Positions 1 through 64,000 of a DNA stretch of 64,000 nucleotides are shown here, piece after piece. The notes beneath the pieces were generated by a model, which saw only the letters and a list, made by a program, of their open reading frames with translations, did not search any database and had not been told where the DNA came from. The number at the start of each line of letters is the position of its first letter. The stretch's first letter is position 1. The translations under genes and the position numbers were made by a program. The stretch covers positions 1,660,769-1,724,768 of the forward strand of contig NZ_LT671417.1 of the NCBI RefSeq assembly GCF_900128445.1, given 5' to 3'. The DNA comes from Thermophilibacter provencensis (GTDB lineage: Bacteria > Actinomycetota > Coriobacteriia > Coriobacteriales > Atopobiaceae).

Positions 1-1
1 C

Positions 2-550
2 CTGTACAGCACCTTCTACCAGATTTATGATCCGAGCCCCTCGGCTCCGTTCATCCCGGAGCTGGTTGTGGTCGAGGACAGCAACGCGGGCTTCGAGTTC
101 TTCTCAGAGCTCTTCTCCCGGGTGGGTATTCCATGCGTTTCTGCGGGAGGGAAGGGCAACGTCTGCCGAACGGTCAAGGACGCTTCCGAGCAGTCAATCT
201 TGGTGATTGCCGACGGGGCGGCGTTTGGCCCGGAGATGGAGGGCGCAACCTCCCTCGGTGCGTACAAGCGGGTGCGGCTGTTCCTGCCCGAGTCGTTCGA
301 GTGGCTCGTCCTAAACTCCGGGCTAATCGGCGGTTCCGATGTTGCCGACGCTCTCGCAAATCCCTCCGACCATATTGAGTCGCGTGACTTCTTCAGCTGG
401 GAGCGATTCTTCACTGCGTTTCTTGTGGGTAAGACTCGCGGCACGTACCTGCAGTACGAGAAGAGGGCGCTCAACCCCGCGTATCTGCAGGACCACGAGA
501 TGGGAGCCATCAAGGGCGAGATGCCCAAGGACATAGGCGTCTCCCTCTAG
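2..550 (+). CDS. C-terminal part of an unidentified protein, Toprim-like
   Basis: The reading frame is open from the left edge, so the start lies outside the window; 182 residues are visible. The visible part has an acidic stretch VVVEDSNAG (about residues 22-30), a SAGGKGN segment and a second hydrophobic strand ending ILVIADGAAFG. An acidic glutamate/aspartate strand followed later by a D-containing strand resembles a Toprim-type fold as found at the C-terminus of OLD-like ATPase/nucleases, but this is a weak pattern match. Base composition is clearly less GC-rich than the genes after it, which suggests acquired DNA. The ATPase half that would settle the assignment is not in the window. Confidence 0.4.
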   Translation: MYSTFYQIYDPSPSAPFIPELVVVEDSNAGFEFFSELFSRVGIPCVSAGGKGNVCRTVKDASEQSILVIADGAAFGPEMEGATSLGAYKRVRLFLPESFEWLVLNSGLIGGSDVADALANPSDHIESRDFFSWERFFTAFLVGKTRGTYLQYEKRALNPAYLQDHEMGAIKGEMPKDIGVSL

Positions 551-579
551 CCCCCGGCGTTCAACGTCACTGTCAGATT

Positions 580-652
580 AACGCGCACTCGCGCACGTCC
601 TTCTCGGCGCTTGCCCGGCCGGGCGGTCGGGAGGCGTGTGCGAGTGCGCGTT
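580..652. repeat. 17-bp inverted repeat between gene end and marR promoter
   Basis: Arms at 580-596 (AACGCGCACTCGCGCAC) and 636-652 are complementary except for one base, separated by about 39 bp of GC-rich DNA. It lies 30 bp after the stop of the partial gene and 20 bp before the marR -35 box. There is no T-tract, so it may be a factor-dependent terminator or a protein site. Confidence 0.6.
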
Positions 653-672
653 GGTCACCAGGACAGACTCCC

Positions 673-701
673 TTGACAACCGTCCGAAATCGGACTAGTC
701 T
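673..701 (+). promoter_or_regulatory. marR-ABC operon promoter with palindromic operator
   Basis: TTGACA (673-678), a 17-bp spacer, then TAGTCT (696-701). The spacer contains a perfect 6-2-6 palindrome, GTCCGAAATCGGAC at 682-695. A regulator bound there would block RNA polymerase, which fits autorepression by the MarR protein encoded 39 bp downstream. Confidence 0.7.
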
Positions 702-739
702 TGCCTTCCGCACGTTGGGAAGCACGACGGAGCGGGGCC

Positions 740-1210
740 ATGGAGACAAACAAGCCCGAGGTCACGAGCGTACGAGAGCTCGACGTCCTCTACCAGAAGA
801 CCGACAAGATCTACTACGAGCTCGCACGCGGGTGCGGGCTCTCCGAGACCGCGTACTGGATCCTCTACGCGGTCGAGGTCTCGGGCGGGGCGGCCACGCA
901 GGCGCGCATCGCAGAGGAGTTCTCGTACTCGCGGCAGACGGTCAACTCCGCGCTCAAGACGCTTGAGGCGCGCGGCCTCGTCGAGCTCGCCTGCGCGGAG
1001 GGCGATCGCCGCGCCAAGGAGGTGAGGCTCACGTCGGAGGGCCGCTCCTTCGCCGACGAGCGCATCGTGCCCGCCATCGAGGCCGAGGACCGCGCGTTCG
1101 GCACGCTCCTTCCCGAGGAGCGCGCCGAGTTCCTGCGCCTGGCCGACGCCTACGCGCGCGCCATAGACGACGAGCTCACCAGGCTGAGGGAGAGGGGAGC
1201 AACCGAGTGA
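740..1210 (+). CDS. MarR-family transcriptional regulator
   Basis: This 156-residue protein has the MarR winged-helix layout: an N-terminal dimerisation helix, a central helix-turn-helix (about residues 55-85, including EEFSYSRQTVNSALKTLEARG) and a charged wing with GDRRAKEVRLTSEG. ATG 740 is chosen because GGAG precedes it and the protein then begins at the usual family position; an upstream TTG at 701 lies inside the -10 box and is rejected. It overlaps the next gene by 4 bp (GTGA), so it is co-transcribed with the two ABC subunits. The likely role is ligand-responsive repression of its own operon through the palindrome at 682-695. The ligand cannot be read from the sequence. Confidence 0.9.
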   Translation: METNKPEVTSVRELDVLYQKTDKIYYELARGCGLSETAYWILYAVEVSGGAATQARIAEEFSYSRQTVNSALKTLEARGLVELACAEGDRRAKEVRLTSEGRSFADERIVPAIEAEDRAFGTLLPEERAEFLRLADAYARAIDDELTRLRERGATE

Positions 1211-3000
1211 GCAAGAGACAGAAGGGGCGGGACTACAGCAAGCGCACCTCCGCACGGCTTCTGCTGAGCCTCGTCTCGCCGTACAAGGGGCTTCTTGCAG
1301 CCATCTGCGTGGCGGCGATCTGTGACATGACGGGCATGCTGTTCATCCCGACGCAGCTCTCCGCCATGGTGAACGTCGCCGTCAACACGCGCGACATGTC
1401 GGCCCTCATGGGGCACGGCGTGGCCATGCTCATCGCCGCCCTCGTGGGGTCGGGGGGATATCTCACGACGGTCTTTCTCGCCTCGCGCCTGTGCGCCAAG
1501 GTGGGGCGCGACCTGCGGACGCGGGTCTATGACGCGTCGCTCGCGTTCTCGGGGTCGGACTTCAACGCCTTCGGCACCGGCTCCATGATCACGCGCACGC
1601 TCTCGGATGCCAACGTGGTGCAGCAGACGCTGCTCATGTCCATCCTCATGATTTTCCCAGTTCCGCTCGCGTGCGTGATCGCTGTGGCGCTCGCGTTCTC
1701 CACGGACGTGGTCATGGGCTGGGTGCTCCTGGCCGTGACGCTCGTGGTCATCGGTATCTGCGCGCTCGCCGTGGCCAAGTCCGCGCCCATCTTCACGCGC
1801 CTCCAGGGCTTCATCGACAACATGAACACCCGCCTGCGCGAGTCCATCACCGGCGTGCGCGTGATCCGCGCCTTCGGCAAGGAGGCCCGCGAGCGCGGCC
1901 GCCTCGGCGAGACGTTCGAGGACTTCGCCACCAACGCCATCCGCGTGAACTTCGTCTTCGCGCTCACGGACTCCATCACGTTCTTCCTCATGAACGCTGT
2001 CGAGGCGGCGATCATGTGGGTCGGCGCGGACCGCGTGGGCGCCCACGCCATGCAGATCGGGTCGATCAGCGCGCTCGTGGAGTACGCGATGCTCATCATG
2101 CTGTTCCTCATGATGGCGCAGTTCGCCATCCTCCAGGTGCCGCGTGCCCTGGCGTGCCTCACGCGCGCCGCCGAGGTGCTCTCCCGCGAGCCCGAGATCG
2201 AGGACGACGACGCCCCGGCGCGGCTTGCGGCCGCGGCGGGGGAGGGCGTGCCCGGGGACGAGGTGGCGCGCTTCGACCACGCGAGCCTGCGCTTCTCCGA
2301 CGCCGACGAGGACACCCTGCACGACATCTCGTTCGCCCTGCGCCGCGGCCAGACCACTGCCATCATCGGCAACACGGGCTCGGGCAAGTCCACGGTGGCC
2401 AAGCTCCTGCTGCGCTTCAACGACGTCACGGGCGGCAGCCTCGCCTTCGAGGGTGCCGACGTCCGCCGCCTCTCACAGGACGAGCTCCGCCGGCGCATCG
2501 CCTACGTGCCGCAGAAGGCGTGGCTCTTCTCGGGCACGGTGGCAGAGAACCTGCGCCACGGTGACGCCTCCGCGAGCAACGAGCGGCTCTGGCACGCGCT
2601 CGACGTCGCGCAGGCGGGCTTCGTCCGCGAGCTGCCGGACGGCCTCGCGACGCGCGTGGCGCAGGGCGGCACCAACTTCTCCGGCGGGCAGCGGCAGCGC
2701 CTCGCCATCGCCCGCGCGCTCGTGCGCGATGCGGACCTTTACGTCTTCGACGACTCGTTCTCCGCGCTCGACTACAAGACCGACGCCGCGCTGCGCCACG
2801 CGCTCGCGGGCGAGCTCGCAGGCGCGGCGACGCTCATCATCGCCCAGCGCGTGAGCACCATCCACGACGCCGACCAGATCGTCGTCCTCAAGGACGGCGA
2901 GGTCGTGGGCCTGGGAACCCACGACGAGCTCATGGCCGGCTGCCCCACGTACCGCGCCATCGCAGAGTCCCAGTCCAGGGGGGAGGACGCCCATGCCTAG
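1207..3000 (+). CDS. ABC exporter subunit A (TMD-NBD, degenerate ATPase site)
   Basis: 597 residues: six-helix exporter transmembrane domain (about 20-320) followed by a nucleotide-binding domain. Walker A GNTGSGKST is near residue 388 and the signature FSGGQRQR near 491. Walker B is YVFDDSFSALD near 514, with Asp where the catalytic Glu normally sits. The switch region reads AQRVSTI, with Gln in place of His. Those substitutions mark the degenerate half of heterodimeric exporters of the BmrC/BmrD and TM287/288 type. The GTG start at 1207 overlaps the marR stop, and the gene overlaps subunit B by 8 bp. Drug or lipid export is the usual role; the substrate is unknown. Confidence 0.92.
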   Translation: MSKRQKGRDYSKRTSARLLLSLVSPYKGLLAAICVAAICDMTGMLFIPTQLSAMVNVAVNTRDMSALMGHGVAMLIAALVGSGGYLTTVFLASRLCAKVGRDLRTRVYDASLAFSGSDFNAFGTGSMITRTLSDANVVQQTLLMSILMIFPVPLACVIAVALAFSTDVVMGWVLLAVTLVVIGICALAVAKSAPIFTRLQGFIDNMNTRLRESITGVRVIRAFGKEARERGRLGETFEDFATNAIRVNFVFALTDSITFFLMNAVEAAIMWVGADRVGAHAMQIGSISALVEYAMLIMLFLMMAQFAILQVPRALACLTRAAEVLSREPEIEDDDAPARLAAAAGEGVPGDEVARFDHASLRFSDADEDTLHDISFALRRGQTTAIIGNTGSGKSTVAKLLLRFNDVTGGSLAFEGADVRRLSQDELRRRIAYVPQKAWLFSGTVAENLRHGDASASNERLWHALDVAQAGFVRELPDGLATRVAQGGTNFSGGQRQRLAIARALVRDADLYVFDDSFSALDYKTDAALRHALAGELAGAATLIIAQRVSTIHDADQIVVLKDGEVVGLGTHDELMAGCPTYRAIAESQSRGEDAHA

Positions 3001-4876
3001 CAGCGAGAAGAACGTCGAGCTCGACGAGCTTGCCGAGCTCGGGAGGGGGGAGGCACCCTCCGAGCGCCCCGCGGCGCCGGACGCCTCCGACGACGAGCTC
3101 GAGGTGCCCGAGGATGCCCTCGGGACCGCCCGTCGCCTGTGGGAGGCCGCCCGCGGCCAGCGCTGGCGTCTCGTCGTGGCGGCCGTGTGCTCGGTCCTCT
3201 ACGTGGCCGGGTCGCTTGGCGCCACCGCCTACAGCGCCGGACTCATCGACCTGCTCTGGAACAACATCCAGGCCACCTTCGAGACAGGGGCCCCCTTCGT
3301 GGTGACGCTCGAGAACGGCGGGCTGCAGATCCTCACGTTCCTCGGCATCTGGACGGCCGCCTGGGGGGCATATACGGTGCAGGTGCTCGTCATGGCGAGC
3401 TTCGCGGAGCGGCTGAACCTCGGCCTGCGCCGCCGGATCGGCGAGAAGCTCTCGCGCCTTCCGCTCGCGTACTATGACGCGCACCAGCCCGGGGACACCA
3501 TCAGCCGCGCCACCAACGACCTCGACAAGGTCTCCGAGGTGCTGCAGCGAGGGCTCCTCCAGCTGCTCATCGCCGTGTGCATGGTCGGCGGCGCCGTCAT
3601 CCTCATGGCTACCTACGACCTCGTGCTCACGGGCGTGTTCGTGGTCTTCGGGCTCGTCGCGAGCGTGGCGACCAAGCTCGTGACCGCGCGCACCCTCAAG
3701 GTCGCCGCCGCCCGCCAGGCCGCCCTCGGGGACCTCACCGGGCGCGTGGAGGAGGCCTACTCCGGGCGGGCCGTCATCAAGGCGTTCGGCCGCGAGGACG
3801 CGAGCCTCGCGGAGGTGGCCGAGGCCGCCGAGCGTCTCGCCGAGACGTCGGCCACGGCGGACTTCGTGACCAACGCCATCGCGCCCGCCATCCGACTGCT
3901 CATGCGCCTCTGCCAGGTGACCATCGGCCTTCTCGCCGGCGGCATGCTCGTCATGGGGCAGATCTCCGTGGGCGTCTTCCAGGCGTTCTTCCAGTACGTC
4001 ATGCAGGCGTCCGAGCCGTTCACGCAGCTCGCCCTCACGGTGAACATGCTCCAGGGCGCCCTCGCCGCCGCGGAGCGCGTTTTCGCGTTCCTAGACGAGG
4101 ACGAGGTCGTTCCCGACCCGGCCAGCCCGGCCGAGCTTCCCGAAGCCGTCGAGGGCCGCGTTGCCTTCGAGCACGTCCGCTTTGGCTACGCGCCGGACCG
4201 CCCGCTCATGCGCGACGTCTCGCTCGTGGCCGAGCCCGGGCAGAAGGTGGCCATCGTCGGCGCCACGGGCGCGGGCAAGACGACCCTCATCAACCTGCTC
4301 ATGCGCTTCTACGAGGTGGATGGCGGCCGCATCACGCTCGACGGCGTGGACACCCGCGACCTCACGCGCGCGGGGCTGCGGCGCCAGTTTGGCATGGTGC
4401 TCCAGGACGCATGGCTCTTCGAGGGCACCATCGCGGAGAACATCGCCTACGGCAAGCCCGGGGCGACCCGCGAGGAGGTCGAGGCGGCCGCCCGCGCCGC
4501 GCACGTGGACTTCTTCGTGCGCACGCTCCCGCACGGCTACGACACGATGCTCTCCAACGATGCGGAGAACATCTCCCAGGGCCAGCGTCAGCTGCTCACC
4601 ATCGCGCGCGCCATGCTCACGGACCCCGCCATCCTCATCCTCGACGAGGCGACCTCGAGCGTGGACACCCGCACCGAGCAGGCCATCGTACGTGCGATGG
4701 AGGCCATCATGGAGAACCGCACGAGCTTCGTGATCGCGCACCGGCTCTCGACGATCGTGGACGCCGACCTCATCCTCGTGATGGAGAAGGGCACGATTAT
4801 CGAGCAGGGCACGCACGCGAAGCTTCTCGCCGCGGGCGGGTCGTACGCGGAGCTGTACCGCAGTCAGTTCGCGTAG
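2993..4876 (+). CDS. ABC exporter subunit B (TMD-NBD, catalytic ATPase site)
   Basis: 627 residues with an acidic cytoplasmic N-terminal extension (about 1-45, rich in Glu/Asp), a six-helix exporter domain and an NBD. Walker A GATGAGKTT is near residue 422 and Walker B LILDEATSS near 548 with the catalytic Glu; the H-loop is AHRLSTI. The signature is ISQGQRQ instead of LSGGQ. A non-canonical signature here pairs with the degenerate Walker B of subunit A to form one inactive site, leaving this subunit's Walker motifs plus subunit A's FSGGQ as the active one. ATG 2993 overlaps the end of subunit A, as expected for obligate partners. Confidence 0.92.
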   Translation: MPSSEKNVELDELAELGRGEAPSERPAAPDASDDELEVPEDALGTARRLWEAARGQRWRLVVAAVCSVLYVAGSLGATAYSAGLIDLLWNNIQATFETGAPFVVTLENGGLQILTFLGIWTAAWGAYTVQVLVMASFAERLNLGLRRRIGEKLSRLPLAYYDAHQPGDTISRATNDLDKVSEVLQRGLLQLLIAVCMVGGAVILMATYDLVLTGVFVVFGLVASVATKLVTARTLKVAAARQAALGDLTGRVEEAYSGRAVIKAFGREDASLAEVAEAAERLAETSATADFVTNAIAPAIRLLMRLCQVTIGLLAGGMLVMGQISVGVFQAFFQYVMQASEPFTQLALTVNMLQGALAAAERVFAFLDEDEVVPDPASPAELPEAVEGRVAFEHVRFGYAPDRPLMRDVSLVAEPGQKVAIVGATGAGKTTLINLLMRFYEVDGGRITLDGVDTRDLTRAGLRRQFGMVLQDAWLFEGTIAENIAYGKPGATREEVEAAARAAHVDFFVRTLPHGYDTMLSNDAENISQGQRQLLTIARAMLTDPAILILDEATSSVDTRTEQAIVRAMEAIMENRTSFVIAHRLSTIVDADLILVMEKGTIIEQGTHAKLLAAGGSYAELYRSQFA

Positions 4877-4881
4877 CGGAC

Positions 4882-4907
4882 GCGCCCCGCCCTCCGGGCG
4901 GAGGCGC
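4882..4907 (+). terminator. GC hairpin after the ABC operon
   Basis: GCGCCCCGCCC pairs with GGGCGGAGGCGC with one bulge, 5 bp after the stop of subunit B. There is no T-run. It faces a convergent toxin-antitoxin operon, so it may act with the next hairpin as a barrier from both sides. Confidence 0.5.
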
Positions 4908-4924
4908 GGCCGTGGCGCCCGGCG

Positions 4925-5395
4925 CTACGCCTCCCGGGCCGGGCTCGCGCCCGGGCCGGGAGGAAAGTCGATGACGGGGGTCTTTCTGGGGGTGACGCTG
5001 GCGCGGCGCATGAGAAGTGTCGCGGCGCCGGGCACCTGGCCGACGAGGCGCATGAGGTTGTCGGCCATGAGGGTCTGCTGCATGTAGCCCGTCTCCCAGC
5101 GGCTCACGGTGGGGGAGGACACGCCGAGCATGACCTCGAACTGCTTCTGGCTCACGCCGAGCGACGTGCGGATGGACCGGATCTCCGCGGGCGAGAGCAG
5201 GTCGTGGCGCCGGGCGTACTCCTCGTGGATGCGCCGCGTGAGCTCGACCTCGTCGTTGATGTCAATCATGTACTCGCCGCAGCTATCGCACTGGTTGTGG
5301 CGAATGCCCTCGATGAAGAACTCCTCGCCTCGATAGGCCTCGCGCATTGTCTCGCACGTCTCGCGCAGCTCGGCTCCGCATTCAGGACAGAACAC
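4925..5395 (-). CDS. MqsA-like antitoxin (zinc finger plus HTH)
   Basis: 156 residues. The N-terminus carries a two-CxxC zinc module (CPECG about residues 3-7, CDSCG near 37) separated by a segment with YRGEEFFIEGI, the arrangement of E. coli MqsA. The C-terminal half has an Xre-type helix-turn-helix (about 75-115, SLGVSQKQFEVMLGVS then SRWETG). GTG at 5395 is preferred because AGAGGAG lies 5 bp upstream; the longer TTG start at 5410 would overlap the toxin stop. The gene follows the toxin by 11 bp, and toxin-first order is the mqsRA arrangement. Expected roles are neutralising the RNase toxin and repressing the operon. The last codons form a GC hairpin at 4930-4963. Confidence 0.85.
   Translation of the reverse strand: MFCPECGAELRETCETMREAYRGEEFFIEGIRHNQCDSCGEYMIDINDEVELTRRIHEEYARRHDLLSPAEIRSIRTSLGVSQKQFEVMLGVSSPTVSRWETGYMQQTLMADNLMRLVGQVPGAATLLMRRASVTPRKTPVIDFPPGPGASPAREA
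4930..4963 (-). terminator. Hairpin overlapping the 3' end of the antitoxin gene
   Basis: Arms of 15 bp, CCTCCCGGGCCGGGC and its near-complement, enclose a 4-bp loop with one central mismatch. It overlaps the last codons of the minus-strand antitoxin gene and faces the ABC operon hairpin. No T-run is present. Confidence 0.45.
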
Positions 5396-5406
5396 GACGG
5401 CTCCTC

Positions 5407-5745
5407 TCAATGGATGTAGCCTTCCCAGTTGGCAGAAAGAACGTTTACAACCACACGCTCGTCACGCTCAATGACGAATTTGACGTACCAAAGCTCATCT
5501 GCATGGCGCACTTCTCTGTACACATCGGCCCATAGTCCGGGCACGACCGCAAGCTCGACGCTTTTCGAAAAGTTACGGGGCTCAATAGCGTCAAGAAGCC
5601 CGACTATGAACCCCCGCTTGTCGAGGACGTCGTACCTGTTTTCGATGAAGTGCCTGATGCGTCCGCTGATCTGTACCCTACGCTGCTCCGCGAGCCCCTT
5701 CGCCTCATCCAGGTCATATGTGGGTTGATGTCGCTCCTGCCTCAT
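5407..5745 (-). CDS. MqsR-like ribonuclease toxin
   Basis: 112 residues, close to the size of MqsR. The best matching region is the C-terminal half: NFSKSVE corresponds to the family FYKSM segment, and LWADVYRE followed by LWYVKFVIE and VVVNVLS corresponds to the WQDVYRP and following strands of MqsR. MqsR enzymes are RelE-fold mRNA interferases. ATG 5745 has AGGAGG upstream. The gene is visibly less GC-rich than its neighbours, a common sign of a horizontally acquired toxin module. The antitoxin gene follows by 11 bp. Assignment rests on motif order and on the partner's MqsA layout. Confidence 0.75.
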   Translation of the reverse strand: MRQERHQPTYDLDEAKGLAEQRRVQISGRIRHFIENRYDVLDKRGFIVGLLDAIEPRNFSKSVELAVVPGLWADVYREVRHADELWYVKFVIERDERVVVNVLSANWEGYIH

Positions 5746-5756
5746 CCTGCCTCCTG

Positions 5757-5785
5757 AGTTTAGCGTGACGCTAAATCTAGCGCAA
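5757..5785 (-). promoter_or_regulatory. Toxin-antitoxin operon promoter and operator palindrome
   Basis: A perfect 8-1-8 palindrome, TTTAGCGTGACGCTAAA, lies at 5759-5775 just before the toxin start, with a further half-site (CTAGCG) beside it. On the minus strand TTGCGC (5785-5780), 17 bp and TAAACT (5762-5757) could be -35/-10, so the palindrome would cover the core promoter. That promoter would give a very short leader, so its exact boxes are tentative. MqsA-type antitoxins repress by binding such palindromes. Confidence 0.6.
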
Positions 5786-6052
5786 CTGTGCCCTCACCCC
5801 AGACTATCGAGCGCGCTGCCAAGTTGGCTCTCGGTTGTCTGACGCGTCGCTGACGCTGCAGGCCAGGGACGATGGCGGGCGATGGGGGAAGGCGGATTTG
5901 TCGGTGCGCGGCACGCCTCGGCCGGCGGGCGGTCGCTGCGAGATGCCCGGGGCTGCACTCTCCTGACGGGTGCGTCGTTCTTCTCGCCCCGCGTGCTGGA
6001 GTGCCGGGAAACGTGCCAGACCTGGCTCCCCGTCCAACCCGGATAACAAAAA
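5776..6052. other. Non-coding gap between toxin operon and fmdB
   Basis: About 277 bp between the divergent toxin promoter and the fmdB terminator. No frame has a credible start or family resemblance. The only notable item is an exact copy of the 12-mer GTTCTTCTCGCC at 5977-5988. Confidence 0.6.
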
Positions 6053-6092
6053 GCGCGCTCGACGAGATTGAGGTCAATCTCGTCGAGCGCGC
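6053..6092 (-). terminator. Strong terminator of fmdB
   Basis: A perfect 19-bp inverted repeat (arms 6053-6071 and 6074-6092). On the minus strand it is followed at once by TTTTTGTT, a classical intrinsic terminator, 32 bp after the fmdB stop. Confidence 0.93.
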
Positions 6093-6124
6093 CGCATGCG
6101 TTGGGCCGCTTGGTGTCGCGGGGG

Positions 6125-6355
6125 CTAGTCGCAGGCCCCGCAGCTCTCGCACTTCTCGCTCTTGGGGGCGCCGCCCTTGTTGCGCTGGTCGGTGTTGTAG
6201 AAGCCCGACCCCTTGAAGACGATGCCGGAGGGGTCGAAGACGCGCTCGGCCTCGTGGCCGCAGCTGGGGCAGCTGACCTTGGGGTGAGCGCTCATCGGGT
6301 GCTCTACCTCGAACGTCGCGCCGCACTCAGGGCAGTGATAGTCATAGCGTGCCAT
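6125..6355 (-). CDS. FmdB/CxxC-CxxC zinc-ribbon regulatory protein
   Basis: 76 residues. The N-terminus MARYDYHCPECGATFEV, then SCPSCGHEAERVF, is the FmdB-family zinc ribbon: an aromatic-rich start and two CxxC pairs. The tail has the typical GSGFYNTD motif and a late CESCGAC pair. ATG 6355 is used because GGAGG lies 5 bp upstream; the longer in-frame start adds 12 residues not seen in the family. Function is poorly known; the name comes from a putative regulator of formamidase genes in Methylophilus. It stands alone with its own terminator. Confidence 0.88.
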   Translation of the reverse strand: MARYDYHCPECGATFEVEHPMSAHPKVSCPSCGHEAERVFDPSGIVFKGSGFYNTDQRNKGGAPKSEKCESCGACD

Positions 6356-6480
6356 GGTTTCCTCCATGAAGCTCCAAATGTCCAAACGCATGATACTTTA
6401 CCCAAACTCGCAGCCCGCATGCCCGACGTTTTGGCCGTACACGCGCTCCGCGCAATCGGGGCCCGCCGTCGGGCGCCGCG

Positions 6481-6717
6481 CCCTGCAATCAGGCGGATAG
6501 TGCGAAGAATCGCTGTCCCTCCCTGCAATCAGGCGGATAGTGGGAAGCGTTTTTGGGCCTGCGAAGCGGATTTGGACGCCAACGCCCCCCTTCCGGACGA
6601 CAAATTGCCTGTTGGCAACTTTCTCGCTATTTCGCCAGATAGGGAAATCGCTTCGCACTATCCGCCTGATTGCAGGGAGGGAGCGGATTTCTTCGCACTA
6701 TCCGCCTGATTGCAGGG
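6481..6717. repeat. Large inverted repeat built from four copies of a 27-bp unit
   Basis: Two direct copies of a unit starting CCCTGCAATCAGGCGGATAG at 6481-6507 and 6521-6547 face two inverted copies at 6651-6677 and 6691-6717. Both pairs have a 40-bp period and related 13-bp linkers, so the outer 67 bp on each side are near-complementary. The 103-bp centre contains ACAAATTGCCTGTTGGCAAC, which resembles the core of the element at 49578-49659. The whole fills the gap between fmdB and the HAD-TPK gene and looks like a miniature mobile or REP-type element. Confidence 0.85.
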
Positions 6718-6755
6718 CTTGGCCCTCGGTCGAGGGCGGCCACGGCGCGCCCAGC

Positions 6756-6764
6756 TGCTATCAT
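6756..6764 (+). promoter_or_regulatory. Extended -10 promoter of the HAD-TPK gene
   Basis: TGCTATCAT (TG at 6756, hexamer TATCAT 6759-6764) is an extended -10 placed 38 bp before the chosen ATG. No good -35 is visible, as is usual for extended -10 promoters. Confidence 0.55.
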
Positions 6765-6802
6765 GTGCGCTTGATGACCTGGCGGGAGGCGATGGGGGAG
6801 CG

Positions 6803-8161
6803 ATGGAAATCACGGGCGCGATCTTTGACTGTGACGGGACGCTCGTCGACTCGATGGGCATGTGGTCTCACGCGTACGAGTGGCTGTGCGAGCGTCACGG
6901 AGTCGAGGGCGTGCCCATGGAGCAGGTGGAGTCGCTCGCCCTGCGTGACGCCTGCGCGTTCTTCCACGACGAGCTCGGGATGGAGGCGTCCGCCGACGAC
7001 CTCTACGAGGAGGTCTGCGCCCACGTGCGCGACGCCTACGAGCACGAGGTCCCGCTCATGCCGGGCGCCCGGGGGTTCCTCGACGAGCTCGCCGCGGCGG
7101 GCGTGCCGATGATACTCGCCTCCTCGACCCCGGTCCGGGAGCTGCGCTGCGCGCTCGCGGCCCATGGGATCGACGGCTACTTCAAGGACGTGGTGAGCAC
7201 GGAGGACGTGGGCGGGCGCGACAAGGAGTTCCCCGACGTCTATCTCGAGGCGCTTCGCCGCCTGGGCACGCCGCGCGCGTCCACCTGGGTCTTCGAGGAC
7301 GCACCCTTCGGGGTGCGGACCGCCCGTCGCGCGGGCTTTCCGGTCGTCGGCCTCATGAACGACCACGACGGCCGGCGCGAGGAGGACGTCAGGCCGTGGT
7401 GCGACGTGTTCGTCCACGGCTACGCCGAGCTCTCGCTCGCCCTCCTGCGCGACTACGAGCGGCCCGCCCGCGCCGCGGGGGAGCCGCTCCGCGCGCTCGT
7501 GGTCGCGGGCTCTCCGGAGCCGAGCTCGCCCGCCCTCGTCTCCCTGCTCGCCGGGGAATCCGGCTACGTCGTCTGCGCGGACGGCGGCGCGGACGTCTGC
7601 CGCGCGGCGGGCGTCGTCCCCGACGTCTTCTGCGGCGACGGAGACTCCGCGAGCGGCGCCGCCGCGTCCTGGGCCGCCTCAGCGGCGCGCACGCGCGTGA
7701 CGTTTCCCTCCGAGAAGTACGCGACCGACCTCGCCCTCGCCCTTGACTGCGCGCGGCACGAGGCGTCCCGCCGCGAGGCCCCGCTCGCCCTCACCGTCAC
7801 CTGCGCCTCCGGCGGTCGCCCTGACCACGCGCTCGCGGTGGTGGGCCAGCTCGCCGGCTCTGGGGCGGCCTCCGCGCGCATCGTCGAGGACGGCTACGAG
7901 ATGCGCATCCTCTCCGGGGAGGGGGAGCGCGCGTGGCGGCTCGGCCCGGACGCTGCCGGGCGCACCTTCTCCGCCGTCGCCGTGGCGCCGGGGACGCGCA
8001 TCGACGAGCGCGGCATGCGCTGGGAGCTCGAGGACAGGCCGATGGGCCTCCTCGACGACCTCGGGATCTCAAACGTGGTCACCAGCCCGGACGCCGAGGT
8101 CGTCTGCCGCGAGGGCGCCGTCGCGGCGTTCCTGCTGGGCGCAACAAAAAAGCCACAATAA
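6803..8161 (+). CDS. Fusion of HAD-family phosphatase and thiamine pyrophosphokinase
   Basis: 452 residues in one uninterrupted frame. Residues 1 to about 222 are a HAD hydrolase of the phosphoglucomutase-like group: FDCDGTLVDS at 8-17, the SSTP motif-II region near 113, motif III in GGRDKEFPD and motif IV VFEDAPFG. From about 228 on it is a thiamine pyrophosphokinase: CADGGADVC near 257, CGDGDS near 276, EKYATDLALAL and GGRPDHAL. TPK converts thiamine to thiamine diphosphate with ATP. The HAD part could dephosphorylate thiamine monophosphate so that the kinase can use it, but that coupling is inference. ATG 6803 follows GGGGGAG by 2 bp. A rpmB promoter begins just after its stop. Confidence 0.88.
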   Translation: MEITGAIFDCDGTLVDSMGMWSHAYEWLCERHGVEGVPMEQVESLALRDACAFFHDELGMEASADDLYEEVCAHVRDAYEHEVPLMPGARGFLDELAAAGVPMILASSTPVRELRCALAAHGIDGYFKDVVSTEDVGGRDKEFPDVYLEALRRLGTPRASTWVFEDAPFGVRTARRAGFPVVGLMNDHDGRREEDVRPWCDVFVHGYAELSLALLRDYERPARAAGEPLRALVVAGSPEPSSPALVSLLAGESGYVVCADGGADVCRAAGVVPDVFCGDGDSASGAAASWAASAARTRVTFPSEKYATDLALALDCARHEASRREAPLALTVTCASGGRPDHALAVVGQLAGSGAASARIVEDGYEMRILSGEGERAWRLGPDAAGRTFSAVAVAPGTRIDERGMRWELEDRPMGLLDDLGISNVVTSPDAEVVCREGAVAAFLLGATKKPQ

Positions 8162-8175
8162 GTTGGGGTTTCTTG

Positions 8176-8203
8176 TTGCAGCCGCCACCGCATGTGCTAT
8201 ATT
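8176..8203 (+). promoter_or_regulatory. rpmB promoter
   Basis: TTGCAG (8176-8181), 16 bp, TATATT (8198-8203), with TG at 8195 making TGCTATATT an extended -10. It starts 14 bp after the stop of the HAD-TPK gene, so rpmB has its own transcription unit. Confidence 0.65.
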
Positions 8204-8262
8204 CGTACGGCTATGAAAGATGCGGGCGCGAGAGAGCGCCGCGCCCCCGAGGAGGTACGAGC

Positions 8263-8451
8263 ATGTCCAAGGTCTGTGAGTTCTGCGGCAAGCACGCCGT
8301 TGCCGGTCATTCCATCAGCCACTCCCACCGTGTGGTGAACCGCACGTTCAAGCCGAACATCCAGCGCGTCACCGTCGTCGTGGACGGCCACCGTCGCAAG
8401 GCCAACGTCTGCTCCCGTTGCCTCAAGTCCGGCAAGATCGCCCGCAGCTAG
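8263..8451 (+). CDS. rpmB: Large ribosomal subunit protein bL28
   Basis: 62 residues, normal L28 length. It starts MSKVCEFCGKH and has SHSHRVVNRTFKPN, the family core for binding 23S rRNA, then the second metal pair CSRCLKSGKI. The two CxxC pairs make this the zinc-binding (C+) form of L28. ATG 8263 has GAGGAGG upstream. It is a single-gene unit with its own promoter and a strong terminator at 8478. Confidence 0.97.
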   Translation: MSKVCEFCGKHAVAGHSISHSHRVVNRTFKPNIQRVTVVVDGHRRKANVCSRCLKSGKIARS

Positions 8452-8477
8452 TCCGCTGCCACATCGAGCAACGCTAT

Positions 8478-8506
8478 GGGAGGTCGCCTCGGCGACCTCC
8501 CTTTTT
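8478..8506 (+). terminator. rpmB terminator
   Basis: GGGAGGTCGCC pairs perfectly with GGCGACCTCCC and is followed by TTTTT, 26 bp after the rpmB stop. Confidence 0.95.
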
Positions 8507-8541
8507 GCGTTCGTGGGGGCGCCCGCGGCGGCCCCGGCCCC

Positions 8542-8743
8542 GTTGCGGGATCCAGGCTCGTGGCAGCCCCGGGCGCCGGGGCGTTGCGCGGATGGGGGTT
8601 GTGGCAGCCCGCACTTCTCGCCACCTGCGGTTTTTCTCGACGCCGTTGCGGAAGGGGGGCCTGTGGCAGCGCCGTTCCCGCCGCAGGCCCCATCCCCGCA
8701 ACGCGCCCGGCCGCGCCGCTGCCATAGCCCCGCCTTCCGCAGC
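8542..8743. repeat. Cluster of GTTGCG...GGCAGC repeats, direct and inverted
   Basis: A unit that opens GTTGCGG, runs through a G-rich middle and closes TGGCAGC occurs in direct copies at 8542-8570, 8583-8610 and 8645-8673. Two inverted copies follow at about 8682-8706 and 8718-8743. The rest of the gap (8507-8795) is GC-rich with no gene. Copies of alternating orientation resemble bacterial interspersed mosaic elements. Confidence 0.75.
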
Positions 8744-8795
8744 GGGCGCGCCGCCGCCCGCCAGCGCCGACGCCTGCCGCCCTCTGACGCCCGCG

Positions 8796-9947
8796 CTACG
8801 CCATCTGCAGCAGCCGCCGGTACGCCTCCACCCCCGCGAGCAGCACCCGCTCGTCGAAGTCGAACCCGTCGGAGTGGAGCGCGACTCCCGTGCCCGTGCC
8901 CAGCAGGAGGAACACGCCGGGTAGGCATCGCTGGTAGAAGGCGAAGTCCTCGGCGATGAGCAGCGGCTCCTCGATGCGCCCCATCCCCGGCAGCGCCCGC
9001 TCCACCAGGGAGAAGAGCGCGGCGTCGTTGTCCACGGGCGGGTACCCCTCGGAAAACGTCACGTCGACCGCGCAGCCCTCGGTCCTGGCCGCCCCCTCGG
9101 CGAGCGTGCGCAGCGCCCCCCGCGCGCGGTCGAACATCTCGTCCGAGAACACGCGCAGGCTCCCCTCGGCCCGCGCCTCGCCGGCGATCGCGTTTCTCAC
9201 CGTCCCCGCCTCGAGCCGGCCGAAGCGCAGCAGGCACGGCTCGCCCCACTCGCGCGAGAGCCGCCCGCACATGGCCTCGGCCGACGGAACGAAGCGCGCC
9301 GCCGCGGCGAGTGCGTCCGCGCCCTCCTGCCAGCGCGCGATGTGGCTCGAGCGCCCGTGGAAGCTCACCGTGGCCTCGCTCGAGCGCGCGAGGAGCGGCC
9401 CCGGGCGGGAGGCCAGCGCGCCCGCGGGCAGGTCGGGCCAGAGGTGGAATCCGAAGATCCGCGTGACGCCCATGCGCCCGAAGACGCCGCTCTCGCAGAC
9501 GACCCGCGCGCCGCCCGTGGTCTCCTCGGCGGGCTGGAACACGAGGAGCACGTTTCTCGGCAGGTCCTCGGCGCGCGAGCCCGGCTCGCGGCCCGCCATC
9601 ACGCGGTCGACCCACGCCGCGGCTCCAAGCGCCATCGCCATGTGCCCGTCGTGCCCGCAGGCGTGCATGCGCCCGGGGCGCTCGCTCGCGTACGGGGCGC
9701 CCGTCGCCTCGGCCACGGGAAGGGCGTCCATGTCCGCGCGCAGGGCGACCGTCTCGGGCCGGCCGAGGTCGAAGTACGCGCAGAGCGCGCCGCGGCACGG
9801 TTCCCACACCTCGCAGGACAGGGCGTCGAGCACGCCCCGCACGTAGGACGTGGTCTCGGGCAGCTCGAAGTCGAGCTCGGGAATGCGGTGCAGGTCGCGG
9901 CGCCAGCGCGTGAGGGCGGCGAGCTCCGCGCTCTTCTCGTCAGGCAT
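8796..9947 (-). CDS. M20D amidohydrolase, probable N-acetyl-diaminopimelate deacetylase
   Basis: 383 residues, the usual size for the M20D family. Metal-site motifs are present: ALRADMDALPV (about 68-78), MHACGHDGHMA near 94-104 and FQPAEETTGG near 136-145; the C-terminal ligand region has EDFAFYQ. The family includes amidohydrolases for N-acyl amino acids, IAA conjugates and N-acetyl-LL-diaminopimelate. The last is favoured because it is divergent from lysA-dapA-dapB and DapH is nearby, so the acetylase pathway needs exactly this deacetylase. ATG 9947 has GGAGG 5 bp upstream. Substrate assignment is inference from context. Confidence 0.85.
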   Translation of the reverse strand: MPDEKSAELAALTRWRRDLHRIPELDFELPETTSYVRGVLDALSCEVWEPCRGALCAYFDLGRPETVALRADMDALPVAEATGAPYASERPGRMHACGHDGHMAMALGAAAWVDRVMAGREPGSRAEDLPRNVLLVFQPAEETTGGARVVCESGVFGRMGVTRIFGFHLWPDLPAGALASRPGPLLARSSEATVSFHGRSSHIARWQEGADALAAAARFVPSAEAMCGRLSREWGEPCLLRFGRLEAGTVRNAIAGEARAEGSLRVFSDEMFDRARGALRTLAEGAARTEGCAVDVTFSEGYPPVDNDAALFSLVERALPGMGRIEEPLLIAEDFAFYQRCLPGVFLLLGTGTGVALHSDGFDFDERVLLAGVEAYRRLLQMA

Positions 9948-9968
9948 GGGTCCTCCAATCGTTACGAG

Positions 9969-9977
9969 AGTATATCA
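9969..9977 (-). promoter_or_regulatory. Extended -10 promoter of the M20D gene
   Basis: On the minus strand TGATATACT ends at 9969 (hexamer TATACT), about 20 bp before the start codon at 9947. It is divergent from the lysA promoter 35 bp away. Confidence 0.6.
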
Positions 9978-10011
9978 GCCGCGCGTTTCCGGCCGCGCGC
10001 GGGCGGGCTCG

Positions 10012-10020
10012 TGCTAGAGT
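10012..10020 (+). promoter_or_regulatory. Extended -10 promoter of the lysA-dapA-dapB operon
   Basis: TGCTAGAGT (hexamer TAGAGT 10015-10020) lies 8-10 bp before the lysine riboswitch begins, so the transcript would start at or next to the aptamer. Confidence 0.6.
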
Positions 10021-10027
10021 GACCTCA

Positions 10028-10166
10028 CTCGATAGAGGCGCGGGCGAGAAGATCCGCGGGGCAGCCGGCAGGCGTCACGACCCCGCGGGGAGGCGAGCCC
10101 GCCGAACTCGGCGCTCGGGCGCGGGCGTGGGGTGGGCCTGCGGGAAAGACCCGCAGGACTGTCTGC
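10028..10166 (+). ncRNA. Lysine riboswitch (L-box) upstream of lysA
   Basis: GATAGAGGCGCG at 10031 opens the element and CTGTC at 10159-10163 closes it, pairing with GATAG as helix P1. Between them are the lysine-aptamer landmarks: a GGGGAGGCGAG stretch, CCGCCGAAC (the GCCGAA element), a GGGGTGGG segment and a last hairpin CCTGCGGG/CCCGCAGG. No T-run follows. A small CTGCA/TGCAG hairpin and AAGGGAG (10190-10196) precede the lysA ATG, so control is more likely at translation. It would shut down lysA-dapA-dapB when lysine is plentiful. Confidence 0.82.
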
Positions 10167-10201
10167 ATGAAACCTGCAGGAGCGCTATCAAGGGAGCTTG
10201 C

Positions 10202-11506
10202 ATGAAGCAGCCTTTTGTGACCAAGGACCAGCTCGTCGACATCGCCGAGCGGTATCCCACCCCCTTTCACCTGTACGACGAGGCCGGCATCCGCCGCAAC
10301 GCGGAGGCGGTGCTCGACGCCTTCTCGTGGAACCCCGGCTTCAGGGAGTACTTCGCCGTCAAGGCCAACCCCAACCCCGCGCTCATCCAGATCTTGCTGG
10401 AGTACGGCTGCGGCTGCGACTGCTCAAGCTACACGGAGCTCCTCATTGCACGCGCTCTCGGCGTGCCGGGCGAGAAGATCATGTTCTCGTCCAACGACAC
10501 GCCGGCCGAGGACTTCCGCCTCGCGCGCGAGCTCGGCGCCATCGTGAACTTCGATGACATCTCGCACATCCCGTTCTTCGAGGAGGAGGCGGGGCCGGTG
10601 GGCCCGGTCGCGAGCTGCCGCTTCAACCCCGGCGGGCTCTTCCGCCTGGCCAACGGCATCATGGACAACCCGGGCGAATCCAAGTACGGCATGACCGAGG
10701 GGCAGCTCTTCGAGGCGTACCGCATGCTCGTCGAGCGCGGCTGCTCCATGCTGGGGCTGCACGCGTTTCTCGCCAGCAACACGCACGGCAACGACTACTA
10801 CCCCGCGCTCGCGCGCATCCTCTTTGGGCTCGCGGTGCGCCTGCATGAGGAGACCGGGGCGCACGTGGGCTTTGTCAACCTCTCGGGCGGCGTGGGCATC
10901 CCGTACCGCCCGGACGAGGAGCCCTGCGACATCCGCGCCATCGGCGAGGGCGTGCGGCGCGCCTTCGAGGAGGTCCTCGTGCCCGCCGGCATGGGCGACG
11001 TGGCCATCTGCGCCGAGATGGGCCGCTTCATGATGGGCCCGTACGGCTGTCTGGTCACGCGCGCCATCCACGAGAAGAACATCTACAAGGACTACCTCGG
11101 CGTGGACGCCAGCGCCGTGGACCTCATCCGCCCGGCCATGTACGGTGCCTACCACCATATCACCGTGATGGGGCAGGCCGGCGGCCCGGACAAGTCCTCG
11201 TGGCCCGCCGCGCGCACCTACGACGTCACGGGCAGCCTCTGCGAGAACAACGACAAGTTCGCCGTGGACCGGGGGCTTCCTGAGGTCGACCGCGGCGACC
11301 TGCTCGTCATCCACGACACCGGGGCCCACGGCCACTCGATGGGCTACAACTACAACGGCCGGCTTCGGTCCGCGGAGGTGCTGCTGCGTGAGGATGGCTC
11401 CACCGAGCTCATCCGCCGCGCCGAGACGCCCTCCGACTACTTCGCCACCCTGACCGTCCCCTTTGCACGCCTCGCGTACGGGAGAAAGGAATCGCCATGG
11501 ACATGA
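10202..11506 (+). CDS. lysA: Diaminopimelate decarboxylase
   Basis: 434 residues. It catalyses the last step of lysine synthesis, decarboxylating meso-diaminopimelate with PLP. The PLP lysine is in YFAVKANPNP (about residue 51), followed by the barrel motifs CDCSSYTELLIA, HAFLASNTHG and NLSGGVGIPY. The C-terminal sheet has GSLCENNDKFA with the active-site Cys-Glu and YNYNGRLRSAEVLL. This belongs to the variant LysA group in which helix and loop lengths differ from E. coli. ATG 10202 lies 5 bp after AAGGGAG and directly after the lysine riboswitch. It overlaps dapA by 10 bp. Confidence 0.95.
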   Translation: MKQPFVTKDQLVDIAERYPTPFHLYDEAGIRRNAEAVLDAFSWNPGFREYFAVKANPNPALIQILLEYGCGCDCSSYTELLIARALGVPGEKIMFSSNDTPAEDFRLARELGAIVNFDDISHIPFFEEEAGPVGPVASCRFNPGGLFRLANGIMDNPGESKYGMTEGQLFEAYRMLVERGCSMLGLHAFLASNTHGNDYYPALARILFGLAVRLHEETGAHVGFVNLSGGVGIPYRPDEEPCDIRAIGEGVRRAFEEVLVPAGMGDVAICAEMGRFMMGPYGCLVTRAIHEKNIYKDYLGVDASAVDLIRPAMYGAYHHITVMGQAGGPDKSSWPAARTYDVTGSLCENNDKFAVDRGLPEVDRGDLLVIHDTGAHGHSMGYNYNGRLRSAEVLLREDGSTELIRRAETPSDYFATLTVPFARLAYGRKESPWT

Positions 11507-12387
11507 CCAACCTGACCGGATCGATCGTCGCGCTGGTGACGCCGTTCGCCGAGGACGGCTCCGTCGACTACCCCGCGCTCGAGCGCCTCGTGGACTTTCA
11601 CCTGGCAAACGGCACGGACGGCATTCTCGTGCTCGGCACCACCGGCGAGTCCTCCACGATGACCGACGAGGAGGACCTCGAGGTCGCGCGCTGCGTGGTG
11701 GAGCGCGTTGGCGGCCGCATCCCCGTGATTGGCGGCGCGGGCTCCAACGCGACCTTCGAGTCCGAGCGCAAGGCCGCCGGCCTCGTCAGGATCGGCGTGG
11801 ACGGGCTGCTCCTCATCACGCCGTACTACAACAAGTCCAACGAGGAGGGCATCTACCGCCACTTCACCGCCGTCCTCGACAAGGTGGACGTGCCGTGCAT
11901 CCTCTACAACATCCCCGGCCGCACCGGCTGCTCCATCAGCGAGAAGAACCTCGCCCGCCTGGCGCGGCACCCCAACGCATGGGGCATCAAGGAGGCCTCG
12001 GGCTCCATCGGCTACGCGACCATGGCCGCCCAGTACCTCTCCGACGACTTCTGCATGTTCTCCGGCAACGACGACATCGTGGTCCCGCTCATGAGCCTCG
12101 GCGCCAAGGGCGTCATCTCCGTGTGGGCCGACGTCGCGCCCGCCACGGTGCACCGGATGTGCGCGGACTTCCTCGCCGGAGACGTCGAGGCCGCCCGCCG
12201 CGCGCAGCTGGAGAACCTCGAGCTCATCCACGCCCTCTTCTGCGAGGTCAACCCGATCCCGGTCAAGTGCGCCCTGGCCGAGATGGGCATGATCGGCGAG
12301 CACTACCGCCAGCCGCTCTGGACGATCTCCGACGCCGGCCGCGAGCGCCTCGTCGCCGCGATGAGGGGGGTCGGTCTCCTTGGCTAG
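11497..12387 (+). CDS. dapA: 4-hydroxy-tetrahydrodipicolinate synthase
   Basis: 296 residues, normal DapA length, a TIM-barrel aldolase that condenses pyruvate with aspartate semialdehyde. The substrate-binding GTTGESS motif is near residue 47, ITPYYNK near 107 with the catalytic Tyr, and the Schiff-base lysine is in IKEASGS near 164. ATG 11497 overlaps the end of lysA by 10 bp; a second ATG 6 bp later is possible. It overlaps dapB by 8 bp, so the three genes form a tight operon under the lysine riboswitch. Confidence 0.97.
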   Translation: MDMTNLTGSIVALVTPFAEDGSVDYPALERLVDFHLANGTDGILVLGTTGESSTMTDEEDLEVARCVVERVGGRIPVIGGAGSNATFESERKAAGLVRIGVDGLLLITPYYNKSNEEGIYRHFTAVLDKVDVPCILYNIPGRTGCSISEKNLARLARHPNAWGIKEASGSIGYATMAAQYLSDDFCMFSGNDDIVVPLMSLGAKGVISVWADVAPATVHRMCADFLAGDVEAARRAQLENLELIHALFCEVNPIPVKCALAEMGMIGEHYRQPLWTISDAGRERLVAAMRGVGLLG

Positions 12388-13099
12388 CGCGATCGTCATC
12401 GGCGGCGCGGGCCGCATGGGCCGCCTCGTGCGCGAGGAGCTCCTCGCCCGCGGCTTCGGGCTTCTCGGCTCCTATGACGTGGACAACATCGACGAGCTGG
12501 ACGACTCCGCGCCCGCGGCGGACGTGGCCGTGGACTTCTCCGCGCCCGCGTCGCTGCCGCACACGCTGGCCTACGCGCGCCGCACGGGCGCGGCGGTGGT
12601 CTCCGGCACCACGGGCCTCTCTGAGGGGCAGCTGGGCGAGCTTCGCGCGCTCGGCGAGACGAACCGCGTGATCTGGGCGTCCAACTACTCGCTCGGCGTC
12701 GCCGCCCTGCGCCGGGCGACGGCGATGGTGGCGCAGACGCTCGCGGGCTGGGACGTCGAGATCGTGGAGACCCACCACAACCAGAAGGTGGACGCGCCCT
12801 CCGGCACGGCGAAGGCGCTGCTCGCGGCCATCGACCCGGAGGGGGAGCGCCGCGTGGTGAACGGGCGCGCCGGCCAGGTGGGCGCGCGCGTCCCCGGCGA
12901 GGTCGGCATGCACGCCATCCGCGGCGGCACCGTCGCCGGCACGCACGAGGTGCACTTCTTCGGTCCCGACGAGGAGGTCTGCCTCACGCACCGCGCCACG
13001 AGCCGGCAGATCTTCGTCACCGGAGCCGTCGCGGCCGCCGCCCGCCTGCTCGAGCGCCCCGCGGGGTTCTATGACTTCGACGCGCTGATGTTCGCGTGA
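12380..13099 (+). CDS. dapB: 4-hydroxy-tetrahydrodipicolinate reductase
   Basis: 239 residues; short but complete. The Rossmann motif IVIGGAGRMGR is at the N-terminus (about 4-14), the family signature ETHHNQKVDAPSGTAKAL near 130 carries the catalytic histidines and lysine, and the C-terminus ends YDFDALMFA. It reduces the DapA product with NAD(P)H. The start is TTG at 12380, inside the dapA 3' end; AGGGGGG precedes it. It is the last gene of the operon; array A of the 24-bp palindrome begins 67 bp after its stop. Confidence 0.96.
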   Translation: MASAIVIGGAGRMGRLVREELLARGFGLLGSYDVDNIDELDDSAPAADVAVDFSAPASLPHTLAYARRTGAAVVSGTTGLSEGQLGELRALGETNRVIWASNYSLGVAALRRATAMVAQTLAGWDVEIVETHHNQKVDAPSGTAKALLAAIDPEGERRVVNGRAGQVGARVPGEVGMHAIRGGTVAGTHEVHFFGPDEEVCLTHRATSRQIFVTGAVAAAARLLERPAGFYDFDALMFA

Positions 13100-13165
13100 C
13101 GCGGTTCTTCTCGCCGGGCGGGTTGAGCGGCCCGGGTCGTCTGGGCGACCCGGGTAGGCCGGGCG

Positions 13166-13452
13166 GTACTCAGTTCCGCATCTGCGCACGGTGCGGCGCG
13201 CAGTTGCGGAACTGAGTACGGCACCGTACACACATCCGGAACTGAGTACCGAGCGGGGGCCTGTCCGGTACGCAGATGCGCATCTGAGTACCATCTCGCG
13301 CCGGGGCCGTACGCACATCCGGAACTGAGCATGGTGCCGTACGCACATCCGGAACTGAGCACGGCGCCGTACGCAGATGCGGAACTGAGCACGGCGCTGC
13401 ACGCAGATGCGGAACTGAGTGCCGCGCCGTGCTCAGACTCGGAAGTGAGTAC
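13166..13452. repeat. Array A of a 24-bp interrupted palindrome, nine copies
   Basis: Copies start at 13166, 13196, 13226, 13268, 13309, 13339, 13369, 13399 and 13429; each is 24 bp, and neighbours are spaced exactly 30 bp apart except around the fourth copy. The layout is GTRC, one free base, CA, two free, a TSCGSA-like core, two free, TG, one free, GYRC. An example is the copy at 13226 with core TCCGGA. The 6-bp linkers are GC-rich. Copies differ by several bases yet keep CA, TG and the outer boxes. Confidence 0.95.
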
Positions 13453-13543
13453 CCGCCGCTATGGCGGACACCCCACCGCGGCCGCCGTACCGCCGCAGCC
13501 GCCAGGCCCAGCCGCGCTCAGGGCGAGAAGAGCCGCGGGCCGC

Positions 13544-13549
13544 TACCAT
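13544..13549 (+). promoter_or_regulatory. Probable dapH -10 box
   Basis: TACCAT, preceded by CGC, lies 50 bp before the dapH ATG and 10 bp after a GGCGAGAAGAGC element. It matches the -10 style of the other promoters here, but without TG. Confidence 0.45.
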
Positions 13550-13598
13550 GAGACAATCAGGCAACGAGGCGGGAACGCCGCCCGGAAGGAGGCGCGCC

Positions 13599-14300
13599 AT
13601 GGACGCGCAGGAGATCATCGACTTCATCGCAAACGCCCCCAAGAAGACCCCGGTCAAGGCCTACGTGCGCGCGAGGGAGGGCGCGCGGCTCGACCTCTCG
13701 GCCGCCGAGCACGCCTTCGGCGCCGGCGATGCCGTCGTCTTTGGCGACTGGTCTGAGCTCGGCCCCGCGCTCGCGGCGCAGGCCGACAAGATAGACGACC
13801 TCGTGGTGGAGGCGGACCGGCGCAACTCCGCGGTGCCGCTTCTCGACCTCAAGGGCGTGAACGCGCGCATCGAGCCGGGCGCCATCATCCGCGACCGCGT
13901 GGAGATCGGCGACGGCGCCGTCATCATGATGGGCGCCGTCATCAACATCGGCGCCGTCGTCGGCGAGGGCACCATGATCGACATGGGCGCCGTGCTCGGC
14001 GGCCGCGCCATCGTGGGCGCGCGCTGCCACGTGGGCGCCGGGACCGTGCTCGCCGGCGTGGTGGAGCCCGCGAGCGCCACGCCCGTCGTCGTGGAGGACG
14101 GCGTCATGATCGGCGCAAACGCGGTGGTCCTCGAGGGCGTGCGCGTGGGTGCGGGCGCCGTCGTGGCGGCCGGCGCCGTCTGCGTGGAGGACGTCCCCTC
14201 CGGCGCCGTCGTGGCCGGCGTGCCGGCGCGCGTCATCAAGATGCGCGACGAGCGGACGGACGGCAAGACGGCCCTCGTCGAGGAGCTCCGCCGGCTGTAG
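13599..14300 (+). CDS. dapH: Tetrahydrodipicolinate N-acetyltransferase
   Basis: 233 residues, the DapH length (DapD succinyltransferases are longer). The N-terminal region [18 protein letters not shown] is the DapH-specific domain; from about residue 85 the protein is a left-handed beta-helix of hexapeptide repeats ([20 protein letters not shown] and onward), ending [13 protein letters not shown]. It transfers acetyl from acetyl-CoA to open-chain tetrahydrodipicolinate, which commits the cell to the acetylase route. ATG 13599 follows GGAAGGAGG. It is separated from dapB by array A and has its own terminator. The aminotransferase of the route is not in this window. Confidence 0.93.
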
Positions 14301-14333
14301 CCGCCCGACCCCGCTCGACGCATCGCTCGTAAG

Positions 14334-14380
14334 GCGTCGCCAAGCCCCCGCACGACTGGTCTGCGGGGGCTTGGCGACGC
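14334..14380 (+). terminator. dapH terminator hairpin
   Basis: A perfect 19-bp stem (14334-14352 with 14362-14380) around a 9-bp loop, 33 bp after the dapH stop. Only TTCCT follows, so it is weak as an intrinsic terminator but strong as a structure. Confidence 0.7.
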
Positions 14381-14520
14381 TTCCTCGCACGAATCTGTCG
14401 CCTTGGCCCCGCACAGCTGCCGTGCGGGGGAGACGCGACATATCCGGAGGGGAGATCGCCGCCCCGGCCCCGCTCATCGCCCGCGCGGGGGAGGCGCGAC
14501 GGATTCCGGGCATGCGGGCC
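14381..14520. repeat. Two further hairpins related to the dapH terminator
   Basis: At about 14396-14440, TGTCGC...CCCCGCAC faces GTGCGGGG...GCGACA; at about 14456-14505 a CCCCGGCCCCGC arm faces a GCGCGGGGGAGGCGCG arm. With 14334-14380 they make three successive hairpins sharing a GTCGCC/GGCGAC outer part and a CCCCGC/GCGGGG inner part. Confidence 0.6.
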
Positions 14521-14551
14521 CGCCCCGCCGCCGCGTTCTTCTCGCCCGCGC

Positions 14552-14557
14552 TATAAT
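14552..14557 (+). promoter_or_regulatory. asp23-fakA operon -10 box
   Basis: A perfect TATAAT lies 48 bp before the ATG. An exact GTTCTTCTCGCC 12-mer ends 5 bp upstream of it. Confidence 0.65.
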
Positions 14558-14605
14558 CAGGTGGATTCCGATAAGGAGCACTTCCTGCCAGCGAGAGGAG
14601 ACCGC

Positions 14606-14953
14606 ATGTCTGGTGTCGTTCCGGGAACGCTGAGGGTGTCAAACGACTGCATCGCCGACCTCGCCGGCTACGCCGCGCTCGAGTGCTACGGCGTCGTCGG
14701 CATGGCCGAGATTGACGAGCAGGCCGGCGTCGCGCGCCTGCTGCCGTCCTTCCGCCTGAGGAAGGGCATCGACGTCGCCTCCGTGGGCGGCCGCGTCGCC
14801 GTTGACCTCCACGTGATCGTGGAGCAGGGCGTCAACATGTCCTCCGTCGTGGGCAACCTCACGAGCTCGGTCAAGTTCCTGCTCAAGCAGATCGCCGAGC
14901 TCGAGAACGTTGACGTGAAGGTGCACATCGTGGGACTGCGCAACGCGCGCTAG
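14606..14953 (+). CDS. Asp23/Gls24 family envelope-stress protein
   Basis: 115 residues. The Asp23 family pattern is clear: LRVSNDCIADLAGYAALECYGV at the start, an RKGIDV then VDLHVIVEQGVNM strand pair and a C-terminal helix NLTSSVKFLLKQI followed by VDVKVHIVGL. ATG 14606 follows AGAGGAG; the 15 codons upstream in frame are leader. The gene is 34 bp before fakA, the same order as the yloU-yloV pair of Firmicutes. Family members are membrane-associated or stress proteins of unclear mechanism. Confidence 0.88.
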   Translation: MSGVVPGTLRVSNDCIADLAGYAALECYGVVGMAEIDEQAGVARLLPSFRLRKGIDVASVGGRVAVDLHVIVEQGVNMSSVVGNLTSSVKFLLKQIAELENVDVKVHIVGLRNAR

Positions 14954-14987
14954 GCGCCCCCGTCGAGAAGAACCGAGGTACCCCAAG

Positions 14988-16658
14988 ATGATTTCGACCG
15001 TCATCCGCACCTGCTTCCCCGTCGCCGCCAAGGTCGTGGCGGACCGCGCGGAGGAGATCAACAAGCTCAACGTGTTCCCGGTCCCCGACGGCGACACCGG
15101 CACGAACATGTCCCTCACGCTCAACACCGTGGTCAAGGAGGTCGAGGCCCTTCCCGCGGGCGCCTCGATCGACGACATCGCCAAGGCCATCACGCACGGC
15201 TCGCTCATGGGCGCGCGCGGCAACTCGGGCGTCATCACGAGCCAGATCCTGCGCGGCATCGCCGAGGGCCTCTGCGACGCCAAGAACCAGGAGCACCCCA
15301 CGCCCGCCGACATCGCGCACGCCTGGCGCCGCGGCGTCCGCGTGGCCTTCAAGGCCGTCCGCAAGCCGGTCGAGGGCACCATCCTCACCGTCCTGCGCGA
15401 CGTCTCGGCCAAGGCCGACCAGCTGGAGAAGCGCCGCGACCTCACCTGCCACGAGATGCTCGACGCCCTCGTCGTCGAGGCCTACGAGTCCGTGGCGCGC
15501 ACGCCGGAGCTCCTGCCCGTCCTCAAGGAGAACGGCGTCGTGGACTCGGGCGCCTTCGGCTTCGCCACGTTCCTCGAGGCCTTCGTGAACGCCGCGACCG
15601 GCAAGGCCGGCGAGCTCACCGACTTCAAGACCACCGTCGACGCCAAGGCCGACGTCTCCGCCAAGGTGCAGATCGAACTCAACGACGACTGGGAGGGCTC
15701 GGAGTTCCGCTACTGCAACGAGTTCCTCTTCAAGGCCGAGAAGGACTTCGACGTCGACGCGTCCCTGGCCTACCTCGCCACGCTCGGAGACTGCGAGCTC
15801 ATCGTGGGCGCCTACCCCGACTTCAAGGTCCACGTGCACTCCAACGAGCCCAACCGCGTGCTCGAGTACATGCTTCAGTTCGGCCAGGTCTATGAGGTCT
15901 TCATCCACAACATGGACATGGAGTCCCACGACCGCACCGCCAAGATCGCGGCCGACCAGGCCGGCGAGGCCGAGAGGGACGCGGGCCCGCGCAAGGCCCT
16001 CGGCTTCGTGGCCGTGGCCGCCGGCTCGGGCGAGGAGGAGATCCTGCGCTCGCTCGGCGTCGACGTGGTGGTCTCCGGCGGCCAGACGATGAACCCGTCG
16101 ACGGCCGACATCCTCGCCGCCATCGAGGAGGCCAACGCGGACAACGTCATCGTCCTGCCGGGCAACGGCAACATCCGCATGGCCGCCGAGGCCGCGGCCT
16201 CGGCCTGCGAGGGCTCCAAGGTCGCCGTGGTCCCCACCAAGACCGTGCTCCAGGGCTTCTCGGCGATGTTCGTCGTGGACCCGGAGGGCACGCTCGAGGA
16301 CAACGTCGAGGCGATGACCGAGGCCATCGCCGACGTGCGCGGCGGAGAGGTCACCACCGCCGTGCGCGACTCCCAGGCCGCCGACGGCAGCCCCATCCAC
16401 GCGGGCGACGTCATGGGCATCCAGGACGACTCCATCGACGTCGTGGGCTCCTCCGTGAAGCAGGTCACGCTCGACCTCATCGCCAAGATGCAGGACGAGG
16501 AGGAGGGCGACTCGCTCACCATCCTCGCCGGCCAGGACATGGACGACGAGGCCTTCGAGGCGCTCGTCGCTGCCATCGAGGAGGCGCAGCCCGACCTCGA
16601 GGTCGACCCGCACCGCGGTGAGCAGCCCCTCTACCCGGTGATCTTCTCCATAGAGTAG
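14988..16658 (+). CDS. fakA: Fatty acid kinase catalytic subunit, FakA/YloV-like
   Basis: 556 residues, the family length. The N-terminal DhaL (DAK2) domain has NVFPVPDGDTGTNMSLTL (about residues 28-45), whose aspartates bind Mg-ATP, and GARGNSGVITSQILRG near 80. A middle domain and a C-terminal DegV-like domain (about 330-556, with VVVSGGQTMNPSTADIL and VVPTKTVLQGFSAMF) follow. FakA phosphorylates fatty acids presented by a FakB/DegV protein, feeding PlsX-dependent phospholipid synthesis; plsX is 5 kb downstream. recG starts 5 bp after its stop, so they probably share a transcript. Confidence 0.92.
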   Translation: MISTVIRTCFPVAAKVVADRAEEINKLNVFPVPDGDTGTNMSLTLNTVVKEVEALPAGASIDDIAKAITHGSLMGARGNSGVITSQILRGIAEGLCDAKNQEHPTPADIAHAWRRGVRVAFKAVRKPVEGTILTVLRDVSAKADQLEKRRDLTCHEMLDALVVEAYESVARTPELLPVLKENGVVDSGAFGFATFLEAFVNAATGKAGELTDFKTTVDAKADVSAKVQIELNDDWEGSEFRYCNEFLFKAEKDFDVDASLAYLATLGDCELIVGAYPDFKVHVHSNEPNRVLEYMLQFGQVYEVFIHNMDMESHDRTAKIAADQAGEAERDAGPRKALGFVAVAAGSGEEEILRSLGVDVVVSGGQTMNPSTADILAAIEEANADNVIVLPGNGNIRMAAEAAASACEGSKVAVVPTKTVLQGFSAMFVVDPEGTLEDNVEAMTEAIADVRGGEVTTAVRDSQAADGSPIHAGDVMGIQDDSIDVVGSSVKQVTLDLIAKMQDEEEGDSLTILAGQDMDDEAFEALVAAIEEAQPDLEVDPHRGEQPLYPVIFSIE

Positions 16659-16663
16659 GTCCC

Positions 16664-18826
16664 TTGGCGGCGCGACCGTCCATACCGTCAGCTGCGGAGA
16701 GGGTGCAGAGAACCTGCGCCCTCTCTGACTCTGTGTCGCGCCTGCGCTACGTCTCGGGCGCGCGCGAGGAGGCGCTGCGCCGCCTGGGGATCGCCCGCGT
16801 GCGCGACCTCATGCTGCACGTGCCGCACCGCTACCTCGACTTCACGCGCGTGACCGAGATCGCCCGCGCGGACGTGGGGACGGACGCCACGATCGTCGCC
16901 ACGGTCGACCGCGTCGAGCTCAAGCGGCCGCGCCCCCGCATGCAGATCGTCGAGCTCTCGGTGATCGACGAGACGGGCGTGCTCGTGGCCACCTTCTTCC
17001 GCCAGCCCTGGATCGCCGAGCAGGTGCACGTGGGCGACCGCGTCGCCCTCTCCGGCAAGGTGGAGTTCTCCTACGGCTTCAAGCGCATGAAGGCCCCGTT
17101 CCACGAGGTCCTGGGCCCCGCCGCCGGGGCGGGCGGCTACGCCCGCGTGCTGCCGGTCCACCCGGTGGGGGAGGGCGTCACCGCCTCGTGGATGCGCCGC
17201 ATCGTGGCCGCGGCCCTCGCCGACGTGGGCGACGTCTGCGACTGGCTCCCGGCGGGCCTCGTCGCCCGGCGCGGGCTCATGACGCTCGCCCGCGCGCTTC
17301 GCGAGGTGCACTTCCCCACGTCCGTCGCGGCGGCGGGGCGCGCCCGGCGGCGCCTTGCCTACGACGAGCTCCTCTGCCTGCAGCTCGCGCTGCTCTGCCG
17401 CCAGAGCATGGAGCTCGCCGGCGTGGAGCCGGTCTCGCACGTGACCGCGGGGCCGCACATGGACGCCCTTCTCGCCGCGCTGCCCTTCTCGCTCACCGAC
17501 GAGCAGCGTGCCGCCGCCGACCAGATCCTGGCCGACATGGCCGCGCCGCGCGTGATGAACAGGCTGCTTCTGGGAGACGTCGGCACCGGCAAGACCGCCG
17601 TCGCCGCCGTGGCGCTCGCCGCCGTGGCAGACACCGGGACGCAGGCGGCCGTCATGGCGCCCACCTCCGTCCTCGCCCGGCAGTACGCCGAGAAGCTCGG
17701 CCCCGTCCTTGACGAGGCGCGCGTGAGCTGGGCCCTCGTGACCGGCTCCACGCCCGCCGACGAGCGCGCCATCGCCGAGATGGCCGCGGCCCGCGGGGAG
17801 CTCACGGTGCTCTTTGGGACGACGGCGCTCCTCTCCGAGGGCATCGAGTTCGCCGCGCTCTCGCTCGCGGTGATCGACGAGCAGCACCGCTTCGGCGTCG
17901 ACCAGCGCGCGGCGCTCCGGCGCAAGGGGGCGGGCGCGGACCTGCTCGCCATGACGGCCACGCCCATCCCGCGCACGCTCGCGCTCTCGCTCTACGGGGA
18001 CGTCGAGCTCTCGGAGATCAGGCGCCGCCCGCGCCCCGGCGCCGGCGTCGAGACCCGGCTCGTGACGCCCGACAGCCTCGACCTCGCCTGGGGGGCCATC
18101 CGCGAGGCGGCGGCCGCGGGGCGCCAGGCCTACGTGATCTGCCCGCTCGTCGACGACGCGGACGACGGGGCCGAGCTCGACGACGTGCCGGAGGGCCTCA
18201 CCTCGGCGGCGCCGCGCCTGCGCTCGGCCACCTCCACCCTCGCCGACCTGCGCTCGCACGTCCTGCCGGAGCTCTCGTGCGACCTTCTCACGGGCCGCAT
18301 GGCGGCGGGCGAGAAGGACCGCGCGATGGAGCGCTTCCGCTCCGGGAAGACGCAGGTGCTCGTCTCAACGACGGTCGTCGAGGTGGGCGTCGACGTGCCC
18401 AACGCCACCGTCATGGTGGTGCTCGACGCGGACCGCTTCGGCCTCGCGACCCTGCACCAGCTGCGCGGCCGCGTGGGCCGCGGCGACGTCGCGGGAACCG
18501 TCTTCCTCTCGAGCGCCGCGAAGCGCGGCTCCACCGTGAGGAGGCGCCTCTCCGCGCTCGAGCGGACGTCGGACGGCTTCGAGCTGGCGGAGCTCGACCT
18601 GCGCCTGCGCCACGAGGGCGAGGTGCTCGGCTATCGCCAGCACGGCGGCGTGACGCTCAGGATCTCCGACCTCGAGGCGGACCGCGACCTCGTCGAGGCC
18701 GCGCACGCCGACGCCCGGGCAATCGCCGACGAGGACGCACGCCTGCGCGCGCCCGCCCATCGGGCGATGGCGCTCGAGGTGCGCGACCGCTTCGGCGCCT
18801 ACTTCGAGGAGCTTGACCGAGCATGA
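16664..18826 (+). CDS. recG: ATP-dependent DNA helicase RecG
   Basis: 720 residues. The N-terminal wedge/OB domain carries the RecG entry motif LRRLGIARVRDLMLHVPHRYLDF (around residues 40-62, given here only as landmark LMLHVPHRYLDF). The helicase core has Walker A GDVGTGKTAVA near 304, the DEQHRFGVDQRAAL motif II near 404, TATPIPRTLAL and the RecG-specific LHQLRGRVGRG. It remodels stalled forks and Holliday junctions. The start is taken as TTG 16664, 5 bp after fakA; a GTG at 16736 nearer the conserved region is an alternative. It overlaps rsmD by 4 bp. Confidence 0.94.
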   Translation: MAARPSIPSAAERVQRTCALSDSVSRLRYVSGAREEALRRLGIARVRDLMLHVPHRYLDFTRVTEIARADVGTDATIVATVDRVELKRPRPRMQIVELSVIDETGVLVATFFRQPWIAEQVHVGDRVALSGKVEFSYGFKRMKAPFHEVLGPAAGAGGYARVLPVHPVGEGVTASWMRRIVAAALADVGDVCDWLPAGLVARRGLMTLARALREVHFPTSVAAAGRARRRLAYDELLCLQLALLCRQSMELAGVEPVSHVTAGPHMDALLAALPFSLTDEQRAAADQILADMAAPRVMNRLLLGDVGTGKTAVAAVALAAVADTGTQAAVMAPTSVLARQYAEKLGPVLDEARVSWALVTGSTPADERAIAEMAAARGELTVLFGTTALLSEGIEFAALSLAVIDEQHRFGVDQRAALRRKGAGADLLAMTATPIPRTLALSLYGDVELSEIRRRPRPGAGVETRLVTPDSLDLAWGAIREAAAAGRQAYVICPLVDDADDGAELDDVPEGLTSAAPRLRSATSTLADLRSHVLPELSCDLLTGRMAAGEKDRAMERFRSGKTQVLVSTTVVEVGVDVPNATVMVVLDADRFGLATLHQLRGRVGRGDVAGTVFLSSAAKRGSTVRRRLSALERTSDGFELAELDLRLRHEGEVLGYRQHGGVTLRISDLEADRDLVEAAHADARAIADEDARLRAPAHRAMALEVRDRFGAYFEELDRA

Positions 18827-19440
18827 GGATCGTTGGGGGAAAGTGGCGCGGGCGCGCCATCGAGGCGCCTCGGGGGCGCGACGTCACGCGGCCGACGACG
18901 GACCGCACGCGCGAGCGCGTGGCGTCGATGGTCCTCTCCGCCATGGGGCTCGACCTCTCGGGCCGCGCGGTGCTCGACGCCTTCGCGGGGTCGGGCGCCA
19001 TGGGGTTCGAGCTGCTCTCGCGCGGCGCCGCGCGGGCGACCTTCGTGGACCGGGACCGCAGGGCCGTGGCGCTCGTCCGACGCACCGCGGCCTCGCTCGG
19101 GGCGCGCCCCGGCGAGTTCTTCTCGCTCGCGGGCGACGTCTGCGCGCTCGCGGGCCGGGGGCTTCCGGGCGCGCCCTTCGACGTCGTCTTCCTCGACCCG
19201 CCCTACGCCATGGGGGCCGACGCCGTGAGCGGGCTCGTCTCCGGGCTAGCCGGGACGGGCCAGCTCGCCCCGGGCGCCGTGGTGGTGTACGAGCACGCGG
19301 CGCGCACGCCCGGGCTCTCGTGCGCGGGCCTCGACCTCGTCCGCTCGAAGACGCACGGCGTCTCCACGGTGGACCTTATGACCTATGACACCCCGTCCGG
19401 GGGCGCGCACGCCCCCGCCGCGGGGCCGGAAGGGGAGTGA
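18823..19440 (+). CDS. rsmD: 16S rRNA (guanine966-N2)-methyltransferase
   Basis: 205 residues. RsmD start MRIVGGKWRGR, then RPTTDRTRERV, SAM-binding VLDAFAGSGAMGFELLSRG (about 46-64) and the N-methyltransferase motif FLDPPYAMG near 123. It modifies G966 of 16S rRNA. ATGA overlaps the recG stop. The last 20 residues are Gly/Pro/Ala-rich and not part of the fold. It is followed by coaD, the usual rsmD-coaD order. Confidence 0.95.
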   Translation: MRIVGGKWRGRAIEAPRGRDVTRPTTDRTRERVASMVLSAMGLDLSGRAVLDAFAGSGAMGFELLSRGAARATFVDRDRRAVALVRRTAASLGARPGEFFSLAGDVCALAGRGLPGAPFDVVFLDPPYAMGADAVSGLVSGLAGTGQLAPGAVVVYEHAARTPGLSCAGLDLVRSKTHGVSTVDLMTYDTPSGGAHAPAAGPEGE

Positions 19441-19442
19441 GC

Positions 19443-19952
19443 ATGAGCTCTGAGACCATCACCCACGTCGTCGTCCCGGGCACCTTCGACCCGGTGACGC
19501 TCGGGCACGTCGACGTCATCCGCCGCGCCCGGAGGCTCTTCCCCCGGGTGACGGTGGCCGTGGCCGCCTCCGTGAACAAGCACGGGCGGGGCACCGCCTT
19601 CACCCTCGAGGAGCGCGCCGACATGATCCGCGAGGCCATCTCGCTCGAGGGCATGCCCGCCGACATCGAGGTCATGCCCTTCACCGGGCTTCTCGTCGAC
19701 TTCTGCAAGGAGCTCGGCGCGGGCGGCGTCGTGAAGGGCCTGCGCGCCATGACCGACTTCGAGTACGAGCTGCAGCAGGCGGACCTCAACTTCCACCTCT
19801 CTCCCGACATCGAGTCGGTCTTCGTCATGTCGAGCCCCGAGTACGGCTACGTCTCGTCCTCCATCGTGCGCGAGATCGCGTCGATGGGATCGGACGTGAG
19901 CAGCCTCGTCCCCGCCAACGTGGACGCGCGGCTGCGCGCCCACTACGCCTGA
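19443..19952 (+). CDS. coaD: Phosphopantetheine adenylyltransferase
   Basis: 169 residues, typical. The nucleotidyltransferase motif VVPGTFDPVTLGHVDVIRRA (about 10-29) contains the TxGH-like TLGH site; KGLRAMTDFEYE near 97 and YVSSSIVREIA near 138 are CoaD motifs. It makes dephospho-CoA in coenzyme A synthesis. ATG 19443 is preferred over the GTG 6 bp upstream because AGGGGAG sits at the right distance. Overlapping or adjacent to rsmD in one operon. Confidence 0.95.
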   Translation: MSSETITHVVVPGTFDPVTLGHVDVIRRARRLFPRVTVAVAASVNKHGRGTAFTLEERADMIREAISLEGMPADIEVMPFTGLLVDFCKELGAGGVVKGLRAMTDFEYELQQADLNFHLSPDIESVFVMSSPEYGYVSSSIVREIASMGSDVSSLVPANVDARLRAHYA

Positions 19953-20022
19953 CGGGCCCGCCCACCGGATCCCTGACGTTCTCGTTGAGCAGGGCGTCCG
20001 CTGCCTTCGCCCGTCCCGAATC

Positions 20023-20031
20023 TGCTACCAT
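20023..20031 (+). promoter_or_regulatory. Extended -10 promoter of the coiled-coil gene
   Basis: TGCTACCAT (hexamer 20026-20031) lies 64 bp before the ATG at 20095. The leader contains a small TCGGGC/GCCCGA hairpin. Confidence 0.6.
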
Positions 20032-20094
20032 ACTGTGAGATAGGGCTCGACCATCGGGCTTGGCGCCCGACGAATCACGCGAAAGGAACCATAG

Positions 20095-20592
20095 ATGCAG
20101 CCAGGTGAGGAGATCGAGAGCTTGGTCGACGAGCTCGAGCAGATCGTGACCGAGGCTAAGTCCCCGATCATGGACAGCGGGCAGAAGAAGATCGTCGACG
20201 CCCAGGACATCTACGAGATCCTGGACGAGATTCGCCGCGTCTTTCCCCAGGAGTTCGCCGACGCGCGCCGTATCCTCAAGGAGGAGCAGGAGACCATCGA
20301 CCGCGCCCAGCAGCAGGCGAGCTCCATTATCGCCGACGCGCAGCAGCAGGCGATGATCCTCGCGGGCGACCAGGAGATCGTCCGCCTTGCCCAGCAGCAG
20401 GCCGACGGCATCCGCGACCAGGCGGCCCAGTACGAGCGCGACACCCGCTACAACGCCGAGGAGTACGCCGACACGGTGCTCGCCCACCTCGAGGAGAACC
20501 TCAAGAGCCTCACGAGCTCGGTCACGCGCGTGCGCCAGACGCTCGACGAGAACTCCGGCCCGCGCAACACCACCAACAACGTCCCCTGGTAG
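20095..20592 (+). CDS. Coiled-coil protein related to ATP-synthase b-subunit-like/DivIVA-like proteins
   Basis: 165 residues, almost entirely helical and charged, with runs of Gln (RAQQQASSI, ADAQQQAMI, LAQQQADGI) spaced about 20 residues apart, giving a regular coiled coil across about 55-140. No membrane segment and no enzyme motif. Proteins of this type sit next to rpmF/coaD in Coriobacteriia and Clostridia and are often labelled ATPase-like. A structural or cell-division scaffold role is plausible but not shown. ATG 20095 follows AAAGGAACC. It is 2 bp upstream of the DUF177 gene. Confidence 0.7.
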   Translation: MQPGEEIESLVDELEQIVTEAKSPIMDSGQKKIVDAQDIYEILDEIRRVFPQEFADARRILKEEQETIDRAQQQASSIIADAQQQAMILAGDQEIVRLAQQQADGIRDQAAQYERDTRYNAEEYADTVLAHLEENLKSLTSSVTRVRQTLDENSGPRNTTNNVPW

Positions 20593-20594
20593 CC

Positions 20595-21185
20595 ATGGAC
20601 CCCATCATCCTTCCCATTGACGAGCGCCTCGCGGCCGCGGGCGACACCTGGTCGCTTGCGGGGCATCTCGACGAGCCCGGCTACGCCGTCGGCGACCACG
20701 AGTTCTCGCTTCCCTCCGGCATCGACTACGACGTCGTGCTCACCAACTCCGGCGAGGGCATCCTCGCCACGGGCATCCTGCGCGCCCACGCGGTGGGCAC
20801 CTGCGACCGCTGCCTCGAGGACGCCGAGTTCGACGTCGACGCCGAGGTGGATGGCTACTACCTCTTCGAGGAGCCCGAGCAGCTCTCCGACGACGAGGAC
20901 GAGGTGGACTTCGAGCTCGTCTCGGCCGACCGCACGATCGACCTCTCGGGCGCGCTCGTCTCCGCGCTCGTGATGGAGACGCCCTTCGTGGTGCTCTGCC
21001 GCGAGGACTGCGCCGGGCTCTGCCCCGTGTGCGGCGCCAATCTCAATGAGGAGGACTGCGGGCACGCCGCGCAGATCGAGGCCCAGCGCGAGGCGGACCG
21101 GATTGCGTCCTCGCCCTTCGCGGCGCTCGCCGGCCTCGACCTCGGCGGGGAGCGCCCCTCGGGCTCCGCGCCCGACGCGGAGTGA
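20595..21185 (+). CDS. YceD/DUF177 family protein
   Basis: 196 residues. The family core is the cysteine-containing GTCDRCLEDAEFDVDAEVDG (about 74-93), an acidic stretch, ERTIDLS-like TIDLSGALVSALVMETPF and the C-terminal metal-binding CREDCAGLCPVCGANLN. DUF177 proteins lie before rpmF in most bacteria and have been connected to 23S rRNA metabolism. The ATG at 20595 is 2 bp after the coiled-coil gene stop. rpmF follows 123 bp later with its own promoter. Confidence 0.9.
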   Translation: MDPIILPIDERLAAAGDTWSLAGHLDEPGYAVGDHEFSLPSGIDYDVVLTNSGEGILATGILRAHAVGTCDRCLEDAEFDVDAEVDGYYLFEEPEQLSDDEDEVDFELVSADRTIDLSGALVSALVMETPFVVLCREDCAGLCPVCGANLNEEDCGHAAQIEAQREADRIASSPFAALAGLDLGGERPSGSAPDAE

Positions 21186-21223
21186 AGAATTGCTGATGGG
21201 GTGTTCTTTGTCCCGCCCAGTCG

Positions 21224-21232
21224 TGCTATAGT
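21224..21232 (+). promoter_or_regulatory. Extended -10 promoter of rpmF
   Basis: TGCTATAGT (hexamer TATAGT 21227-21232) lies 76 bp upstream of the rpmF ATG. Confidence 0.6.
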
Positions 21233-21308
21233 GTCTCTTCGCATGACTGGCGATACGCCATCTCCGTGCGTGCGGAGGGGCAGAGGTTTGTGAACAGGAG
21301 AGTCTGAC

Positions 21309-21488
21309 ATGGCAGTACCCAAGCAAAAGAAGGGCCGCGGCGCCACCCACACCCGTCGTTCGGCCAACAGCAAGCTCGAGGCCTCGGCCCGTTCCGTGTG
21401 CCCCCAGTGCGGCGCCCCCAAGCTCCCGCACCACGTGTGCCCCAACTGCGGTCACTACAAGGACCGCGAGGTCATCGTCACCGAGTAG
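21309..21488 (+). CDS. rpmF: Large ribosomal subunit protein bL32
   Basis: 59 residues: MAVPKQKKGRGATHTRRSA at the start, then the zinc ribbon CPQCGAPKLPHHVCPNCGHY, exactly the L32 layout with all four cysteines kept. ATG 21309 follows CAGGAGAG. The DUF177 gene upstream is its usual neighbour. The gene ends in a strong hairpin at 21517. Confidence 0.97.
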   Translation: MAVPKQKKGRGATHTRRSANSKLEASARSVCPQCGAPKLPHHVCPNCGHYKDREVIVTE

Positions 21489-21516
21489 GCGCGCCAGGCC
21501 GATCCATCGGAGCCTT

Positions 21517-21548
21517 CGGGGCCGTCCCGCCTAGGGACGGCCCCGTTT
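21517..21548 (+). terminator. rpmF terminator
   Basis: CGGGGCCGTCCC and GGGACGGCCCCG form a perfect 12-bp stem with a 5-bp loop, followed by TTT, 28 bp after the stop. Confidence 0.88.
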
Positions 21549-21632
21549 CGTGTGGCGAGGGGCCCCGGCGGCAGGTTCCTCTCGCCGCGCGCCACGTGCC
21601 GGCCTCGGCCCCACGCCCCGCTCGCGCCTCCG

Positions 21633-21785
21633 CCGAGCATGCCTCCTCGCACGGAGGTGACGGATTCGGGGCCGGGACCGTGCGCCGGGGCATGCTCGGC
21701 GGTTCCGTGCGCGGGGGCATGCTCGGACGGGCCGGCGCCTCCTCGAGAGCGGGCTGCCGGTGTCTCGGGCATGCCCGGGCGCACG
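21633..21785. repeat. Family of CCGTGCGC-GGGGCATGCTCGG repeats before plsX
   Basis: A 22-bp unit opening CCGTGCGC and closing GGGGCATGCTCGG occurs directly at 21678-21699 and 21705-21726, inverted at 21633-21654 and as a degenerate inverted copy near 21764-21785. The surrounding rpmF-plsX gap (21549-21892) has no gene; it also holds an exact GGCGAGAAGAAC at 21811-21822. Confidence 0.7.
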
Positions 21786-21841
21786 CTCCTGGCCGTCGCG
21801 CGGCTCGCGCGGCGAGAAGAACGCGCGCCTGCTGATTGCGG

Positions 21842-21847
21842 CATAAT
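21842..21847 (+). promoter_or_regulatory. Probable plsX -10 box
   Basis: CATAAT lies 45 bp before the plsX ATG and 19 bp after a GGCGAGAAGAAC element. There is no clear -35. Confidence 0.4.
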
Positions 21848-21892
21848 GAAGGGGTATGTGACGGGGCGCGACCGCCCCACTAAGGAGGAAGC

Positions 21893-22882
21893 ATGACCAC
21901 CATCTGCGTCGACGTCATGGGGGCGGACAAGGAGCCGCCCGTCCTTCTCGAGGGCGTCGAGGCCGCGCTCGCCGCCGACCCGGAGCTCGAGGTGCTCGTC
22001 GCCGGGGCGGCCGACGTCGTGGAGCCCTTCGCGGCGTCGCACGACCGCGCCCGCGCGCTCGTCACCACCGAGGTCATCGCCATGTCCGAGCATCCCGCAA
22101 GCGCCGTGCGCGTGAAGAAGGACGCGAGCATCGTGCGCGCCGCCGCCGCGGTGCGCGCGGGCGAGGCCGACGGCCTCTTCTCGGCCGGCTCCACCGGCGC
22201 CGTGCTCACGGCCGCGACCTTCGGCGTGGGCCGCATCAAGGGGATCAAGCGCCCCGCGCTCTCGCTGCCGTTCCCGGGCATCTCGGGCAAGCCGACCGTG
22301 TTTCTCGACATGGGCGCCAACGCGGACGTCAAGCCGGAGGTGCTCGTGCAGTTCGCCCACATGGGGCGCGCCTACAGCCGCGCGATCCTCGGGGTGGACG
22401 AGCCGCGCGTGGGCCTGCTCTGCAACGGCTCCGAGGACACCAAGGGCTCCGAGATGGCGCTCGCGTACCACGCCGCGCTCGAGGCCGGGGACTGCGGCTT
22501 CGCGGGCAACGCCGAGGGCACCGACCTGCTCGCCGGGACCTTCGACGTCATCGTTGCGGACGGCTTCACCGGCAACGTGGCCCTCAAGTCCATCGAGGGC
22601 ACGGGCAAGTTCGTCATCAAGCGCCTGAAGGCGGCGATGGGCGCCTCGCTCGGCAACAAGATCGGCATGGCGCTGCTCGCCAAGTCGCTCAAGTCGCTCG
22701 CCGCCGAGATGTCCGGCGACGAGTACGGCGGCGCCATCCTGCTGGGGCTGCGCGCCCCGGTGGTGAAGGGCCACGGCGCCACGAGCGCCCGCGCCGTCTG
22801 CCAGGGCACGCTCGCCGCGGCAGCGGCCGTGCGGGCCGGGCTCACCGACAAGATCGCCGCCGCCTGCGACATCGCGGGCTAG
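21893..22882 (+). CDS. plsX: Phosphate acyltransferase PlsX
   Basis: 329 residues, normal length. Family motifs: VDVMGADKEPPVLLEG (about 6-21), SAGSTGAVLTAATFGVGRI near 98, DMGANADVKPE near 142, and VADGFTGNVALKSIEG near 222. It makes acyl-phosphate from acyl-ACP for phospholipid synthesis. ATG 21893 follows AAGGAGG. acpP and rnc are next in the classic plsX-acpP-rnc order; FakA at 14988 makes the same acyl-phosphate from free fatty acids. Confidence 0.96.
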   Translation: MTTICVDVMGADKEPPVLLEGVEAALAADPELEVLVAGAADVVEPFAASHDRARALVTTEVIAMSEHPASAVRVKKDASIVRAAAAVRAGEADGLFSAGSTGAVLTAATFGVGRIKGIKRPALSLPFPGISGKPTVFLDMGANADVKPEVLVQFAHMGRAYSRAILGVDEPRVGLLCNGSEDTKGSEMALAYHAALEAGDCGFAGNAEGTDLLAGTFDVIVADGFTGNVALKSIEGTGKFVIKRLKAAMGASLGNKIGMALLAKSLKSLAAEMSGDEYGGAILLGLRAPVVKGHGATSARAVCQGTLAAAAAVRAGLTDKIAAACDIAG

Positions 22883-22913
22883 GGCCGGGCGCGCCGACGC
22901 GTCCCCGGACGGG

Positions 22914-22919
22914 TAGAAT
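22914..22919 (+). promoter_or_regulatory. Probable acpP -10 box
   Basis: TAGAAT lies 32 bp before the acpP ATG, giving acpP a possible internal promoter for high expression. Confidence 0.4.
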
Positions 22920-22950
22920 CACGGGGGAGACCCCTTCGGAAGGAGACACC

Positions 22951-23190
22951 ATGGATCATGAGGCCACGCTCGCAAAGGTCATCGAGGTCGTCGACGACAC
23001 GCTGCAGCTCGGCGAGGGCGTGCAGCTCACCGAGGACACCAACCTCAAGGAGCTCGGCGCCGACTCGTTCGACCTGCTCGAGCTCGTGACCGCGCTCGAG
23101 GACGAGTTCGGCATGACGTTCCAGGACGACGCCGTCGGCAGCATCGTGACGGTCGGCCAGGTCGTCGCCGCCATCGAGGCCGCCAAGTAG
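22951..23190 (+). CDS. acpP: Acyl carrier protein
   Basis: 79 acidic residues. The phosphopantetheine-attachment motif is GADSFDLLELV (serine about residue 39); the usual DSLD is DSFD here, a conservative change. Helices before and after match ACP. ATG 22951 follows GAAGGAGA. It lies between plsX and rnc. Confidence 0.96.
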   Translation: MDHEATLAKVIEVVDDTLQLGEGVQLTEDTNLKELGADSFDLLELVTALEDEFGMTFQDDAVGSIVTVGQVVAAIEAAK

Positions 23191-23202
23191 GGGGCTCGTT
23201 CA

Positions 23203-23931
23203 TTGAAGATGCACCAGCGGGTGGTCGCGGCCGAGGAGGTCTGCGGCCACCACTTCGAGAACCAGGACCTCATCGTGGCCGCGCTCACGCACCCGTCGGC
23301 CGCGGAGGGCAAGTCGCACGCCGCGTCCTACGAGCGCCTCGAGTTCCTCGGGGACTCCGTCCTCGGGGCCATCGTCGCCACTGACCTCTACGGACGCTTC
23401 CCCGACATGGACGAGGGCGAGCTCACGCAGGCCAAGATCAGCCTCGTCTCGGGCAGGATGCTCTCGAGCGTCGCCGAGAAGATCGGCGTCGCCCCGCTCA
23501 TCCTCATGGGCGAGTCCGAGAAGGGCACCGGCGCCCGCGGCATGCACTCCGCCCTCGAGAACGTCTACGAGGCCATCGTCGGCGCGCTCTACCTGGACGC
23601 CGGCTACGAGACCACGCACGGGTTCGTCATGCGGACGCTCGGGCCCGAGGTGTCCCCGGCGCTCGCGAAGAAGCCCATCAGCCCCAAGTCGCGCCTGCAG
23701 GAGGTCGCGCAGCGCGACATGCACTGCGGGCCCGAGTACAAGCTCGTCTCCGAGGACGGCCCCGCTCACGACCCGACCTTCACCTCCGTCGCCATGGTGG
23801 GGGGCAGGAGGATCGGGCGCGGGTCCGGGCCCTCCAAGAAGTCCTCGGAGAGCGCCGCCGCGATCGACGCCCTCGTCCGGCTCGGCTATGCCGAGCAGGA
23901 CGACTTCGAGGGCGCCGGCATCACCAACTAG
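23203..23931 (+). CDS. rnc: Ribonuclease III
   Basis: 242 residues. The RNase III signature ERLEFLGDSVLGAIVA (about 43-58) holds the catalytic Glu and Asp; ENVYEAIVGALYLD near 122 holds the second acidic pair. The double-stranded RNA-binding domain begins near 160 (SPKSRLQEVAQR) and ends GSGPSKKSSESAAAIDAL. TTG 23203 is the first start; an ATG at 23209 is just as likely. It processes rRNA precursors and structured mRNA. smc follows after 16 bp. Confidence 0.95.
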   Translation: MKMHQRVVAAEEVCGHHFENQDLIVAALTHPSAAEGKSHAASYERLEFLGDSVLGAIVATDLYGRFPDMDEGELTQAKISLVSGRMLSSVAEKIGVAPLILMGESEKGTGARGMHSALENVYEAIVGALYLDAGYETTHGFVMRTLGPEVSPALAKKPISPKSRLQEVAQRDMHCGPEYKLVSEDGPAHDPTFTSVAMVGGRRIGRGSGPSKKSSESAAAIDALVRLGYAEQDDFEGAGITN

Positions 23932-23947
23932 CACGAAGGCAGGCCCC

Positions 23948-26900
23948 GTGTACCTCAAGTCGCTCACGCTCAAGGGTTTCAAGTCCTTCGCGGACAAGAC
24001 GCAGATGGTCTTCGACCCCGGCCTCACCGTGGTCGTGGGCCCCAACGGGTCGGGCAAGTCCAACGTCTCCGACTCCATCCTCTGGGTCCTCGGCGAGCAG
24101 AGCGCCAAGCAGCTGCGCGGCCAGGCCATGGAGGACGTCATCTTCTCCGGATCCTCCGCGCGCGGCGCCGTGGGCGTGGCCGAGGTGACGCTCGTGCTGG
24201 ACAACTCCGACCACACGCTGCCGATCGACTTCTCCGAGGTGGGCATCACGCGCCGGATGTACCGCTCCGGCGAGTCCGAGTACCTCATCAACGGCGCCCC
24301 CTCGCGCCTCATGGACGTCCAGGACATCCTGCACGACTCGGGCCTTGGCAAGGACACCCACTCGATCATCTCCCAGGGCAAGCTCGACTCCATCCTCTCG
24401 AGCCGCCCCGAGGAGCGCCGCGCCCTCATCGAGGAGGCGGCAGACATCTCCAAGCACCGCCGCCGCAAGGAGCGCAGCCAGCGCAAGCTCGCCTCCATGG
24501 ACGAGAACCTCTCGCGCGCCAAGCTCCTCTCGCGCGAGATATCCCGCCAGCTCAAGCCCCTCGAGCGGCAGGTCGACAAGGCGAAGCGCGCGCACGACCT
24601 CGAGGACGAGCTCAAGGGGCTCAGGGTGCAGCTCGCGGTCGACGACCTGCGCACGCTCCAGGAGGGCTACAACCGGCTCTCCGCGCGCGGGCGCGAGGCC
24701 GACGCGGCCATCGAGCTCGCCCAGTACCGCTTCGACGAGAAGAGCGCGGAGCTCGAGAAGCTCCAGTCGCTGCTCGAGCAGAAGGGCCTCTTCGTGGGCG
24801 ACCTCGGCGAGCAGCGCCGCCGCATGCAGGACCTCCTCGGCCGCATGGACTCCGACATGCGCCTGCTCGAGGAGAAGGGCAAGAACATGGTCTCGCGCCT
24901 CTCCGACATGCGGATGCAGCTTTCCGCGATGGAGAAGCAGCGCGCCGACGCCGCCTCAGAGCACGAGCGCCTCGCGGCGGAGCTCTCCGACACCGCGGTC
25001 CGCGAGGAGGACCTCAAGCGCCGCGCCGCCGAGCCCGCGTCGGCCTCGCACGAGGCCGTGGAGCGCCGCCGCGCGCTCGACGCGGAGATCGGCCGCATCA
25101 CCGCCGCCGAGCGCGCCGCCCGCTCCGAGGCCGACCGAGAGACGCTCGCCTACGCGAAGCTCGAGGAGCAGATCTCGAGCGCCGAGGTCGAGGACCAGAT
25201 GTTCGTCTCGCGCATCGACCAGCTCGACGAGACCGCCCGGACCGCCGAGGAGGCCCTCGAGGAGCGCGCCTCGGCGGCGGAGCGCCTCGAGGGCGAGCTC
25301 GCCGCCGCCCGCGAGAGGGCCGACGCGCTCGCGCGCGAGATCGCGGCGCATGACGCCGCGCTCTCCTCCGCGCGCCGCGAGGAGTCCGCCGCCCGCGCCG
25401 AGCTCTCCTCGGCCGAGGCCACGCTCGACGCGCTGCGCGCCGTCGACGCGGACGTGGAGTCGTCGAGCCCGCTCGTGGCCGCCCTCGCCGAGCGCGCCGG
25501 GGAGCGCGTCGAGTGCCGCCTCGCCGACCTCATCGACGCCGAGCCCTCCGTCGAGGAGCTCGTCGAGCGGCTGCTCGGCGACGACCTCGCGGCCCTCGTG
25601 GTCTCCGGCGGCGCGGAAGCGGCGGCGCTCGCCGAGTCCGCCCTCGGCCTCGCGGACGCCGGGGGGCGCGCGACCATCCTCGCCCGCGAGGCCGCCCGCC
25701 CGCCGAGGGGCGACGCCGACGCGGCGGGGGAGTCGCTCCTCGCCCGCCTGCGCGTGCCCGACGGCGCGCGCCCGCTGCTCGAGGCCCTTCTCGGCGACGT
25801 CCGCCTCGTCGGCGGGGCGGGCGAGGCGGTCCGCGCGCACGAGAAGGACCCCTCCCGCACCTACGTCACCGCCGACGGCGTGACCGTCCTGCCCGACGGC
25901 CGCGTGCGCGTTGGCGACGCCCCCTCGAGCGAGGCGGGCGCGCTCGAGCGCAAGCGGCGCATCCGCGAGCTCGACGAGGGCATGGCCTCGCTGCGCGAGG
26001 CGCTCGACGCCGCCGGCGAGGCGGTGGGGCGCGCCGAGCGCGAGCTCGCCGCGTCGCGCGAGTCGGCCGCGTCAGCGAAGGGCGAGGTCGCCCGCCTCTC
26101 CGCCGAGCTCTCCTCGGCCATCTCCGAGCGCGGCCGCCTCGAGGCCCAGCTCGCGAGCGCGCGCTCCGAGCTCGCCCAGGTGGAGAAGCGGCGCGCCGCG
26201 TCGCGCGAGCGCGCCCGCGAGGCGCGCGGGAAGATCGACGGGCACCGCGCGGCGGCGCGCGAGGCCCGCGAGCGCGCGGACGAGCTGGCCGCCGAGCTCT
26301 CGGAGCGCTCCGACGCGCACGAGGAGGCCATCCGCGAGCAGGGCAGGGCGAGCCGCGAGCTCTCCGACGCGCGCCTGGAGCTCGCCATGGCGTCCGAGCG
26401 CCGGGGCAACCTCGCCACGCGCGAGCGCGAGCTCTCGAGGCGCGTCGCGGAGCTCGACGAGCGGATCGAGGCGACCGAGCGCGGCTCTCGCTCGCTCGAG
26501 GTGGTCCGCCTGCGCGTGGACCCGCTCCATGACCGCTACGACGCCATCCGTTCGCGCGCCCTCGAGTGGGCGGCGCGCCTCAGGGACCGCGCGTCGCTCG
26601 CCGAGGCCGACTCCGACTCCCTCAAGCGCACGATCGGCGACGCCAAGGCCGCCGTGAGCGCCGCCTCGGAGGAGCTCGAGCGCGCCCGCTCGGCGGCGAA
26701 CGAGGTCAAGGTCGACCTCGGCAGGCTCGAGGTCCAGGTGGAGACCGCCATCAACGCCATCACGGCGACGGGTGCCGTCCTCGACGACGCGCTTTCCATC
26801 CCCGCGCCGGAGGACCGCGACGCCGCGGAGCGTCGCGTCGCCGAGATCGGGCGCCAGCTCGAGTCCATCGGCCCCGTGAACGAGGTCGCCATGGACGAGT

Positions 26901-27487
26901 ACCTGCGGCTCAAGCAGCGTCACGACTACATCTCCGAGCAGGTTGAGGACCTCGAGAGCGCCCGAGCGTCGCTCAAGAAGATCACGGCGGCGATCGAGCG
27001 GAAGATGCGCAACCGCTTCCTCGTGGTGTTCGACAAGGTCAACGAGAACTTCTCCGAGATCTTCTCGCTGCTCTTCCCGGGCGGGCAGGCGCACATCGAG
27101 ATGACCGACCCCGAGAACCCCTCCGAGACGGGCATCGAGATCGTGGCGCAGCCCCGCGGCAAGCGCCTCTCCAAGATGATGCTCATGAGCGGCGGCGAGA
27201 AGTCGCTCACGGCCCTTGCGCTGCTCTTCGCGGTCTACAAGGTCCGCACGGTCCCGTTCTACGTCTTCGACGAGGTCGAGGCGGCGCTCGACGACTCCAA
27301 CCTCTCCAAGCTGCTCGACGCCATCGAGCGGCTCAAGGAGAGCACGCAGCTCATCGTGATCTCCCACCAGCGGCGCACGATGGAGCAGGCGGACGTCCTC
27401 TACGGCGTGTCGATGCAGGCCGACGGCGTGAGCCGCGTGGTCTCGCAGCGGCTCGACCGTGCGACAGGAAAGGTGGTAGATGCATAG
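23948..27487 (+). CDS. smc: Chromosome segregation protein SMC
   Basis: 1179 residues, the full SMC length. N-terminal Walker A GPNGSGKSNVSDS near residue 32; two long coiled coils (about 165-500 and 655-1000) rich in Glu/Arg/Ala flank a hinge (about 505-655). The C-terminal head has signature LMSGGEKSLTALAL near 1079 and Walker B FYVFDEVEAALDDSN near 1104. GTG 23948 is chosen since VYLKSLTLKGFKSF is the invariant SMC start; the longer frame overlapping rnc is a shadow. scpA and scpB, its usual kleisin partners, are not in this window. ftsY starts directly after the stop. Confidence 0.97.
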   Translation: MYLKSLTLKGFKSFADKTQMVFDPGLTVVVGPNGSGKSNVSDSILWVLGEQSAKQLRGQAMEDVIFSGSSARGAVGVAEVTLVLDNSDHTLPIDFSEVGITRRMYRSGESEYLINGAPSRLMDVQDILHDSGLGKDTHSIISQGKLDSILSSRPEERRALIEEAADISKHRRRKERSQRKLASMDENLSRAKLLSREISRQLKPLERQVDKAKRAHDLEDELKGLRVQLAVDDLRTLQEGYNRLSARGREADAAIELAQYRFDEKSAELEKLQSLLEQKGLFVGDLGEQRRRMQDLLGRMDSDMRLLEEKGKNMVSRLSDMRMQLSAMEKQRADAASEHERLAAELSDTAVREEDLKRRAAEPASASHEAVERRRALDAEIGRITAAERAARSEADRETLAYAKLEEQISSAEVEDQMFVSRIDQLDETARTAEEALEERASAAERLEGELAAARERADALAREIAAHDAALSSARREESAARAELSSAEATLDALRAVDADVESSSPLVAALAERAGERVECRLADLIDAEPSVEELVERLLGDDLAALVVSGGAEAAALAESALGLADAGGRATILAREAARPPRGDADAAGESLLARLRVPDGARPLLEALLGDVRLVGGAGEAVRAHEKDPSRTYVTADGVTVLPDGRVRVGDAPSSEAGALERKRRIRELDEGMASLREALDAAGEAVGRAERELAASRESAASAKGEVARLSAELSSAISERGRLEAQLASARSELAQVEKRRAASRERAREARGKIDGHRAAAREARERADELAAELSERSDAHEEAIREQGRASRELSDARLELAMASERRGNLATRERELSRRVAELDERIEATERGSRSLEVVRLRVDPLHDRYDAIRSRALEWAARLRDRASLAEADSDSLKRTIGDAKAAVSAASEELERARSAANEVKVDLGRLEVQVETAINAITATGAVLDDALSIPAPEDRDAAERRVAEIGRQLESIGPVNEVAMDEYLRLKQRHDYISEQVEDLESARASLKKITAAIERKMRNRFLVVFDKVNENFSEIFSLLFPGGQAHIEMTDPENPSETGIEIVAQPRGKRLSKMMLMSGGEKSLTALALLFAVYKVRTVPFYVFDEVEAALDDSNLSKLLDAIERLKESTQLIVISHQRRTMEQADVLYGVSMQADGVSRVVSQRLDRATGKVVDA

Positions 27488-28387
27488 ATGGGCTTTCTCG
27501 ACAGCCTGAAGAGGGGCCTCCAGCGCTCGCGCGAGGCCATCAACGAGATCTTCTACATGGGCGGCGAGGTCGACGAGGACTTCTGGGAGGACCTCGAGGA
27601 CACGCTCGTCATGGGCGACATGGGCGCCGAGGTGGCCATGCGCGTGACCGACGACCTGCGCGAGCAGGCGGCCCGCGAGAACCTCTCCCGCGCCGAGCAG
27701 CTGCGCGACGCCCTCGCGCGACGCCTTGCGGCCGAGTTCCCCGAGGCGGGGCGCGACCCGTTCTCAGACCTCCCGAGCACGGTGCTGTTCGTGGGCATCA
27801 ACGGCGCCGGCAAGACGACGACGGTGGGCAAGCTCGCCGGGCGCGCGCGCGAGGCGGGCGTCCCGTGCCTGATCGGCGGGGCGGACACGTTCCGCGCCGC
27901 CGCGATCGAGCAGCTCGAGGTCTGGGGCCAGCGCGCGGGCGTCGACGTCATCACCCGCGAGCGCGGGGCCGACCCCGCGAGCGTCTGCTACGACGTGGTG
28001 GACGAGGCCGAGCGCCGCGGGGCGCAGCTCACGCTCATCGACACCGCCGGGCGCCTCCACACCTCCGCCGACCTCATGCGCGAGCTCGCCAAGGTCGTGA
28101 ACGTCACCAGGAAGCGCTCCGCGGCCCCCGTGACGGTGGTGCTCGTCATCGACGCCACGACGGGTCAGAACGGCCTCAACCAGGCGCGCGAGTTCAATGA
28201 CGCCCTCGAGCTCGACGGCCTCATCGTCACCAAGCTCGACGGCACCGCCAAGGGCGGCATCGCGCTCGCCATCTCCAGCCAGCTCGGCCTGCCCATCTAC
28301 CGGATCGGCGTGGGCGAGTCCATCGACGACCTCCAGTCCTTTGACGCGCTCGACTTCTGCCGCGCGCTCGTGGGTGAAGGGATGTAA
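27488..28387 (+). CDS. ftsY: Signal recognition particle receptor FtsY
   Basis: 299 residues: NG domain only, without the long acidic A domain of E. coli FtsY, as is common outside proteobacteria. GTPase motifs: GINGAGKTTTVGKLA (about 101-115), DTFRAAAIEQL, DTAGRLHTSADLM near 184 and TKLDGTAKGG near 248. The amphipathic start MGFLDSLKRGLQRS is the membrane-targeting helix. It begins immediately after the smc stop and is 3 bp before ffh. Confidence 0.97.
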   Translation: MGFLDSLKRGLQRSREAINEIFYMGGEVDEDFWEDLEDTLVMGDMGAEVAMRVTDDLREQAARENLSRAEQLRDALARRLAAEFPEAGRDPFSDLPSTVLFVGINGAGKTTTVGKLAGRAREAGVPCLIGGADTFRAAAIEQLEVWGQRAGVDVITRERGADPASVCYDVVDEAERRGAQLTLIDTAGRLHTSADLMRELAKVVNVTRKRSAAPVTVVLVIDATTGQNGLNQAREFNDALELDGLIVTKLDGTAKGGIALAISSQLGLPIYRIGVGESIDDLQSFDALDFCRALVGEGM

Positions 28388-28390
28388 GCC

Positions 28391-29788
28391 ATGGCAGTGT
28401 TCAGCTCTCTCTCGGACCGTCTCCAGGACACCTTCGACTCTCTGCGCGGCAAGGGCCGCCTCACGGAGGACGACATCAACGTCGCCATGCGAGAGATCCG
28501 CATGGCGCTGCTCGAGGCAGACGTCAACTACCGCGTGGTCAAGGGCTTCGTCGGGCGCTGCAAGGAGAAGTGCCTCGGCGCGGACGTCCTCGACTCGCTC
28601 TCGCCGGCGCAAAACGTCGTGCGCATCGTTCTCGACGAGCTCACCGTCCTTCTCGGCTCCACGGACTCCAAGCTCACGCTGGCCCAGAACCGCACGCCCA
28701 ACGTGATCATGCTCGTGGGCCTGCAGGGCTCGGGCAAGACCACCGCCGCGGCCAAGCTCGCCTACCTGCTCAAGTCCCAGGGCCACAGCCCGCTTCTCGC
28801 CGCGTGCGACACGCATCGCCCGGCCGCCGCCGACCAGCTCGCCACCCTCGGCGGCGAGATCGGCGTCTCGGTCTTCCGCGGCGACGGCAAGGACGCCGTG
28901 GCCGTGGCCGAGGGGGCCATCCGCGAGGCGGTCGACCACCTGAACGACATCGTGATCGTGGACACGGCCGGCCGCCTCCAGATCGACGAGGAGATGATGC
29001 AGGAGGCCGTGGCCATCAAGCAGGCCGTGCGCCCCGACCAGATCCTCATGGTGGTGGACGCCATGACGGGCCAGGACATCGTGAACGTGGTCACGGAGTT
29101 CGCCAATCGCGTGGACTTCGACGGCGTCATCATGTCCAAGCTCGACGGCGACGCCCGCGGCGGCGGCGCGCTCTCCGTCCGCGAGGTCACCGGCAAGCCG
29201 ATCAAGTTCGTCTCGATGGGGGAGAAGCCCGACTCGCTCGAGGTCTTCCATCCCGACCGCATGGCAAAGCGAATCCTCGGCATGGGCGACGTGGTGGGCA
29301 TCATCGAGCAGGCCCAGAAGGTCGCTGACGAGCAGCAGATCGAGGACGCCGAGCGCATGCTCCGCGAGGGCTTCACGATGGACGACCTCCTCGCGCAGAT
29401 GCAGCAGATCCGCAAGATGGGCGGCCTCCAGAAGATCATGGGCATGATCCCGGGCATGGAGCGGGCGATGGCACAGGCGCCCGCGGCGGCGGTGGACGAC
29501 TCGCAGATGACGCGCATCGAGGCCATCATCCGCTCCATGACCCGCGAGGAGCGCCTGCGCCCCAAGATCATCAACGGCCAGCGCCGCCGGCGCATCGCGG
29601 CCGGCTCGGGCCGAACCGTGCAGGAGGTCAACCAGCTCATCAAGCAGTGGGACGAGATGAACAAGATGGTCGGCCGCATGAAGGGCATGATGCAGCAGGG
29701 CGGCGGTCGCAAGGGCGCCAAGAAGGGGCGTCGCGCCATGCAGCAGATGATGCGCAACATGGGCGGCGGCAACGGGCTTCCGTTCTAG
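28391..29788 (+). CDS. ffh: Signal recognition particle protein Ffh
   Basis: 465 residues. N domain, then the GTPase with GLQGSGKTTAAAKLA near residue 107, DTHRPAAADQL, DTAGRLQIDEEMM near 190 and SKLDGDARGGGALS. The C-terminal M domain (about 305-440) is methionine-rich (QMQQIRKMGGLQKIMGMIPG) and binds 4.5S RNA and signal peptides. It ends with a basic Met/Gln-rich tail. Adjacent ftsY encodes its receptor. No 4.5S RNA gene is visible nearby. Confidence 0.98.
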   Translation: MAVFSSLSDRLQDTFDSLRGKGRLTEDDINVAMREIRMALLEADVNYRVVKGFVGRCKEKCLGADVLDSLSPAQNVVRIVLDELTVLLGSTDSKLTLAQNRTPNVIMLVGLQGSGKTTAAAKLAYLLKSQGHSPLLAACDTHRPAAADQLATLGGEIGVSVFRGDGKDAVAVAEGAIREAVDHLNDIVIVDTAGRLQIDEEMMQEAVAIKQAVRPDQILMVVDAMTGQDIVNVVTEFANRVDFDGVIMSKLDGDARGGGALSVREVTGKPIKFVSMGEKPDSLEVFHPDRMAKRILGMGDVVGIIEQAQKVADEQQIEDAERMLREGFTMDDLLAQMQQIRKMGGLQKIMGMIPGMERAMAQAPAAAVDDSQMTRIEAIIRSMTREERLRPKIINGQRRRRIAAGSGRTVQEVNQLIKQWDEMNKMVGRMKGMMQQGGGRKGAKKGRRAMQQMMRNMGGGNGLPF

Positions 29789-29800
29789 CCTGCATCCCGG

Positions 29801-29869
29801 ACCTGACAAAGGTGACAGGGTCAACTGTCATGATTTTCATGACAGTTGACCCTGTCACCTTTGTCAGGT
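29801..29869. repeat. Perfect 33-bp palindromic hairpin element
   Basis: Left arm 29801-29833 (beginning ACCTGACAAAGGTGACAGGG) is the exact reverse complement of 29837-29869, with a 3-bp TTT loop. It lies 12 bp after ffh and 16 bp before the 3' end of the convergent L,D-transpeptidase gene. Its AT-richer sequence differs from the surroundings. Such TGACAAAGGTGACAG hairpins resemble REP elements moved by IS200/RAYT-type transposases; it could also end transcription from both sides. Confidence 0.9.
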
Positions 29870-29884
29870 CGCCTTTGCCGTCGC

Positions 29885-31414
29885 CTAGTAGTGGACCACC
29901 ACGCCGTCGCCGACCTTGGTGAGGTCGTAGAGCTCGGCCGCCTTGCCGAGGGGCAGGTTCACGCAGCCGTGGCTGCCGTTGCCCTGGTAGATGGTCCCGC
30001 CGAAGTTGCTGCGCCAGTCGGCGTCGTGGAGCGCCACGAGGTTGCCCACGAAGGGGATCCAGTAGTTGACGTGGCTCTCGTAGTCGGGCTCGCCGTCCTC
30101 GTCGTAGTCAAGCCCCTTGAGCGTCTGGTCGAGCGCCTTGTAGGAGTTGATGGGGTTGACGCCCGTGGGCGTGTCGTAGCCCTGGGTCGGGTCGCCCGTG
30201 ACGCATGCCGACTCAAAGATGAGCGAGCCGTCATCGCCGTACATGCGCACGTACTGCTCGGAGATGTCGATGTCGATGTAGCGGTTGCCCCAGTCGCGCC
30301 CTCCCTGGTCGGGGGCGAAGCCCGTGCTCTGCTTGAGGGGAATCTCGATGGCCTGGGGCGAGCCGCCCTTGATCGCGGAGACGAGGGCCGTCGTGGTCTC
30401 CGCCTCGTTGGTGACGATGCCCCACGACCCGCCAGAGACGCTCACCTGCTTGCCGTCGGGGCGGGTGTAGGTGCGGGTCTTCCCCACGGTGTCGAGCGCG
30501 CCGACGTTCTCGTGCACCCACTCGCCAATGGCGTCCTCGTTGAGCGAGACCGAGAGGTCCTCGCCGATCGCCACCCAGCTGGAGACGAGGTCGGGGCTCA
30601 CGTCGAGCACGAGCTGGCCGCTGATGAGCAGGGTCGTTCCCGCGGAGGCGAGGTAGGTGTTCGCGGCGTCCGCGGCGGCCTGGAGCGCGCTCGCGTCGGA
30701 GAGGCACTCGTCGCCGATCTCGACGGTGGGGGAGAGCTCGGAGACGGCCTGCTTCACGCGCTCGCACACGGCCGTCGCGTCGAGCAGGCTCGCTGCGGCG
30801 TGCTCGTCGACGACGTAGGCGCCCGCCTCGGCGCTGTAGGAGACCCCAAGCCCGGTGGTCTCCTCGGCGGCGCGGACCCGCTCCTCGACGGCAGGCGTCA
30901 CGATCTGCGCGAGCTTGTCGGCATCGAAGACGGGGTCGGCCTCGAGCGTGAGGTCGCGCGTGCCGGCGACCTCGAGGGGCCAGGCCCAGGGGTTCACCTG
31001 CTCGAGCGCGGCCTGCGCGTACGCGGTCCCGTCGTAGGAGAGGCCGATCTCGGGGGCGGAGACGGTGAGGTCGAGCCCCTGCCCCGTGATGTGGAGGGCA
31101 TATCCGTCGAGCGACGCGGTCTTCTCGGCCGCGACCTCCTCGACGGAGCGCAGGGAGACGTCGGCCCCGTCGAGCGTGGTTCCCGGCATGAAGTTCGACT
31201 GAAAGTAGACGCCCCCCGCCACGTAGGCGCCGGCGAGAAGGACGACGATGACGGCGGGTATGGCCCACAGGAGCCGGCGGCGCGGGCGCTGGGGCGTCGG
31301 GCCGTCGGAGACGGGGGTAACGAAGGCGCTCTCGGGGCCGGGGATAAAGCTCGCGCCGGGGGCGGCCCCCTCGGCAGGGCGCGAGTCGGTCTGCTTCTTC
31401 ATATGGCTAGGCAT
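29885..31414 (-). CDS. L,D-transpeptidase with YkuD catalytic domain
   Basis: 509 residues. A cytoplasmic N-terminus of about 45 residues is followed by one membrane helix (WAIPAVIVVLLAGAYVAGGV), a large extracellular region with peptidoglycan-binding-4-type repeats (about 80-340) and a C-terminal YkuD domain. The catalytic motif is GSHGCVNLP near residue 485, with the upstream HDADW histidine. The enzyme makes 3-3 cross-links in peptidoglycan or anchors proteins to it, outside the membrane. ATG 31414 is preferred because AGGGTGG lies 8 bp upstream; a GTG at 31426 overlaps that site. It is convergent with ffh and divergent from the SpoU gene. Confidence 0.92.
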   Translation of the reverse strand: MPSHMKKQTDSRPAEGAAPGASFIPGPESAFVTPVSDGPTPQRPRRRLLWAIPAVIVVLLAGAYVAGGVYFQSNFMPGTTLDGADVSLRSVEEVAAEKTASLDGYALHITGQGLDLTVSAPEIGLSYDGTAYAQAALEQVNPWAWPLEVAGTRDLTLEADPVFDADKLAQIVTPAVEERVRAAEETTGLGVSYSAEAGAYVVDEHAAASLLDATAVCERVKQAVSELSPTVEIGDECLSDASALQAAADAANTYLASAGTTLLISGQLVLDVSPDLVSSWVAIGEDLSVSLNEDAIGEWVHENVGALDTVGKTRTYTRPDGKQVSVSGGSWGIVTNEAETTTALVSAIKGGSPQAIEIPLKQSTGFAPDQGGRDWGNRYIDIDISEQYVRMYGDDGSLIFESACVTGDPTQGYDTPTGVNPINSYKALDQTLKGLDYDEDGEPDYESHVNYWIPFVGNLVALHDADWRSNFGGTIYQGNGSHGCVNLPLGKAAELYDLTKVGDGVVVHY

Positions 31415-31537
31415 GCGATGATCCACCCTAGGTAGCTCGTGTGCGGTTCCTGGCGGCCGGCGGCCGTCTCGGCTATCGTACCCTACAGGCGCGACAGATT
31501 CCGCTCAGATCGCGTCCCGTCATCAAAAGGGGGAGGA

Positions 31538-32353
31538 ATGGCACACACCGTCCGGCTCGAGGGGCTCGAGGACCCGAGGCTCGACGTCTTCGCCCGGCTC
31601 ACCGACCATCAGCTCCGCGCGGGGGTCGAGGCGGGGCGCGGGCTCCTCGTCGCAGAGTCGCCGCTCGTCGTCGAGGTGGCGCTGGAAGAGGGGGTGGAGC
31701 CGGTCTCGTTCCTCGTCGACGAGCGGCATCTCTCGACCTGCTCGGCACTGCTCGAGCGCGCGGGGGACGTGCCGGCCTTCGTGCTGACCGGCGAGCAGAT
31801 GGAGCGGCTCTGCGGGTACCGCGTGACGCGCGGCTTCCTCTGCGCGATGCGCCGCCCGCGCCCACTTTCGGTTGAGGCCGCCCTCGAGGGGGCCCGCAGG
31901 GTCGTCGTGCTCGAGGACCTCGTGGACGTGACCAACGTGGGAGCGCTCTTCCGCTCCGCCGCCGCGCTCGGGGCGGACGCCGCGATCCTCTCGCCGCGCT
32001 GCGCCGACCCCTACGTGCGCCGGGCCGTCCGCGTCTCGATGGGGTGCGTCTTCAAGCTTCCGTGGGCGCGCGCCGACGAGGCCTCCTGGCCCGAGGCCAC
32101 GCTCGAGGGGCTGCGCGGGCGGGGCTTCTCGGTTCTGGCGCTTGCGCTCGAGGAGGGCGCGCTGCCCCTCGACGACCCGGCGCTTCTCGCGGGCGACCGG
32201 CGCGCCCTGCTCTTCGGCAGCGAGGGCTACGGGCTCTCACGCCGGGCGCTTGCCGCCTGCGACCGATCGGTCATCATCCCCATGTCGCGTGGCGTCGACT
32301 CGCTGAACGTGGCCGCGAGCTCAGCCGTCGCCTTCTGGCAGCTCTTCAGGTAG
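31538..32353 (+). CDS. SpoU/TrmH-family RNA methyltransferase
   Basis: 271 residues. An N-terminal substrate-binding region (about 1-110) precedes a SPOUT domain with DLVDVTNVGALFRSAAALG near 128-146, LLFGSEGYGLSRRAL near 222 and IPMSRGVDSLNVAASSAVA near 246, the three knotted-fold motifs that bind SAM. The family methylates ribose 2'-OH in rRNA or tRNA; the exact target is not readable. ATG 31538 follows GGGAGGA. It is divergent from the L,D-transpeptidase gene. Confidence 0.9.
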   Translation: MAHTVRLEGLEDPRLDVFARLTDHQLRAGVEAGRGLLVAESPLVVEVALEEGVEPVSFLVDERHLSTCSALLERAGDVPAFVLTGEQMERLCGYRVTRGFLCAMRRPRPLSVEAALEGARRVVVLEDLVDVTNVGALFRSAAALGADAAILSPRCADPYVRRAVRVSMGCVFKLPWARADEASWPEATLEGLRGRGFSVLALALEEGALPLDDPALLAGDRRALLFGSEGYGLSRRALAACDRSVIIPMSRGVDSLNVAASSAVAFWQLFR

Positions 32354-32767
32354 GGCCGCGATCTCGGGGCGTTTTTCTCGCTAGCGCGACGTTCTTCTCG
32401 GTCGCGGCGCTCTGCCGCACGCCGCGCGTCTCGCCGCTGCGTTGTCCCTTGCGGCGCGCCGTCCTTTCTGGCGCGCTGGCGCCCTCGTTCCGCTGCCTCT
32501 TCGCTCTGCCTTAAGTCATGGGCACTCAGCTCCGCATCTGAGTACTGGATGGTGCTCACTTCCGGAACTGCGTACGGCGTGGTACTCATTTCCGCATTTG
32601 CGTACCACCCGAAGCCCCCATGGCCTCCAAACCTGGAATTGCGTCTCATCGACGCCGAGAGTCGGCACTCAGTTCCGCATCTGTGTACGGCGTGATACGC
32701 ATCTCCGGAACTGCGTATCATTTCATGCTCAATTCTGGATTTGCGTACCGTGACCCAAGAGCCGTGA
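32354..32767. other. Gene-free region holding palindrome array B
   Basis: About 414 bp between the methyltransferase stop and the 3' end of the AbiEi/DUF559-like gene. It contains GTTTTTCTCGCT at 32371, GTTCTTCTCGGT at 32391 (12-mer variants), a GC-rich stretch and array B. No supported gene. Confidence 0.7.
32522..32748. repeat. Array B of the 24-bp interrupted palindrome, seven copies
   Basis: Copies start at 32522, 32552, 32582, 32623 (degenerate), 32665, 32695 and 32725, with 30-bp spacing inside each group of three. The layout is the same as array A: outer GTAC-like boxes, CA and TG at fixed places, a TCCGGA/TCCGCA core. In the copy at 32695 both outer boxes have changed together (ATAC with GTAT), so the ends stay complementary. 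Confidence 0.93.
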
Positions 32768-33862
32768 CTACGTCGCCGCTTCGCGTGGGAGCTCGCGCGA
32801 CCCCTCCATGAGGAGGTGGTCGGACCGCCCGGTCCAGGTGAGGCCGTCGATTCGCTCGAGGTCATGCCAGAGGCGCTCGCGCCGCGCCCGCCTCGCCTCC
32901 AGCGCCCCCGGCCTGAGCCGCAGCTCCTCGAGCCCGAGGTCGCGGCGGATGTGCGAGACGAGCCAGTCGAGGTAGTCGGGGTCGTCGTAGTGCTCCTTCT
33001 CGATCTCGTACGGCTTGACGCCGCAGGCGAGCAGCTCGTTGCGACGATTGGTGTCGCGCCCGGCCTGAATCTCGTCGCGATGATAGCCTCCCTGGTAGTC
33101 GAGGGCGCAGCCGCGAAACGGGATGGAGCCCTCCGGCGCGTCCGCTGGAGCGAGCAGCATGATGTCGGGCTTTCTGATGCGCTCGCGCGACGCGGCAAGC
33201 GTCGCATCGGCGCGCTCGACGAGGACCGGGTCGTTGAGCGCCACGACCTCGAGGCCGTACCCGCCGAGGCGCGGGGAGAACTCGAGGCGATGGACCGTCT
33301 TGCTCCCGCGCGGCGACCCGGAGCGCTCCCGCGCGCGTCCGACGGCGCGCCGAAGCTTCGATGCCCCGCGGGGCGTGCTCGCGCGGTCGAGGTAGTCCAG
33401 GATTCGCCTCGTGCTCGTGAGCGGGTCCGATCGCTTGACGAGTCCCTTGCTTGCGCGCGGCTGAATCCCGTAGTGCCCGCAGAGCTCGTCCACGAGGAGA
33501 AGGAGCTCGAGGTCGGTGGCATACTCCGCCATCTGGAGCAGGACGAGCTCCGGCGACGCGCAGTGCACCTCGGGGGAGAGCGAGAAGAACGAGCCGGGCG
33601 GTTGGAGCGCCTGCGTCTGGTGCGCGACGAGCAGCTCGGAGCGATGTCGCGCCGTCGTTCCGGAGACGATGACGTGATAGGGCGGCCGGAGCGCCGAGAG
33701 CGCCTCGACGCGCCCCAGGGCCTCATCGCATCTCCGCAGTTCGGGCATGCGCTCTGGCGGTCGAGCAGACCCTTCTTGCCGGCCCCGCTCTAGGAGTCGC
33801 GGCGCGTTCCAGCAGCGGAGAACCTCGAGTGCAGTGGTATGTGAAAGGCAGATGGTCATCAT
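32768..33862 (-). CDS. AbiEi-like protein with DUF559/Vsr-type nuclease-like C-terminus
   Basis: 364 residues, single gene. The N-terminal part has ICLSHTTALEVLR, then a strand-rich middle with SPEVHCASPELVLLQMA (about 95-111), a pattern seen in AbiEi-type antitoxin/regulator proteins of actinobacteria. The C-terminal part has KPDIMLL near 235, then CALDYQGGYHRDEIQAGRD and NELLACGV, which fits the PD-(D/E)xK Vsr-like/DUF559 layout (acidic strand, D-Y-Q-G, H, D-x-x-R, L-x-x-G). Start ATG 33862 has no clear ribosome site; ATG 33859 is equivalent. Arrays B and C of the palindrome lie on either side. Function is not established; nuclease activity is inference. Confidence 0.55.
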   Translation of the reverse strand: MMTICLSHTTALEVLRCWNAPRLLERGRQEGSARPPERMPELRRCDEALGRVEALSALRPPYHVIVSGTTARHRSELLVAHQTQALQPPGSFFSLSPEVHCASPELVLLQMAEYATDLELLLLVDELCGHYGIQPRASKGLVKRSDPLTSTRRILDYLDRASTPRGASKLRRAVGRARERSGSPRGSKTVHRLEFSPRLGGYGLEVVALNDPVLVERADATLAASRERIRKPDIMLLAPADAPEGSIPFRGCALDYQGGYHRDEIQAGRDTNRRNELLACGVKPYEIEKEHYDDPDYLDWLVSHIRRDLGLEELRLRPGALEARRARRERLWHDLERIDGLTWTGRSDHLLMEGSRELPREAAT

Positions 33863-34081
33863 GCATCGAGCGTAGCGCGCTGCGGGTCGTCCCGGCTGGG
33901 GATTGTGCGAAAGCTCGCCAGCTTGCTGCCGCGAAGCGTGCGCGACGCTGACCAGACCATCCGTTCGCGCAGGTCATACAACTTGACATAAGACGAGGTA
34001 CTCGAAGAAGGCGTGCCGCGGCCGACCGCTCCCGGCCACAGTCCGACCGTCCGCCGCCCGTGCGCCACGAAACACGCTCGG
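33863..34081. other. Spacer between the AbiEi/DUF559-like gene and array C
   Basis: About 220 bp with mixed composition. An isolated TTGACA at 33984-33989 on the plus strand has no matching -10. Short frames here have no start signal or family resemblance. Confidence 0.5.
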
Positions 34082-34514
34082 GTGCTCAGTTGCAGAAATG
34101 AGTACGAAGCGGTGTTCACTTTCGGATTTGCGTGCGGCGCGGTGCGCACATCCGGAAGTGAGTGCCTCCTCAGCGCGCAGCCGGTCGGGTCGGGCGAGAA
34201 GAACCTCGGGTTTTGGTTTGCCCGGCGCCGACGCCGGCCCGAGGCGGCACTCATATCCGGAAGTGCGTGCTGCGTCGTACACAGCTCCGGAAATGAGTAC
34301 CGAGATATGCACAATTCTGGATATGAGTACCACGCTGCGCACAGTTGCGGATGTGCGTGCTGCATTGAATGCGGTTGCGGGCGTGAGTGCCGTGCTGCGG
34401 CGCACTCAGTTCCGGAAATGAGTGCCGTTCCGTGCGCAGTTGCGAAAATGAGTACGGCACGGCACGCAGATGCGGAAGTGAGTCCGCGCCATGAGCAGCT
34501 CCGAATCCGCGCGC
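34082..34514. repeat. Array C of the 24-bp interrupted palindrome, eleven copies plus one degenerate
   Basis: Copies start at 34082, 34112, 34142, 34247, 34277, 34307, 34337, 34367 (weak), 34402, 34432 and 34462, with a decayed copy near 34491. Spacing is 30 bp within groups. The copy at 34402 is nearly a perfect palindrome (GCACTCA outer arm, TTCCGGAA centre, TGAGTGC outer arm). Between copies three and four lies an exact GGCGAGAAGAAC (34193-34204). The array ends about 15 bp before the ftsH terminator. Confidence 0.94.
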
Positions 34515-34528
34515 CGTCCCATGAAGAA

Positions 34529-34578
34529 GCGCCTCCCTCACGCGGCTTCTGCTAAGCAGTGAGCGGTGGGGGAGGCGC
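34529..34578 (-). terminator. ftsH terminator
   Basis: GCGCCTCCCTCAC pairs with GTGGGGGAGGCGC (one wobble); the loop contains a smaller CTGCTAAGCAG hairpin. On the minus strand it is followed by TTCTTC. It is 31 bp after the ftsH stop. Confidence 0.7.
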
Positions 34579-34608
34579 CTCGTGCTTGGTGCTCGCGGAC
34601 AGCGGCCG

Positions 34609-36513
34609 CTACTCGGCGGGCGGCGTCGGCATCTTGGGGGCGAAGCCGTCGTCGCGGGTGAGGATGTTCATGAACTCGTCGCCCGTGATGGTCTCCTTCT
34701 TCTGAAGGTAGTGGGCGATCTCGTGCAGCTTGAAGCGGTTCTCGCGCAGCGTCCTGAGCGCGGTCTGATGCCCCTCCTCTACGAGGCGCTGCACCTCGGC
34801 GTCAATCTCTTGGGCGGTGCCCTCGGAGCACGTGAGCTGCTGGCCTCCGCCGAGGTAGCGGCTCGCGGGCTGGCCGAGCTGGACCATGCCGAACTTGTCC
34901 GACATGCCGTACTGCGTGACCATGGCACGCGCGAGCTGCGTGGCCTTCTCGATGTCGTTGGAGGCGCCGGTGGTCATCTCGCTGAAGATGAGCTCCTCGG
35001 CGGCGCGTCCGCCGCAGAGGACGGCGATCTTGTCCTTGGCCTCCTGCCGCGTGGTGAGGAAGTGCTCGTCCTCCTCGACCTGCATGGTGAAGCCGAGCGC
35101 TCCCGAGGTGCGCGGCACGATGGTGATCTTCGAGACGGGGGCCGAGCCCTTCTGCATCGCCGCAACGATGGCGTGGCCGGTCTCGTGGTAGGAGACGACC
35201 TCCTTCTCGTGCTGCGAGAGAACGGTGGACTTCTTCTTCTCGCCCGCGATGACCACGTCGACGGACTCCAGCAGGTCCTCCTGCGTGACGCGGCTGCGGC
35301 CGAAGCGCACGGCGCGCAGCGCGGCCTCGTTGATGATGTTCGCGAGGTCGGCTCCCGAGGCGCCGGGCGTGGAGCGCGCCACGACGCCGAGGTCGATGCC
35401 CGGCTCCATCTTCACGTCGTTGGCGTGGATCTTGAGGATGGCCTCGCGGCCGACGAGGTCGGGAAGCTCCACCGGGATGCGACGGTCGAAGCGGCCCGGA
35501 CGAAGCAGCGCCTGGTCGAGCGTCTCCGGCCGGTTGGTGGCGGCCAGGACGACGATGCCCTTGTGGTTGTCAAAGCCGTCCATCTCGGAGAGGAGCTGGT
35601 TCAGGGTCTGCTCGCGCTCGTCGTTGGAGCTGAGCGAGGAGTCGCGGCGCTTGCCCACGGCGTCGATCTCGTCGATGAAGACGATGCAGGGGGCCTTCTC
35701 GCTCGCCTGCTTGAAGAGGTCGCGCACCTTGGCGGCGCCGCGGCCGACGAACATCTCGACGAAGGCCGATCCGGCGATCTGGAAAAACGTGACGCCCGCC
35801 TCGCCGGCGACGGCCTTGGCCAGGAGCGTCTTGCCCGTGCCCGGAGGGCCCACGAGCAGCGCGCCGCGGGGGCAGCGGGCGCCGATCTCGTTGTACTTCT
35901 CGGGGTTCTTGAGGAAGCTCACGATCTCCTGGAGGGACTCCTTGGCCTCGTCCTGGCCCGCCACGTCCTTGAACGTGACCCCGGTCTCCTCGCCCTTGAT
36001 CTCCTTGGCGTTGGACTTGCCGAGGCCGCCTCCCATGCCAAAGCCGCCCCCGCCGAAGTTCATCGAGGGGCCGTCGTCGCCCATCGCCTTCTTCATGCGG
36101 CGGTTGAGCCACCAGCCGATGCCGAGGAAGATGAGGATCGGCAGGCCGTAGGAGATGAGCAGCATGAGCCACATGTCCCCGGAGGTGTCCGGGATGTTGG
36201 CGTTGGCGTCGACGTTGTGCTCGTCGAGCCGCTCGATGAGCGTGCTGTCGCCCGGCCACATCGTGGTCTCGTAGATCTTCTCGCTGTCGCCCTCGCCGGT
36301 CGTGAAGGTGAGGGTGTTGTCCCCGGTGTTGAGGTCGACCTTCTTGACCTGGCCCTCGTCGACCATCGTGAGGAACTCGGTGTAGCTCACGTCCTGCACC
36401 TGGCGCGCGGTGAGGTTGGTACCGAGCGTCTGGCTGATCGCGAGGTACGCGATGAGCGCGATCAGGATGTAGAGCAGCATCGAGCGCCGACGCTTGTTCT
36501 CGTTCATGTCCAT
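34609..36513 (-). CDS. ftsH: ATP-dependent zinc metalloprotease FtsH
   Basis: 634 residues. Two membrane helices (about 11-31 and 113-133) flank a periplasmic-side domain; then an AAA+ domain with [19 protein letters not shown] near 221, [12 protein letters not shown] near 275 and the second region of homology ATNRPETLD...GRFDR. The zinc site is HETGH near 439. It degrades misfolded membrane proteins and short-lived regulators. A glycine-rich linker ([14 protein letters not shown]) follows the second helix. ATG 36513 follows GAAGGGTAG; ATG 36507 is an alternative. It stands downstream of no obvious operon partner (hpt/tilS are absent). Confidence 0.97.
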
Positions 36514-36661
36514 GAGTTGCGGCTACCCTTCGTGCGTGTTCTTACTTGGGTCTTCTGATACCCAGATTATCAGCCCTTAGTTCCGGAACAGACAATCTCC
36601 CGGTTTGCGCCGCGCCGCACGCACGGGGCCGGGCCCGCGGCCGCCTCTGCCGAAGGTGGCG

Positions 36662-38554
36662 TCAGGCCCGCGCGCCGGCGTGCTCGGGCAGCTCGCCCGT
36701 GCGGTACCCGTCGAGCAGGGCGCGCAGGTCAGAGATCTGCTCGCGGATGTCGGCCCCCGTGTCGGTGTCGTTGATCGTGAGCGGGCGAGGGTTCACCTCG
36801 AAGCGGTCGTCGTCGCTCATGATGTCCGTGTTGAGGTCGAGCACGTCGGCGATCGAGCCGAAGGGGCGGTGCGCCTTGATGCGCATGCCGTGCGGGTCTG
36901 CGATGAGCGTGTATCCCGCGATGCCCGTCGTCTTGTGGTAGGCCTGGCAGAAGCCGCCGTCGATGACTATGAGGTGGCCGCCGGCCCGCACGGCCTTCTC
37001 GCCGTCGGCGGCGTGGACCGGCGTGTGGCCGTTGATGATGTGGCCGCGGTCGGGGTTGACGCCGAACTCCTCGAGGATGCGCCGGCAGACCTCGGGGTTG
37101 TCCGTGAGGGCGTAGTAGGGGTCGCGCGGCTCGGCCCAGGTCGAGCGGTCCTTGAAGTAGGTCCGCTCGAAGGTCTTGACCACGCGGCCGGACAGCGGCG
37201 AGTAGCGCCCGCACCACAGGTACCACATCCAGTCGAGCGAGACCTCGTCGTGCTCGTGCCAGGCGCGCCGGGCGAGGCGGTCCGCGTAGTCGTAGTAGGC
37301 CTTGCCGGCGAGGAGCTGCCCCTGGTGGTTCACGGGGTGGAAGGTCCCGTCCTCGTTCATGGGGACGCATGCGTGGAAGAGCACGTCGTCGTTGTGGACG
37401 AGGTAGGCGCTCCCGCGGTCATAGAGGAAGTTCACGTGCGCCTGCAGCTTGTACGAGGTGCGCACGGCCTCGAGGAGGTTGTCCATGACGCGGACCTCGT
37501 CATCGGAGAGCGCGTAGGGGTCGCTCGGGTCCAGGGTGGGGAAGTCGCTCGAGACGAGCTCGTACTCGCCGTCTCCCACCACGCACACGCCGCGCGCGGG
37601 GTCCACGCGGCCAAGCAGCAGGCGGTCCTCCATGTGCCAGTTGGGATGCCGCGCGATGGTCTGCCCCTCGAGCTTGAAGAGGATGACCGATATGGCCTTC
37701 TCGAGCGGCGTCATGGCGTCGTCCGCCGCGTAGGTGGCCTCGGCGAACAGCGCGAGCTCGCGCAGCGAGACGCCGTAGGCGCTCTCGAGGATCTTGAGCG
37801 AGTCGTAGCGGATGTTGTTGCGGATCACGGCGGCGAGGCACGTGGCCGAGCCCGCGGCGGCGCCCATCCACACGATGTCGTGGTTGCCCCACTGCAGGTC
37901 GACGGAGTGGTACTCCATCAGGCGGTCGAGGATCTTGTCGGCGTGCGCGCCGCGGTCGAAGACGTCCCCCACGAGGTGGAGGTGGTCAACGGCGAGCCGC
38001 TTGATGAGCGAGGCGAGGCTCACGATGAAGTCGTCCGCCGAGCCCGTGTCCACGATCGTGTCAATGATGCGCTGGTGGTAGCGCTGGCGCTGCTCGCCCT
38101 CGCCGGGGGCGGCGTGGAGGAGCTCGTCGATGATGTAGGCGTACTCCACCGGCATGGCCTTGCGGACCTTCGAGCGCGTGTAGGAGTCGGAGAGGTAGCG
38201 CGCCAGGCGCACGAGCCGCATGAGCGTGATGGCGTACCACTCCGCGCTCACGACGCCCGAGGCCTTGAGGCGGCGGAGCTTTCGGTGCGGGTAGTAGATG
38301 AGCGTGCAGAGGTCCGCCTGCTCGTCGTGGGTGAGCTCGAAGCGGAACGTGGCCTGCACGCGCTCGCGGATGACGCCCGAGCAGTTGTTGAGGATGTGCT
38401 TGAAGGCGTCGTACTCGCCGTGGACGTCGGACACGAAGTGCTCGGTGCCCTTGGGCAGGTTGAGGATGGCCTCGAGGTTGATGATCTCCGTGTAGGCGGA
38501 CTGCGCGGTGGGGAACTTCTCAGAGAGCAGCTCGAGGTACTTGCGGTCAGGCAT
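36662..38554 (-). CDS. fbp: Class III fructose-1,6-bisphosphatase
   Basis: 630 residues, close to the Firmicute class III enzyme. It belongs to the calcineurin-like phosphoesterases: HFVSDVHGEYDAFKHIL (about 38-54), GDVFDRGAHADKILD near 195 and LQWGNHDIVWMG near 220 supply metal ligands. Later IINGHTPVHAADGEKAV is also typical. It dephosphorylates fructose 1,6-bisphosphate in gluconeogenesis. ATG 38554 (MPDRKYLELL) follows GAAGGGA; 80 upstream in-frame codons lack a start signal and are excluded. No operon partners. Confidence 0.95.
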   Translation of the reverse strand: MPDRKYLELLSEKFPTAQSAYTEIINLEAILNLPKGTEHFVSDVHGEYDAFKHILNNCSGVIRERVQATFRFELTHDEQADLCTLIYYPHRKLRRLKASGVVSAEWYAITLMRLVRLARYLSDSYTRSKVRKAMPVEYAYIIDELLHAAPGEGEQRQRYHQRIIDTIVDTGSADDFIVSLASLIKRLAVDHLHLVGDVFDRGAHADKILDRLMEYHSVDLQWGNHDIVWMGAAAGSATCLAAVIRNNIRYDSLKILESAYGVSLRELALFAEATYAADDAMTPLEKAISVILFKLEGQTIARHPNWHMEDRLLLGRVDPARGVCVVGDGEYELVSSDFPTLDPSDPYALSDDEVRVMDNLLEAVRTSYKLQAHVNFLYDRGSAYLVHNDDVLFHACVPMNEDGTFHPVNHQGQLLAGKAYYDYADRLARRAWHEHDEVSLDWMWYLWCGRYSPLSGRVVKTFERTYFKDRSTWAEPRDPYYALTDNPEVCRRILEEFGVNPDRGHIINGHTPVHAADGEKAVRAGGHLIVIDGGFCQAYHKTTGIAGYTLIADPHGMRIKAHRPFGSIADVLDLNTDIMSDDDRFEVNPRPLTINDTDTGADIREQISDLRALLDGYRTGELPEHAGARA

Positions 38555-38968
38555 GCGGGGTCCCTTCTCGTCGCGTATCCGTTCCATGGTGTGCCGCCGG
38601 TATCGATTTCGCACCGCACAATTCGGCGAGTAGAACGCGCTTGTAACGCGGGAGACCCAAATGGCCCCCATCTCCGCCATCCGGCGCGAGGGGCGCCCTT
38701 GTCGGGCGCGCGCCGCGGCCGAGCTCGTTTGTAGTGTGGTTTCGAGCGGGTTGGCGAGATACACTACAAACCGTGCAAGCGGTCTAGCAGGCATTTCTCG
38801 AGATTATGTTTTGTAGTGTATTTGTGCGGGCGCCGAGAAAGTACACTACAAAACGAGCGCGTGGCGTCTGGAGCCCGTTTCCTCGGCGCTCCGGGCCCCG
38901 GCCTCCTGGCGGCGCCCGGGGCATCGCGACGTCCGCATTTCGCGACCGCGCTCCGCGGCGGTGCCAGA
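38555..38968. other. fbp-ileS intergenic region
   Basis: About 410 bp with no gene. It contains the fbp upstream region and the pair of GTAGTGT palindromes at 38727-38854, followed by GC-rich DNA up to the ileS promoter. Confidence 0.6.
38727..38854. repeat. Two palindromic GTAGTGT/ACACTAC boxes
   Basis: Box 1 (38727-38771) has 11-bp arms GTTTGTAGTGT and ACACTACAAAC, 23 bp apart. Box 2 (38808-38854) has 13-bp arms GTTTTGTAGTGTA and its exact complement, 21 bp apart. They share the arm sequence but not the centre and are separated by 36 bp. They look like paired regulator sites or a small repeat family. Confidence 0.85.
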
Positions 38969-38977
38969 CGTGCTACC
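38969..38977 (+). promoter_or_regulatory. Extended -10 promoter of the T-box-ileS operon
   Basis: TGCTACCAT (hexamer TACCAT 38972-38977). Transcription would start near 38984, just before the T-box stem I. Confidence 0.6.
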
Positions 38978-38985
38978 ATGCTGCA

Positions 38986-39256
38986 ACAGGCGTTGACGGG
39001 GAGAGTACCCGGGGGCGCGCGGCCAAGAGAGAGCGGGGACGGTGGGATCCCGCGGCCGCGTCCCGGCGAAGATCACCCCTGAGCCGCGGCCCCAAAGCAT
39101 GGCGAGAGGGAAGCTCTTCTCGCCGCGCGAGTAGGCGTCGCCGGAGTGGCCGCCGACACAGGCCAGCCGAGTACGGCGGACATCCGCTCGCTGGGTGGTT
39201 CACAAGCGAAGTCGCGTGCGCGCTTCGTCCCAGCAGGAGGGACGGGCGCGTTTTTT
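38986..39256 (+). ncRNA. T-box riboswitch (isoleucine) in the ileS leader
   Basis: Stem I landmarks are present: GGGGAGAGTACC at about 38995, AGAGAGAGCGGGGACGGTGGGA, then GAAGATCACCCCTGAGCC with the likely specifier ATC at 39072-39074 (isoleucine). The T-box loop is represented by GGGTGGTTCAC (about 39193-39203), where TGGT would read the tRNA 3' end. A terminator hairpin (39219-39231 with 39239-39250) ends in TTTTTT at 39251-39256. Uncharged tRNA-Ile would switch off termination and raise ileS expression. Confidence 0.88.
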
Positions 39257-39272
39257 CGTGCCCGAGGGCGAC

Positions 39273-39298
39273 GTGCAAAGGGGGCGGCCCCCTTGCAC
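39273..39298. repeat. GTGCAA hairpin, copy 1
   Basis: GTGCAAAGGGGG pairs with CCCCCTTGCAC around a 3-bp GCG/CGG centre. It lies between the T-box terminator and ileS. Same family as 39305, 42682 and 61062. Confidence 0.8.
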
Positions 39299-39304
39299 AG
39301 AGAG

Positions 39305-39333
39305 CGTGCAAAAGGGACTGTCCCCTTTGCACG
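39305..39333. repeat. GTGCAA hairpin, copy 2
   Basis: CGTGCAAA and TTTGCACG arms with an AGGGA/TCCCC inner part. It ends 1 bp before the GAAGGAGG ribosome site of ileS, so the folded RNA would sit against the site. Confidence 0.85.
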
Positions 39334-39346
39334 GAAGGAGGATAGC

Positions 39347-42178
<2,832 letters not shown>

Positions 42179-42181
42179 GAC

Positions 42182-42682
42182 TTGGCCGGCCCCGACGCCA
42201 CGAGCCCCGCCCGCGTGCGGCGGCTGGCGCTCTTCGCGCTGGTTGCCGCCGCGATCGTCGCGCTCGACCAGCTGAGCAAGGTCGCCGCGCGCTCAGCGCT
42301 CGTCCCCGGCGAGCCCGTGACGCTCGTCCCGGGCGTGATGGACCTGAGCCTCGTCTACAACACGGGCGCCGCCTTCTCGCTCGGCGAGGGCGGCGGCCCC
42401 CTCTTCGTCGTGCTCGCCGCCGCGATACTCGTCGCGGGGCTCGTGGTCGCGTGGCGGCGCGCCGACGTGCCGCTGCCGCTCCTGCTCGCCGTCGCCGCCG
42501 TCGCGGGCGGCGGCGTGGGCAACGCGATCGACCGCGTGGCGCTCGGGGCCGTCACGGACTTCTTCAAGACGACGTTCGTCGACTTCGCCGTCTTCAACGT
42601 CGCCGACATCTTCGTGACCTGCGGCGTCGTGCTCGCCGTCGTCCTGTACTGGCGCTGGGACCTCGCCCGCGAGCGTGCCTAG
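42182..42682 (+). CDS. lspA: Lipoprotein signal peptidase (signal peptidase II)
   Basis: 166 residues with four membrane helices. Catalytic aspartates are in GNAIDRV near residue 117 and FNVADIF near 139; the conserved NTGAAFSL is near 60. It cleaves prolipoprotein signal peptides after lipidation. Start is TTG 42182, 3 bp after ileS, an order common in actinobacteria. A GTGCAAA hairpin starts at the stop codon. Confidence 0.95.
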   Translation: MAGPDATSPARVRRLALFALVAAAIVALDQLSKVAARSALVPGEPVTLVPGVMDLSLVYNTGAAFSLGEGGGPLFVVLAAAILVAGLVVAWRRADVPLPLLLAVAAVAGGGVGNAIDRVALGAVTDFFKTTFVDFAVFNVADIFVTCGVVLAVVLYWRWDLARERA

Positions 42683-42712
42683 CGTGCAAAGGGGACAGGC
42701 ACTTTTGCACGC
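42682..42712. repeat. GTGCAA hairpin, copy 3
   Basis: GCGTGCAAA and TTTGCACGC are perfect 9-bp arms enclosing GGGGACAGGCACT. It starts at the last base of the lspA stop codon and probably serves as the 3' end structure of the operon. Confidence 0.88.
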
Positions 42713-42742
42713 CTCGCGCGCCGCGTGCCGCCGGGCCGGCCG

Positions 42743-42751
42743 TGCTACGAT
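42743..42751 (+). promoter_or_regulatory. Extended -10 promoter of rluD
   Basis: TGCTACGAT (hexamer TACGAT 42746-42751), 43 bp before the rluD ATG. Confidence 0.55.
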
Positions 42752-42794
42752 GGCCTGCCAGGAAGAACCCCGCCCGTAGAGAGGAGCCCCGCCC

Positions 42795-43823
42795 ATGCCG
42801 CAGCGCATCGTGAACCTGCTCGTGGGGCCGGAGTCGGACGGCATGCGGCTCGACGCGTTTCTCGCCACGGGCGACGGCATGCCCTCGCGCTCGGCGTGCG
42901 CCCGGCTGGTGGAGGAGGGCGCCGTCACCATCAACGAGACGCCCGCCACCTCGAAGTCCGAGAAGGTCCTTCTCGGCGACCGCGTGCGCGCGACCCTCGA
43001 CGAGCCCGAGCCCGAGCTCGCGAGCGGCCTGCTCGCCCCCAACCCCTACATCCCGCTCGACATCCGCTTCGAGGACGATCACCTCATCGTGCTCTCGAAG
43101 CAGGCTGGGCTCGTCTGCCACCCGAGCCCCGGCCACGTCGACGACACGCTCGCCAACGCGCTCGTGGCGCACTGCGGCTACGCGCGCCTCGGCATGCTCC
43201 AGGGCGAGGAGCGCCCGGGCATCGTGCACCGCCTGGACATGGACACCTCGGGCCTCATGGTCGCCGCGAAGGACGACGTCACGCAGAGGGCCCTGCAGGA
43301 CCTCATCCGCCTGCGCGTCCTCGACCGCCGCTACGTCACGCTCACGCACGGCTACGTGGCGCACGACGAGGGGACCGTCGTCACCGGCATCGCCCGCTCC
43401 ACGCGCGACCGCATCCGCATGGCGGTCTCGGACGCGCCCGGCGCCCGCGAGGCCATCACCACCTTCCGCGTGCTCGAGCGCTTCGAGGCGGGGCGGCGCG
43501 ACGAGGGGTACACGCTCATGGAGTGCCACCTCTACACCGGGCGCACGCACCAGATTCGCGTGCACATGCGCCATATCGGCCACGCCCTCGTGGGCGACCC
43601 GCTCTACGGGCGCGGCGACGCCCGGCTGAACCTCGGGCTCTCGCGGCAGTTCCTCCACTCGTGGAGCATCGCCTTCGACCACCCGGCGACGGGGGAGCGC
43701 ATCAAGATCGCCGACCGTCTGCCGGACGACCTTCTCGCTATACTAGAGGGGCTGAGAGAGCGCTCGATGGGCCGGACCGCGGCGGGGGATGAGATCTGCC
43801 CCGCGCTCGGCGCCGGGGCGTAA
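42795..43823 (+). CDS. rluD: RluA/RluD-family 23S rRNA pseudouridine synthase
   Basis: 342 residues. An S4 RNA-binding domain (about 15-75) precedes the synthase domain. The catalytic aspartate is in IVHRLDMDTSGLMVAAK near 145-161; further motifs are YVTLTHGYV, GRTHQIRVHMRHIGHALVGDP near 242. The family makes pseudouridines in the helix 69 region of 23S rRNA; exact target within RluA-type enzymes is not certain. ATG 42795 follows GAGAGGAG. lspA upstream is its common neighbour. Confidence 0.92.
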   Translation: MPQRIVNLLVGPESDGMRLDAFLATGDGMPSRSACARLVEEGAVTINETPATSKSEKVLLGDRVRATLDEPEPELASGLLAPNPYIPLDIRFEDDHLIVLSKQAGLVCHPSPGHVDDTLANALVAHCGYARLGMLQGEERPGIVHRLDMDTSGLMVAAKDDVTQRALQDLIRLRVLDRRYVTLTHGYVAHDEGTVVTGIARSTRDRIRMAVSDAPGAREAITTFRVLERFEAGRRDEGYTLMECHLYTGRTHQIRVHMRHIGHALVGDPLYGRGDARLNLGLSRQFLHSWSIAFDHPATGERIKIADRLPDDLLAILEGLRERSMGRTAAGDEICPALGAGA

Positions 43824-43865
43824 GGACGCGAGAAGGACCGCGAGCAGACCGCGAGGGGTGTCGCC

Positions 43866-45170
43866 ATGCCCATGATGGAGTTCAACAGACTCGGCCTCAC
43901 GCCGATCGTCATCTTCAACCTGATCATCTGGCTCTTCTTCACGCTCGCGTACTTCTATCAGATTGTCTACGTGGTCCGCGTGCTGTTCCGCGGGACGGTG
44001 ACGCTGCCCAAGGCCAAGAGGCAGCACCGCTACGCCTTCTTCATCTCGGCGCACAACGAGGAGGTCGTCATCGGCAACCTCGTGCGCTCCATCCTCGCGC
44101 AGGACTACCCGCGCGAGCTCATGGACGTCTTCGTGGTCTGCGACGCCTGCACGGACAGCACGCACGAGGAGGCCGAGAAGGCCGGCGCCATCGTCTGGGA
44201 CAGGAACGACCTCGCGCGGCGCGGCAAGAGCTGGGCGCTCGACTACGGCTTCGACCGCATCCTCAACGAGTATGGCGACAAGTACGAGGCCTTCGTGGTC
44301 CTGGATGCGGACAACCTCGTGTCCAAGGACTTCATCTCGGTGATGAACCAGGCCTTCGACGCCGGCTACCTCGTCTGCACGGGGTACCGCAACTCCAAGA
44401 ACTTCGACTCCTCCTGGGTGAGCGCCGCCTACGCGCTCTGGTTCATGCGCGAGGCCAAGTTCCTCAACAACGCCCGCATGATGGTCGGCACGAGCTGTGC
44501 CATCTCCGGCTCCGGCTGGATGGTCTCCGAGCGCATCGTGCGCGGGATGCACGGCTGGGACTTCCACACGCTCACCGAGGACATCCAGTTCTCCACCTTC
44601 TGCTGCGCCAACAACGTGCAGATCGGCTACGCGCCGGCCGAGTTCTTCGACGAGCAGCCCGTCACCTTCAAGGCGTCCTGGACGCAGCGCATGCGCTGGA
44701 CCAAGGGCTTCTACCAGGTGTTCTTCTCGTATGCGCGCGACCTTGCGAAGGGCATCTCCAAGGGTCGCTTCGCAAGCTACGACATGCTCATGACGGTGGC
44801 GCCGGGCATGATCTTGACGCTGCTCTCGTTCTTCGTGAACGCCACCTACCTCATCGTGGGGTCGCTCTCCCACGGCTTCATCGCCACTCAGGGAGAGCTC
44901 AACATGTGCGTGGGCTCGCTCATCATGACCTTCGCGTCGATGTACGTCGTGTTCTTCATCCTCGCCATCATCACCACGGTCTCCGAGCGCAAGAAGATTC
45001 ACGCCAAGAAGAAGTGGCGCGTGGTGGCGAACCTCTTCACGTTTCCGCTCTTCATGATGACCTACATTCCCATCACGGTGGCCGCCCTGTTCAAGAAGGT
45101 CGAGTGGGTCCCCACCAAGCACGACATCGCCGTCAACGTTGACGACGTCGTGGGCGGGGGAGCCGCGTAG
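43866..45170 (+). CDS. Membrane glycosyltransferase, family 2
   Basis: 434 residues. One N-terminal membrane helix (about 12-35) is followed by a cytosolic GT-A domain: SAHNEEVVIGNLV near 57, VLDADNLVSKDF (DxD-like metal site) near 146, LTEDIQF (the TED motif) near 237 and QRMRWTKGFYQ (the QxxRW-type motif) near 277. Three or four membrane helices follow (about 310-415). This is the layout of processive beta-glycosyltransferases such as those making cellulose, hyaluronan or poly-GlcNAc. The product is unknown and no partner genes are next to it. ATG 43866 is preceded by GCGAGGGG. Confidence 0.88.
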   Translation: MPMMEFNRLGLTPIVIFNLIIWLFFTLAYFYQIVYVVRVLFRGTVTLPKAKRQHRYAFFISAHNEEVVIGNLVRSILAQDYPRELMDVFVVCDACTDSTHEEAEKAGAIVWDRNDLARRGKSWALDYGFDRILNEYGDKYEAFVVLDADNLVSKDFISVMNQAFDAGYLVCTGYRNSKNFDSSWVSAAYALWFMREAKFLNNARMMVGTSCAISGSGWMVSERIVRGMHGWDFHTLTEDIQFSTFCCANNVQIGYAPAEFFDEQPVTFKASWTQRMRWTKGFYQVFFSYARDLAKGISKGRFASYDMLMTVAPGMILTLLSFFVNATYLIVGSLSHGFIATQGELNMCVGSLIMTFASMYVVFFILAIITTVSERKKIHAKKKWRVVANLFTFPLFMMTYIPITVAALFKKVEWVPTKHDIAVNVDDVVGGGAA

Positions 45171-45205
45171 GGCGCGCGTTCTTCCTGCCGCGGGCCGACC
45201 TTTCT

Positions 45206-45265
45206 GCCCCGAGCCAGGCGCACGGCCAGGACCTGGTCCCGTGCGCGAGGCTCGGGGCTTTTTTT
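45206..45265 (+). terminator. Glycosyltransferase terminator, interrupted at its T-tract by the IS
   Basis: Long hairpin: GCCCCGAGCC and GGCTCGGGGC form the outer stem, GCGCACGG with CCGTGCGC the inner stem, followed by seven Ts (45259-45265). The insertion sequence starts at the next base. A second partial copy of the CCCCGAGCCAGG sequence lies beyond the IS at about 46682. Confidence 0.9.
45258..45265. repeat. Left target-site duplication of the ISL3 element
   Basis: CTTTTTTT, identical to 46658-46665 on the far side of the element. Eight base pairs is the duplication length of the ISL3 family. Confidence 0.9.
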
Positions 45266-46657
45266 GGCTCTTCCGCGTTTCTAGTGGGTAGCACATGCCG
45301 ACGCGGGCCGGGCCGAGAAATCCAGCCTCCCCAGCCTGAGGAAGATCATCGTTGTGAAGTAGCCGACGTTCCTGAAGCCCCTGGACGCCCTCTTGAGCGA
45401 CTGTATGATCGAGTTCATGCCCTCCAGGAAGCCGTTCGAGGACCTCGCGGAGAACCAGTTGAGAACGCCCTCCCGCTCGTCGCGGATCGTCCGCGCCGCC
45501 GCCTTCATCAGGGGCACGTTCGAGTGCATGATCCAGGAGATCGCCCGGTCGAGCTCGGCTGCGGCCTCCTCCCTGGTCGCGCACGAGTAGACCGCGCGGA
45601 CCGCCTCCACCATCGCGCAGGCGCGCGCCGTGAGCAGGTGCTCGGAGGCGAGCGACGCCCTCGTCTCGGCCTGCCGCCCGGTGAGGTTCTCCGGGCGCTT
45701 GAGCCAGACGTACTTGGTGCCCCTGAGCAGGCGCCTCTTCTCCTCGCAGCTCCTCGCCTCGGCGTTCCTGGTCCTGTCGAGGGCCCTCGTCAGCAGCTGC
45801 ATGACGTGGAAGCGGTCCACGGTCTGGGCGGCGCCCGGCATGGCGTCGGCGCAGCCCAGCGAGTAGGAGCTCGCCATGTCGCGCGTCACCTCGGAGATCG
45901 CGGACCTGTCGCCGCCGCGCTCCTCGAGCTGGTCGCAGAGCCTGCCGGCCGCGCCGCGGTCCCTGCCCTCGGTGACGGCGACCACGCGCCGGCCGTCGAC
46001 GTCGGCCATCACGGATATGTAGCGCTGGCCGCGGGCGCGGGCCGTGTCGTCGATGCCGACCCTCGTCACGTCCGAGTAGTCGGCGCCGGCCCTCGCCTCG
46101 GCGACCGCGCGGCCGAGCATCGCCCATATCCTCGAGTCGGACTCGCGGACCCGGCGCGCGATCTCCGTCACGGTCGCGCCGGACATCGCCATCACGAGCA
46201 CCTGCGCCTCGAACAGGGCGGTGAAGTGGGAGTTCGGGCGCACCTCCCAGGGCATGCGGACGGTCCTGGGGCCGTGCTCGGGGCAGTCGGCCCGGGGCAC
46301 GCGGCAGTGCACGACGGTGCGGAACTGCCAGATGTCGAGGTGGCGCCAGGTGCGCTCGCGGGCGTCGTAGACCCCGCAGCGGGCGCCGCACTCGGGGCAC
46401 CTCACCGCCCTGCCGGGGACCCTGCCCACGCGTATGTGCAGCTCCTCGTCGCCGGACTCGGGCGACTCGAACCAGACGTCCTCGACCCGCCATTCCTCCC
46501 CGAGCCCCATCGAGTGCTCGAAGAGCCTCGCCAGCATCACCGCCTGAGCGTCCATGTGGGAGCCCCTCTCCTCCGCCCGTCGGCAGAATGGTACCGCTCG
46601 GGGTACCCGCGGTCACGGGGGACGGGGCGTGCTACCCACCAAAAGCTTCGATGAGCC
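45266..46657 (-). mobile_element. ISL3-family insertion sequence, 1392 bp, apparently intact
   Basis: 29-bp imperfect terminal inverted repeats at 45266-45294 (GGCTCTTCCGCGTTTCTAGT at the outer end) and 46629-46657 match over the tip GGCTC and the inner GTGGGTAGCAC. The tip GGCTCTTC is typical of ISL3. Perfect 8-bp duplications (CTTTTTTT) flank it. It carries one transposase gene on the minus strand and sits in the T-tract of a terminator. Confidence 0.95.
45281..46555 (-). CDS. ISL3-family transposase
   Basis: 424 residues, full length. An N-terminal zinc finger (CPECGARCGVYD near 54, then CRVPRADCPEHGP) and HTH region precede a DDE domain: VGIDDTARARGQRYISV (first Asp), VDRFHVMQLLTRALD (second Asp, the DRFH/VxxxF motif of ISL3) and a C-terminal Glu region FLEGMNSIIQSLKRASRGFRN. 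No stop or frameshift breaks it. The stop codon lies inside the left terminal repeat. ATG 46555 follows GGAGAGGGGC. Confidence 0.95.
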   Translation of the reverse strand: MDAQAVMLARLFEHSMGLGEEWRVEDVWFESPESGDEELHIRVGRVPGRAVRCPECGARCGVYDARERTWRHLDIWQFRTVVHCRVPRADCPEHGPRTVRMPWEVRPNSHFTALFEAQVLVMAMSGATVTEIARRVRESDSRIWAMLGRAVAEARAGADYSDVTRVGIDDTARARGQRYISVMADVDGRRVVAVTEGRDRGAAGRLCDQLEERGGDRSAISEVTRDMASSYSLGCADAMPGAAQTVDRFHVMQLLTRALDRTRNAEARSCEEKRRLLRGTKYVWLKRPENLTGRQAETRASLASEHLLTARACAMVEAVRAVYSCATREEAAAELDRAISWIMHSNVPLMKAAARTIRDEREGVLNWFSARSSNGFLEGMNSIIQSLKRASRGFRNVGYFTTMIFLRLGRLDFSARPASACATH

Positions 46658-46665
46658 CTTTTTTT
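46658..46665. repeat. Right target-site duplication of the ISL3 element
   Basis: CTTTTTTT, the partner of 45258-45265. Removing the element and one copy restores an uninterrupted terminator T-tract. Confidence 0.9.
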
Positions 46666-46830
46666 GTTTGCCGCCCCGTGCCCCGAGCCAGGAGCACGCG
46701 TTGGCGAGAAGGACCGTGCGCGACGCTCGGACGATGCCCCGGCGCACGCGGGTACGCCGGAATTTCGGCGGGATGGTCACGGAGCTTCGGGCGGGCGGCA
46801 TCCATGAGCTGCGGCGCTGCCGCGTGGCCC

Positions 46831-46836
46831 TACGAT
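46831..46836 (+). promoter_or_regulatory. Probable -10 box of the ABC pair
   Basis: TACGAT lies 56 bp before the first ATG of the pair. A GGCGAGAAGGAC element (12-mer variant) is upstream at 46703. Confidence 0.4.
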
Positions 46837-46892
46837 TGGGCCGTCGCGCCCCTTCCTCCCATGGGGGCGCGACGCAGTCGGAAGGAGCGCCC

Positions 46893-47930
46893 ATGAAGCA
46901 CCGCACGCAGTTTCCCGTCTTCGAGCTCACGCCACGCTACGTTGGCATCGCGCTCGGCTCCGTCGTGGGCACGACGCTCGCGGCGGCCGCGGCGCTCGTG
47001 GCTGGCTCGCTCGTGAGCGACGTTGCCGCCGGGGCGCTGGGCACGACCACGGCCGCGCCTGCGCTTCTCGGCTATCTCGCGCTCTCGCTGGCGGCGCAGC
47101 TCGCTACCTTCGGTCTCACCGGCTGGTTGCCCCAGCGCGCCAACCTGCGGCGTGAGGTCGACTCCTCCGAGCGCGCCATCGACCTCGTGCTCCATATGCC
47201 GCAGCGCGCCTTCGTGCGGCACGAGGCCGGCCACTACCTCAACCTCGTGAACATGGCTTCCTTCGCGCACGGCTGCATCGTCGTGGCCACGAGCACGTAC
47301 GTGCCGGGTGCGATGCTCTCGCTCGCCGCCCTGCTCGTTTTTGCCGCGCTCGTCGACCCGACGCTTGCGGGCGTCCTCGCCCTCTGCGCGCTCGTCTACG
47401 TCCCGCTCTCCCTGCTTCCGTCGCGTGCCGCGAACCGGCTGCAGACGAGGATGATGCCGATGCGTGAGGCTTGGCTCGACGAGGCCCGCCGCCTGGTGGA
47501 GGAGCGCCGCGCCGCCGTTGCCGCGGGTGCCGAGGGCTTCTACGGGCGGCGCTACCGGGAGCGCACCGAGTCCTACCGCAGGTGGCGCCGCGGCTACCTG
47601 CTAGCGGACACGCTCTCGACCAGCCTGCCCACCTCGTCTGGCACGCTCGTCCAGGTGATCGCCGTTGCCGCCTGCGCGCTGCTCGTGGCGACGGGGAGGA
47701 CGGGCGTGGGGACGGTCATTGCCGCCTGGCAGCTCGCGGGCCTGCTCGGCCAGCCGATGTCCTTCCTCTGTGAGATGGCGAGCGTCTTTGCCGCGAACCG
47801 AGTGAACGTGGGCCTCCTGCGCGAGCTCGAGCGCGAGGCCGCCGAGCCGAGCGGCTTCGAGCGGCTGAGAAGAACCTCCCGCCCGTGCGCCGTCCCGTCC
47901 GCCTCGACCGAAGGAGCAATCCATGCGTAG
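46893..47930 (+). CDS. ABC exporter half lacking an ATPase domain
   Basis: 345 residues: exporter-type transmembrane domain only (helices roughly at 16-40, 55-78, 118-165 and 240-290). It is clearly paralogous to the next gene: both have AFVRHEAGHYLN versus AFARHDKGYYVN, RYRERTESYRRW versus RYRERSAGYLDF, and the shared end EPSGFERLRR versus EPSGFEALRR. Where its partner continues into the NBD, this protein stops after about 18 more residues. ATG 46893 follows GGAAGGAG. It overlaps its partner by 8 bp, so they are likely made as a complex with a single ATPase subunit type. Substrate unknown. Confidence 0.8.
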   Translation: MKHRTQFPVFELTPRYVGIALGSVVGTTLAAAAALVAGSLVSDVAAGALGTTTAAPALLGYLALSLAAQLATFGLTGWLPQRANLRREVDSSERAIDLVLHMPQRAFVRHEAGHYLNLVNMASFAHGCIVVATSTYVPGAMLSLAALLVFAALVDPTLAGVLALCALVYVPLSLLPSRAANRLQTRMMPMREAWLDEARRLVEERRAAVAAGAEGFYGRRYRERTESYRRWRRGYLLADTLSTSLPTSSGTLVQVIAVAACALLVATGRTGVGTVIAAWQLAGLLGQPMSFLCEMASVFAANRVNVGLLRELEREAAEPSGFERLRRTSRPCAVPSASTEGAIHA

Positions 47931-49530
47931 CGCAAGCCTCACCTCCCGTGCCTACCCCGTCTTCGACCCCAGGCCCGCCAACCTCGCCCGCGCCGTTGGC
48001 GTGGCGGCGGCGACCGTTGCCTGCGCGTGTGCGAGCCTTGCGGTGGGAGACGCCATCGACGCGCTCACCGCCGGGGAGGACGTCGGCGCGCGCCTCGTCG
48101 CGGTGCTCGCGCTCGCCGCGCTGGCCACGGCCGCCGCGGTCCTTCTCGGCGCGTGGGTGCCGCGCTGGGCGGGCGTCTCGCGAGCCATGGACGCGGCCGC
48201 GAGCGCGGCCCGCCAGCTGCTCGCGGCCCCGAGCCGAGCCTTCGCACGGCACGACAAGGGCTACTACGTCAACGTCCTCACGGGCTCCACGGAGGTCTAC
48301 GGCACCATGTGCGCCGACCTCAACGTCTCGGTGCTCGGCTCAGGCCTGGCGCTCGCGGCGCTCGTGGCGATCGCCGCGGCACAGGACGTCCTTCTCGCCG
48401 CGATGCTTCTGGCATACGTGCCCGCCTTCGCGCTCGCGCTACGCCTGCCGGCCCGCCGCCTCGCGCGCCTCCAGGGCGAGGGGATTCCCGCACAGGACGC
48501 CTGGCTCGGCGAGTCCAAGCGCATCGTGGAGGAGAAGCGCTCGATCAACGCCGCCGCGGCTGACGCCTTCTTCTCCACGCGCTACCGCGAGCGCTCGGCA
48601 GGCTACCTCGACTTCGTGACGCGCTACCGCTTCAACGAGGCCCTGATTGACGAGCTGCCGAGCATCCTCTCCTGCGTGCTGGCGGCTGCGATGATGGCCG
48701 CGGAGGTCTGGCGCTGCGCGACGGGCGCGGCCGGCGCGGGTCAGGTCTTCGTTGCGTACCAGATCGCGCAGCTCGCTCAGGCCCCGCTCTCCACGCTGCT
48801 CTCAAAGCTCGCCAACGTCCGCGGCAACCGCGTGCACGCGGAGCGCCTGGGCGAGCTGGCCGCGGCTGCCGAGGAGCCGTCGGGTTTCGAGGCGCTCCGG
48901 CGCGCGGGTGACGATGACGACGTGATCGCGCGCGTCGACGGCACGCTGTGGGCGACGCCCGAGCGCGGCGAGGAGGGCCGGCGACTCTGGGAGACGCACG
49001 ACCTCACGATTCGCCGCGGCGAGCTCGTGGTGCTGCGCGGCGCCAACGGCTCGGGCAAGTCCATGCTGCTCGACTTCCTGCGCGGCCTCTCCGACCCGGA
49101 CGACCTCGACGGCACGGCCGAGCTCGCCCCCGAGCTTGCGCACGCGGCCTACCTCACCTACCCGGTGCCGGTGGTGACGGGCGACCTCGAGTGCAACCTG
49201 CTCGGCGGCACGGCCGACCCGGAGGTGGCACGCGTGCTCGACGTCTCGGGCTTTGCGGAGAAGGAGATCGACGGTTCCACGATCAACCTCTCGCTCGGCG
49301 AGCGCCAGAAGCTGGGGCTTCTGCGCGCGCTCTCGCGCCCGGAGCCGGTGGTCCTTCTCGACGAGCCGCTCACCAACCTCGACGCGGCCACGAGCGCGAG
49401 GCTCTGCGACTACCTGGCGGGGTTGCGCGGGCGCAGGACCGTCGTGGCGATCATGCACTCCGACGACCTTGACGCGGCCGCCGACCAGGTCCTGCGCATC
49501 GAGGGAGGGCGCCTCGAGCGCGTGGCGTAG
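47923..49530 (+). CDS. ABC exporter half with ATPase domain
   Basis: 535 residues. Transmembrane domain about 1-320, NBD about 340-535 with Walker A LRGANGSGKSMLLDFL near 369, signature NLSLGERQKLGLLRAL near 457, Walker B VVLLDEPLTNLDAA near 479 and an H-loop-like IMHSDDLD near 508. The signature SLGER instead of SGGQ is unusual for exporters. The NBD is short, as in peptide or heme-type exporters. Start ATG 47923 overlaps the ATPase-less half. Possible roles are peptide or lipid export; nothing in the sequence decides. Confidence 0.85.
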   Translation: MRSASLTSRAYPVFDPRPANLARAVGVAAATVACACASLAVGDAIDALTAGEDVGARLVAVLALAALATAAAVLLGAWVPRWAGVSRAMDAAASAARQLLAAPSRAFARHDKGYYVNVLTGSTEVYGTMCADLNVSVLGSGLALAALVAIAAAQDVLLAAMLLAYVPAFALALRLPARRLARLQGEGIPAQDAWLGESKRIVEEKRSINAAAADAFFSTRYRERSAGYLDFVTRYRFNEALIDELPSILSCVLAAAMMAAEVWRCATGAAGAGQVFVAYQIAQLAQAPLSTLLSKLANVRGNRVHAERLGELAAAAEEPSGFEALRRAGDDDDVIARVDGTLWATPERGEEGRRLWETHDLTIRRGELVVLRGANGSGKSMLLDFLRGLSDPDDLDGTAELAPELAHAAYLTYPVPVVTGDLECNLLGGTADPEVARVLDVSGFAEKEIDGSTINLSLGERQKLGLLRALSRPEPVVLLDEPLTNLDAATSARLCDYLAGLRGRRTVVAIMHSDDLDAAADQVLRIEGGRLERVA

Positions 49531-49577
49531 AGCCGGCGCCCCGCCCCGCCCCCGAGGTCGGCTCGCGGGGTGCCCGG

Positions 49578-49659
49578 AAATTAATCCGCCCTTTGCGGGG
49601 CGGACGAAATTGCCAACTGGGAAAACGTCGTCGACGCAATCCAGAGGGCGGATTAATTT
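49578..49659. repeat. 82-bp miniature inverted-repeat element
   Basis: Perfect 15-bp arms AAATTAATCCGCCCT (49578-49592) and the complement at 49645-49659. The centre holds CGGACGAAATTGCCAACTGG, related to the centre of the inverted repeat at 6481-6717. It is AT-richer than its surroundings and lies between convergent genes, where it may also stop transcription. Confidence 0.85.
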
Positions 49660-49714
49660 CTCGGGGAGGGGCGGCAACGGCGCGCGGGCCCGCGCCGCGC
49701 GACCGGACGCCGGC

Positions 49715-50536
49715 CTATTTGCCGGAGCGGCTCGCCGCGCGCAGCTCGGCCGGAGAGCAGCCGTACTGCTCCCGGAACGCGCGGTAGAAGTTGCTCGTGC
49801 CGGCGTATCCCACGCGCCGGGCGACCTCGGCCACCGGCAGGCTCGTCGCCCGCAGGAGCATGGCTGCCCGCTCCATGCGCTGCTCGCGGACGAGCTCCCC
49901 GAAGGTCTTGCCGCACCTCTCGTGGATGAGCTCGGAGAGGTAGCTCTGGCTGTAGGAGTAGCGCTCAGCGAGGTCGGCGAGCGTCACGCTCTCCGGCCGG
50001 GCGGCGATATCGGACAGGATCACGGCGAGCGTCTCCTCCGCCGAGGCTGGCTCCTCCTCGGGCAGGGCGGGGCTGACCGCCGCCGTGATTGCAAACCCGA
50101 GGGCCTCCGCGACCTGCTCCCAGCCGTCGCGGCGCTCGGCGCAGGTCACGGCCTCCTGCGCGAACAGGTCGCTCAGGAGCTCGTGGTCGGGCGACGTCAT
50201 CCTCACGGTCTGTATGGCGTGCGTGGACGTGAGCACGCGGAAGAGGTGCGAGCGCGGGGCGGCGATGGGCAGGAGGCCCTGGACGAAGCGCTCGGCCCTG
50301 AAGTACAGGGCGAGAAACACCGTCTCCCGCTCCCGTCCGGCGGCCGCATCGCCGGCAAGGGCGCCGAGCGGGCAGCTCATGGAGATTAGGTCAAAGCCCT
50401 CGGCGCCCAGGCGCTCGCGCGGCTCCCCGCCGCCCGGCCACGCGAGAAGCGCGAGGTTCTCGCCGCGAAGCGGGTCCTTCGCCCGCGTCCGCGCCACGAC
50501 CGTCTCGATCGCTGCCAGCACGCGCCCGCCGTCCAT
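49715..50536 (-). CDS. AraC-family transcriptional regulator
   Basis: 273 residues. The N-terminal 165 residues have no recognised ligand domain. The C-terminal AraC/XylS domain has two helix-turn-helix units: TLADLAERYSYSQSYLSELIHE (landmark SYSQSYLSEL, about 178-205) and PVAEVARRVGYAGTSNFYRAF (landmark GYAGTSNFYRAFREQYG, about 230-255), ending CSPAELR. ATG 50536 is preceded on the minus strand by GGGAGGGAG. It is convergent with the ABC pair and might regulate it, but no operator is evident. Confidence 0.9.
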   Translation of the reverse strand: MDGGRVLAAIETVVARTRAKDPLRGENLALLAWPGGGEPRERLGAEGFDLISMSCPLGALAGDAAAGRERETVFLALYFRAERFVQGLLPIAAPRSHLFRVLTSTHAIQTVRMTSPDHELLSDLFAQEAVTCAERRDGWEQVAEALGFAITAAVSPALPEEEPASAEETLAVILSDIAARPESVTLADLAERYSYSQSYLSELIHERCGKTFGELVREQRMERAAMLLRATSLPVAEVARRVGYAGTSNFYRAFREQYGCSPAELRAASRSGK

Positions 50537-50640
50537 CGGAGCTCCCTCCCCTCGTCACGTAAAGCATTGTACGTCCCGCCGTGTCCTTCTCGTGAGCTGG
50601 AGCTTCTCGGTGGGCGGTCCCTGAAAAACCCGTGAGCGGA

Positions 50641-50649
50641 TGCTACAAT
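50641..50649 (+). promoter_or_regulatory. Extended -10 promoter of guaB
   Basis: TGCTACAAT (hexamer TACAAT 50644-50649), 57 bp before the ATG. Confidence 0.65.
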
Positions 50650-50705
50650 GGCTCAAATTCGGCCAGGACAGGCACCGCCGCGGGCGGGGAGAGGAGCCAC
50701 ACCAC

Positions 50706-52217
50706 ATGGCAACGTTCTTCGAGGGGGAGTCCCACACCTTTTCTGAGTACCTGCTCGTCCCCGGATACTCCTCGGCGGAGAACATCCCCGCCAACGTGTC
50801 CCTCAAGACGCCGCTCGTGAAGTTCCGCCGCGGCGAGGAGCCGGCCATCAGCCTCAACATCCCGATGGTCTCGGCCATCATGCAGTCGGTCTCCGGCGTG
50901 GACATGGGCGTGGCGCTCGCCATGGAGGGCGGCATGGCCTTCATCTACGGCAACCAGACGCCCGAGTCCGAGGCCGCCATGGTCAAGGCCGTCAAGGACT
51001 TCAAGGCGGGCTTCGTGCAGTCCGACTCCACGCTCACCCCGGCCATGACCATGGAGCAGGTCATGGACCTCAAGGCCAGGACCGGCCACTCCACCATGCC
51101 CGTCACCGACGACGGCACCCCGCGCGGCAAGCTCCTCGGCATCGTCACGAGTCGCGACTACCGTCCCACGCGAGACGACCACTCCATGAAGGTCGCCGAG
51201 TTCATGACCCCGCGCGAGAAGCTCATCGTGGGCGACAAGGACATCACGCTGAAGAGCGCCAACGACGTCATCTGGGAGCACAAGCTCAACGCCCTGCCCG
51301 TGGTGGACGACCACGACCACCTCATGGGCATCGTCTTCCGCAAGGACTACGACCAGCACAAGTCCAACCCCGACGAGCTGCTCGACGCCAACAAGCGCTA
51401 CATGGTGGGCGCGGGCATCAACACCCGCGACTACGCCGAGCGCGTGCCGCTGCTCGTGGAGGCCGGCGCCGACGTGCTGTGCATCGACTCCTCCGAGGGC
51501 TTCTCCGAGTGGCAGAAGCGCACCATCGAGTGGATTCGCGCCAACTACGGCGACTCCGTGCGCGTGGGCGCCGGCAACGTGGTGGACGAGGACGGCTTCC
51601 GCTTCCTCGCGGACTGCGGCGCGGACTTCGTGAAGGTCGGCATCGGCGGCGGCTCGATCTGCATCACGCGCGAGACCAAGGGCATCGGCCGCGGCCAGGC
51701 CTCCGCGGTCATCGACGTCTGCCGCGCGCGCGACAGGTACTTCGAGGAGACGGGCGTCTACGTGCCCGTGTGCTCCGACGGCGGCATCGTCTACGACTAC
51801 CACATGACGCTCGCCCTGGCCATGGGCGCCGACTTCATGATGCTCGGCCGCTACTTCGCGCGCTTCGACGAGTCCCCCACCGAGCGCGTCAACGTGAACG
51901 GCCAGTACATGAAGGAGTACTGGGGCGAGGGCTCCGCGCGCGCCCGCAACTGGCAGCGCTACGACCAGGGCGGCGCCTCCAAGCTGGGCTTCGTCGAGGG
52001 CGTGGACTCCTACGTGCCCTATGCCGGCTCGCTCAAGGAGGGGGTGCGCAACACGCTCTACAAGATCAAGTCCACGATGTGCAACTGCGGCGCCAAGACC
52101 ATCAAGGAGCTGCAGGAGAAGGCGCGCCTCACGCTCGTGAGCTCGACCTCCATCGTCGAGGGCGGCGCGCACGACGTCGTGGTCAAGGACTCCCAGCACG
52201 GCTTCAGCTACCGCTAG
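50706..52217 (+). CDS. guaB: IMP dehydrogenase
   Basis: 503 residues. Two CBS domains (about 110-225) are inserted in the TIM barrel. The catalytic cysteine loop is [19 protein letters not shown] near 310-328, with the IMP-binding [11 protein letters not shown] near 355 and the flap region [17 protein letters not shown] near 435. It oxidises IMP to XMP, the committed step of GMP synthesis. The flap residues EGV and the C-terminal extension fit the broad GuaB family; the sequence is of the Firmicute/eukaryote-like length. ATG 50706 follows GAGAGGAG. Confidence 0.93.
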
Positions 52218-52325
52218 CGCACGGCAAGAAGAGCGCGCGTCCCGCGGCCCCGACGCCCCTGCGGCGCCGGGGCCGCGTGCGTAGCGCCCAAAGCCGCAGG
52301 TTCTTCTCGCCGGGCGCCCGCGTGC

Positions 52326-52334
52326 TGCTACAAT
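52326..52334 (+). promoter_or_regulatory. Extended -10 promoter of leuS
   Basis: TGCTACAAT (hexamer 52329-52334), with an exact GTTCTTCTCGCC at 52300-52311 placed 17 bp upstream of the hexamer. The in-frame ATG at 52333 overlaps the -10 box and cannot be the start. Confidence 0.65.
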
Positions 52335-52371
52335 GGCACGGTTGGAGTATCGCAACGAAGGAGCAGCGCAG

Positions 52372-54933
52372 ATGAGCGACGCCGAGAAGAACTTCGAGGT
52401 CCCGGCCTACGACGCCGAGGAGATCGAGACCCGCTGGCAGGCGGCCTGGGACGCCGAGGAGCTCTACAAGACCGAGGAGAGCCCCGAGAAGCCCAAGAAG
52501 TACGTGCTGGAGATGTTCCCGTACCCCTCGGGCGACCTTCACATGGGCCACGCGCGCAACTACACGATCGGCGACGCCATGGCGCGCCAGGCCCGCATGC
52601 GCGGCTTCGACGTGCTGCATCCGATGGGCTACGACGCCTTCGGCCTGCCCGCGGAGAACGCCGCCATCAAGCACAACACGCAGGCGAGCGTCTGGACGCA
52701 CCAGAACATCGCGCAGGCGACCAAGACCATGCGCCGCATGGGCTTCTCCTACGACTACGACCGCATGTTCAACACCTGCGACCCCGAGTACTACAAGTGG
52801 GGCCAGTGGATCTTCCTCAAGATGTGGGAGAAGGGCCTCGTCTACCGCGACAACTCGCCGGTGAACTGGTGCCCCGGCTGCCAGACGGTCCTTGCCAACG
52901 AGCAGGTCGTCGACGGCAGGTGCTGGCGCTGCGGCTCCGTGCCGGAGAAGCGCGCGCTCAGCCAGTGGTACTTCAAGATCACCGACTACGCCCAGGAGCT
53001 GCTCGACGACCTCAAGAAGCTCGAGGGCAAGTGGCCCGAGCGCGTCCGCGCGATGCAGGCCAACTGGATCGGCCGCTCCGAGGGCGCCGAGATCGACTTC
53101 GCGCTGGCGGACGTCGACGGCGTGACGCCCACGGACACCAAGATCACCGTCTTCACCACGCGCCCGGACACGCTCTTCGGCGTCTCCTTCTTCCTGCTGC
53201 CGCCCGAGAGCCCGCTCGCCGCGGAGCTCGTGGCAGGCACCGAGCACGAGGCCGCCTTCCTCGAGCTCAGGGCCGCCGCGGAGAAGGTCTCCTCGGTCGA
53301 CCGCCAGGGCTCGGAGCGCGAGAAGCACGGCGTCTTCACGGGGCGCTACGTCATCAACCCGGTCAACGGCCGCCCCGCCCCGATCTGGGTCGCCGACTAC
53401 GTCCTCATGGACTACGGCACCGGCGCCGTCATGGGCGTGCCCTGCGGCGACCAGCGCGACTTCGACTTCGCCAAGAAGTACGGCCTTGAGATCGCCCCGA
53501 TCATCTGCGAGAAGGACGACCCGCTCTACGAGCGGCTCAAGGACGAGCGCGAGCTCGTGGTGACCTCCGTCGACTGGGACCACGCGATGGAGGCCGAGGG
53601 CTACCTCGTGCAGTCCGGCCGGTTCACCGGCATGAAGGGCGGCAAGCACTCCGAGGCCGTCGATGCCATCATCGACTGGCTCGGCGAGCAGGGCCTCGGC
53701 CGCAAGACGGTGCAGTTCCGCCTGCGCGACTGGCTCATCAGCCGCCAGCGCTACTGGGGCAACCCCATCCCGATGATCCACTGCGACGACTGCGGCGACG
53801 TGCCGGTGCCCTACGAGGACCTGCCCGTCACGCTGCCGGACGCGCTCGACCTCGGCGCGGGGGAGACGCTCGCCGCCTACGCCCCCTTCTACGAGACCAC
53901 CTGCCCCAAGTGCGGCAAGCCCGCCAAGCGCATCACCGACACCATGGACACCTTCACGTGCTCCAGCTGGTACTACCTGCGCTACTGCGACCCGCACAAC
54001 GAGGAGCTGCCCTTCTCCCGAGAGGCCGTGGACCGCTGGATGCCGGTGGACAACTACATCGGCGGCATCGAGCACGCCATCCTGCACCTGCTCTACAGCC
54101 GCTTCTTCACCAAGGTCCTGCGCGACCTGGGGATGATCGGCATCGACGAGCCCTTTGAGAACCTGCTCTGCCAGGGCATGGTCAAGGACGCCAACGGCGA
54201 CACCATGTCCAAGTCCAAGGGCAACGTCGTGCCCCCGTCCTCGGTGATCGAGCCCTACGGCGCGGACACCATGCGCCTGGCCATCCTCTTCATCGCCCCT
54301 CCCGAGAAGGACTTCAACTGGGACGAGGAGGCCGTCGCCGGCGCCAACCGCTTCATCAAGCGCGCGTGGCGCGTCGTCTGGCTGCTCAGCCAGGGCGCGG
54401 CCGCCGGCGCCGTGAGCGCGGGCGACCTCGACGCGGCGGGCAAGGAGCTCTGGCGCACGCTCAACGCCATGGGCATCAAGTGCACCGCCGACTTCGACCG
54501 CGGCCAGTTCAACACCGCCATCTCCGCCGTCATGGAGATTACCAACGCGGCTTCCAAGTACGTGAACGACGTTGCCGCGGAGCGGCGCGACCCGGCGCTC
54601 AGCTTCGCCGTGGCGCACGCGATCGTGACGATGCTCGCCCCGATCTGCCCGCACTGGGCCGAGGAGCTCTGGCACAAGGCCCTGGCCCAGGAGGGCTCCG
54701 TCTATAACGCGGCCTGGCCCGAGTTTGACGCCGAGGCCGCCAAGGCCGACGAGGTGGAGATCGCCGTCCAGATCAAGGGCAAGGTCCGCGGCCGCGTGAC
54801 GGTCGCCGCCGACGCCACGGACGACGAGGTCGCCGAGGCCGCCAAGGCCGCCGTGGCCGAGCAGCTCGCCGGCAAGGACATCAAGAAGGTCATCGTCATC
54901 AAGGGCCGCCTGGTCAACATCGTGGCGGTGTAG
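52372..54933 (+). CDS. leuS: Leucyl-tRNA synthetase
   Basis: 853 residues. HIGH motif [15 protein letters not shown] (about 48-62), CP1 editing domain with [11 protein letters not shown] near 261, a zinc/knuckle region CPKCGKP near 513 and KMSKS as [13 protein letters not shown] near 609-621. The leucine-specific domain and C-terminal anticodon-binding region are of normal size. ATG 52372 follows GAAGGAG. It stands as a single gene, without a visible T-box. Confidence 0.96.
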
Positions 54934-55021
54934 GTCCTCGCGCGCTGCCGCCGGGGACGGGGGCGCGGGTCTCCGGTCGCCGCCCACCGATGCTTGATGT
55001 GGGCTTCTCGTGGAGGAGCGG

Positions 55022-55050
55022 TTGACGCGTGCGGCAAAACACCGTAGACT
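55022..55050 (+). promoter_or_regulatory. Promoter of the rimP-nusA-infB operon
   Basis: TTGACG (55022-55027), 17 bp, TAGACT (55045-55050). The best two-box match in the window after the marR promoter, in front of the long translation operon. Confidence 0.7.
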
Positions 55051-55076
55051 AGCAGCGTATTCGAAGCTGTAACCGT

Positions 55077-55110
55077 AGGAAGTGGGGTGGAGTTTCTCGC
55101 CCCGCTTCCT
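55077..55110 (+). promoter_or_regulatory. Leader hairpin upstream of rimP
   Basis: AGGAAGTGGGG pairs with CCCCGCTTCCT (one wobble) around a 12-bp loop, followed by TTCTGT. It lies about 20 bp downstream of the expected transcript start and 24 bp before rimP, so it may be an attenuator of the nusA operon. Confidence 0.6.
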
Positions 55111-55134
55111 TTCTGTATGAAGACGGGAGGGGCG

Positions 55135-55641
55135 ATGCCCAAGCAAGGTCTCGAGCAGACGATCATCGACGCGCTGGAGCCCACGGCCGCGGAGCGCGGC
55201 ATCGACGTCGTTGACGTCGAGGTCGTCGGCGCGAGCAAGGCGCCGTGCGTGCGCGTCCGGATCGACCACGCGGACGAGTCCGCGCCCACCATCACGCTCG
55301 ACGAGGTGACGGAGGAGACGGAGTGGATCTCGGCCGCGCTCGACGAGCTCGACCCCATCCCGTCGAGCTTCACCCTCGAGGTCTCGAGCCCCGGCATGGC
55401 GCGGCCGCTGCGCAAGCCGCGCGACTTCGCGCGCTTCGCCGGCCAGACGGTGACGGCGAGCCTCGTCCCGGGCGAGGGGAGGCGCCGCTACACCGGCACC
55501 CTCCTCGGCATCGAGGGGGAGACGGTGGCCCTCGAGGTCGACGGGGAGCGCGTGGAGCTCGCGCTCGGCGATATCAGGAAGTGCACGATCAAGCCCGACT
55601 TCGGCGAGGCCGACGCCTCCGCCCCGGGCAGGAGGAAGTAA
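55135..55641 (+). CDS. rimP: Ribosome maturation factor RimP
   Basis: 168 residues. RimP layout: N-terminal domain ending VRVRIDH, the family signature FTLEVSSPGMARPLRKPRDFARFAG near 77-100 (landmark LEVSSPGMARPLR) and an Sm-like C-terminal domain with GTLLGIEGETVALEVDG and KPDF. It assists 30S assembly. ATG 55135 follows GGGAGGGG; the 16 upstream codons contain the leader hairpin. nusA follows after 10 bp in the standard order. Confidence 0.95.
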   Translation: MPKQGLEQTIIDALEPTAAERGIDVVDVEVVGASKAPCVRVRIDHADESAPTITLDEVTEETEWISAALDELDPIPSSFTLEVSSPGMARPLRKPRDFARFAGQTVTASLVPGEGRRRYTGTLLGIEGETVALEVDGERVELALGDIRKCTIKPDFGEADASAPGRRK

Positions 55642-55651
55642 GGAGAAACCC

Positions 55652-56896
55652 ATGGCCTCTCAGATGATGGAAGCCCTCGAGCTGCTCTGCCAGGAGCGTC
55701 ACATCGACCAGCTCTACCTGCTCGACCGCCTCGAGCAGTCGCTCGCGAAGAGCTACGCCGACGTGCTTCACCTGCCCTTCGGTGCCCGCGTCACGATCGA
55801 CCGCCAGACCGGCAAGGTCTACGTCTACGAGCTCGTGCCCAAGGGCGAGGAGGACCCGGAGACCGGCGAGTACGCCGAGTTCGACGAGGTCGACGTGACC
55901 CCCGCCGACACGAGCCGCATCGCCGCCCAGCACGCCAAGGCCGAGATCAAGGCCATCGTGCGCAACGCCGCTCGCGTCCAGATCTACGAGGAGTTCTCGC
56001 AGCGCGTGGGCGACATCATCACCGGAACGGTCCTGCAGACCACCTCGGACTTCACGATCATCAAGATCCGCGAGGGCGTCGAGGCGGAGCTGCCGCACTT
56101 CGACCAGCGCCGCTTCCCCGAGGAGCGCAACGAGCGCCCCGCCGGCGAGCGCTACGCGCACAACCAGCGCATCCGCGCGATCATCATCGACGTGCGCGAC
56201 CCCAACTCCACGCAGCCCGTGGTCCGCGGGGAGCGCCAGCGCCCGCCCATCGTGGTCTCCCGCACCCACCCGGACCTGCTGCGCCGCCTCTTCGAGCTCG
56301 AGGTGCCCGAGGTCTACGACGGCGTCGTCGAGGTCAGGAGCATCGCCCGCGAGCCCGGCGTGCGCTCCAAGGTGGCTGTCTCCTCCAACGACTCGCGCCT
56401 CGACCCGGTGGGCGCCTGCGTCGGCCCCAAGGGCAGCCGCGTGCGCACCGTGGTCTCCGAGCTCCGCGGCGAGCGCGTGGACGTGGTCCTCTGGAGCGAC
56501 GACCCCGCCCGCCGCGTGGCCTCCGCGCTCTCGCCGGCGCGCGTCTCCCGCGTGATCATCGACGAGGAGACGGACTACGCGACCGTCATCGTCCCCGACG
56601 ACCAGCTCTCGCTCGCCATCGGCAAGGAGGGCCAGAACGCCCGCCTCGCCGCGCGCCTCACGGGCATGCACATCGACATCAAGAACGAGTCGCTCGCCGC
56701 CGGCGTCCTGCGCGACCTGCCGCACGCCACCGCAGAGGACGACCTGCTCGACGACGGCGAGGCGCACCGCTGCGAGTTCGTCGGGGCCAACGGCGTCCAG
56801 TGCCGCAACATGGCCCGCCCCGGCTCGCGCTTCTGCGGCATCCACGAGGCGATCGCCGGCGCCGAGGTCAGCTCCGACCCCGACTCGCTCATCTAG
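55652..56896 (+). CDS. nusA: Transcription termination/antitermination factor NusA with zinc-knuckle tail
   Basis: 414 residues. N-terminal RNA-polymerase-binding domain (about 1-130), S1 domain (about 135-200), then two KH domains (about 230-360, with [14 protein letters not shown] and [16 protein letters not shown]). The tail adds a compact Cys/His unit, [11 protein letters not shown] followed by [10 protein letters not shown] (about 375-400), which looks like a metal knuckle. This is not part of standard NusA. The usual next gene, ylxR, is absent; infB starts 58 bp later. Confidence 0.95.
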
Positions 56897-56954
56897 GGCG
56901 CCCGCTACGAATTGACAGACGGGCGCGTGCCCGAAGGTTTGGAAGGTAGGTCAC

Positions 56955-59585
56955 ATGGCAAAGACGCGCGTACATGACCTCGCGAAGGAATACGGGATGT
57001 CGAGCAAGGAGATGCTCGGGCACCTCGCCGACATGAAGATACCGGCCAAGTCGGCCTCCTCGACGCTCGAGGACGCCTACGTCTCCATCGTGCGCAAGAA
57101 GCTCAAGCCCATCCTCGAGGCCCGCGCCGCGGAGATCGAGGCCGCCAAGCGCGCCGAGGAGGAGGCCAAGGCAGAGGAGGCCCGCATCGCCGCCGAGCAG
57201 GCCGAGGCGGAGCGCATCGCCGCCGAGGAGCGCCGCGAGCGCGAGCGCGCCGAGGAGGAGCGCCGCCGCGCCGCGGCGGAGGCGGAGCGCAAGGCCAAGG
57301 AGGCCGCCAAGGCAGAGGCCGAGCGCAAGGCTCGCGAGGAGGCCGAGAAGAACCGCGTGCGCGACAACGCGCCGAAGTCCGTCCCGTCCTTCTCGTCCCT
57401 GCTCGACCAGATCGCGCAGCAGGAGGAGGTCCTCAAGCGCCAGGCCGAGGAGGCCGCGCAGAAGAAGGCCGCCGAGAAGGGCGGCCGCGCCCGCAGGGCA
57501 GACGGCGCGCGCCCGGCCGGCAGGCGCGGCCCCGCCCCCGCCCCCGCGGCGCAGCCCGGGCCGAGCGCCCCGGCGTCCGACGACGGCCGCCGTCGCGGGA
57601 AGAAGGGCCGCCGCGGCGGGGAGGGCGGCGAGGACCGCTACAGCCGCATGGCGCGCGAGGCCGAGGCCTATAACCGCAGCCGCGTCCTCGAGGAGGCCCG
57701 CGTGGCCGTCGAGGAGGCGTCGCGCGAGTCCACCGGACGGCGCAAGCGCCGCAAGGAGCGCCGCCAGAAGCAGGCCGAGCAGGCTGCCGAGCAGCATCGC
57801 ATCGAGGAGGCCATCGCCAACGACCAGGACCTCTCGCAGCTCGACACCGTGAGGGTCCCGCAGGGCTCCACCGTGGGCGAGCTCGCCGAGCTCCTCGGCG
57901 TGCCGGCCAACGACATCATCAAGCGCCTCTTCCTGCTGGGCACCCCGCTCACGCTCACCGAGTCCATGTCCGACGAGCTCATCGAGCTCGTGGCCGACGA
58001 CCTCGGCCGCGACGTCAAGGTCATGACCAAGGAGGAGGAGAACTCCTTCACGTTCTACGACGACCCCGCCGACCTCAAGCCGCGCCCGCCCGTGGTCACG
58101 GTCATGGGCCACGTCGACCACGGCAAGACGTCGCTGCTCGACGCCATCCGCCACACGGGCGTGGCTGAGGGCGAGGCCGGCGGCATCACGCAGGCCATCG
58201 GCGCCTCCCAGGTCAAGATCAACGGCCGCACGATCACCTTCATCGACACCCCGGGCCACGAGACCTTCACGGCCATGCGCGCCCGCGGCGCCAAGGTGAC
58301 CGACATCGTCATCCTGATCGTGGCCGCCGACGACGGCGTCATGCCGCAGACCGTGGAGTCCATCAACCACGCCAAGGCCGCCGGCGTCCCCATCATCGTG
58401 GCCGTGAACAAGATCGACAAGCCCGGCGCCAACCCCGACAAGGTGCGCCAGGAGCTCACCGAGTACGGCGTCATCCCCGAGGAGTGGGGCGGGCAGAACA
58501 TGTTCGTCAACATCTCCGCCAAGCAGAAGATCGGCATCGACGAGCTCCTCGAGACCGTCATCCTCCAGGCGGACGTCCTCGAGCTCAAGGCCAACCCGGA
58601 CACCTTCGCCTCCGGCAACGTCCTCGAGGCCAAGCTCGACCGCGGCCGCGGCTCGGTTGCCACCGTCCTCGTGACGCGCGGCACCCTGCACATCGGCGAC
58701 GCGCTCGTGGCCGGCATGGCCTACGGCCGCGTCCGCGCCATGCTCGACCCCAAGGGCAACTCCGTCACCGAGGCCGGCCCCTCCGACGCCGTGGAGATCC
58801 TCGGCCTCCAGAGCGTGCCTATGGCCGGCGACGAGTTCCGCGTCTTCCAGGACGACCGCGACGCCCGCGACCTCGCCGACCAGCGCGCCCTCAAGGCCCG
58901 CATCGAGGAGCAGAACCGCGTCAAGCACGTCACGCTCGAGAACCTCTTCGACACCATGGCCGACGCGGAGGTCAAGGAGCTCAACCTCATCATCAAGGCC
59001 GACGTCCAGGGCTCGATCGAGGCGCTCCAGGACTCGCTCGACAAGATGGACCAGTCCGAGGTCCGCATCAACACGATCCACTCCGCCGTCGGCGCCATCA
59101 CGGAGACCGACGTCGTCCTCGCGGACGCCTCCAACGCTATCATCATCGGCTTCGGCGTGCGCCCGGAGGCCAAGGCCCGCGCTGCCGCGGAGCGCGACGG
59201 CGTGGAGATCCGCACCTACAGCGTCATCTACAAGGCGATCGAGGACATCGACGCCGCCCGCATCGGCATGCTCAAGCCCACCGAGGTCGAGGTCCAGACC
59301 GGCACCGCCGAGGTCCGCGACACCTTCAAGGTGCCCAAGGTGGGCATCGCCGCGGGCTGCATGGTCCAGGACGGCGAGATCTCCCGCGACGACCAGGTCA
59401 GGCTCGTCCGCGACGGCATCGTCGTCTACGACGGCAAGATCGCGTCGCTGCGCCGCTACAAGGACGACGTCAAGAGCGTGAAGGCCGGATTCGAGTGCGG
59501 CATCGGCCTGGAGAACTTCCAGGACGTCAAGCCCGGCGACATCATCGAGGGCTACCGCATCGACCAGGTCGCGCGCACCGAGTAG
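56955..59585 (+). CDS. infB: Translation initiation factor IF-2
   Basis: 876 residues. A N-terminal domain (about 1-55) is followed by a long Ala/Glu/Arg-rich helical linker (about 55-300). The G domain starts [18 protein letters not shown] near 379, with DTPGHETF near 433 and [11 protein letters not shown] near 487. Domains II-IV follow, ending with the fMet-tRNA-binding C2 domain. The linker is low-complexity and highly charged, as in other high-GC actinobacteria. ATG 56955 follows GGAAGG. Confidence 0.97.
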
Positions 59586-59636
59586 TCACGGACGGGGCGG
59601 GGCCGCGCGGCCCCGCCCCGCTTGGGGGCATAACCA

Positions 59637-60050
59637 ATGAAGCAGAACCAGTACTCGAGAAGGACCAACGCGCTCGCGAGGGAGAAGCTCGCGAGCATCC
59701 TGCTCTTCGAGGTGTCCGATCCCGACCTCGCGCTCGTCACCGTCACGGGGGTCGAGGTGTCGGTCGACAAGTCGCTCCTGCGGGCGTTCGTGAGCTGCGA
59801 CGCCGAGCGCTACGACGAGGTCACCGCCGCGCTCGCGCGCGCCAAGGGCCGCATCCGCTCGCTCTTGGGCCGCTCGCTCGGCTGGCGCGTGACCCCCGAG
59901 CTCGACTTCCGCATCGACACCACGACCGACGAGGCCGAGCGCATCGCGCGCGCCCTCGAGGACGTGCCGCCCACCATCGGCGTCGAGAAGGACGAGTTCG
60001 GCTACCCGGTCTCCGACGAGCCGGATGGCGAGAAGATCGACGGGGAATAG
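59637..60050 (+). CDS. rbfA: Ribosome-binding factor A
   Basis: 137 residues. KH-type fold: SRRTNALAREKLASILLFEVSDPDLALVTVTGV (landmark EVSDPDLALVTVTGV, about 26-40), LRAFVSC and the helix-kink RSLLGRSLGWRVTPELDFRID near 78-98. It assists 16S rRNA 5' end maturation in cold. Follows infB by 51 bp and precedes nrnA by 9 bp. Confidence 0.95.
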   Translation: MKQNQYSRRTNALAREKLASILLFEVSDPDLALVTVTGVEVSVDKSLLRAFVSCDAERYDEVTAALARAKGRIRSLLGRSLGWRVTPELDFRIDTTTDEAERIARALEDVPPTIGVEKDEFGYPVSDEPDGEKIDGE

Positions 60051-60059
60051 GGGGTCCGC

Positions 60060-61106
60060 ATGCTGGGGGGATCCATGCCCGCCGAACAGGCCGCGCAGTT
60101 CGACGCGATCGCGCGCCTGATCGAGGGGGCGCGCACGGTCGTCGTCTGCGCGCACACCTCGCCCGACGGCGACGCGCTCGGCTCGGGCCTCGCCCTTGCC
60201 GAGATCATCGAGCGCACCTGGCCGGGCCGCGAGGTCACGAGCCTGCTCGCCGACGACGACGTCGTCCCGCGCACCTACGAGTTCCTGCCGGGCGCCGACG
60301 GCTTCGTGCGCGCCTGCGCCTACGAGGGGTCGCCCGACCTCTTCGTGTGCGTGGACCTCTCGCAGCCGGGCCGGCTCGCCGACGCCCGCGCCGTGCTCGA
60401 GCGCTCGGCCCACGTGGCGGTGCTCGACCACCATCCCGGGGGCGAGCCGAGCTGGGACGCCGGGGTCGTGCGCACCGACGCCGCGGCCGCCGGCATCATC
60501 GTCGCCGAGTTCGCGCGCCACGTGGGCTGCGAGCTCACGCCGACGATGGCGCAGAACCTGCTCTGCGCCCTCATGACGGACACGGGCTGCTTCCAGTACC
60601 AGAACGCCAACGGCGAGGCGTTCTGCGTCGCGAGCTCGCTCGTCGAGGCCGGCGCCTCGCCGTCCGAGGTGTCGCTGCACGTCTACCAGAGCGACCGGCT
60701 CGCCTACATCCACCTCTCCGCCACCGTCATGAGCCGCATCACCACCTTCGAGCAGGGCAAGATCGCCTACAGCTACGCCACGTCGGCCGACTTCGCCGCC
60801 ACGGGCGTGCCCGTCGCGGAGTGCGACGGCCTCGTCGACCTCGTCCGCCGCGTCGACGGCTGCGAGGTGGCCCTCTTCCTGAAGGAGGTCCCCGGCGGCA
60901 AGGTCCGCGGGAACCTGCGCGCCAAGTCCGACCGCGACATCTCATCGATCGCCCGCGAGATGGGCGGCGGGGGGCACGCCGCCGCGGCCGGCTTCACCGT
61001 GGACGGCGACATCGACGAGGCCCTCGCCGTCGTCCTGCCCAAGCTCCGCGCCCTGTATGCCCGTGCAAAAGGGACAGGCACTTTTGCACGCTCTGCGGAG
61101 AGCTGA
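60060..61106 (+). CDS. nrnA: DHH-family bifunctional oligoribonuclease/PAP phosphatase NrnA
   Basis: 348 residues. DHH motifs: CAHTSPDGDALGSGLAL (about 30-46), VCVDLSQPGRL, VLDHHPGG near 122 and the DHHA1 domain ending EMGGGGHAAAAGFTVDG near 301-317. NrnA degrades short oligoribonucleotides and 3'-phosphoadenosine phosphate. The last 13 or so residues (ARAKGTGTFARSAES) are encoded by the GTGCAAAA hairpin at 61062-61090, so the C-terminus has been changed by a repeat insertion. It is usual in this rbfA-truB position. Confidence 0.93.
   Translation: MLGGSMPAEQAAQFDAIARLIEGARTVVVCAHTSPDGDALGSGLALAEIIERTWPGREVTSLLADDDVVPRTYEFLPGADGFVRACAYEGSPDLFVCVDLSQPGRLADARAVLERSAHVAVLDHHPGGEPSWDAGVVRTDAAAAGIIVAEFARHVGCELTPTMAQNLLCALMTDTGCFQYQNANGEAFCVASSLVEAGASPSEVSLHVYQSDRLAYIHLSATVMSRITTFEQGKIAYSYATSADFAATGVPVAECDGLVDLVRRVDGCEVALFLKEVPGGKVRGNLRAKSDRDISSIAREMGGGGHAAAAGFTVDGDIDEALAVVLPKLRALYARAKGTGTFARSAES
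61062..61090. repeat. GTGCAA hairpin, copy 4, inside the nrnA 3' end
   Basis: Perfect 10-bp arms CGTGCAAAAG and CTTTTGCACG around GGACAGGCA. It lies within the last 45 bp of nrnA and 6 bp before the GGAGAG ribosome site of the next gene. Confidence 0.92.
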
Positions 61107-61108
61107 CG

Positions 61109-63280
61109 TTGGCCCGCCGTCCGAGCGCGTTCTCGGCGCTCATCGCCATAGACAAGCCCGCCGGCATGACGAGCCACGACGTCGTCTCCCGCGTCCGCCG
61201 CGCGGTGGGGGAGCGGCGTGTGGGCCACGCCGGCACGCTCGACCCGGCCGCCACCGGCGTCCTCGTGGTGGGCATCGGCCAGGCGACCAAGCTCCTGGGC
61301 ATGCTCACGCTCGACCGCAAGGGCTACGTCGCCACCTTCCAGCTCGGCGCGGAGACCACGACGGATGACGCCGAGGGCGAGGTCACGCGCACGGCCGAGG
61401 TGCCGGACGAGCTTCTCGATGGTCGTGCCTCCCCGCGCGTCGAGGCCCTCGTGGGCTGGCACGACCAGGTGCCTCCCCAGTACTCCGCGGTCTCCGTCAA
61501 CGGCCGTCGCGCCTACGACGCCGCACGCGCCGGCGAGAGGGTCGAGCTCAAGGCTCGCCGCGTCCGCATCTACGAGGCGGCCCTTATTGGCGTGGACCGC
61601 AGGGCGCGCTCCTGGGAGGTCCGCCTCGACGTCTCCAAGGGCACCTACGTGCGCAGCATCGCGCGTGACCTGGGTCGTGAGCTCGGCTGCCTCGCGCACG
61701 TGCGCGAGCTCACCCGCACCTTCGCGGGCCCGGTCACGCTTGCCGACTGCGTGAGCCTCGCCGAGCTCGAGGCGGGCGGAGCCGCGCTCGTGCGGGAGCG
61801 CTGTCTCGACCCGGCACGCGCGCTCGGGCTCCCGGCGCGCGAGCTCTCTCTCGATGAGCTCGCCGACGTCGCCAACGGCCGGCGCATCGCCTTGGGCACC
61901 GCCCGGTGCGGCGTGGTCTCCCGCGAGCCCGCGCAGGGCGAGCGCGTCGCCCTCACGCTGTGCGGCGGGCTTGCGGGCATCTGGCGGCGCGACGGGCGCC
62001 ATCTCGTCTGCGAGGCAAACTTCCCTCAGGCCATCGAGGGCGTCCGCGAAACGCCCCTGCCCTCCGAGCTCTCTCCCGAGCGCCCGCTTCCCCCGCAGGC
62101 GGCGGGGTCGCTCGTCCGCGCTTCGCTCGGCTGCGACGGCGGGCCCAGGTCGCACGCCTGCTGCGACGTCGAGCTCCTGGGCGGCGTCGTCAGGGGGTGG
62201 GCGTCCTTCCAGCGAGACCTCACGCTCGTGCCCCCCGAGCGTGGCGAAGACTCGCGCCTCATGCGACGCTTCTCGCCCGGTCGCGACCGCTTCGTGTGCG
62301 CCATCGGCGCCTTCGACGGCCTCCATCGCGGCCACCGCGCCCTCATCGCGCGCGCCCGCGCCGAGGCCGACGCCCGCGGCGCGCGCCTCATGGTCGTGAC
62401 CTTCACGCCGGACCCGGCGCGCGTTCTGGGAGGGGAGGGCGCCCCGCGCGACCTCCTGCTCGCCGGCGAGCGGCCGTCCCTCATCCAGCGGAGCTGGGAC
62501 GTGGACGCCGTGCTCGTGGTCGACTTCACCCCCGAGGTCGCCGCGCTGCCCTACGAGCGCTTCGTCCGCGACGTGCTGGGTGCCTACTGCGACGTGTCTG
62601 CCCTCGTCGTGGGGGAGGACTTCCGCCTGGGCGCGGGCGGCCTCGGCACCGTCGAGGCCCTGCGCGCGCTTGGCGAGAAGGACGGGTTCGACGTGACGGG
62701 CGCGCCCCTCATGCGTGACGGAGGCGCCCCGATAACCGCCACCCGCATCCGCGACCTCCTCTCCGAGGGGAGGGTCGAGGAGGCGGCAAGCCTGCTCGGC
62801 CGCTGCCACCGCGTCTACGGCTCCGTCGAGCACGGGCGCGGCGAGGGCACGGGGTTCGGTTTCCCCACGGCAAACGTGCGCGTCGAGGAGGGGCTCGCGC
62901 TGCCCGCCGAGGGCGTCTACGCCGGCTTCGTGAGCGTTGATGCGGCGTCGGGGGAGCCCGAGCGCCGCGCCTACCCGGCCGCGATCAACGTGGGCAAGCC
63001 GAGGTCCTTCTCGCCCGGCGAGGAGGGGGAGAGCTTCCTCGAGGCCACGCTTCTGGGCTTTGGGGGCGACCTCTACGGCCGGGGCGTCTGCGTGACCTTC
63101 GTGCGCTGGCTGCGCGCGCCGCGGCGGTTTGACTCGGTGGGGGAGCTCGAGCGCACCGTCCTCTCCAACGTGGACTGGGTGCGCCGAACCCTTGGCGGGG
63201 AGGGCATCGTGCTGCAGCGCGTGCCCGACTTCTCGCTCGCCGAGCTGGTCGCCCGCTCGAGGGGGGAGGCGTCGTCGTGA
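61109..63280 (+). CDS. TruB-RibF fusion: tRNA pseudouridine-55 synthase plus riboflavin kinase/FAD synthetase
   Basis: 723 residues in one uninterrupted frame. Residues 1 to about 305 are TruB: IDKPAGMTSHDVVSRVRRA (about 14-32), catalytic GHAGTLDPAATGVL near 42, and SKGTYVRSIARDLG near 180. From about 385 on it is RibF: AIGAFDGLHRGHRALIARA near 397 (FMN adenylyltransferase) and GRGEGTGFGFPTANV near 572 (riboflavin kinase). The linker of about 80 residues has no stop and no good internal start. The start is TTG 61109 behind GGAGAG. Normally truB and ribF are separate neighbours in this operon. It overlaps dnaG by 4 bp (GTGA). Confidence 0.9.
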   Translation: MARRPSAFSALIAIDKPAGMTSHDVVSRVRRAVGERRVGHAGTLDPAATGVLVVGIGQATKLLGMLTLDRKGYVATFQLGAETTTDDAEGEVTRTAEVPDELLDGRASPRVEALVGWHDQVPPQYSAVSVNGRRAYDAARAGERVELKARRVRIYEAALIGVDRRARSWEVRLDVSKGTYVRSIARDLGRELGCLAHVRELTRTFAGPVTLADCVSLAELEAGGAALVRERCLDPARALGLPARELSLDELADVANGRRIALGTARCGVVSREPAQGERVALTLCGGLAGIWRRDGRHLVCEANFPQAIEGVRETPLPSELSPERPLPPQAAGSLVRASLGCDGGPRSHACCDVELLGGVVRGWASFQRDLTLVPPERGEDSRLMRRFSPGRDRFVCAIGAFDGLHRGHRALIARARAEADARGARLMVVTFTPDPARVLGGEGAPRDLLLAGERPSLIQRSWDVDAVLVVDFTPEVAALPYERFVRDVLGAYCDVSALVVGEDFRLGAGGLGTVEALRALGEKDGFDVTGAPLMRDGGAPITATRIRDLLSEGRVEEAASLLGRCHRVYGSVEHGRGEGTGFGFPTANVRVEEGLALPAEGVYAGFVSVDAASGEPERRAYPAAINVGKPRSFSPGEEGESFLEATLLGFGGDLYGRGVCVTFVRWLRAPRRFDSVGELERTVLSNVDWVRRTLGGEGIVLQRVPDFSLAELVARSRGEASS

Positions 63281-64000
63281 TCACGGACGAGGACAAGGAG
63301 CGCGTCCGCCAGGCCACCGACTTCGTGCAGCTCGTGGCCGAGACCGTCGAGCTGCGACAGCGCGGACAGGAGTTCTGGGGGTGCTGCCCCTTTCACGGCG
63401 AGAAGAGCCCGTCTTTCAAGGTGAACCCGGCGACGGGCCTCTGGCACTGCTTCGGCTGCGGGGACGGCGGCGACGTCTTCTCCTACGTGCAGCGCCGCGA
63501 GAACCTCGACTTCCCCGACGCCATCCGCTACCTCGCGGACCGGGCCGGGATCGAGCTCCAGGAGGAGCGGGGCGGCCGGCGCGGCCCCAGGAAGACCCGC
63601 CTCATGGAGGCGCTCGGCGCGGCCGAGGAGTACTACCACACGATGCTCATGCGGGGCAGGGGCGCGGGGCCGGACGAGGCGAGGCGCTACTTCGCGGGCC
63701 GCGGCTTCGGCTCGGCCGTCTGCCGCCGCTGGGGGCTTGGCTTCGCTCCGGGCCGCGGGCAGCTCGTGGCGCAGCTGCGCGCCAAGGGCTTCACGTCCGC
63801 CGAGCTGATCGCGGCAGACCTCGCCCAGGAGCGCTCGGGGCGCGTCATGGACCGCTTCTACGACCGCGTGATGTTCCCCATCCACGACGAGCAGGGGCGC
63901 ACCATCGCCTTCGGCGGCCGCGTCATCGGGCCCAAGCGCGACAACGTGGCCAAGTACGTCAACACGCGCGACACGGCCGCCTTCAACAAGGGCAAGCACC
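63277..64000 (+). CDS. dnaG: DNA primase, N-terminal part
   Basis: 241 residues are visible and the frame runs off the right edge. The CHC2 zinc-binding domain has CCPFHGEKSPSFKVNP (about 36-51) and WHCFGCGDGGDVFSYV near 58-73. The RNA polymerase domain begins near 120 and ends with RVMFPIHDEQGRTIAFGGR near 200 before the Toprim active site, which lies outside. GTG 63277 overlaps the TruB-RibF stop. It primes lagging-strand synthesis. Confidence 0.95.
   Translation, partial: MITDEDKERVRQATDFVQLVAETVELRQRGQEFWGCCPFHGEKSPSFKVNPATGLWHCFGCGDGGDVFSYVQRRENLDFPDAIRYLADRAGIELQEERGGRRGPRKTRLMEALGAAEEYYHTMLMRGRGAGPDEARRYFAGRGFGSAVCRRWGLGFAPGRGQLVAQLRAKGFTSAELIAADLAQERSGRVMDRFYDRVMFPIHDEQGRTIAFGGRVIGPKRDNVAKYVNTRDTAAFNKGKH

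Follow-up and report, generated by a model that had tools for sequence, protein, structure and literature searches.

Few repeats are as common in bacterial genomes as short dispersed palindromes. For those outside the RAYT/REP pairs, how they arose is still an open question, and the locus described here, where they are paired with a common nuclease family, raises it anew: what does a nuclease-like gene have to do with the arrays on either side of it? The window, by which we mean the whole stretch of DNA analyzed (64,000 nucleotides; G000:C3:1660769-1724768), comes from the 2.63-Mb genome of Thermophilibacter provencensis (G000), an Olsenella-type member of the Atopobiaceae. A weight matrix built from the window sequence retrieved 25 copies of a 24-bp palindrome with the consensus GTACTCAGTTCCGGAACTGAGTAC, and ten shuffled windows scanned at the same threshold gave 0 sites. 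The copies form array A (positions 13166-13452, 9 palindromes), array B (32522-32748, 6 palindromes) and array C (34082-34485, 10 palindromes). Array B lies downstream and array C upstream of a reverse-strand gene (32768-33862), at gaps of 19 bp (32748 to 32768) and 219 bp (33862 to 34082); the original prediction had given this arrangement exactly. It had also described array A as having no such gene nearby, and array A is indeed solo, with no nuclease gene beside it.

Two other kinds of repeat occur in the window. Imperfect repeats of 18-30 bp in a GC-rich stretch (57169-58004) may encode a low-complexity protein. A further dispersed repeat, a hairpin of ~70 bp, CTGACAATGGTGCCGGGGTCGT...ACGACCCCGGCACCATTGTCAG (L103:2360-2444; G000:C3:1690567-1690639, window about 29799-29871), is found at dozens of places in G000 and the related genome G018 but at few in a second relative, G012; a linked gene was not identified. 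This hairpin was rejected as a family-linked repeat because it does not adjoin paralogues of the window gene.

The gene is an open frame across 364 codons. Taken alone, its 364-aa product gave zero Pfam, NCBIfam or PADLOC matches and fell below the Pfam curated cut-offs for DUF559 and MTES_1575. An alignment of 41 family members delimits a nuclease domain at about aa 183-285 (33008-33316, reverse strand), marked by S183-P-x-E186, D233, [D/E]-Y256, H261, D270, and R273. S183, G201, N210, D233, and H261 are invariant in this alignment, E186, Y256, D270, and R273 are kept in at least 90% of its members, and the Vsr-like/EDxHD residue set E...D...(D/E)...H...D is present. The alignment profile matched PDB entry 3r3p, the EDxHD homing endonuclease I-Bth0305I, at an E value of 8.6e-4; weak Pfam matches were found in 8 of the 41 members for MTES_1575 (PF18741) and in 5 for DUF559 (PF04480). 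Some distant members bracketed by repeats (L225, L227, L237, and L223) pass the DUF559 or MTES_1575 cut-off. An AlphaFold model of the window protein was good (pLDDT 89.4, pTM 0.90). With this model, a fold search of the PDB returned weak matches, all above E 0.1, and the top matches in a viral fold library were a DUF559 protein and a Vsr-like endonuclease (E 2-3e-3, probability 1.0). The N-terminal ~180 aa match nothing. From the conserved residues, the profile match to 3r3p, and the fold-library matches, we conclude that the protein comprises a predicted Vsr/DUF559-like nuclease domain and an N-terminal part of unassigned fold.

The label first given to the gene, AbiEi/DUF559-like, thus stands for its second half, at the level of profile and fold. 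No AbiEi domain was matched in any of the 41 members, so membership in AbiE toxin-antitoxin systems has no support; no AbiEii toxin gene lies next to the window gene, whose neighbors encode a SpoU methylase and FtsH. Neither the window protein nor the 41 members gave a Transposase_17 (HUH/Y1) Pfam match, the matches instead being of nuclease type. The gene is free-standing and intergenic, and no intron, intein, or cut-allele setting was found. In one genome pair it is 76% conserved versus 88-99% for all neighbors compared, and in two other pairs it is not the least conserved gene; we therefore put no weight on this rate comparison.

The relation between gene and repeat becomes visible across orthologues. 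All eight named orthologues (52-99% identical) are flanked by palindromes on both sides, and the palindrome sequence follows the protein clade: GTACTCAGTTCCGGAACTGAGTAC accompanies the window gene and its orthologues in Olsenella sp. SW781 (99% protein identity) and Olsenella uli An733 (76%), GGACCCAAATCCGGATTTGGGTCC accompanies L095 and L096, CGACTCATTTCCGCAAGTGAGTCG accompanies L097, and TTGCTCAATTCCGGATTTGTGCGC accompanies L098-L100. A CnCAnnTCC core is common to most half-sites of these four palindromes. Among 30 genomes compared, window-type arrays are confined to those bearing the orthologue (G000, G012, and G018). Single diverged window-type copies lie beside the 54% identical orthologues of G013 and G014, and one match to the pattern was found in G029, from another family of the same order. 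An array in species lacking any such gene had been named as evidence against the link; window-type arrays are absent from G001-G011, where the orthologue is missing and paralogues are at most 43% identical.

Twelve family members are encoded in G000, and up to 13 in its relatives. The proposed test of whether such genes lie beside the 24-bp arrays more often than expected comes out in favor for the orthologues, but not for the other 11 G000 paralogues; the window gene alone adjoins these arrays, and several of the paralogues have palindromes of their own. Strict palindrome counting overlooked most of the paralogue repeats, which were detected by comparing left and right flanks. In this test, the best local alignment between the 800 bp to the left and the 800 bp to the right of each gene was taken. 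Homologous flanks were found at E<1e-6 for 56 of 81 members versus 4 of 87 control open reading frames (ORFs), and at E<1e-9 for 46 of 81 versus 0 of 87; the 81 members include a few near-duplicates (L045/L095 and L046/L047), and the overall picture is the same. Most members carry their own repeats on both sides, usually as two copies of one long imperfect palindrome of 60-420 bp. The copies are oriented both inverted and direct, as they are near-symmetric. The test was negative for about 30% of members, some of which have a palindrome on one side alone. A short word, CTTCTCGCC / GGCGAGAAG, recurs in the intergenic DNA of L050, L051, L012, and L046. The original prediction had called the link between gene and repeats positional only, a reading not borne out by the bracketing of every named orthologue, by a palindrome that changes with the protein, or by the flank counts.

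Bracketing extends beyond the order. Relatives at E<1e-8 are carried by 45 of 198 Actinomycetota genomes; in the distant ones, the match lies mostly in the nuclease domain. At 7 of 16 testable distant loci the two flanks were homologous (E<1e-9), and mismatched flank pairs in distant genomes gave none in 127 even at E<1e-6. In annotated plasmid records of Tsukamurella, Arthrobacter, and Nonomuraea, five of six matches are bracketed, and in all five the downstream copy begins with the base that directly follows the stop codon. A generic DUF559 query (a self-written consensus) was searched against annotated records, and 6 of 10 loci were bracketed at E<1e-4: Sinorhizobium (114 bp, 96%), three Deinococcus loci, Azospirillum lipoferum, and Picosynechococcus 7003, of which only Azospirillum and Sinorhizobium belong to the Pseudomonadota. 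No bracketing at that threshold was seen for the loci of Escherichia coli, Sphingomonas, Methylobacterium, and Azospirillum brasilense. With 150-bp flanks and E<1e-6, 9 of 10 annotated DUF559 genes were bracketed (on Tsukamurella, Sinorhizobium, Deinococcus, Azospirillum, and Picosynechococcus plasmids) versus 0 of 10 annotated neighbors. Counting the gene-side copies, the repeats occupy 34 places in the Sinorhizobium record, 8 per Picosynechococcus plasmid, and 3 in the Deinococcus record. In Rhizobiaceae and relatives, a matching repeat occurs in 226 plasmid records, a minority of which were examined for a nearby DUF559 gene.

Every member palindrome tested also has solo copies in its own genome. 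For the window palindrome, G000 has six solo sites (L101-L106). Orthologous sites exist for five of them in G012 and for four in G018, their flanks roughly 90-99% identical and their copy numbers different; several array sites are conserved across three species. The repeat of member L004 occurs at no fewer than eight further places in G000, and the element of the distant actinobacterium G037 has six solo copies. For the G017 member, 39 palindrome copies are spread over about 15 solo sites; nine of these lie on the gene's own contig, whose 299 kb make up about 12% of the genome. The gap holding array A in G000 contains an array in G012 and G018 and a single copy of G017's own palindrome in G017; G000 and G017 both have palindromes in this gap and in one within the ribosomal-protein operon, in each case with the sequence proper to the genome. 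Inside that operon, a palindrome array precedes rplE in four genomes (L101:3248-3559, L113, L115, and L199). The genes beside solo arrays have no evident common theme, and tblastx between array sites gave composition noise and nothing else.

Sites differ between related genomes, being gained and lost. Solo array L110 of G012 is missing in G000, and an apparent half-palindrome remains at this site in G018. A solo array of G017 (L196) occupies the place of the right array of L097; compared with G017, the piece by the nuclease gene in L097 (L097:3626-7169) is inverted between two arrays, as if it had been flipped by recombination between them. The gene itself occupies a site where relatives lack it: 10 of 10 have spoU next to ftsH with no copy of the gene between them, the gap being 44-426 bp in the nine measured; likewise, the site of the L095/L096 unit (lexA side to hflX) is a 44-bp gap in G012. 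The gene-less spoU-ftsH gaps of G009, G013, and G014 (L137, L144, and L145) hold repeats that, judged by eye, resemble other members' palindromes, so this gap may be a hotspot. The ends of the spoU-ftsH unit are too diverged for a target-site duplication to be read, and at the one solo array examined base by base, neither such a duplication nor an exact insertion end was apparent. Close relatives keep the gene at one locus, and movement must therefore be rare.

How the palindromes are read can be approached through their spacing and variation. Adjacent window palindromes lie 30 bp apart, or about 41, 52, 84, 94, 104, 113, or 125 bp, and the 27 spacings of G000 other than 30 bp are phased at 10.4-10.5 bp (R=0.89). 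Across 186 window-clade sites from three species, mirrored positions showed no positive covariation beyond free combination of half-sites, with the exception of one outer position (z=2.8), and position 9 was matched less than expected (z=-3.5). Hairpins of RNA or DNA were set aside as improbable for these palindromes, as the covariation expected of pairing is absent from the 186 sites. Because the half-sites vary independently and the spacings are helically phased, window-clade palindromes look like duplex half-sites for a dimer that would bind one helical face. This argument covers the window clade; in distant members, the palindromes are built with long arms and loops, and a role as hairpins is conceivable for them.

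We favor, and hold to be somewhat more likely than not, the reading that the gene and arrays B and C form one unit, in which a nuclease and the palindromic sites it recognizes spread by cut and repair. The genomes compared here display the bracketing, the member-specific palindromes, the dispersed solo copies, the co-variation, and the gain at a site empty in relatives; binding, cleavage, repair-based spread, and mobility of the unit are what we infer from them. In such a mechanism, the protein would bind the duplex palindromes as a dimer, with one monomer to recognize each CnCAnnTnC half-site, and the nuclease would nick or cut in or near the arrays. Repair of the break from another copy would keep copies alike, alter their number, and seed new solo arrays at other intergenic sites. 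Occasionally, the gene between two arrays might be carried to a new site. Each family member has diverged to its own palindrome.

Four other explanations were weighed. The best of them, which we nevertheless regard as unlikely, takes the palindromes to be operators and the protein a regulator of itself and of a regulon through phased arrays, its nuclease fold being a leftover or a minor activity. Helically phased dyad arrays do resemble operators, half-sites that vary independently would suit them, and several array sites are common to three species. However, the gene has arrays on its downstream side too, which often begin at the stop codon, sites are gained and lost such that related genomes differ, catalytic residues are conserved, and the genes beside solo arrays lack the evident theme of a regulon. 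Slightly less credible is a homing-type passenger, a gene that inserts by palindromes already present (its target rather than its product) while another enzyme spreads the repeats. The closeness of the nuclease domain to I-Bth0305I speaks for this explanation, as does the Rhizobiaceae-type repeat in its 226 plasmid records. Yet the splitting of one palindrome predicts half on each side where two full copies are observed; moreover, window-type palindromes are absent from gene-less relatives, and the palindrome tracks the protein clade.

We consider it improbable that the system is a defense or addiction device, in which foreign or post-segregation DNA is the target of the nuclease and the palindromes serve as self-markers or as sinks that restrain it. 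DUF559/Vsr folds are known in restriction-like proteins, and there are single weak PADLOC matches, but nothing else defense-like was recognized beside the window unit, tblastn found no relative of the window protein in a collection of phage records, and solo arrays scattered over conserved intergenic sites would not be expected of such a device. Finally, chance, or genome-wide intergenic repeats that happen to adjoin the gene, deserves hardly any credence: repeats are common in these GC-rich intergenic regions, and the ~70-bp hairpin is dispersed without a tie to the nuclease family, but chance is refuted at the level of flanks by the control ORFs (46/81 versus 0/87), the mismatched pairs (0/127), and the annotated neighbors (9/10 versus 0/10).

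Returning to the idea of a nuclease that spreads with its palindromes, we propose more tentatively that a new class of palindromic elements, mobile or self-spreading, could have its dedicated enzymes in the Vsr/DUF559-type nucleases of several phyla, each with a specificity that co-evolves with its repeat, and that these nucleases could explain many orphan families of dispersed bacterial palindromes, including some rhizobial, deinococcal, cyanobacterial, and actinobacterial ones. Several hosts have laboratory genetics (Picosynechococcus 7002 and Sinorhizobium), making the enzyme-repeat pairing directly testable, and the many natural pairs of enzyme and target site are a resource for learning how specificity evolves.

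Among known systems, the nuclease domain is closest by profile to I-Bth0305I among solved structures; I-Bth0305I is, however, a mobile-intron enzyme, whereas the window-family genes are free-standing between palindrome copies. The domain is likewise shared with DUF559 (PF04480) and REase_MTES_1575 (PF18741), and genuine DUF559 genes are similarly bracketed, but the window protein lies under the Pfam thresholds and has its matchless N-terminal ~180 aa. In the open-access text searched, no literature linking DUF559 or Vsr-like genes with palindromic repeats was found. Orphan palindromic repeats (CGTC REPs and untagged families) are likewise scattered between genes, and for one large class it is stated that no dedicated transposase exists (PMC3733652); the window repeats resemble them in their dispersal and differ in that a candidate enzyme accompanies each repeat of the family.

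The nearest known kind is the REPtron, whose RAYT (TnpA-REP) is an HUH/Y1 single-strand transposase. RAYT genes are flanked by two REPs with which they co-evolve, and in some genomes the copies concentrate around the gene (PMC2817692); REPtron repeats are recognized as single-strand hairpins (PMC8266576). The window family shares the gene between two cognate palindromes, the dispersed solo copies, the co-evolution of palindrome and enzyme, and copies that can gather close to the gene. It differs in having a Vsr/DUF559-like nuclease in place of the HUH/Y1 transposase, in a consensus with no unpaired GTAG (or CGTC) tag, and in mirrored positions that, in the window clade, do not co-vary as those of a hairpin would. 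The original comparison with REP elements and RAYT therefore holds for bracketing and dispersal, and not for the enzyme or for the window sites, which look like duplex half-sites rather than hairpins. With an unrelated enzyme, no GTAG tag, and duplex-like window sites, the system is not a REPtron, and because the defining enzyme of that nearest kind, RAYT, is absent, we call the putative nuclease-palindrome system a new category. The best reading of the unit's outcome is nonetheless REPtron-like, a cognate enzyme with dispersed palindromes apparently built on an unrelated nuclease, and if kinds were defined by this outcome, the system would group with REPtrons.
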